Shown: piece after piece, positions 1-30,667 of the stretch
Layout of the letters: each line of letters starts with the position of its first letter
Numbering within the stretch: the first letter of the stretch is position 1
DNA from: a bacterium
Lineage (GTDB): Bacteria; Blakebacterota; Blakebacteria; Blakebacterales; Blakebacteraceae
Assembly (NCBI GenBank): GCA_025774615.1
Contig: JALGVQ010000087.1
Span: forward strand, 1 to 30,667
Reading direction: 5' to 3'
DNA length: 30,667 nucleotides
Position numbers and translations under genes: made by a program
The notes under the pieces: model-generated
What the model was told of the DNA's origin: nothing
Databases searched by the model: none
What the model saw: only the letters and a program-made list of their open reading frames with translations

Positions 1-1
1 A

Positions 2-1435
2 GCAGTTGAAGATACGCTCTGGCACTTCGGTGACGCGATGACCCAGGTCACGCTCGAGCCGGTGGCCTATTCCGCGACTGACGATGAGCTTGATGGCGCC
101 CGGCGGTACGGCTACTTCCCGATCGGTAATGCCGGATTCGGTAATGACGGTTCCGACCGCTACTACTCGAACGACTATCAGATCACGCGCACCATCAAGG
201 CCGACGTCACCAGCCAGGTGACCACGCATCACCAGATGAAGACGGGCGTGCAGTACAACGTCCCGACGATGGACACCTATGACGTGCAGCTGCTCTATCT
301 GAATCCTCCCTACATCACGCAGTACCGTCGTACTCCGTGGGAGATGGGTCTCTACCTCCAGGACAAGATCGAGTATGACTTCATCATCCTGAACCTGGGT
401 ATTCGCTACGATGCGGCCAATGCCGGTGAGATCCCTTTCTGGATCGATCCGTGGAATCCGACGAGCCCCATAGATGGCACGGTCATCCCTGACCCCACCA
501 ATCCGGAGACCGCGCCGATCAAAACAGGTGAGCTGCGCAGTCAGTTCTCGCCGCGCGTGGGTGTCTCGCACCCGGTCACCGAACGTTCGGTCATCTACTT
601 CAACTACGGCCACTTCTTCCAGAACCCCATCTACCGGAACATGTATCTGCAGGGGACCCTGGAGGACGCCGTACCGTTGCGTACCGTTGATCGGCAACCC
701 GAACATGGAGAACGAGAAGACGGTTTCGTACGAGTTCGGTTACAAGCACCAGTTCACCGAGATCCACGCGCTCGAACTGACCCTGTGGGCAAGGGACACG
801 TCCAACATGGTCGGTTCGATCCGTGTTCCTGCGTTTCTGGGGGGACTGAACAATCCGTACGATTACACCGTGTTCCTCAACTACGACTACTCGTCATCGA
901 AGGGTGTCGACCTGTCGCTGATCAAGCGGTACAGCGACTACTGGAGTGCCCGGGTGAACTACTCGTACATGACGACACAGTCGAATCGTGCCCCCGGGTG
1001 CTCGGTTGGGACCAGCCGCACAGACTCAGCTCATCGTTCAGCATCAGTATCCCGCAGGGTGTGGGTCCGCACGTTTTGGGTATCCGTCCCTTCGAGCGGA
1101 TGAACGCGAGCCTGATCTACACGGCCGCGGCGGGTAAGCCGTACACACCGACCACCAAGGAGAAGAGACTCGAGCCGAACTCCGGTCGTCGTCCATGGAC
1201 GTTCTCGTGGTCAGCGAAGCTCTACCGCGACTTCGAGTCGTTCGGACTGCGTTACAGCATCTTTGCTGACGTCCGGAACCTCTTCAATCGGAAGAATGTG
1301 CGTTCGGTGTACACCCGCACAGGCAGTGCTGATGACCCCGGTCCCGGGGCAACCAGCTACAGCGAGAACTACGACCGGTGGCACTACTATGAGAGGCCGC
1401 GGTCGATCGATGTGGGTATCCGCATCTTCTTCTAG
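2..1435 (+). CDS. TonB-dependent receptor copy 1, 5'-partial, with an internal out-of-frame segment
   Basis: C-terminal part of an outer-membrane TonB-dependent receptor beta-barrel; the 5' end lies left of the window. It aligns almost residue for residue with the second copy at 1929-4963 (for example 'YYSNDYQITRT', 'QLLYLNPPYITQYRR', 'WEMGLYLQDKIEYD') and ends in 'GIRIFF', an aromatic C-terminus typical of outer-membrane barrels. The reading frame is continuous to the stop, but positions 690-989 encode homologous sequence only in the next frame. A 10-bp tandem duplication at 670-689 shifts the frame, and a 55-bp deletion after 989 (relative to 4463-4517 of copy 2) restores it. The encoded protein would therefore carry about 100 unrelated residues inside the barrel. 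The substrate is unknown; the family imports siderophores, glycans or peptides. The family call is secure. Whether the product is functional is doubtful. Confidence 0.85.
   Translation, partial: AVEDTLWHFGDAMTQVTLEPVAYSATDDELDGARRYGYFPIGNAGFGNDGSDRYYSNDYQITRTIKADVTSQVTTHHQMKTGVQYNVPTMDTYDVQLLYLNPPYITQYRRTPWEMGLYLQDKIEYDFIILNLGIRYDAANAGEIPFWIDPWNPTSPIDGTVIPDPTNPETAPIKTGELRSQFSPRVGVSHPVTERSVIYFNYGHFFQNPIYRNMYLQGTLEDAVPLRTVDRQPEHGEREDGFVRVRLQAPVHRDPRARTDPVGKGHVQHGRFDPCSCVSGGTEQSVRLHRVPQLRLLVIEGCRPVADQAVQRLLECPGELLVHDDTVESCPRVLGWDQPHRLSSSFSISIPQGVGPHVLGIRPFERMNASLIYTAAAGKPYTPTTKEKRLEPNSGRRPWTFSWSAKLYRDFESFGLRYSIFADVRNLFNRKNVRSVYTRTGSADDPGPGATSYSENYDRWHYYERPRSIDVGIRIFF
670..689 (+). repeat. 10-bp tandem duplication causing a frameshift
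   Basis: The 10-mer cgtaccgttg occurs twice head to tail (670-679 and 680-689). The second receptor copy has it once at the matching place, just before 'LIGNPNMENEK'. The extra 10 bp shift the reading frame by one. Confidence 0.9.
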
Positions 1436-1443
1436 AATTTTCG

Positions 1444-1480
1444 GGAGGAAGCATTTGGAAGAAGCATCGGAAGAAGCATT
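1444..1480 (+). repeat. Short tandem array downstream of receptor copy 1
   Basis: Three imperfect 12-13-bp units of the form ggaRgaagcatY lie directly after the receptor stop codon (1444-1456, 1457-1468, 1469-1480). The equivalent region after the second receptor copy has no such array. Function unknown. Confidence 0.6.
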
Positions 1481-1508
1481 CGATAGTGTTCAGCTGGAAA
1501 GCAGTAAT

Positions 1509-1532
1509 GGAGGGGGGCAATTGCCCCCCTCC
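1509..1532. terminator. Perfect 12-bp inverted repeat, probable terminator of receptor copy 1
   Basis: ggaggggggcaa (1509-1520) is followed at once by its exact reverse complement (1521-1532). In RNA this would fold as a very GC-rich stem with a tight loop. No clear T-tract follows, so intrinsic termination is plausible rather than certain. It lies 75 bp after the receptor stop. Confidence 0.55.
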
Positions 1533-1552
1533 TTAGTATAAGATTAAAAAAA

Positions 1553-1610
1553 GTGCCTGTTCAGGTAGGAAAAAATTTTCCGCCCTGGAGGAAGAACAGG
1601 CACGATTTTA
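1553..1610. terminator. Compound hairpin between the receptor copies, possible bidirectional terminator
   Basis: gtgcctgttc (1553-1562) and gaacaggcac (1594-1603) form a perfect 10-bp stem. A run of A lies on the left and 'gatttta' on the right, giving U-rich tails in both directions. The 31-nt loop holds a smaller inverted repeat, ggaaaa/ttttcc (1568-1581). It could be a bidirectional terminator or a small structured or palindromic element. No such element follows the second receptor copy. Confidence 0.5.
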
Positions 1611-1827
1611 CCGTGTCATATTAACACAACCCGTCATGTGATTGATTTCGTACAGGAGTGCTGTGATAGCATCCCTGAAACTGATTCGGACGCCAAAATG
1701 GTCCAGGTATTTCATAACAGCAAGTGTATCAATGTGATAAAGCGTCCGCTGTGCTCAATTCCGGGATGAATAATACGATCGGTGCGAATTTCGGGATATG
1801 TTGTGAAATCGTTACGATATCACTGAA
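1611..1827. other. Intergenic stretch without a recognised gene
   Basis: This part of the 493-bp gap between the receptor copies holds no convincing coding sequence. A 70-codon ORF at 1724 has no recognisable features and a composition unlike its neighbours. A small inverted repeat atcg-tta-cgat lies at 1808-1818. The stretch is more AT-rich than the genes around it, as expected of a regulatory upstream region. Confidence 0.5.
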
Positions 1828-1845
1828 CTGGCACAGGGATTGCAT
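1828..1845 (+). promoter_or_regulatory. Sigma-54 (-24/-12) promoter candidate for receptor copy 2
   Basis: TGGCAC at 1829-1834, five bases, then TTGCA at 1840-1844. The invariant GG and GC dinucleotides are exactly ten bases apart, and a pyrimidine precedes the first T, as in the consensus YTGGCACG-N4-TTGCW. One consensus base differs (G to A after TGGCAC). It is on the coding strand about 85 bp before the start codon, giving a predicted transcript start near 1855. It implies control by an RpoN-dependent enhancer-binding protein; none is encoded in the window. Confidence 0.6.
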
Positions 1846-1914
1846 CTATTTCTGGGCCGTAAGCACCCCGCCGTACAGATCGTTCTCCGGCGGGTTAGGC
1901 ATACCATGCGTTTC

Positions 1915-1936
1915 GGGAGGTTTACCCTATGGGTAA
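1915..1936 (+). promoter_or_regulatory. Shine-Dalgarno and start-codon hairpin of receptor copy 2
   Basis: A strong ribosome binding site, gggagg (about 1915-1920), lies 8 bases before the ATG at 1929. The start codon lies in a 6-bp inverted repeat ttaccc-tat-gggtaa (1922-1936), so a small hairpin could cover the initiation codon. The site settles the start. A regulatory role for the hairpin is speculative. Confidence 0.5.
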
Positions 1937-4430
1937 GCGAATGATGGGAGCCTTCACAGTCTTGGTGGCGCTCGCTGCTCTGACGTCCACTGCGTGGGCA
2001 CAGGGCACAACGGGTACCATCCGCGGTAAGGTCACCGACGCGACTACAGGGGATCCGCTTGCAGCGGTGAACGTGTTCGTGCTGGAGACCGATGGAACCG
2101 CGACCACCATGGGGCAGTTTACCAATGCCGACGGTGACTACGTTATCATCAACGTACCACCAGGCATGTATATGCTCCGCGCTACCATGGTCGGTTACAA
2201 GACTACGGAGGTTGAAGATCTGCTGGTAACGGTAGGTGTTTCGACAAGCCAGCCGTTCCAGCTCGAACCGACGGTCCTCGATGTAGGTGAGGTCGTCACG
2301 GTGATGCATCAGCGCGAGATGATCCAGCGCGACGTTTCCGCGACACAGCAGAGTTATTCCATCGAAGAGATGGAGAGGATGGCTGTCTCCTCAACTCAGG
2401 AGATCCTCCAGCTGCAGACCAACACCCTGACGATGACCGACAACTTCAACGACGATATCCCCGGGTATTACGACCGAGGCCTCGAGCAGGTGCACATGCG
2501 GGGTGGTCGTAACGCCGAGGTGGCGTTCATGATCGACGGCATGCAGGTGACCAACCTGGTCTTCGGTGGGCAGGCGGCACAGGTAAGCCCCGAGATGGTG
2601 GTCATGGCCGGTGGTATGAGCGCTGAGTTCGGGAACGCGATGAGTGGTGTCGTTAACATGGTCACCCGTGAGGGTGGTCGTCAGCTCGACGCCAACATCG
2701 AAGTCCTTTCCTCGGAGTTCTCCGGGCAGCAGCAGGACGATATCCGTGACCTGACACGGTTCCAGGGCTACATCGGTGGTCCGGTGCCACTGCTCAGCAA
2801 GATGAGCTTCTTCCTGTCGGGTTCGTTGAGCGGTTCGCGTGACTACACCATCAAGAAGGATGACATCGTATACGACCTGGATGTCGATCCGATGGATGAG
2901 ACCACGCGCAATCCGGATATCGACTACTACGACATGCCTGACGACTGGGCGGATTTCGACTTCGCAGAAGACAACCCCTACTTACAGCGTGAAGGTGCCA
3001 CCGGTTACGACTGGCGTATCTACCCGGCAGACATCTACGCGGGCTACCTGGGATTCGGGTTCAACAACAACTGGTCGGGTATGGGCAACCTTACCTACAA
3101 GCTGACGCCGAGCATGAAGATCACGCTTTCGGCGAACCTGAACGGCCAGGACCGCGTTCCCTACACGAGTGCCTGGCGTTTTTCGATGTTCTGGGGCATT
3201 CCAAAGGAATTCCAGGACAACGCTGTCTGGGGTACCGAGCGATGGAACGCCGACCCGAAGTACGCGACTGATCCGAACTACGTGGGAGATGAAAACCAGA
3301 GCCTTCAGACCATCTCGAGCACGGGTCTGACCGACTTCCACAACGAGAAGAACCGGGTGGACATGAAGAACCAGCGTCTGGCATTCGTCTGGACACACCA
3401 GCTGGGCCAGTCCACCTTCTACAGCATCCGCGGTTCCTACTATGACTACAACCGCGCGATGCGTGTAGACCGGTTCATCAACGAGGATGGCTGGGTGGCG
3501 CGTTTCGAGCACCTCTATCCGAGCGGCACTTCAGACACGCTCTGGCAGTTCGGTGACGCGATGACCCAGGTCACCCTTGAGCCGATTCCCTATTCCGCAT
3601 CTGACGACGCGGATGATGGCGGCCGGCGGTACGGCTACTTCCCGATCGGTGGTGCCGGATTCGGTAATGACGGTTCCGACCGTTACTACTCGAACGACTA
3701 CCAGATCACGCGTACCCTCAAGGCCGACGTAACCAGCCAGGTGACCACGCACCACCAGGTGAAGACGGGCGTGCAGTACAACGTCCCGACGATGGACACC
3801 TATGACGTGCAGCTGCTCTACCTGAGCCCTCCCTACATCACGCAGTACCGTCGTACTCCGTGGGAGATGGGTCTCTACCTCCAGGACAAGATCGAGTATG
3901 ACTTCATCATCCTGAACCTGGGTATTCGTTACGATGCGGCGAACGCCGGTGAGATCCCCTTCTGGATCGACCCGCGGAACCCGATCGACGCGCTTGGTGA
4001 ACTGGTCATCGACCCCTCCGACCCGGAGACCGCACCTGTCAAGACCGGTGAACTGCGCAGCCAGTTCTCACCGCGTATTGGCGTTTCGCACCCGGTCACC
4101 GAACGTTCGGTTGTCTACTTCAACTACGGTCACTTCTACCAGAACCCGATATACCGTAACCTGTATGTCCAGGGGACGCTGGAAGACTCCGTACCGTTGA
4201 TCGGCAACCCGAACATGGAGAACGAGAAGACGGTTTCGTACGAGTTCGGTTACAAGCACCAGTTCACCGAGATCTATGCTCTCGAGATGACCATGTGGGC
4301 AAGGGACACGTCCAACATGGTCGGCTCAGAGCGGATCCCGGCGTTCTTCCAGGGTGTCTCGAACCCGTACGACTACACGGTGTTTCTCAACTACGACTAC
4401 TCGTCATCGAAGGGTGGAGTGCCCGGGTGA
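1929..4430 (+). CDS. TonB-dependent receptor copy 2, frameshifted before the last barrel strands
   Basis: Outer-membrane TonB-dependent receptor. Residues 1-25 are a signal peptide ending 'STAWAQ'. About 27-115 is a carboxypeptidase-regulatory-like Ig domain ('TIRGKVTDATTGDPLAAVNV', 'NVPPGMYMLRATMVGYKT'). About 135-250 is the plug ('VHMRGGRNAEVAFMIDG', 'MSAEFGNAMSGVVNMVT'). The rest is beta-barrel. The ORF stops after 833 residues because 37 bp present in copy 1 (907-943) are missing between 4416 and 4417. The remaining barrel continues in another frame to 4963, and the repaired product would be 1,023 residues. Without the last strands and C-terminal Phe, outer-membrane assembly should fail. 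The start is fixed by gggagg 8 bases upstream. No TonB box was identified. The substrate is unknown. Assembly error is an alternative to a real lesion. Confidence 0.88.
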   Translation: MGKRMMGAFTVLVALAALTSTAWAQGTTGTIRGKVTDATTGDPLAAVNVFVLETDGTATTMGQFTNADGDYVIINVPPGMYMLRATMVGYKTTEVEDLLVTVGVSTSQPFQLEPTVLDVGEVVTVMHQREMIQRDVSATQQSYSIEEMERMAVSSTQEILQLQTNTLTMTDNFNDDIPGYYDRGLEQVHMRGGRNAEVAFMIDGMQVTNLVFGGQAAQVSPEMVVMAGGMSAEFGNAMSGVVNMVTREGGRQLDANIEVLSSEFSGQQQDDIRDLTRFQGYIGGPVPLLSKMSFFLSGSLSGSRDYTIKKDDIVYDLDVDPMDETTRNPDIDYYDMPDDWADFDFAEDNPYLQREGATGYDWRIYPADIYAGYLGFGFNNNWSGMGNLTYKLTPSMKITLSANLNGQDRVPYTSAWRFSMFWGIPKEFQDNAVWGTERWNADPKYATDPNYVGDENQSLQTISSTGLTDFHNEKNRVDMKNQRLAFVWTHQLGQSTFYSIRGSYYDYNRAMRVDRFINEDGWVARFEHLYPSGTSDTLWQFGDAMTQVTLEPIPYSASDDADDGGRRYGYFPIGGAGFGNDGSDRYYSNDYQITRTLKADVTSQVTTHHQVKTGVQYNVPTMDTYDVQLLYLSPPYITQYRRTPWEMGLYLQDKIEYDFIILNLGIRYDAANAGEIPFWIDPRNPIDALGELVIDPSDPETAPVKTGELRSQFSPRIGVSHPVTERSVVYFNYGHFYQNPIYRNLYVQGTLEDSVPLIGNPNMENEKTVSYEFGYKHQFTEIYALEMTMWARDTSNMVGSERIPAFFQGVSNPYDYTVFLNYDYSSSKGGVPG

Positions 4431-4963
4431 ACTACTCGTACATGACGACGCAGTCGAACCGGGACGACCCGTGGGCCGGTTACCGCGGTGGCGACGAGCT
4501 TGACACCAGCCCGAAGCGCCCCCGGGTGCTCGGTTGGGACCAGCCGCACCGTCTCAGCTCAACGTTCAGCATCAGCATCCCGCAGGGTGTGGGTCCGGAG
4601 GTATTCGGTATCCGTCCCTTCGAGCGGATGAACGCGAGCCTGATCTACACAGCCGCGGCAGGTAAGCCGTACACACCGACCACCAAAGAGAAGAGACTCG
4701 AGCCGAACTCCGGTCGTCGTCCATGGACGTTCTCGTGGTCAGCGAAGCTCTACCGTGACTTCGAGTCGTTCGGACTGCGTTACAGCATCTTTGCTGACGT
4801 CCGGAACCTCTTCAACAAGAAGAACGTGCGTTCTGTGTACTCGCGTACCGGTAAAGCCGACGACCCGGGTCCCGGCGCTACCAGCTACAGCGAGAGCTAC
4901 GACCGGTGGCACTACTATTCGAGGCCGCGGTCGATCGATATCGGGATCCGCATCTTCTTCTAG
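4415..4963 (+). pseudogene. C-terminal fragment of TonB-dependent receptor copy 2 (shifted frame)
   Basis: This 182-codon open stretch continues the barrel after the 37-bp deletion, starting at 'WSARVNYSYMTTQSNR'. It holds the 18-residue stretch around 'DDPWAGYRGGDELDTSPK' that copy 1 has lost, then matches copy 1 almost exactly to the shared 'IGIRIFF' end. It has no start signal of its own. An upstream ATG in this frame at 4295 reads only antihomologous sequence before 4415. It is best read as the detached 3' end of the gene at 1929. Confidence 0.8.
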
Positions 4964-5034
4964 GATTTTCGAGAGAAAACAGTAGAGAGAGCAGATATGG
5001 GATTACTTCCGAATACGCATGGATCAGGGCAACG

Positions 5035-5056
5035 GGGGGCTGCACTGGCAGCCCCC
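5035..5056 (+). terminator. Hairpin after receptor copy 2, possible terminator or attenuator
   Basis: gggggctgc (5035-5043), a 4-nt loop, then gcagccccc (5048-5056): a perfect 9-bp GC-rich stem between the receptor stop and the next start. No T-tract follows, so it may only reduce read-through into the gene at 5168. Confidence 0.45.
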
Positions 5057-5167
5057 TGGAGTCCGCCTGGCCTGAATCAGGATTGGATACATGCAGAACA
5101 TCGGGGAATCCTGTTTCCCGACATTGAACACAACGCATTTCGGAACGTGAGTGAAGGAGCGGACACT

Positions 5168-8100
5168 ATGGATTATCCACGCTTGCTGAAAATGCTGCGC
5201 TGGCCAGTGGCTTTTCTGCTGCTGACATGCATGGCATCTGCGAGCTGGGCACAGGATCAGTCTTCATGGGCTGAGGAACGCGCGAAGTTGAAGATGACCC
5301 TTGAGGATATGGGGCCTGAAGCACTTTCGCGTGATGCGGCTGCAACAGATCGCGCCGTGGCCCCGATGAATCTTGCCCAACTCCAGATTTACACCTACAA
5401 CATGGGAATACAGCTCGGCCGCATTTTTTCAGCCGGCCGGGGAACGTACCCCAACCCTGACGGTACCCTGCGTGCCTACTGGTTCACATCGAGCGTTGCG
5501 TTCGCTGTGGAAGGTGGCCCGTGGCATCCGACAGGTATGGCCCACGAGACTTCAGACTTCCACAGCCTTTCCAAGATGGACTGGGAAGCGAAGGATGGTG
5601 CTCGTGGAATCCAGTTCTCGAACCCACCACAGCTTACCGGCTCCTACCCCATATACGCGATAAGCGACCTTCCCTTAACCTGGCCGACGTCCGGCTGGCC
5701 GGCACCGACAGTAAACGAGGTGTGGGCCGGGACCGACACCTGGAACAAGTGGGAACTGGTTGGTGACCGGAACTCGTACTGTATCTTCGACGATAAGTAC
5801 GCCGACCGGGAGGGAGATGGTCAGTCAATCTCCCTGGGTATCGAGGTAAAGAAGCGGGCCATCTCCTATGGCGCGATGAACATCGTCTTCATCCAGTACG
5901 AGTTCACCAACACATCGAGCAACAACTACACCGGTGTGTACGTCGGACACGTTGCTGACAAGGGAAGCCCGTCTACTGATGACTGGACAGGCGCATCGCT
6001 CGAGTACGTCGAAGCCGACCAGATGATCTACTCGAAGGCGTCGAACTTCGATGCAGCGACAGGCACACATGCCCGTACTAATGGTGAACAGCTCGGCTTC
6101 GTCGGCCAGATGGTGATGGAAAGCCCCACGGGCAGTTTCCGTGAGGACAACTACGACCCGAACAACCCGGGTGCCAACATCGTCACTACTTCGGCCAATC
6201 CGATGCCGTTGGAAGACGCCACCATGACGTTCGGACCGGCCAACATCCTGACCCGTGTAGCTCTGCTTGACTGGGACGACCGGGTGCTCATCGATGAAGA
6301 AAGCCTCTACGGCGCTTTTTCAGGTGATATCCTGGTGATGGAGTCAGGTTACGCCGAAAACGTCTGGAAGACTGGACTGAGTGGGGACGGATCACCGATC
6401 CTCAAGCAGGACAGCGACGACTACAAGGCGTACAACAGCAACTGGGACAGTTCAACCGACCACTTCTACTACACCGCTTCGGGACCGTTCTCGATGGCCG
6501 CAGGCGCGAGCTTCGATTTCGTGGTGGCGTTCGTGGGTGGTCTGACACTCCAGCAAATGGAGGCTTCGGCTGTTCTGGCCAAGCACACGTACAACATCCA
6601 GTTCGCGGGTCCAGCTGCCCCGCCGGCGCCGGTATCGTTCACAGCGAACGGTATCCTGGCTGGTCCGGGTGGAAGAGAATACGACCCGCGGCTCCACGCC
6701 TACCCGATCCACTACGCCCCGTCAGGTGACATCACCCTGACCTGGGACCTGAGTAAATCGGTCATTGCCTATGATCCGTCTTCGGGCATTCAGGACTTCG
6801 AGGGGATCAGAATCTACCGATCGATGGATCGCGGCGCCCACTGGGGTGAGGTGATCTCCGATGCTCAGGGTGCATTCGCTGAGTGGATGCCTGTCAGGCA
6901 GTGGGACCTCGATGACGGGGTCAAGGGTAATGACGGTCTCAGTCGCCACTGGCTCGGTGACGACACGGGCCTGGAATCGACCTGGACCGATCCTGACATG
7001 ATGGATGGTGTCGAATACTGGTATGTCATCACCGCATATGACAAGGGTGAGTTCGACGCGGTCACGTTTTTCCAGACACTACGGTCACTTGAGTCACCGA
7101 AGGGAAGCAGTCCTAATTCCCCGAACGTGCTCGCGGTGATCGCAGGATCACGGCCTGCCGGATACACCGAAGGCACCATGACAGTCGGTACGACGACAGG
7201 CTCGGCGATCACACTGCTGGAGGCTTCTTCGAACGCCTGGGAGGCCAACTCCATCTCTGCCATCGTGCTCAATGAGACCGCGCTGACCGGTGACTCCTAC
7301 AAACTCGACGTGACGGGTTTCTATGTTGAACCCGACACCGAGGTTGCGGATGGGGACACGGTCAGCCTGCCCGGTTTCATGCTTAAGAACACGACGACCG
7401 GCACGGACTTCTTCCCCGAGCCCATCCTTGGCAGCGATCCGTCTCTCGGCCTGGACAATGTACCGGTCACCGAGGGATTCAGGATCTTCACATCCCAGGT
7501 GCACGGTGGTAACGGTGGTGTGTACAATTTCGAGCAGACAACCGATGCTGATCCCGACTCGGAGTACACGGTGGCCTTCACCCAGGCGTACATGGCGGGC
7601 GCAGGTGCCGCTGCCAACCGCGCCAACGTCACCAAGTACATGAACATGGTGGAGCTCCGCTTCACCGGGTTCGTGACCGCGGCTGGTGACTCCAACTACG
7701 GTGTTTACGGTTCTGCCGGAAGCTACAGTGGTGGGAGAACCCACATACCGTTCGAGGTGTGGGACATCGAAACCGATACACGTCTGATGCCGATGCACTA
7801 CCGGTTCTACAACACCGGTGCTCCATACGGTGACGCATACTGGATATCAGACGAGTATTTCATGATCATGGACATCCCCTACTTCGAGGCGGATGGGGTG
7901 ACGGTGACCGACGTACAGGACATCCATCCAGTGGCTGACTCTGATTACTGGGGTTACAACACCGGCAGTCTGCTAAGTCGCGCGGATTGGTCCTACCGGA
8001 TAGCCTTCAACGAGGCCGATTTTGCGGACCCGACGGACATCAGCGGTGCGCTCTGGTCGGTTGGAGATGTCTGGACGTTTACTCCATGGATGACCATGAT

Positions 8101-8395
8101 GAAGAATGAAGTCGGATCGAGTTTCACCTTCACTACGACCCGGACTTCCATCACCGATTCACTGGTCACGTTGGATGACATCATGGTCGTACCGAACCCG
8201 TACTACATTTACGCCGAATGGGACATGAGCGTTAACCGGCGTAAGATCCAGTTCACCAATGTTCCGATGAACAGCGAGATTCAGATCAGATCTACACGCT
8301 GTCAGGAGAACTCGTGGCGATCCTTGATAACCATGGTGACGCCACGGCTGTCGCGGGTGGGAAGCTGTACAACTCCAACCGCGTCGGCACGGTAG
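5168..8395 (+). CDS. Large exported protein, probable type IX-type cargo, frameshifted at the sorting tail
   Basis: The first 29 residues from the ATG at 5168 are a signal peptide ('LKMLRWPVAFLLLTCMASAS', then 'WAQ'). The start is chosen because 'gaaggag' lies about 10 bases upstream; a longer in-frame extension from 4997 runs through the hairpin at 5035 and lacks a ribosome site. The body is beta-rich and secreted-looking, with a fibronectin/Ig-like region near residues 475-660 ('DFEGIRIYRS', 'WYVITAYDKGEFD'). Near the end, 'VVPNPYY' opens a typical C-terminal sorting-type domain. At 8283-8292 a 5-bp tandem duplication shifts the frame, so the ORF ends 35 codons later without the tail. The repaired protein would be 1,111 residues ending 'KVGKFAIIR'. 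It lies between the receptors and the PorV-like gene, which fits an export role. The molecular function is unknown. Confidence 0.85.
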   Translation: MDYPRLLKMLRWPVAFLLLTCMASASWAQDQSSWAEERAKLKMTLEDMGPEALSRDAAATDRAVAPMNLAQLQIYTYNMGIQLGRIFSAGRGTYPNPDGTLRAYWFTSSVAFAVEGGPWHPTGMAHETSDFHSLSKMDWEAKDGARGIQFSNPPQLTGSYPIYAISDLPLTWPTSGWPAPTVNEVWAGTDTWNKWELVGDRNSYCIFDDKYADREGDGQSISLGIEVKKRAISYGAMNIVFIQYEFTNTSSNNYTGVYVGHVADKGSPSTDDWTGASLEYVEADQMIYSKASNFDAATGTHARTNGEQLGFVGQMVMESPTGSFREDNYDPNNPGANIVTTSANPMPLEDATMTFGPANILTRVALLDWDDRVLIDEESLYGAFSGDILVMESGYAENVWKTGLSGDGSPILKQDSDDYKAYNSNWDSSTDHFYYTASGPFSMAAGASFDFVVAFVGGLTLQQMEASAVLAKHTYNIQFAGPAAPPAPVSFTANGILAGPGGREYDPRLHAYPIHYAPSGDITLTWDLSKSVIAYDPSSGIQDFEGIRIYRSMDRGAHWGEVISDAQGAFAEWMPVRQWDLDDGVKGNDGLSRHWLGDDTGLESTWTDPDMMDGVEYWYVITAYDKGEFDAVTFFQTLRSLESPKGSSPNSPNVLAVIAGSRPAGYTEGTMTVGTTTGSAITLLEASSNAWEANSISAIVLNETALTGDSYKLDVTGFYVEPDTEVADGDTVSLPGFMLKNTTTGTDFFPEPILGSDPSLGLDNVPVTEGFRIFTSQVHGGNGGVYNFEQTTDADPDSEYTVAFTQAYMAGAGAAANRANVTKYMNMVELRFTGFVTAAGDSNYGVYGSAGSYSGGRTHIPFEVWDIETDTRLMPMHYRFYNTGAPYGDAYWISDEYFMIMDIPYFEADGVTVTDVQDIHPVADSDYWGYNTGSLLSRADWSYRIAFNEADFADPTDISGALWSVGDVWTFTPWMTMMKNEVGSSFTFTTTRTSITDSLVTLDDIMVVPNPYYIYAEWDMSVNRRKIQFTNVPMNSEIQIRSTRCQENSWRSLITMVTPRLSRVGSCTTPTASAR
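8283..8292 (+). repeat. 5-bp tandem duplication that breaks the sorting domain
   Basis: agatc is repeated head to tail (8283-8287, 8288-8292). Removing one copy gives the uninterrupted reading 'SEIQIYTLSGELVAILDN', the expected core of a C-terminal sorting domain. Confidence 0.85.
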
Positions 8396-8508
8396 ACTGG
8401 AATATCTGGACGTACGAGTTTACCGAGGCTGCCTACGGACTTTACGTCTACGTCGTGAAGACGGACGACGGGAAGACCAAGGTAGGCAAGTTTGCGATCA
8501 TCAGGTAG
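8293..8508 (+). pseudogene. Detached C-terminal sorting (Por_Secre_tail/FlgD-Ig-like) domain
   Basis: This frame encodes 'YTLSGELVAILDNHGD', then 'WIWTYEF'-like and 'YGLYVYVVKTDDGKTKVGKF' segments, ending 'AIIR'. The pattern (I-Y-T-L-S-G-E-L-V, then A-Y-G-L-Y-V-Y-V-V, then K-x-G-K-F-x-I-I-R) is characteristic of type IX or FlgD-like C-terminal domains. It belongs to the protein starting at 5168 and is separated only by the 5-bp duplication. An internal ATG at 8314 has no convincing ribosome site. Confidence 0.75.
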
Positions 8509-8539
8509 GCAACCAATGAGTCTCAAGGAGGAACATACA

Positions 8540-9643
8540 ATGCGTAAAGTAATGACTGTTGCTCTTGCGCTACTCCTGGTGACCGCGTCGGTTGCTAATG
8601 GTCAGCAGGAGGGCGACAAGCCACCTACAGATCTTTCGAAGGTGGGCACAAGCGCCGCAAACTTCCTGAAGCTTCCGATCGGCGCCAGAGGACTGGCATT
8701 GGCGGGTACAGGTCTCGCGACCGTCGCCGATGCGACAGCGCTTTACTGGAACCCGGCAGGCATCGGGAAGATCGACAGAATGACCCTTGCGTTGAACAGG
8801 GCTGACCTGTACGCGGGGATTACCCACTCCTTCACGGGTATCGTCATACCTCTGGGATTGAACACACGACTCGGGATCCACTACATCGGTCTCGATTCAG
8901 GTGAGATGGAGGTAACGACGGTAGAAGAGCCCGAAGGCGAGGGTGAGTACTTCAGTGTGAACAACCTCTCAATGGGGCTGACGGTCTCTCAGGTTCTGAC
9001 AGACCGGTTCGCAGTGGGTGTCACCATCAAGTGGGTTCAGGAGAAGATTCAGCGTGCGGTAGCGAACGCCATAGCCATCGATATCGGCTCGACGTTCAAC
9101 ACCGGTCTGCTGGGTACACAGCTCGGTATGGCGATCCTGAACATGGGTCCGAAGATGCATCTTGAAGGTCCGGACCTCGCGTTCAACCGCCAGATCGACG
9201 ACGACCCGAGTGAGCCGTACACGGGACTGAACCCGAATGCGCAACTCAGCACGCTGGAATATGACCTGCCCCTGATGTTCCGTATGGGGCTGGCCATCGA
9301 CCTGGTGGGTGGTATCAGCACGTTCATGGCGAACGAGATGAACCGCCTCACCGCTCACGTAGACATCGAAGACCCCAACGACCAGATAGCCAGGCTGGCA
9401 TTTTCGGCCGAATACGCGTGGAACGAGACAGTGTATCTGCGTGCAGGTTATCGGATGCGTGGTAAGGTCTCTGAGCAGCTGGGCGCCCGTCTTCAGGGTA
9501 AGCCCCGCGAGCTCATGCAGATTGGCTACGGAGCAGGGTTGAAGACCACATTCGCTGGATACGCCCTCCAGTTCGATTTCGGGATGGCGGATTACGGCGA
9601 CCTGGGGTCAGTGACGCAGTTCTTCTTCAGCCTGGGCTTCTAG
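8540..9643 (+). CDS. PorV/PorQ-family outer-membrane beta-barrel protein
   Basis: A 367-residue exported barrel. The signal peptide is 'MRKVMTVALALLLVTASVAN', then 'GQ'. The family signature follows: 'TSAANFLKLPIGARGLALAG', then 'ATVADATALYWNPAGI' (residues about 35-80), as in PorV, PorQ and UPF0164 proteins related to FadL. The C-terminus 'FFFSLGF' is a barrel end. The start at 8540 is set by 'aaggagg' 9 bases upstream; an upstream in-frame codon at 8492 would only add residues before the signal peptide. It lies 31 bp after the true end of the exported-protein gene, so the two are probably co-transcribed. In type IX systems PorV accepts cargo with C-terminal signals, which fits the neighbour. 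The specific role here is inferred. Confidence 0.88.
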   Translation: MRKVMTVALALLLVTASVANGQQEGDKPPTDLSKVGTSAANFLKLPIGARGLALAGTGLATVADATALYWNPAGIGKIDRMTLALNRADLYAGITHSFTGIVIPLGLNTRLGIHYIGLDSGEMEVTTVEEPEGEGEYFSVNNLSMGLTVSQVLTDRFAVGVTIKWVQEKIQRAVANAIAIDIGSTFNTGLLGTQLGMAILNMGPKMHLEGPDLAFNRQIDDDPSEPYTGLNPNAQLSTLEYDLPLMFRMGLAIDLVGGISTFMANEMNRLTAHVDIEDPNDQIARLAFSAEYAWNETVYLRAGYRMRGKVSEQLGARLQGKPRELMQIGYGAGLKTTFAGYALQFDFGMADYGDLGSVTQFFFSLGF

Positions 9644-9713
9644 GTCAGAGGCCAGGGTGCGGTTATGGACGATGCTTTCTGAGTACTGTCCTCTGACCGC
9701 CTGAAGGGGGTTT

Positions 9714-9770
9714 GAATGCCCGTTGCCGTTGCCGGCTTTCCGCCGGCAATGGTGGCGGGCATTCTTTTTT
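9714..9770 (+). terminator. Strong Rho-independent terminator after the PorV-like gene
   Basis: gaatgcccg (9714-9722) pairs with cgggcattc (9756-9764), enclosing an inner stem ttgccgg/ccggcaa, and is followed by six T (9765-9770). A second inverted repeat, ggtcagagg/cctctgacc (9643-9651 and 9690-9698), lies between it and the stop codon. Confidence 0.85.
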
Positions 9771-9948
9771 CATGACACACTGCTTCTGTCGAAAATGTTG
9801 GGTAATATCCCGATTATTCGTTGATTGTGTGTGATGTTCGTGTGAACGATTCCCGTCCTGGAGGCGTCGAACAGTGGGATGAGAATGGACATACCGGTAG
9901 AGGTGTGCCCTGCAGCCGGACCCCGATGAACGTGAAAGGAATCTCCAC
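9771..9948. other. Intergenic region, upstream of the GWxTD genes
   Basis: Together with the terminator this fills a 305-bp gap. Apart from the ribosome site aaagga (about 9935-9940) of the next gene I see no gene, clear promoter hexamers or strong repeats. Confidence 0.4.
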
Positions 9949-11364
9949 GTGCCCCGACAGGCTTTTCTGAACCATGTGAGGTACCTTCCGGGCTTCCTGT
10001 TGCCCACCCTCCTGCTGCTGACGGTCGTGCTGGCTCGCCCGGCATGTATCGTTGCCCAGGAGGTGGTTGCTCCTTCAATCGCCGGACCCGATTTTCACGC
10101 CAGCGTCATCACCTTTCAGAGCGACCAGGGAGTGGGGAAAACGCAGGTCGAGGTCTATGTATCTATCGCCTATGACCAGCTGTACTTCGTCCGTGCCGAA
10201 GGCACATTCCGGGCTGAATACGATCTGAACCTTGTATTGCTCGGCCCCCGGGGCGATATGGTGTTCGATGAGACGACAAGGAGCCGGACAACCACACCGA
10301 TCCTCGAAGAGACTCTCTCTGATGAGATCGTGAGGATGCAGCGGTTCACCTTCATTGTTGAACCGGGGCGGTATGACCTGAAGGTGAGCCTGATCGACCA
10401 GCAGATGGATGATCCGCGGGAACTCGGATTCACTATCGACGTCCCCGGGTATTCCGAGAGCCGACTGGGTATCTCCGATATCCTGCTCGCTGACTTTCTG
10501 GGTGAATCGGATCTTTCACTTCCGGCCGGTGCGGTCGTGGATTATGCGGGGTCGCAACTCTTTGTCCGACAAGGACATGCCTATATTCCGAATACTCGCG
10601 GAATGTATGCCAACTTCGCGCCCTCGGTACTGGCCTATTACGAGATATATGGATTCAATCCGGTACGGCGGACCGAGCAGGACAAACTCTACCGTGTGGA
10701 ATTCTATGTGCAGAACGATACGGGGGAGACTGCGGTCTATTACATGCGCCGGCATGAAAAACCGGGGTCGTCAGCCTTCAATTCGGTTGAGATGAACATC
10801 CAGGACCTCACTCCGGGAAAATACAGCCTCAGAATAGATATCACCGATATGGGTTCAGGGATGACGGTGTCCAATGAACGGGAGTTTACTGTTCTGGAAT
10901 CGTATCTGACACTGGCTTTCCAGGATTTCGAGAAAGCGGTGAACCAGCTCCGATTCATCGCTTCCGAGCGGGAATTGCGACTGCTTCGCAGCGCTCCCGA
11001 GGAGCGACGGCTCAACTTCTTCAAGCAATTCTGGGCCAGCAGGGATCCGACTCCGGGCACGAAGCGCAACGAGGTCATGCTCGAGTACTACCGGAGGGTC
11101 GCCCAGGCCAACGAGATGTTCGACATTCCCCAATTGGACGGATGGGCGACCGATCGAGGGATGGTGTACCTTACCCTGGGGCTTCCCGACTATGTTGATC
11201 GTTCGGAATTCTCCAGCGGATCGAATCCTGCGCAGATCTGGGTGTATAACTCTATGAGGCTGCATCTTCTGTTTGAGGATGATTCCGGTTTCGGCGATTT
11301 CCGGCTGATCAACCGGGATGATTACCGTGAGCGGGTCCAGCAGCAGATACCTCCGGAGCGTTAA
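9949..11364 (+). CDS. GWxTD domain-containing exported protein 1
   Basis: 471 residues from a GTG start, with aaagga 8 bases upstream. An N-terminal hydrophobic segment (about 13-29, 'LPGFLLPTLLLLTVVLA') is probably a cleaved signal peptide. 'RPAC' does not fit a lipobox. Residues about 48-170 form an Ig-like module ('TQVEVYV' at 65-71; 'PGRYDLKVSLID' at 139-150). The motif 'SRLGISDI' (171-178) opens a second module. The C-terminal GWxTD domain begins near 320 with a helical part ('FFKQFWASRDPTP', 'YYRRVAQAN'), then 'GWATDRGMVYLTLGLPDYVD' at 398. The family is common in Acidobacteria and Gemmatimonadota-like phyla and has no established biochemical role. It is probably co-transcribed with the next GWxTD gene 91 bp on. 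Confidence 0.85.
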   Translation: MPRQAFLNHVRYLPGFLLPTLLLLTVVLARPACIVAQEVVAPSIAGPDFHASVITFQSDQGVGKTQVEVYVSIAYDQLYFVRAEGTFRAEYDLNLVLLGPRGDMVFDETTRSRTTTPILEETLSDEIVRMQRFTFIVEPGRYDLKVSLIDQQMDDPRELGFTIDVPGYSESRLGISDILLADFLGESDLSLPAGAVVDYAGSQLFVRQGHAYIPNTRGMYANFAPSVLAYYEIYGFNPVRRTEQDKLYRVEFYVQNDTGETAVYYMRRHEKPGSSAFNSVEMNIQDLTPGKYSLRIDITDMGSGMTVSNEREFTVLESYLTLAFQDFEKAVNQLRFIASERELRLLRSAPEERRLNFFKQFWASRDPTPGTKRNEVMLEYYRRVAQANEMFDIPQLDGWATDRGMVYLTLGLPDYVDRSEFSSGSNPAQIWVYNSMRLHLLFEDDSGFGDFRLINRDDYRERVQQQIPPER

Positions 11365-11455
11365 GGGAATGACAGACATTCACTCACGTGCGCCGCTCGG
11401 TGATCTCAGAGCAGTGCACACAGGAACCGGTACCACCAGGGAGGACTGTGAACAC

Positions 11456-12943
11456 ATGTCTTCATGTCGTACAGACCATCGATCGCGTACCATCGGGACA
11501 GCCATTCTGACGGCTCTCCTGGCAGGCATCATCGTGATGACGGGCAGTACCGGGACCGCGTATGGACAGCAGGAGTGGCTCATCTCCCAGAGTTTCACCG
11601 GTGAAGTGCAGACATACGTCGATGTCGTTAGCTACCGGAACCTGCAGGACCCGTCCCAGACGTACGTGGAGATCTACTACGCCTTCGACCGGAAGAATAT
11701 GACCTTCATAGAGCTCCCCGACGCCCCTGGTACTTTCTCATCACTCTGGACGATCGAGACCGTGGTGGAGACAGAGATCGGGGACCGGGTCAAGTGGGAC
11801 AGCTGGCCAACGCTCTTTCAGACCACAGATCCGGCTGAGACAGAAAAACCAACCACCATATTCGATATATATCGACTCTACCTGACTCCCGGAACCTACC
11901 GGTTCATCACCACGGTCACCGACAAGAACAGCCAGCTGCAGAATAACACGAGGATCGGGGTTGACCGTCGTACGGTGGTGATCCCGGACTTTTCCTCCTC
12001 CCAGCTCACCATCAGTGATATCGAGTTCACGGTGCGTCTCGGGCAGGCTGCCTCACCGAACAAATTCGTGAAGAACGGTCTGCAGGTGATCCCCAACCCG
12101 CTCCGGGTATTCGGGCTCAACATCCCTACCATGTCATTCTATGCCGAAGTGTACGGGCTGTCCGAACCGACCGGAACTGGTGGAGAGCAGAACACCTATA
12201 CCCGGTCGGTCTATATCGAGGGGCTCAACGTCGACCACCGGCACGTGTTCGAGGACCAGGTCACGAAACAGATACGCGCAACCAACGATCTGATCGCGAT
12301 CTCCGATCTGAATCCTCTCATGATCCCGAGCGGCGACTACTTCCTCTACGTGGAGATAGTGGATAACGCTACGGGGCAGCGCGCGGTGCGCAGGAAGCCG
12401 TTCAACATCTTCAGCGAAGTGCAGTCAGTGGAAGCCGATGAGCTGAGTTCGATCAATATGACCACTGATGCCATTGTGAGACTCAGAAATGAGATTACTT
12501 ATCTGGCTACCACAGCAGAACTTGAGGAATTCGACCGTCTCAATCCCGAGGATATGCGAATCTTCCTGATCAACTTCTGGACCGCGCGGGACACGACGCC
12601 GGAGACATCTGAGAACGAGTTCCGTCAAACGATCCTTCAGCGTTTCAATCACGCGAACGACAACTTCGTCACTCCTACCCAGCCTGAAGGATGGAAGACC
12701 GACCAGGGACGGATATGGATCGTATACGGCACTCCGGATGACATCGAGCCGCATATCATGGACATCGGCAACAAGCCGTGGGTTGAGTGGATCTACTACC
12801 AGCTGGGGGATCAGGGACGCAGGACGTTCATATTCGCTGACACGAGTGGCGGGTTCGGCGCCTATATCCTCCTTCACTCGGACGTGATGGGAGAGATGCA
12901 GAATCCGCAGTGGAAAGAGGAGTTGGGCATCCCTCCGCAGTGA
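11456..12943 (+). CDS. GWxTD domain-containing exported protein 2
   Basis: 495 residues. The ATG at 11456 is preferred because agggagg lies 11 bases upstream and a signal peptide follows (about 13-38, 'ILTALLAGIIVMTG', ending 'AYGQQ'). In-frame starts further upstream would bury the signal peptide. The architecture repeats the preceding gene: an Ig-like module with 'TYVEIYYAF' (69-77) and 'PGTYRFITTVTD' (145-156), motif 'SQLTISDIE' (182-190), 'VIPNPLRVF', then the C-terminal GWxTD domain with 'INFWTARDTTP' and 'GWKTDQGRIWIVYGTPDD' at 412. Adjacency and shared design suggest an old duplication or a heteromeric pair. Function unknown; probably periplasmic or outer-membrane associated. Confidence 0.85.
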   Translation: MSSCRTDHRSRTIGTAILTALLAGIIVMTGSTGTAYGQQEWLISQSFTGEVQTYVDVVSYRNLQDPSQTYVEIYYAFDRKNMTFIELPDAPGTFSSLWTIETVVETEIGDRVKWDSWPTLFQTTDPAETEKPTTIFDIYRLYLTPGTYRFITTVTDKNSQLQNNTRIGVDRRTVVIPDFSSSQLTISDIEFTVRLGQAASPNKFVKNGLQVIPNPLRVFGLNIPTMSFYAEVYGLSEPTGTGGEQNTYTRSVYIEGLNVDHRHVFEDQVTKQIRATNDLIAISDLNPLMIPSGDYFLYVEIVDNATGQRAVRRKPFNIFSEVQSVEADELSSINMTTDAIVRLRNEITYLATTAELEEFDRLNPEDMRIFLINFWTARDTTPETSENEFRQTILQRFNHANDNFVTPTQPEGWKTDQGRIWIVYGTPDDIEPHIMDIGNKPWVEWIYYQLGDQGRRTFIFADTSGGFGAYILLHSDVMGEMQNPQWKEELGIPPQ

Positions 12944-12961
12944 TCCCGAATCCGAAGACCT

Positions 12962-12999
12962 GCCCCCGGACCGTTCAGTTCGGTCTGATCTCCGGGGGC
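12962..12999. terminator. Hairpin between convergent GWxTD genes
   Basis: gcccccgga (12962-12970) pairs with tccgggggc (12991-12999), with an inner stem gaccg/cggtc (12969-12973, 12981-12985). It lies between the convergent stops and overlaps the last codons of the minus-strand gene. There is no clear T-tract, so it may act as a two-way barrier of moderate strength. Confidence 0.5.
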
Positions 13000-15377
13000 G
13001 GTGTCACCATGAACTGCTGAACACGCTCATACTCGGTACCGTTGTTGATGTCTTTCACTTTGAGCGTGATCTGATAGAGTCCGGACTTGGGATCGATGAA
13101 TTCCAGCTCCAGCCACCGGTTCTCCTGAGCGCGGATCCCGTATTCCACATCGAGTTCCACCGTAACCTCTACCGGCTTGCCGATCCCGACCAGCCTCCCG
13201 AGCCCACGGAAGGCCGATGAGATGATGCCCCGCTGGCGCGCCTCATCCGCCGGCTGGATTCCATAGCTCACCTGGAAGGCAGTGGTCCCGAAATCGTCCT
13301 TCGAGAGATTGTAGAGCTCGTAGTAGATGAAGATCGGCTGCTCTATTGTATACGTCCGCGTGGGCATCGGGATGATCTCGACTCCCTCGCGGTAGAATCG
13401 TCCGCCGCGCCGTGAGCCGATGGAGCCTGCCATCTCGATGTCGCTGATGCTGAGCGAACGGCCCGTGAATTCCTCAACCCTCAGACTGTCGCGTGCGACT
13501 CCGACCCGGCCCGAATTGAGGTCGGTCAGGCTGATGGCGAAGTTGTACACGCCCGGCAACGCCCGCATCATGTTGAGATCCACCATGACCGAGCCTGCCT
13601 GCTGAACAACCGTCTGGTTCGAGAGGTATTCCCGTATCTCGTTGGTGCGGTCGATCTCGTTCCAGTTCTCATCAAAGATCGCCACCCCGAGATCGACCCG
13701 CGCCTTCTGCCCCTCACCGTAGCGCTCCAGTTCCAGCTCAGTGGTCGGGATACCGTAGTAGACCTCGATCCGGGTGCGCCCCTGCATGTCCTTGAATGCG
13801 GCAGTGTAGAAACTGAAGGGGAGGGGGTCGGGTGGTTCGATGTTGGCGTAGTGTGTCGTCGATTCGATTGTGACGAGGTCCTGCAGGTTGTCTATTCGCT
13901 CCGTTTCGAGCATGGTGCTGAGCCGTTCGACATATGTGGTAACAGCCTCCACTCCACCACCCTCGCCCTGTGCGTTCCGGATGATCTCCTCCATCTCGTT
14001 GGCGATCTGGTCGTAGATGGGATCGATGATGGCACGATCACGGTAGGTGTTGATCGGGAGCCGGTCGATGGTGAGATCGGAGGTTGTCGAGGTGAGGTCA
14101 CCGGGATTCTCGAGCCCGGCGAGGATCGTTATCGGATTTGTTTCAGAGGCCTCCAGCAAGCTGTCGACCTGCTGGAAGTACCCCTGGCCCCGGTCGACGA
14201 AGTGGACGACCAGACGTTGTTTCAGGCCGGTCCAGTAGGCCCAGGTGTCGCTGGGACGGGTCTCGGAATCGGCTGTACCGTATCCCGCCCGCTCATCGGG
14301 CTCTCCGTACTTGACGTGGATCCGGCCGCGGTCGTCATACTGACCGATGGTGGTCGCGCTGTGGTAGTACTGCCGGGCGTAACGGAGGCGGCGGTAGTGC
14401 TCCACCATTATTTCATTGGTTGTCGGGGTGGTGGGATCGGGGTCGCGGCTGACCCAGAACCGTCTGAAGAAATCGGGCATGTCCTCAAGAGCGGTGTCGT
14501 GGTATTCCTCCCGCTCATCGTCAGAAGCGATGTCAACCACATCCTGCCAGAGCCGATCGGCGGTCTCCTCGTCCTCGAATTCTTTGTAGGACAGGAGGTA
14601 GAGCTGGTTGGCCCGCGTGTAATCCTCCACTGCGAGATAGACATCGGCCAGCAGGAGCATCGCCGGGGTGAAATCGGGGAACTGGGAGATCATGGGCAGC
14701 AGCAGATCCTCCGCGTCGCCATATTGTTCCTGCCTGAAATAGAGGCGGCCGAGCTCAAGCCGGTTCTCACGGTGATTGGGCGCAAGCCGGTACTGGTCTC
14801 TGAACTCTTCCAGCGCGACGTCGAAGTCTCCTTCGTTGCTCGCAATGACGCCGAGCCGGTAGTGAACATCACTGTAGTCGGGATCTGTCTGGACAAGCTG
14901 TTCGAACGCCTGCCGGGCGCCACGGAAGTCTTCCATATCCGCCAGGGTCACGCCGAGATTGTACCGGGCGTCCAGGTAATCGGGGTCCAGGTTGAGTGCC
15001 TCACGGTACGAATCGAGCGCCACGGCGCGCGTCCGTTCATCCTGGGCGAGCACCATCCCCCGCCCGTTGTGGGCCGCTGCGAGCCGCATATCGAGGTCGA
15101 TCGCCCGCTCGAACGAAGCCCGGGCGAGGTCGCTGTTTCCCCGACGCATGTAGATGTATCCGAGGCTCGAGTGGGCCAGGGCGTAGTTCGGGTTGAGCTC
15201 GAGGACCTTCCGGAACGTATTGATCGCGTTCTCGGTGTCCCCCTGTTCAAGCTGATCGAGTCCGAATCGGTAGAGAGAATCGACATCCTGAGCGTGGACG
15301 CCCGTGACCGGCAGGAAGAGAACCAGCATCACGGTTGCAAGGGCGATCAGTGATCCTCGAAAGACAGGTTTCGACAT
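12975..15377 (-). CDS. TPR and GWxTD-like exported protein with C-terminal Ig-like modules
   Basis: 800 residues from the ATG at 15377, chosen because gaggag lies 7 bases upstream on the minus strand and the signal peptide follows directly (about 9-30, ending 'VHAQ'). Residues about 31-268 are six to seven TPR repeats ('NAINTFRKVLELNPNYALAH', 'DALDSYREAL'-like, 'ARQAFEQLVQTDPDY'). About 300-400 is a GWxTD-like domain ('FFRRFWVSRDPDPTTP', 'QYDDRGRIHVKYGEPDE' at 346) in which the GWxTD residues are replaced by QYDDR. About 520-790 are the Ig-like modules seen in the two GWxTD proteins ('RTRIEVYYGIP', 'PGVYNFAISLTD', 'SLSISDIE' at 641, 'IPMPTRTY', 'YYELYNL'). The module order is therefore permuted relative to its neighbours. 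TPRs suggest a scaffold for a multiprotein complex; function unknown. Confidence 0.87.
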   Translation of the reverse strand: MSKPVFRGSLIALATVMLVLFLPVTGVHAQDVDSLYRFGLDQLEQGDTENAINTFRKVLELNPNYALAHSSLGYIYMRRGNSDLARASFERAIDLDMRLAAAHNGRGMVLAQDERTRAVALDSYREALNLDPDYLDARYNLGVTLADMEDFRGARQAFEQLVQTDPDYSDVHYRLGVIASNEGDFDVALEEFRDQYRLAPNHRENRLELGRLYFRQEQYGDAEDLLLPMISQFPDFTPAMLLLADVYLAVEDYTRANQLYLLSYKEFEDEETADRLWQDVVDIASDDEREEYHDTALEDMPDFFRRFWVSRDPDPTTPTTNEIMVEHYRRLRYARQYYHSATTIGQYDDRGRIHVKYGEPDERAGYGTADSETRPSDTWAYWTGLKQRLVVHFVDRGQGYFQQVDSLLEASETNPITILAGLENPGDLTSTTSDLTIDRLPINTYRDRAIIDPIYDQIANEMEEIIRNAQGEGGGVEAVTTYVERLSTMLETERIDNLQDLVTIESTTHYANIEPPDPLPFSFYTAAFKDMQGRTRIEVYYGIPTTELELERYGEGQKARVDLGVAIFDENWNEIDRTNEIREYLSNQTVVQQAGSVMVDLNMMRALPGVYNFAISLTDLNSGRVGVARDSLRVEEFTGRSLSISDIEMAGSIGSRRGGRFYREGVEIIPMPTRTYTIEQPIFIYYELYNLSKDDFGTTAFQVSYGIQPADEARQRGIISSAFRGLGRLVGIGKPVEVTVELDVEYGIRAQENRWLELEFIDPKSGLYQITLKVKDINNGTEYERVQQFMVTPPPEIRPN

Positions 15378-15508
15378 GAAAGAACTCCTCATTATTCCAC
15401 TCAGCCTCGAATGTATTGCCAAAGACGGATGTACATCCCTGAAAGACCCATTACCCCACGCTTTTGACGCAAAATAATGCTAAACTGTTTACGGTTCCAG
15501 TGGGTCAG

Positions 15509-15536
15509 TTAGTGTACCTTTGATATAGTATACAAT
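15509..15536 (+). promoter_or_regulatory. Weak promoter candidate for the lipoprotein gene
   Basis: TACAAT (15531-15536), with an overlapping TATAGT at 15524, forms a plausible -10 region. The only -35 match at suitable spacing is weak (TTAGTG, 15509-15514, 16-bp spacer). The AT-rich divergent region 15378-15577 must hold promoters for both flanking genes. Confidence 0.3.
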
Positions 15537-15577
15537 GACATAACATCTGGGAAGAACCAGACAAGTGAGGATCCAGA

Positions 15578-16294
15578 ATGCGTTCATACTTTTCCAAGTC
15601 TGCAAATGGCGTCAAAACTCTGCTTTCCTTCAGCGTAATCACCAGCGTGATCATCCTGCTCGCCAGCTGCGGCGGCGGATACTCCACCAGGCTTACGGAC
15701 CCGGTCAGTGATGACGCGATCCTGATCATCGGTTCAAGCACGATCGAAGTTATTCGCGGTATGCGGCCGCAAGACTACAATGCCGGTATGCAGGAAGCCT
15801 ACACCGCCGGCCAGGAGATCTCGATCATGGCCGACCAGGAGGTGGATGGTGAATACGTCAGGAAGGCCATCACCATCTGGGCGGATGATGAAGGTTACTT
15901 CTGCGTGGAGAACCTGCCGCAGGGACGGTATACACTCAAGGGCGTGAGGATCACCGGCAGTCAGGGAGGTGATTACACGATCTGGAATGAGCTGCGTATG
16001 CCGAACGAACGGTGGATGGCGCAGGGTTCGAGCTTCCGGTACTCGTTCACGGGTGAATACTTCCAGTACAGCCCGCGTCTCAATGTGTACAACTTCCAGC
16101 ACAGCATCTTCTCCCTGACGGGAGCGGGTACGGTCGTGTATTACCGAATGGCGAAGATGGAGAATGAAAAGTTCGAGCTGGCGACGACCTACACCAGGGA
16201 TTACGTCGAGAATTACTTCATCGAAAAGTATCCCGACAGCGGGTGGATCCCGATCCTCCAGACGCTGGTGCCGGTCGGCGATCAGGATCACTGA
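15578..16294 (+). CDS. Lipoprotein of unknown function
   Basis: 238 residues with a lipoprotein signal peptide: hydrophobic segment 15-28, then 'LLASC' with Cys31 as the likely lipidated residue, followed by GGG. There is no Asp at +2, so outer-membrane sorting is possible. Residues about 75-135 resemble a small beta-sandwich or carboxypeptidase-regulatory-like fold ('YFCVENLPQGRYTLKGVRI'). The rest is unassigned ('FRYSFTGEYFQYSPRLNVY'). It is divergent from the TPR-GWxTD gene and could share regulation with it. A strong terminator follows, so it is probably monocistronic. No family recognised. Confidence 0.75.
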   Translation: MRSYFSKSANGVKTLLSFSVITSVIILLASCGGGYSTRLTDPVSDDAILIIGSSTIEVIRGMRPQDYNAGMQEAYTAGQEISIMADQEVDGEYVRKAITIWADDEGYFCVENLPQGRYTLKGVRITGSQGGDYTIWNELRMPNERWMAQGSSFRYSFTGEYFQYSPRLNVYNFQHSIFSLTGAGTVVYYRMAKMENEKFELATTYTRDYVENYFIEKYPDSGWIPILQTLVPVGDQDH

Positions 16295-16373
16295 GGATCA
16301 CCGAGCGGCGACAGAGCCGGCCGTTTGCCCGGATCCGTCGCGTACTCTGTTTCAGTTCTGCTGAAGTACCGTC

Positions 16374-16408
16374 GGCCCCCGCGACCCTGACGGTCGTGGG
16401 GGCCTTTT
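16374..16408 (+). terminator. Rho-independent terminator after the lipoprotein gene
   Basis: ggcccccgcgacc (16374-16386), a 5-nt loop, then ggtcgtgggggcc (16392-16404): a 13-bp stem with one G-U pair, followed by tttt (16405-16408). Confidence 0.8.
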
Positions 16409-16445
16409 CATATTGAGATCGTGTGGATGGTTTGAGACCGTATTG

Positions 16446-19139
16446 ATGTCATCTGAATCAAGAATATCCAGCCGATGGTTTTTGACCGCTCCCGGAGGGC
16501 CGGCACTTCTTACCGGTGCCATCGGGACGCTTCTCTATCTGATCAGGCTCACTCCCGGTACCGGGTGGTATGATGCTCCGGAGTTCGTCGGCGTGGCGTC
16601 GACCCTCGGGATCGCGCATCCGACCGGATATCCTCTTTACAGTCTCGTGGGTCGACTCTTCTCATCCCTGCTGGGATGGATCGCCGAACCGGCGCTGATC
16701 GTCAATGCACTCTCCGCTGTGGCTGCCGGCGCGACACTCGCGGTGATGACCCTCGTCACCTGGCAGTTGATCCGCCTGCTTCGTCTCGGTCCTCTCCCGC
16801 GCACATTCAGGGTTGTGAGCTCGGTCATACCGGCCGCGGTCCTTGGCAGCATGACACTCTTCATGGAGCAGGCGGTTGTGGCGGAGGTCTATACCCTCCA
16901 CACGTTCATGGTCGGTCTGCTGCTGCTTCTGGGACTTCATCTGGTCCTCGATGCCGAGAAGCCGCTTCCGATCCTCGAAGCGGGCGAACTGCGCAGCATG
17001 GGCGTTGCTGTCTGGGGGACTGCCGGCTGGAGGAGACCACTCCTGATAGCGTTCCTTGCCGGTGTGGGGCTCGGGAACCATTTCACGCTGGTGCTCTACT
17101 TCCCGGCCCTTCTCCTGCTCTTCTGGTGGGCACTGCGCCCTGAATCCGACACACTGCCTGTTATCGAGACGGCATCAACGAGCAGGCAGGTTGTGAGTTT
17201 CCTCATTCCGGTCTCGCTCCTCTTCCTGCTGGGATTGAGCATCTATCTGATCGTCCCGCTCCGCGCGTCGCTCAATCCTCCCTTCAACTGGGGAGAAGCG
17301 GTCACCCTGCGCAGGTTGATGAGACTGGTGACGGCGGCTGAGGCACGCGCCAGACCGTCACAGTTCATGCCGGTTACCGCCTGGGGTATCTGGTTCGATA
17401 TAGCCCGGGGAATGAGCCTGCCGATCTTCGCCCTCTCGATCATGGGTTGGATCTGGGCGGGGATCCGCCGTATCCGGCTTGGACTCCTGGCACTGCTCTA
17501 TCTCCTGTTCCCACTGCTTTTCCTGCTGGCGGGACTCGACATCCTGGAGGATGCGCTCCTCCCGGTCCACCTCTGGATGGCTCTCGGTACCGGCATGACG
17601 GCAGTGCTGGTGGGGGAGCGGTTGATCGCCATCCTCGGTCCCCGTCCGGGAGCCAGGTTCGCCTTCGCCGGAATCGCGCTGCTGCTCGCCGTGGGCCCGG
17701 TGCTGCAGATCGCGCGCAACTGGCACGAGGTGTCCGCCACGGGAGCAGGAGGGCCGGCCGTCTACGCAGACGCGGTCGCCGCTTCGGTGTACGGTGGACC
17801 GGCGCCCACAGAACCAGTCGAGGGGATCGTATTCAGCGAGGAGAACACTACCGCCTTCCTCCTCTGGCATCGAAGACGCCTGGAACAGAAGGACCCGGGG
17901 CTCTCCGGGGTGTATCTGCTGCTTGTGCGGGAGGAGTGGTATCGGGAGGAACTCCTCCGCATGATACCCTCCCTGAAGGTCCCATCACTCGATCGCGGAT
18001 ACGAACAGCTGCCTCATGAAGCGGCGTCACGCGAACTGATAGCCCTCAATACCGATTCGACCGAACCCCTCTTCCTGAGCCCGATCATCCTGCCTCCTGA
18101 ACATGTCTATGGAACACTGGTTCCTCATGGTGTGCTTCTGCGCATGGAGCCGCCGGGATACGTGCCCGATCTGGAGGATGTGCGACGACACGTATCGATC
18201 ATGTCCGAGTATGCGCCGGCCTTTACCGAGGGTCAGCTCCCCCGTATGGACAGGATGACGCGCGACTGGTGGAGCTGGCGTCACAGCCTGATGGGTGAGG
18301 CCTGGCTCCGTCTCGGATTGCTTCCTGCGGCTGAGGCCGAGTTCAGAGCCGGGGTACGAGTCAATTCCACAAGGCCCGAACCATGGATGGATCTCGCGCT
18401 CTTCTTCTCCGCGGTCGGAGACTGGAAGGGGATGGAGGCAACGCTGAGGGAAGCGCTGGCCCTCCGCCCACGCGATCAGGGACTTCTGATCGAACTGGCA
18501 CAGGCGCTCATCCATCAGGGAGCGTACGATGAAGCAGAGCGTGTACTGCCGACCGGCAGGATCCGGCACGTACCCCGGGAACAATATCTGAGGGTTCGCG
18601 CGAGTATCTCTCTGGGACAGGGTGATGTGAACGCTGCGCGGAACGATCTGGAAGAAGCCGTCAGGCTGGCGCCTGAATCTCCAGAGATATGGAATGATCT
18701 GGGGGTGGTCTACCTCCAGAAGGGCCAGTGGGACGATGCGGTACCGGCCCTCACCCGTGCAGTCGAACTCCAGCCGAACCTCGGTGAGGCGTGGGCGAAT
18801 CTGGGCATGATCGCGTTCCAGGACGCGATCTGGGAGGAAGCGGAGGAGAATCTGGAGCGCGCTCGTCAGGCCGGAGTCTCCGATCCACAGGTCGGGTTCA
18901 ACCTCGGATCGGCGCGGGTGAATCTCGGCGATTTTTCGGGCGCGGAGGAAGCGTTCCGGTCCAATCTCCGGGAATGGCCCCTTCACGCGGATTCCTATAT
19001 AGCCCTGGCCGCGCTCCTTGAGCGTGATGGTCGTCTGCAGGAGGCGCTCCTCATCCTGGAGAGCGGCCGTATGGCGGTGCCCGACGATACCCGTTTCGGA
19101 TTGATCCTGCGCCGACTGCGTTTACCGCCACTTCTATAA
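16446..19139 (+). CDS. DUF2723 GT-C-like membrane protein with C-terminal TPR domain
   Basis: 897 residues from the ATG at 16446; no good ribosome site precedes it, and a TTG at 16413 is a weaker alternative. The N-terminal DUF2723 signature, 'GWYDAPEFVGVASTLGIAHP' then 'TGYPLYSLVG' (about 40-69), is followed by eight to ten membrane segments up to about residue 430. This fold is related to GT-C protein O-mannosyltransferases. A soluble region follows, and residues about 610-897 are TPR repeats ('EIWNDLGVVYLQKGQWDDAV', 'EAWANLGMIAFQDAIWEEAE', 'LGDFSGAEEAFRSNL'). The family is implicated in transfer of lipid-linked sugars to proteins, but substrates are not established. The usual acidic position in the first loop is kept (WYDAPE). 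It probably sits in the inner membrane with TPRs on one face. Confidence 0.85.
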   Translation: MSSESRISSRWFLTAPGGPALLTGAIGTLLYLIRLTPGTGWYDAPEFVGVASTLGIAHPTGYPLYSLVGRLFSSLLGWIAEPALIVNALSAVAAGATLAVMTLVTWQLIRLLRLGPLPRTFRVVSSVIPAAVLGSMTLFMEQAVVAEVYTLHTFMVGLLLLLGLHLVLDAEKPLPILEAGELRSMGVAVWGTAGWRRPLLIAFLAGVGLGNHFTLVLYFPALLLLFWWALRPESDTLPVIETASTSRQVVSFLIPVSLLFLLGLSIYLIVPLRASLNPPFNWGEAVTLRRLMRLVTAAEARARPSQFMPVTAWGIWFDIARGMSLPIFALSIMGWIWAGIRRIRLGLLALLYLLFPLLFLLAGLDILEDALLPVHLWMALGTGMTAVLVGERLIAILGPRPGARFAFAGIALLLAVGPVLQIARNWHEVSATGAGGPAVYADAVAASVYGGPAPTEPVEGIVFSEENTTAFLLWHRRRLEQKDPGLSGVYLLLVREEWYREELLRMIPSLKVPSLDRGYEQLPHEAASRELIALNTDSTEPLFLSPIILPPEHVYGTLVPHGVLLRMEPPGYVPDLEDVRRHVSIMSEYAPAFTEGQLPRMDRMTRDWWSWRHSLMGEAWLRLGLLPAAEAEFRAGVRVNSTRPEPWMDLALFFSAVGDWKGMEATLREALALRPRDQGLLIELAQALIHQGAYDEAERVLPTGRIRHVPREQYLRVRASISLGQGDVNAARNDLEEAVRLAPESPEIWNDLGVVYLQKGQWDDAVPALTRAVELQPNLGEAWANLGMIAFQDAIWEEAEENLERARQAGVSDPQVGFNLGSARVNLGDFSGAEEAFRSNLREWPLHADSYIALAALLERDGRLQEALLILESGRMAVPDDTRFGLILRRLRLPPLL

Positions 19140-19184
19140 GTGTGGTTGTGTAGAGGTTCCTCCTCTTCGTACCATGAGAGTGAG

Positions 19185-19220
19185 CAGATAACCCGGATCA
19201 CTGGCGCGGGTTGATATCTG
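19185..19220 (+). promoter_or_regulatory. Leader hairpin upstream of thioredoxin
   Basis: cagata-acccg (19185-19195) pairs with cgggt (19207-19211) and tatctg (19215-19220), with a 3-nt bulge. It lies just before the ribosome site ggagg (19231) of the thioredoxin gene. It may stabilise or attenuate the message. No known riboswitch class recognised. Confidence 0.3.
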
Positions 19221-19244
19221 CCGACACCATGGAGGATGTGAGCA

Positions 19245-19568
19245 ATGGCAGAGCCGGTCCATGTGACTGATGACACGTTTCAGCAGGAAGTACTGGATCA
19301 CGACACTCCCGTCGTGGTGGATTTCTGGGCAGAGTGGTGCGTTCCGTGTAAAGCTATCGCGCCGATCGTCGACGAGCTGTCGGAGGAATACGACGGAAAA
19401 GTGAAGTTCGCCAAGGTCGACGTGGATACCAATCAGCAGGTCGCTGCTTCCTACGGTATCAGAAGTATCCCGGTGCTGCTCTTCTTCAAGAGTGGTGAAC
19501 TCGCTGATGTTATCATCGGAACGGTTCCGAAAAAGGCCATCATAGAGAAACTCGACGAACTTTTTTAA
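19245..19568 (+). CDS. trxA: Thioredoxin
   Basis: 107 residues, the usual thioredoxin length. The active site is 'WCVPC' (Cys32/Cys35), with Val in place of the common Gly. The surrounding 'VVVDFWAEWC', 'FAKVDVDTN' and cis-Pro loop 'IRSIPVLLFF' are standard. It reduces protein disulfides in the cytoplasm, as there is no signal peptide. The ATG at 19245 follows ggagg by 9 bases. It opens a run with a repair methyltransferase and RidA. Confidence 0.95.
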   Translation: MAEPVHVTDDTFQQEVLDHDTPVVVDFWAEWCVPCKAIAPIVDELSEEYDGKVKFAKVDVDTNQQVAASYGIRSIPVLLFFKSGELADVIIGTVPKKAIIEKLDELF

Positions 19569-19603
19569 CGAGCTCCAGAGACTGACTTATCAACCTGGAG
19601 GCC

Positions 19604-19733
19604 GGGATGCAGAGGCGTACCGGATATATCCTCATTCCCGTACTGCTGGCCCTCTCAGCGTGCGGCAGGGGATGCAGAGGCGTACCGGATATATCCTCAT
19701 TCCCGTACTGCTGGCCCTCTCAGCGTGCGGCAG
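19604..19733 (+). repeat. 65-bp exact tandem duplication at the start of the isoaspartate methyltransferase gene
   Basis: Two head-to-tail identical units (19604-19668, 19669-19733) cover the start codon and the whole lipoprotein signal peptide. Because 65 is not a multiple of three, initiation at the first ATG (19607, with ggagg upstream) reads into a frame that stops at 19906. The second ATG (19672) reads the enzyme. Confidence 0.95.
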
Positions 19734-20436
19734 GGGGGACCGCACGGCCCAGGAAGCGGGCAGAGAGCCGCTATCGCTGGATGAGGACCGCCGGAGGATG
19801 GTGGAGGTTCAACTCCGGGCGCCGGGCCGCGAGGCCATTACCGATCCGAATGTTCTCCGGGCCATGCTGGCCGTCCCCCGTCACGAATTCCTGCCTGAGA
19901 GTCTGAGATACCTCGCGTATATAGACGACCCGCTCCCGATCGGGCACAATCAGACGATCTCACAGCCGTACATTGTCGCCCTGATGACCCAGGTGCTGGA
20001 ACTGAAGCCGGGTGACCGGGTGCTTGAGATCGGTACCGGTTCGGGGTATCAGGCCGCGGTGCTCTCCGAGATCGTGGATGAGGTCTATTCAATCGAGATC
20101 GTTCAGCCGCTTGCGGTGCGGGCGCGTGAGACCCTTGATCGACTCGAATATGAGAATGTGTTCACCAGGATAGGTGACGGGTATCGCGGCTGGCCTGAAA
20201 AAGCGCCGTTCGACGCCATCATTGTCACCGCGGCGCCCGATCACGTACCGCAGCCGCTGGTGGATCAGCTCACGGTGGGGGGGCGGATGGTGGTCCCGGT
20301 CGGATCGTACTACCAGGAACTGCTCCTGCTCAAGAAAGGGCCCGACGGCAACATCACGAGGGAGCGCGGCATCCCCGTGCGCTTCGTGCAGATGACCGGG
20401 GAGGCAGGAAAACCGCCACCCGATCCCGAGCCCTGA
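19672..20436 (+). CDS. pcm: Protein-L-isoaspartate O-methyltransferase, lipoprotein-type
   Basis: 254 residues from the ATG at 19672. It transfers methyl from S-adenosylmethionine to isoaspartyl residues of damaged proteins. Family features: 'VPRHEFLP' (68-75), 'IGHNQTISQPYIVALMTQ' (90-107), motif I 'VLEIGTGSGYQ' (117-127), then 'YSIEI' and 'FDAIIVTAAPDHVP'. Unlike the cytoplasmic enzyme it starts with a lipoprotein signal, 'LLALSAC' with Cys19, so it should act in the periplasm on a lipid anchor. The 65-bp duplication moves its original ribosome site to the upstream, out-of-frame ATG. The used start has only 'cagggg' immediately before it, so expression may be poor. A GTG at 19660 is a further in-frame alternative. 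Confidence 0.88.
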   Translation: MQRRTGYILIPVLLALSACGRGDRTAQEAGREPLSLDEDRRRMVEVQLRAPGREAITDPNVLRAMLAVPRHEFLPESLRYLAYIDDPLPIGHNQTISQPYIVALMTQVLELKPGDRVLEIGTGSGYQAAVLSEIVDEVYSIEIVQPLAVRARETLDRLEYENVFTRIGDGYRGWPEKAPFDAIIVTAAPDHVPQPLVDQLTVGGRMVVPVGSYYQELLLLKKGPDGNITRERGIPVRFVQMTGEAGKPPPDPEP

Positions 20437-20466
20437 CGCCGGAGTCGTGACGTCGGAGCCCTGACG
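20428..20466 (+). repeat. Short direct repeats at the end of the methyltransferase gene
   Basis: gagccctgacg occurs at 20428-20438 and 20456-20466, with a diverged unit (ggagtcgtgacg) between them, giving a period near 14 bp. The first unit contains the TGA stop. Confidence 0.6.
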
Positions 20467-20516
20467 ATACATCAACTCTCTCCCGGTCGGTCCGCCTTCC
20501 TGGAAAGGAACTGGTC

Positions 20517-21050
20517 ATGAACAGAATGGCAATCGCCCTTGCTCTCGGACTCGCCGCGCTTCTGCTGGGCGGCACGCTCTATATCTTCACGACCGAGAGG
20601 AGCGAAGATGACGTGTCGATCGCGCACGATCACTCACAGGCGCATGAACACTCAGAGACATCTGGAAAGAGTGCCGTCATCCCGGAAGGTACAGCTCCTC
20701 CGATCGGACCGTACACGCCGGCGGTGAAGGTCGGGAACATGCTCTTTCTCTCGGGACAGATCGGTATCAACCCGGCGACGGGGACCATGGTGGAGGGGGG
20801 GACCGTTGCCCAGGCCCGGCAGGTCTTTGCGAACCTGCGATCACTGCTGAACGCCGCGGGGTTGACCTTCGACGATGTGGTCAGGGCCACGGTCTATCTG
20901 GCCGACCTCGATGACTACGGAGCGGTCAACGAGGAGTACGCGAAGTATTTCAGTGATATCCCGCCGGCCCGGGTCTGCGTCGAGGTTGCGCGTATCCCGG
21001 CCGATGCCCTGGTGGAGATCTCGATGATCGCCGTCGGAGGTGCCGGCTGA
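20517..21050 (+). CDS. RidA-family protein with N-terminal membrane anchor and His-rich linker
   Basis: 177 residues, about 50 longer than classical RidA. Residues 4-24 are a hydrophobic signal-anchor ('MAIALALGLAALLLGGTLYI'), then a linker rich in His and acidic residues (His37, 39, 43, 45). The RidA fold spans about 54-177: 'APPIGPYTPAVKVGNMLFLS', 'GQIGINPATG', 'PPARVCVEVARIPADALVEI'. Arg152 and Glu167 match the active-site Arg105 and Glu120 of E. coli RidA, so imine or enamine deaminase activity is plausible, here outside the cytoplasm. Ribosome site ggaaagga lies upstream of ATG 20517. The next gene starts 6 bp downstream, so they are co-transcribed. A metal-binding role for the linker is speculative. 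Confidence 0.87.
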   Translation: MNRMAIALALGLAALLLGGTLYIFTTERSEDDVSIAHDHSQAHEHSETSGKSAVIPEGTAPPIGPYTPAVKVGNMLFLSGQIGINPATGTMVEGGTVAQARQVFANLRSLLNAAGLTFDDVVRATVYLADLDDYGAVNEEYAKYFSDIPPARVCVEVARIPADALVEISMIAVGGAG

Positions 21051-21055
21051 ATTCC

Positions 21056-22294
21056 GTGACTTCATCGCGGCGCAGGATACGGATCGGACCGGGAGCGCTC
21101 GTAGCGGCTGCGTTCGTCGGACCTGGTACGGTCACTACCTGTTCCCTGGCCGGAGCGCGGGCGGGTGAGGCGCTCCTCTGGGCGCTCACCTTCAGCGTCA
21201 TCGCTACCCTCGTCCTGCAGGAGATGAGCCTGAGGCTCGGTGTGATCGGTGGGCGGGGGCTGGCTGAGGCCCTCAGGGAAGGGTTCAGATCGCCCATCCT
21301 GGGTCGCTCCGCAGGCTTCCTGGTGCTCATCGCGGTGACCTTCGGGTGCGCCGCGTATGAGACAGGAAACCTGCTCGGCGCCGCTCTGGGACTGGAGACG
21401 GTGTTCCCGATCGCCCGGCGCCTGCTGGTGCTCATCATCGGTGTGGTGGCGGCCCTGATCCTGCTCAAGGGGAGCTACCGCGTCCTGGAGTCGATCCTGG
21501 TCGGGACCGTGATCGTGATGAGCCTGGCCTTCATCACTACTCTGCTGATCACCGGCATCGATGTCATCGCCACACTGCGCGGAGCGCTGCTGCCTTCCCT
21601 CAATGGGGGAGGGGACATCTTCCTGGTGATAGCGCTCATCGGAACGACGGTGGTTCCCTATAACCTGTTCCTCCATGCCGCGGCGGTACAGGAACGGTTC
21701 CGGGGAGCAGCCGACCTGAAGCCGGCCAGGCTGGATGCCGGTGTGAGTATCATCCTCGGGGGGCTCATTTCAGGAGCGATCGTGCTTACCGCCGCCGGAG
21801 CGTTCCATGAGCCGGGAGGCAGCGCGGCCGCGATCACCGGCGCCGGCGACATGGCGGGCCAGCTCGAACCGCTTCTCGGCAAAGCGGCAACGGTCTTTTT
21901 CTCGATCGGCCTTCTGGCCGCGGGGATCTCCTCGGGGATCACCGCCCCGATGGCAGCGGCGTACGCGACCGGGGGAATCCTCGGCTGGGAACCGGGTCTC
22001 GGGGGGAAACGGCAGCGCGCTGTGGCACTGGCGGTTGTGGTCACCGGTGTTATCTTCGGTAGTCTCGGAGTTCAGCCATTGCAGGCGATCATGCTCGCGC
22101 AGGCGGCCAATGGCCTGCTGCTGCCGGTCGTGGCGGTCTTTCTGCTCTGGGCAGCAAATAATGCAGGGCTGTTGGGCACGTACGTCAACAGGCCTCTGAC
22201 GAATATCGTGGGTGGAGCGGTTGTTCTTGTTGCCGCGGGGCTCGGGGGATGGGCGCTCCTGAAGGTGATTCGCACGCTTCTTGGACTGGCATGA
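21056..22294 (+). CDS. Nramp-family metal transporter with altered metal site
   Basis: 412 residues from a GTG, about 11 membrane segments, LeuT-fold Nramp family. The helix-1 motif is 'VGPGTVTT' (21-28) where canonical Nramps have DPGN, so both the metal-binding Asp and Asn are replaced. In helix 6 the usual A-x-x-MPHN is 'TTVVPYNLFLH' (198-208), replacing the Met ligand by Val and His by Tyr. Classical Mn/Fe transport is therefore uncertain; it belongs with the divergent Nramp-related clade. It is translationally close to RidA (5-bp gap) and to the phosphatase gene that follows (1 bp). Confidence 0.85.
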   Translation: MTSSRRRIRIGPGALVAAAFVGPGTVTTCSLAGARAGEALLWALTFSVIATLVLQEMSLRLGVIGGRGLAEALREGFRSPILGRSAGFLVLIAVTFGCAAYETGNLLGAALGLETVFPIARRLLVLIIGVVAALILLKGSYRVLESILVGTVIVMSLAFITTLLITGIDVIATLRGALLPSLNGGGDIFLVIALIGTTVVPYNLFLHAAAVQERFRGAADLKPARLDAGVSIILGGLISGAIVLTAAGAFHEPGGSAAAITGAGDMAGQLEPLLGKAATVFFSIGLLAAGISSGITAPMAAAYATGGILGWEPGLGGKRQRAVALAVVVTGVIFGSLGVQPLQAIMLAQAANGLLLPVVAVFLLWAANNAGLLGTYVNRPLTNIVGGAVVLVAAGLGGWALLKVIRTLLGLA

Positions 22295-22295
22295 T

Positions 22296-23606
22296 ATGAG
22301 TGATATCTCGAACAGCGTACTGCTCGTGATCTCGGTCTGCGCGACCGCGGCCGCGGTCTGGTTCTTTCTCCTGGCGCGGCGGGGAGCGCGCGAGCGGGAT
22401 CTCCTGCTGGAGGTCGGTACGCGCATCTCCTCTTCACTCGATCGGGATGAGGTGCTCGGACTCATCCTCGATGGTCTTGAGGAGGTCGTGGGTTATGACG
22501 CGGCCGGGATATTTCTTGTGGATATCGAGTCGGACGAGATCAGCTATCACCTGCTCCGGGGCTATGACGAGGGGGTTCTGGCGCAGGTCGAACTGAAGAT
22601 CGGAGACGGTCTCGTCGGCAGTTCTGCCGAGATGGAGGAGCCGATCGTCGTCGCGGACGTCCGAAAAGATCCCGATTACATCGGCGCGCGGACGAAGACC
22701 CGCAGTGAGATAGTCCTTCCCCTGATGGTGAGCGGGATCGTCGTGGCGGTCCTGAATCTTGAGTCTGACCGGGTCAGGGCCTATGGAAGCAGGCATCTTA
22801 AACAGCTGCAGACCTTCGGAGCGCAGGCCGCGGTAGCGATCGACAACGCCAGCTGTTACACCGAGGCCCGGGAGAAACGGGTGATCGAGCAGGAGCTCGA
22901 GATCGCCGGTAAGATACAGCAGGCCCTTCTGCCGAACTCGACACCCGATATACCCGGGCTCGATGTCGCCGCGTACATGAAACCGATCGAAAGCCTTGGC
23001 GGCGATCTCTACGACCTCGTCCAGGTGAATGAGAAGACACTCGGTATCGCGATCGGTGATATCTCGGGTCATGGAGCTCCGGCAGCGATCCTGATGGCGA
23101 GTCTCTATGCCTCCTACCGTTCCCTCACCCGCCGTGGTTTCAGCATCCCTGAGATCATGAGCCAGCTGAACAACCTGATCCAGGAGAACTTCGGGACCAG
23201 CAGGTATGCCACGTTCTTCTACGGCGTGATAGCGCCGGAGGAACAGCGCCTCACCTATTCCAATGCCGGTCATTTTCCACCCCTGCTTATCAGGCCTGGT
23301 GAGGAGCCCCGGTTACTGAGCACAGGAGGGATCGTGCTCGGGTTCATGAACGACGCGATCTATGAAGAGAGCACTCTGTCGCTCGAACCGGGTGACGTTA
23401 TCATCCTCTATACCGACGGGATCATCGAGGCGGCCGGGCCCGATGATGAGATGTTCGGTGAGGAGCGCCTGGCGGAGATATGTGCTACGATGATCCGCAG
23501 GTCGGCCCGCGAGGTCCTCGACGGCATCCTGAAGGCGGTGATGTCGCACTGCTCCGACAGCGAGCAGCAGGACGACATATCTCTCGTAATCGTCCGGATA
23601 CTGTAA
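22296..23606 (+). CDS. GAF and PP2C (SpoIIE/RsbU-type) serine phosphatase
   Basis: 436 residues. One N-terminal membrane segment (7-26) is followed by a GAF sensor domain (about 45-186), a short helical linker with 'IAGKIQQALLP' (203-213), and a PP2C domain (about 215-436). Metal-binding motifs are all present: 'GGDLYD' (235-240), 'GDISGHG' (254-260), 'YTDGIIEA' (372-379), 'QQDDIS' (424-429). Such enzymes dephosphorylate STAS anti-sigma antagonists in partner-switching pathways. A STAS protein is encoded at 25023, a likely substrate. The start ATG lies one base after the transporter stop, implying coupling. The matching kinase (RsbW) is not in the window. Confidence 0.92.
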   Translation: MSDISNSVLLVISVCATAAAVWFFLLARRGARERDLLLEVGTRISSSLDRDEVLGLILDGLEEVVGYDAAGIFLVDIESDEISYHLLRGYDEGVLAQVELKIGDGLVGSSAEMEEPIVVADVRKDPDYIGARTKTRSEIVLPLMVSGIVVAVLNLESDRVRAYGSRHLKQLQTFGAQAAVAIDNASCYTEAREKRVIEQELEIAGKIQQALLPNSTPDIPGLDVAAYMKPIESLGGDLYDLVQVNEKTLGIAIGDISGHGAPAAILMASLYASYRSLTRRGFSIPEIMSQLNNLIQENFGTSRYATFFYGVIAPEEQRLTYSNAGHFPPLLIRPGEEPRLLSTGGIVLGFMNDAIYEESTLSLEPGDVIILYTDGIIEAAGPDDEMFGEERLAEICATMIRRSAREVLDGILKAVMSHCSDSEQQDDISLVIVRIL

Positions 23607-23651
23607 TGATATGACACGCAGGAGTCCGTCGGTGAAACAGAAGACAGCCTG

Positions 23652-24269
23652 ATGCTCCAGCTGAACGTCGAATCACTCTCACGCTTCTACGGCCCGCGCC
23701 GGGTCCTGGATCGACTCGATCTCTCGGTGAGTGCCGGCAGTGTGCTGGTTGTCACCGGCCCGAACGGTATCGGCAAGAGCACCCTGCTGAGGTGTCTTGC
23801 GGGCCTCGAACGCCCCACCTCGGGACGGGTCAGCTGGATGGAGGACGGCCGGGAGTGGGATGGTCCGAAAAGGAGGAGGAATCTGGGTTACATGAGCCCG
23901 GAACTTGCTCTCTACGATGAACTTACCGGTATTGAGAACCTCCAGTTCTTTGCCCGCCTGCAGGCACTGCCATCCGGTGGGCGTTCAATACTCGACCTCC
24001 TTGAGCGGGTTGGTCTCGGGTCGCGCGGTGCTGACCGGGTCGAAGATTATTCATCGGGGATGAAGCAGCGCCTCAAGTGGGCGTTCGCCCTGCTGGGGAA
24101 TCCGGGCGGACTCCTTCTCGATGAACCGGGTGTTACCCTCGACAGCAGTGGTTTCGCGCTCTCCGGTGAGCTGATCGGGCAGGCACGCGAGCAGGGAAGC
24201 ATTGTGGTCCTGGCAACCAACGACACACGGGAGATGGAGTTCGGGGATGAACGCCTCACTCTCGGATAA
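23652..24269 (+). CDS. ccmA: ABC transporter ATPase, CcmA-type (heme/cytochrome c maturation)
   Basis: 205 residues, a typical CcmA length. Walker A 'GPNGIGKST' (36-44), signature 'YSSGMKQR' (133-140), Walker B 'LLLDEP' (154-159). The switch position reads 'LATND', with Asn where most ABC ATPases have His. With CcmB it forms the ABC unit that drives heme handover to CcmE in system I cytochrome c maturation. It overlaps the ccmB-like gene by 23 bp, supporting co-translation. No ccmC, ccmE or ccmF is nearby. Confidence 0.85.
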   Translation: MLQLNVESLSRFYGPRRVLDRLDLSVSAGSVLVVTGPNGIGKSTLLRCLAGLERPTSGRVSWMEDGREWDGPKRRRNLGYMSPELALYDELTGIENLQFFARLQALPSGGRSILDLLERVGLGSRGADRVEDYSSGMKQRLKWAFALLGNPGGLLLDEPGVTLDSSGFALSGELIGQAREQGSIVVLATNDTREMEFGDERLTLG

Positions 24270-24939
24270 ACAGCCCTGGCTTCCGGGTGTGCTGGCCCTT
24301 CTGAAGAAGGACCTCACCTGTGAAATGCGCTCGGCTGCTGCTTCCACTGCGGTGGGTATGTTCGCCGTGGTGACCCTGGCTGTGGTCTCTTATGGTGTCG
24401 GGCAGGCTCCGCTCGAACCGGTGGTCCAGTCGGGCCTGCTCTGGACAGTGCTCTTCTTCGCTTCCTCGGTCGGTCTCTCCCGCACGTTCGTGAAGGAGGA
24501 GGAGACCCGGACCGCCATCGCCCTTCGCCTGTCTGCCACCCCGTCGGTGGTCTTCGGCGGCAAGCTCCTCTTCAATTGCGTACTGATGCTGGCGCTCTCG
24601 GTGATACTGGTACCCCTCTTCATTGTGTTCTTCTCGGTGGAACTTCTCTCTCCGGGACTCTTTATCCTGAATATCGTGCTCGGCGTACTCGGCCTTTCCG
24701 GGGCGTCCACGATCGTGGCGGCCATCATTTCCAGGGCCCGGGTGAAGGGACCACTCTTCGTGGCACTCGCCTTCCCGATCCTCATGCCCCTCCTCCTGCT
24801 CGCCGTTCCAGGCACGGCGATGGCACTGGAGGGTGCTGTATGGGATCAGGCTTCCAGCAACCTGATGGGCCTGCTGGGATTCACCGGCGCGATGATCACC
24901 GTCTCTTTCTTTCTCTTCGATCCCGTCTGGGAAGGGTGA
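24247..24939 (+). CDS. ccmB: Heme exporter membrane protein, CcmB-type
   Basis: 230 residues, close to the CcmB norm. It starts with a short cytosolic segment ('VLALLKKDLTCEMRSAAAS', typical of CcmB) and has six hydrophobic segments, e.g. 'VGMFAVVTLAVVSYGVG', 'LLWTVLFFASSVGLSRTFV' and 'LLFNCVLMLALSVILVPLFI'. The ATG at 24247 overlaps the ATPase gene. It is the membrane partner of the CcmA-like ATPase. It is followed 83 bp later by a STAS gene rather than ccmC. Confidence 0.85.
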   Translation: MNASLSDKQPWLPGVLALLKKDLTCEMRSAAASTAVGMFAVVTLAVVSYGVGQAPLEPVVQSGLLWTVLFFASSVGLSRTFVKEEETRTAIALRLSATPSVVFGGKLLFNCVLMLALSVILVPLFIVFFSVELLSPGLFILNIVLGVLGLSGASTIVAAIISRARVKGPLFVALAFPILMPLLLLAVPGTAMALEGAVWDQASSNLMGLLGFTGAMITVSFFLFDPVWEG

Positions 24940-25022
24940 TGTACCGTTGACACAACCGGTGCGAAAGGCGAGAATACCTGAACGAAACTATCTGAGCTCA
25001 CCAGGGAGCGGAGGAATTACGG

Positions 25023-25373
25023 GTGAAGATCACTGAAACGATTGATGGCAAGGTAGCGGTCCTGCAGCTCAAGGGTAAGATGATGGGCGGCCCTGATATG
25101 CAGGAACTCAATGATCATATAAGCGAGTTGCTCAATGATGGCGTCAACAATGTTGTGGCGGATCTCAGCAAGGTAAAGTGGCTCAACTCATCCGGACTGG
25201 GAGCCCTGATGGGGGCGCTCACCACTCTCCGGAATGAGGGAGGTGACATGAAGCTGGCGCATGCTTCGGACAAGATCCAGAGCCTGCTCATGATCACCAA
25301 GCTCATGTCGATCTTCGATACCCATGAAACAGTGGAGAGTGCAATAGAGGCTTTCAAGCCCGCCAGCGAGTGA
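25023..25373 (+). CDS. STAS-domain anti-sigma factor antagonist (RsbV/SpoIIAA type)
   Basis: 116 residues, a single STAS domain. 'VVADLSKVKWLNSSGLGALM' spans 44-63. Ser56 aligns with the phosphorylated serine of B. subtilis RsbV, and the usual preceding Asp is Asn55. It should bind an anti-sigma kinase when unphosphorylated and be reset by a PP2C phosphatase such as the one at 22296. GTG start with ggagg 8 bases upstream. Confidence 0.92.
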   Translation: MKITETIDGKVAVLQLKGKMMGGPDMQELNDHISELLNDGVNNVVADLSKVKWLNSSGLGALMGALTTLRNEGGDMKLAHASDKIQSLLMITKLMSIFDTHETVESAIEAFKPASE

Positions 25374-25389
25374 TCTGAGAGGTTGTTCC

Positions 25390-26301
25390 GTGGAACCATC
25401 TTTAAATCTGGAAGGGGTCATCGTTCCCCTGGTGACCCCTTTTTCTTTGGATGGAAGTCTCGATACGGATGGCTTCACCGATCAGCTCACCTGGCTGGCC
25501 GGACGGGGACTCACCGGAGTGGTGGCGCTCGGATCCACGGGTGAGGCGCCGTACCTGGAGCGCGGGGAGCGTCGTGAGATCATTGCCGCGGCGGCAGACA
25601 ACCGGGAGGAAGGCATACTCCTGCTGGCCGGGATCGGGGTCGAGAGTACACACCTCACCATCGGGCTTGCCTCGGAAGCCGCCGAAGCGGGAGCCGACGC
25701 CCTTCTGGTGGTGAACCCTTCTTTTTACCGTTCGGCGATGACACCCCGGGTACTCCTGGATCATTACACGGCTGTAGCAGATTCATCCCCGCTTCCTGTT
25801 GTTCTCTATACCATCCCCCAGAACACAGGTCTGGCGCTCAGCCATGATCTCGTCGAAGAACTCTCTCTGCATCCCAATATCATCGGTCTCAAGGAATCGG
25901 GTGGGGACCTGCGCGACCTGCAGCTCCATCTCCAGCGCACTCCGCCGGAGTTCAGCATCATCACCGGAGCCGCGACCATTGCCGGTCATGCCGCTGCTGC
26001 GGGAGCGAGTGGGGCGATACTGGCCATGGCAAATGTCGTTCCCGAACTCTGTGTGGAACTGTTCAACGCAGGTCGGGATGGGGCGCTGGAAGAGATGAAG
26101 GAAATGCAGGCCAGGCTGAGTTTCCTGACCCGCTCCATTCAGGGACGATTCGGGATCGCCGGCATGAAGGCAGCCGCCGAATTGCTCGGTGGGAAGGGCG
26201 GTCTGCCCCGGGCACCCCTGAAACCGGTTACTGATGAAGAGAGGTCGGCGATCCGCGTGGCCCTTATCGAGGGTGGCGTGGAGATCCCCGCTGCCCTCTG
26301 A
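25390..26301 (+). CDS. DapA-superfamily aldolase, most like 4-hydroxy-2-oxoglutarate aldolase
   Basis: 303 residues, a TIM-barrel Schiff-base lyase of the DapA/NAL family. 'GSTGE' (48-52), Tyr140 in 'LYTIPQNTG', and the Schiff-base Lys168 in 'IGLKESGGD'. In dihydrodipicolinate synthase the motif after Tyr is usually VPxRTG with an Arg that binds substrate; here that position is Asn145. The segments 'PVVLYTIPQNTGL', 'HPNIIGLKESGGD' and 'RFGIAGMK' closely follow eukaryotic HOGA1, from memory. So cleavage of 4-hydroxy-2-oxoglutarate to pyruvate and glyoxylate is favoured over lysine biosynthesis. GTG start 16 bp after the STAS stop. Confidence 0.82.
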   Translation: MEPSLNLEGVIVPLVTPFSLDGSLDTDGFTDQLTWLAGRGLTGVVALGSTGEAPYLERGERREIIAAAADNREEGILLLAGIGVESTHLTIGLASEAAEAGADALLVVNPSFYRSAMTPRVLLDHYTAVADSSPLPVVLYTIPQNTGLALSHDLVEELSLHPNIIGLKESGGDLRDLQLHLQRTPPEFSIITGAATIAGHAAAAGASGAILAMANVVPELCVELFNAGRDGALEEMKEMQARLSFLTRSIQGRFGIAGMKAAAELLGGKGGLPRAPLKPVTDEERSAIRVALIEGGVEIPAAL

Positions 26302-26317
26302 TCAGCGTCGTTGCGTG

Positions 26318-26782
26318 CTACTCCTGCGGTTCTTCGACCGTTTCCGGTACTCCCTGCACCTCACCGTCATTCACCGTGTAGCTGTGGCCGATCGACATGC
26401 ACTGACCCAGCGTGTTCCCCACGATGCAGTATTTGTCACGGCTGAGCGCGATCGCGCGTTCCAGCTTGCCGGTATCAAGGTCGTTACCCCTGATATGGTA
26501 GACGATTTCAAACGAGGTAAAGACTTTCGGGTGCTCATCGGTGGCTTTGCCGACCACCTCCACTTCGAGTCCCTCCAGTTCCATCCGCTGTTTCTGCGCG
26601 ATGAAGATCACGTCCATGCCGGTGCAGGTTCCGAGTGCCATCGGAATGAGCTCTGTCGGGGTCGGCCCCGCTTCCTCCCGTTCCTGATCCTTCGAGCCGT
26701 CCAGGCGGATCATCTTGCCGTTGTGTGACCAGGTGTCGAAGCGCAGACCTTCGACCCATACGCAGCGTGCCATCCGTTCCAT
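26318..26782 (-). CDS. OsmC-family protein
   Basis: 154 residues from the ATG at 26782 (aaggga just upstream on the minus strand). A longer reading to 27019 would overlap the divergent gene. OsmC/YhfA-like fold: 'PTPTELIPMALGTCTGMD' with Cys53, central helix, then 'SRDKYCIVGNTL' with Cys119. The two cysteines match the redox pair of OsmC/Ohr hydroperoxidases, although YhfA-like members are less characterised. It converges on the aldolase gene with a 16-bp gap. Probably an organic peroxide or thiol-stress protein. Confidence 0.85.
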   Translation of the reverse strand: MERMARCVWVEGLRFDTWSHNGKMIRLDGSKDQEREEAGPTPTELIPMALGTCTGMDVIFIAQKQRMELEGLEVEVVGKATDEHPKVFTSFEIVYHIRGNDLDTGKLERAIALSRDKYCIVGNTLGQCMSIGHSYTVNDGEVQGVPETVEEPQE

Positions 26783-26955
26783 GACGTCCCTTGCGTCTGT
26801 CCGGGAGCCTGCCGGTTTCCCCGACCGGTGTCCCGAGGTGAATCCGATCAACGAATGTAGAGGATGTCCGCATCGGAATCCAGTGGCTCTGCAGAGCCTC
26901 TGACGGGCATAATCTCCATCCGGCATTATTTTCCGGGGAAGGATCACTGCGTCTG

Positions 26956-29340
26956 ATGAATCGCACGGCACGATCGGATAAATGGTATCTGGGTGGTGGT
27001 GACCGCCTGCTCTGGGCACCGGCCCTGCCGGTGTGGCTCGACCATCCGGGTTGCTGGGACGAGATCCACTATTTCAACCATGCCATCTTCCCCTGTTTCA
27101 CCTGGACCCTGCTCGATTCCGATGGACGCCCCTATCCCCTGCGGCGCGGCAGATGGCGCTGGTCTCCGGCCGGGATATCGTCATCACTCGAACCGACGGC
27201 CAGCCCGCTGCATGGAGCCGCCGGGGACACAGACATCGATGAGGGGTTCTCGGGTGAAGTAACGGTCTGGGAGAACCTGGCGCTGACGGCTGATGACCTC
27301 CTCTGTTGTGAAGTGACGGTCGACGCCGATGATGAAGCATGGGACCGGGGCCTCCACTTCGTGGCCTGGTCCGCCCAGCCCGACACCGGCGGTCTTTACG
27401 TACTCCCCGATGGTCACGAGACCCGCTCGAGTGACTTCGTGGCAGGTCCGTGGGGTATTGTCTGGACCCGGACGCTGCTGCCGCCGAACTGGCCCCCGCT
27501 GGAACTGCGCTGCCGACTCGCGCTCGATCGAGAGGCGGAATCGTGGTCGGTGCAGTTCTCTGAGGGGACGGCGGCTCAGCCGTGGTGGGGGCTGACCCCG
27601 TGGTCGGGACCGTGGGACCAGCCCGGCCTTCCGGGCGAGGTCCGTCAGTCGGGGAACGCGCCGCATGGTCTCTATTACGCGGGAGTGCACTCCCCGCTCG
27701 AACCGGGATCGGGGGGGCGGGACCGGATCATGACCGTGTTCGAGGTGCTGGGTGAATCGGGAGCAGAAGCGGTTGCCAGCGAACTGGTCGAAGTGGGAGC
27801 AGAAGCGGTTCGGGAGCCACCGACCTGGATCAGCGGATTCCGGTCGGTCGAGGAAAATTCGGGAGACGCTCCCGGTCTCCTCCTGTCAGTCACCAGGCAT
27901 GCCTGGGAGGAATCAGAGCTGGGGGTTCCCGGCCTGAGGTGTTCCGATCCCTTCCTCGAGGCGGCCTGGGACCATCGCTGGTACGCGCTGAAACTGCTCG
28001 AAGGAGGGGGGGGGCATGGACGACAGCTTCATCCCTCGGTCGGTGAAGGGCCAGGCTATTTCAGGGTACCGATCTCCTACAGCGGTCACGCGCACATGCG
28101 CGATCTGAGGTGGCGGCACGATCCGGCGGTCGCCCGCGGTACCCTGCGCAACTTCATCGCCAATCAGCTCGAGGATGGTTCGTTCCCCGGAAGGATCTAT
28201 CACCACACCGACCGGAGGTCGGACTTCTATCTGGCCGACTGGGGAGGAGCCGTTATGGCTCTCGACCAGGTGCACCCGGATGCCGCTTTCCTCGAGGAGG
28301 TGTATGAACCGCTGACCCGGTATGCGGCATGGTTCGACCGGGAACGGGATCAGGAGGGGTCAGGGCTCTATGATGTCGTGACCCATTTTGAGACCGGTCA
28401 GGAGTTCATGAGTCGCTACATGGCGGTCCACAGTGAGGCGGACACCGTCGGGTGGGTGGATAATATCCGGCTGAAGGCCGTTGATGCGACGGTGTACATG
28501 TACCGGCTCAAGCGGGCCCTGGCGCGGATCGCCGAAATGCTCGAGATGCACGGCGACGCCACCGGCTGGGATGCCGGGGCGGACCGGATCGCCGAGGCGG
28601 TCCGTACCATGATGTGGGACCCCGACGATCAGTGGTTCAGCGACGTCGACCCTCGCTCGATGGAACGCACCGGAGTGAAGGCCGCGGTCGGCTTCTACCC
28701 GTTCATGACCGATATCGCCGGCAAGGAACACCTGCCCGCGCTCTGGGAACATCTGCTCGATCCTGACAAATTCTGGACACCGTGGCCGGTACCGGCCACC
28801 AGCGCCGATGATCCGTGGTTCGATCCCGACGCCCGCTGGAAGGGTAAACGGATGAACTGCCCCTGGAACGGGCGTGTGTGGCCGATGACCAACAGCCATG
28901 TGTTCGAAGCCCTGGCGCTGGCCTCCCGGACCCTGGATGAGAGTCTCACCCCCCATCTGGCCGACTTCCTGATCCGGTTCGTCATGATGCTCTTCACCGA
29001 CGGAGATCCGGAACGGCCCAACACTTTTGAACATTACCATCCCTATACCGGGCAGGCCTGCTTCTACCGCGGCGTCGATGACTACATGCATTCGTGGCTG
29101 AACGATCTGATCGTGCGATTCGCCGTCGGACTCCAGCTCCCGCTGCCTGAGTCGGGTGAGGCCGACCTCACCATCGATCCCCTCGACCTGGGACTCGAGC
29201 AGTTCACCTGCCGGGGTATTCCGTTCAGGGGCAGGATCCTCGACGTGGTATCGATCGATGATCGCATCTCGGTGAGTATCGATGGCCGGACGGCCGTTGA
29301 AGGCTCGCTCGGGGAACCTCTTCACCTCATAATTGAGTAG
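26956..29340 (+). CDS. Glycoside hydrolase, GH63/MGH1-like (alpha/alpha)6 barrel
   Basis: 794 residues, no signal peptide, so probably cytoplasmic. An N-terminal beta-sandwich (about 1-330) precedes a helical barrel (about 330-725) and a short C-terminal beta segment. Barrel landmarks resemble trehalase, GH63 and mannosylglycerate-hydrolase-like enzymes: 'HMRDLRW', 'IYHHTDRRSDFYLADWGGAV', 'GLYDVVTHFETGQEFMSRY', 'NCPWNGRVWPMTNSHV', 'NTFEHYHPYTG'. The substrate is not clear; an alpha-glucoside, alpha-mannoside or glycosylglycerate is possible. The ATG at 26956 is preceded by ggaagga at a slightly long distance. It is divergent from osmC. A 12-residue internal repeat lies at 27759-27810. Confidence 0.8.
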   Translation: MNRTARSDKWYLGGGDRLLWAPALPVWLDHPGCWDEIHYFNHAIFPCFTWTLLDSDGRPYPLRRGRWRWSPAGISSSLEPTASPLHGAAGDTDIDEGFSGEVTVWENLALTADDLLCCEVTVDADDEAWDRGLHFVAWSAQPDTGGLYVLPDGHETRSSDFVAGPWGIVWTRTLLPPNWPPLELRCRLALDREAESWSVQFSEGTAAQPWWGLTPWSGPWDQPGLPGEVRQSGNAPHGLYYAGVHSPLEPGSGGRDRIMTVFEVLGESGAEAVASELVEVGAEAVREPPTWISGFRSVEENSGDAPGLLLSVTRHAWEESELGVPGLRCSDPFLEAAWDHRWYALKLLEGGGGHGRQLHPSVGEGPGYFRVPISYSGHAHMRDLRWRHDPAVARGTLRNFIANQLEDGSFPGRIYHHTDRRSDFYLADWGGAVMALDQVHPDAAFLEEVYEPLTRYAAWFDRERDQEGSGLYDVVTHFETGQEFMSRYMAVHSEADTVGWVDNIRLKAVDATVYMYRLKRALARIAEMLEMHGDATGWDAGADRIAEAVRTMMWDPDDQWFSDVDPRSMERTGVKAAVGFYPFMTDIAGKEHLPALWEHLLDPDKFWTPWPVPATSADDPWFDPDARWKGKRMNCPWNGRVWPMTNSHVFEALALASRTLDESLTPHLADFLIRFVMMLFTDGDPERPNTFEHYHPYTGQACFYRGVDDYMHSWLNDLIVRFAVGLQLPLPESGEADLTIDPLDLGLEQFTCRGIPFRGRILDVVSIDDRISVSIDGRTAVEGSLGEPLHLIIE
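27759..27810 (+). repeat. In-frame 36-bp partial tandem duplication inside the glycosidase
   Basis: gggagcagaagcggtt occurs at 27759-27774 and again at 27795-27810, 36 bp apart. The protein reads 'GAEAVASELVEVGAEAV', a 12-residue period that keeps the frame. Confidence 0.8.
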
Positions 29341-29363
29341 TACCCCGAGGAGGTGCTGTTCAA

Positions 29364-30329
29364 TTACCGAATATGATCAAGGACGTTCATGGCTTTCCAG
29401 CGCAGGCCTGGATGGTTTTTGATACTGTCCTTCATTGCGCTGTCACCGGTCAGGAGTTCAGGCACTATCTCTCCGTGATCGTTCAGCCGAGAGATGAATT
29501 CATATTCGGCTGATTCCAGCGGTAACAGCTCTGAGAGGAGGCCTCGACAGCTACTCACGAGCTCTTCTACCCACGTGTCCAGTACCTCTCGTCCAGGCAC
29601 ATGATCACTCCGAAGCATGGGCAGGAGCTGACGTTCAACCTCGCTCCTGTCAGTTTTTACATCCTCAACCGAGATCTCCCGCCAGTCTTTTCTGACGATG
29701 CCGCCATAGATCACGAAGGACAGCCTCAATTTTTTCCGATCAATCGCCCCCTTCTGCAGGAGCTCTCTCACATCAAAGAGATCCCGGCTGGCACTGCGGG
29801 TGAGCATCGCGGCGAGTTTTCCAGCCACCAGTTCATGAAGGTCAAGAACCAGTATCTGTGTCGCCTGCAGGGGACCGATCGGTCTTGAATCTATAATGGA
29901 TGGTGTCCAGAGCGGGGTTCGGAACATGTAGTTTACATCCAGTTCCAGGATTCCAGGTTGTCCGGCGGCTCCCGTGAACCCAAAACGCCATTTTCCTCCA
30001 GCGTGTTCGGTTGGTACATGTCTCACTGCCAGGTTCAGACGTCCGCCAACAGCCTGGACAGCCTGTTCGATCTTCGGACGCTCCTCAACCAGCGCCTCAC
30101 GCGACGCCTTTCCCAGATAATTCACGTCGATATCGACCGAAAGCCGGGGAACATCGAATATGAAGAGATTGAGTGCCGTACCACCCTTCAGGGCCATGCG
30201 CTTTTTCAGAAAGGGATGACGGTTGACGGCCTCCAGCAGTTCCAGGAGCCAGATTGTCTTTTCAAGAGCATATGGTTGAAAACCGAGATTGGATGCCAGA
30301 CTCAGAAGATCAGCGTATTGCAGGATCAC
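29364..30329 (-). CDS. abiEii: AbiEii-type nucleotidyltransferase toxin (type IV toxin-antitoxin)
   Basis: 321 residues from a GTG at 30329-30327 that overlaps the antitoxin stop as GTGA, with ggaggaggag just upstream, so translation is coupled. A longer reading from 30386 would overlap the antitoxin by 61 bp and is rejected. The nucleotidyltransferase core is 'KGGTALN' (48-54) and 'RLSVDIDVN' (62-70), giving the G-G-T and D-x-D motifs of the DUF1814/AbiEii family. These toxins modify tRNA or other targets and are countered by a DNA-binding AbiEi antitoxin. The system can give abortive infection against phage. Confidence 0.87.
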   Translation of the reverse strand: MILQYADLLSLASNLGFQPYALEKTIWLLELLEAVNRHPFLKKRMALKGGTALNLFIFDVPRLSVDIDVNYLGKASREALVEERPKIEQAVQAVGGRLNLAVRHVPTEHAGGKWRFGFTGAAGQPGILELDVNYMFRTPLWTPSIIDSRPIGPLQATQILVLDLHELVAGKLAAMLTRSASRDLFDVRELLQKGAIDRKKLRLSFVIYGGIVRKDWREISVEDVKTDRSEVERQLLPMLRSDHVPGREVLDTWVEELVSSCRGLLSELLPLESAEYEFISRLNDHGEIVPELLTGDSAMKDSIKNHPGLRWKAMNVLDHIR

Positions 30330-30667
30330 GCGGACTCCTCCTCCCAGGAACGGGTGAGGATCCAGTCGGGTACGATGAGATTCCATGAAGAGATCAGTTT
30401 ACCAGGCTCCCTTCTGTCTCGCTGCAAGTAGCGTGGCTGGGAGGGCTTGTGTTGTTGCAGCATTTCCAGGTGGTGGTCTTCCACCATCAGCTGATCCCGG
30501 TGCTGTTCGAGGAAGAACCCGACTCGTGCCACGGTGAGAGCGGATCGCAGCGAACATGTGTAATCGATAACGGTCTCGAGATCGAAAAATTCCACCATTT
30601 CCAGGGAACGCCAGATTTCCTCCCATCCTCCGCCATGGTGTGGAGCATGCATCACATCAACCATTGT
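30326..30667 (-). CDS. abiEi: AbiEi-family antitoxin, C-terminal part (truncated by the window)
   Basis: The last 113 codons of the gene upstream of the toxin; the 5' end lies beyond the right edge. 'HAPHHGGGWEEIWRSLEMVE' and 'VARVGFFLEQH' resemble the C-terminal domain of AbiEi antitoxins. The N-terminal winged-helix domain expected for autoregulation would be outside the window. Assignment relies on both the sequence pattern and the coupled AbiEii gene. Confidence 0.75.
   Translation of the reverse strand, partial: TMVDVMHAPHHGGGWEEIWRSLEMVEFFDLETVIDYTCSLRSALTVARVGFFLEQHRDQLMVEDHHLEMLQQHKPSQPRYLQRDRREPGKLISSWNLIVPDWILTRSWEEESA

Follow-up and report, generated by a model that had tools for sequence, protein, structure and literature searches.

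Three small indels that disrupt two tandem TonB-dependent receptor genes are most likely local assembly errors in sister receptor paralogues, at junctions that would be expected to lack read support; from the sequence comparisons described below, we put the probability of this reading at about 0.85. The evidence points to an ordinary finding, i.e., short-read errors in a fragmented metagenome genome, and not to a genetic switch. The genes lie at the start of the window, by which we mean the whole 30,667-nt stretch that was analysed. This stretch is contig C117 of a metagenome-assembled genome (MAG) that comprises 3.3 Mb in 324 contigs and is 82%-complete.

Copy 1, on the forward strand at 2–1435, is the 3′ half of a TonB-dependent receptor gene, as judged from its ORF, its β-barrel domain (TonB_dep_Rec_b-barrel, PF00593) and its match to contig C86 of the same MAG. 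The start of C117 falls inside the gene, the 5′ half of which is on C86. Copy 2 (1929–4963, forward strand) is a full-length receptor gene, identified from its ORF, domains and tblastn; it is frameshifted after position 4414, with a stop at 4430 and the end of the ancestral frame at 4963. Its assignment as a TonB-dependent receptor is firm, as the PF07715 plug and the PF00593 β-barrel both score above cut-offs, and CarboxypepD_reg is also present. A related receptor, copy 3, is found in the same genome on contig C164, the end of which cuts the gene so that only its 3′ third is included.

Next on the 3′ side of copy 2 come a large gene that has no Pfam match, a gene whose PorV match is weak and below cut-off, and GWxTD-domain genes. 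Contig C56 of G001, a MAG of the same genus, shares its gene order with window positions 2766–23606, from the receptor through the GWxTD, TPR, TMEM260-like, thioredoxin and PCMT genes. G001:C56 has about 3 kb of extra DNA between the orthologues of 15578–16294 and 16413–19139. Near the far end of the window, an AbiEii-type nucleotidyltransferase gene (PF08843) occupies 29364–30386 on the reverse strand. An ORF upstream of this gene, at 30326–30667 on the same strand, overlaps it and runs off the contig end; it may encode the antitoxin partner of the nucleotidyltransferase.

The indels were defined by pairwise alignment of window positions 1–1500 with positions 3481–5060. The sequence-only reading of the window had called the two copies near-identical, which is apt for exact common blocks of 61–101 bp but somewhat strong for the copies as a whole, the overall identity being patchy and about 86%. 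The same reading had described three indels, and the alignment bears out each of them, as follows. Copy 1 has a private 10-bp exact tandem duplication at 670–689 (forward strand), consisting of two units of CGTACCGTTG, which TRF also reports as a perfect 2 x 10 bp repeat. An 85-bp block that is identical in copy 2 has the duplication at its left edge. A 10-bp unit taken alone is within chance genome-wide, and its status as an insertion comes from the comparison of sister copies. A 37-bp segment at 907–943 of copy 1 is absent from copy 2, where the junction lies at 4414–4416 with a 2-bp microhomology, TG. A 55-bp segment at 4463–4517 of copy 2 is absent from copy 1, where the junction lies at 987–990, with the gap placed after 987. 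Placement of the indels is ambiguous by 1–2 bp, and microhomology at the two deletion junctions amounts to just 1–2 bp in the alignment. All three indels are private, and none is a multiple of three.

The relatives of the two copies show what the family state is at each of these sites. Copy 3 has both the 37-bp and the 55-bp segments and is without the duplication. The same is true of the syntenic gene in G001:C56, which supplies the related-genome comparison that the earlier reading had proposed. In the coding region, copy 2 differs in length from copy 3 only by the 37-bp gap, and copy 1 has, relative to copy 3, the +10 and −55 changes plus a single in-frame +3. It had been claimed that each copy retains what the other has lost. 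The indels are indeed as described; however, copy 3 has both segments, so the reciprocity is not exclusive and is not needed. The pattern, as read from the alignments, is that each copy departs from the family consensus, and reciprocity is not a special feature of it.

The two changes in copy 1, +10 and −55, give a net −45 bp, and the ORF at 2–1435 therefore remains open, with about 103 codons read out of frame. Truncation is confined to copy 2. Elsewhere in copy 2, an out-of-frame stretch of 309 nt is open in 0 of 727 windows per shift. Over the segment that copy 1 reads out of frame, copy 2 and genome G002 are likewise open in that shifted frame. Thus, openness is a property of the local sequence, and the idea that selection keeps the shifted frame of copy 1 open was rejected.

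Substitution patterns bear on the age of the lesions. Downstream of the breaks, in the ancestral frame, dN/dS is 0.17–0.18 for copies 1 and 2 and 0.08–0.10 in comparisons with copy 3. These values are no higher than those upstream for the same pairs, 0.21–0.28. Relaxed selection downstream of the lesions, as expected of old pseudogenes, was sought and is not seen at dN/dS values of 0.08–0.18. Coding constraint still holds or held until very recently. It follows that the lesions either arose very recently or are false, and that old pseudogenes are unlikely.

Assembly from short reads has left a signature at the start of the window. Positions 1–114 match the end of contig C86 exactly, as a terminal overlap, and 114 bp is k − 1 for k = 115. 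A contig end that lies in repeated sequence and shares an exact k − 1 overlap is a sign of de Bruijn graph assembly, and the C117/C86 pair displays both. No k − 1 overlap is found at four other ends, namely C117 right, C86 right, C155 left and C164 right, and thus the k = 115 signature depends on one overlap. The sister MAG, G001, matches Meg22_46_Bin_213 of the Guaymas "Meg" series. The Guaymas "Meg" metagenomes were assembled by IDBA-UD with --mink 65 --maxk 115 --step 10 (PMC9258230), and IDBA-UD assembly is also given in PMC9727166. From the length of the overlap and the kinship of the two MAGs, we infer that the window's MAG was produced by that IDBA-UD pipeline too. The exact blocks of 61–101 bp common to copies 1 and 2 are within or near the k range of 65–115.

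Similar lesions are found elsewhere in the window and in the sister MAG. A 5-bp tandem duplication, CAGAT x 2, at 8282–8291 (forward strand) causes a frameshift close to the 3′ end of the gene that follows copy 2 (4997–8507) and is not in the G001 orthologue. A 65-bp exact tandem duplication at 19604–19733 (forward strand), at the start of the PCMT gene (pcm), is single-copy in the G001 orthologue; it is probably an assembly error of the kind proposed for the receptors. In G001, the C56 receptor has private deletions of 22 and 59 bp, the C483 receptor has private deletions of 115 and 16 bp (lengths relative to a divergent homologue), and a single-copy TPR/GWxTD gene has a frame break. Near-identical sister copies of the broken G001 receptors were sought within G001 and none was found, so confusion of paralogues is not the sole cause of the lesions there; the remainder would have to come from strain variation or low coverage.

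Tandem duplications were also surveyed in sampled DNA stretches. Because the survey counts include real triplet repeats, only the non-triplet count was used. Non-triplet exact tandem duplications with a unit of at least 10 bp number 6 in about 382 kb of the two MAGs and 0 in about 371 kb of other genomes; the support from this excess is modest. The receptor on G001:C7, for its part, has a private and exact 28-bp tandem duplication (L057:1484–1540) where the gene changes frame.

We suggest that the sister TonB-dependent receptor genes are intact and that local errors arose when they were assembled from short reads. An overlap of 10 bp left untrimmed would have been turned into the tandem duplication of copy 1, and two wrong joins would have cost copy 1 its 55 bp and copy 2 its 37 bp. 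That an assembler confused paralogues had already been raised in the sequence-only reading as another source of the pattern, and it becomes the favoured one in view of the private indels, the k − 1 overlap at the contig end and the lesions elsewhere.

A second explanation is that the breakage is real and very recent, independent small deletions and duplications having broken redundant receptors through replication slippage or end joining and serving no switching function. The indels do stand in the deposited contig, paralogous receptors may be redundant, a low dN/dS is compatible with very recent breakage, and 1–2 bp of microhomology at the deletion junctions fits end joining. However, this explanation requires many independent, recent and private events across two MAGs. 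Moreover, genes other than receptors are affected (the gene after copy 2, pcm and the G001 TPR gene), whereas long open frames persist in the more divergent receptors of the same MAG. We therefore regard real loss of function as unlikely.

A third explanation is that the tandem receptor copies swap stretches of sequence through homologous recombination or gene conversion, so that reversible frame-breaking lesions toggle receptors between broken and intact forms; were the lesions real, they would point to receptor switching in a lineage that is uncultivated. RecA-dependent exchange could act on tandem direct copies that have exact blocks of up to 101 bp, and the patchy identity of copies 1 and 2 is in keeping with it, but the proposal, made in the sequence-only reading as the rebuilding or switching of receptors, gains no positive support and is very improbable: copy 3 is already complete at both segments, the junctions have 1–2 bp of microhomology, the lesions are different from copy to copy and from genome to genome, non-receptor genes are hit too, no donor cassette is present among the receptor contigs compared, and the features of phase variation that were sought, a site-specific recombinase and inverted repeats, are absent among the ten window proteins scanned and, for repeats of at least 40 bp, from the window.

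The known system closest to such a switch is that of the Bacteroides outer-membrane proteins, which are phase-variable and switched by DNA inversion (PMC4747536). As in that system, the genes considered here encode outer-membrane surface proteins and are arranged in tandem or as repeats. Unlike that system, the present locus shows no recombinase among the proteins scanned and no inverted repeats at the length searched, and its lesions are private to each copy and not at shared recombination sites.

For our preferred reading, local assembly error, the closest parallel is provided by Chen et al. 2020 (PMC7111523), who describe local assembly errors in IDBA-UD metagenome assemblies. Their case of a duplicated overlap has Ns at the join, whereas there are none in the case considered here. 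If the lesions are errors, the predicted proteins, i.e., copy 2 cut at 4430 and copy 1 with its approximately 103 out-of-frame residues, would become false database variants. Caution is warranted with short-read MAGs, in which what look like reciprocal pseudogenes in tandem paralogues can be errors of assembly. In other respects, the errors of Chen et al. (PMC7111523) and the lesions described here are alike: both are short and local, both include joins that leave an overlapping flank duplicated, and in both the contigs end in non-unique sequence.
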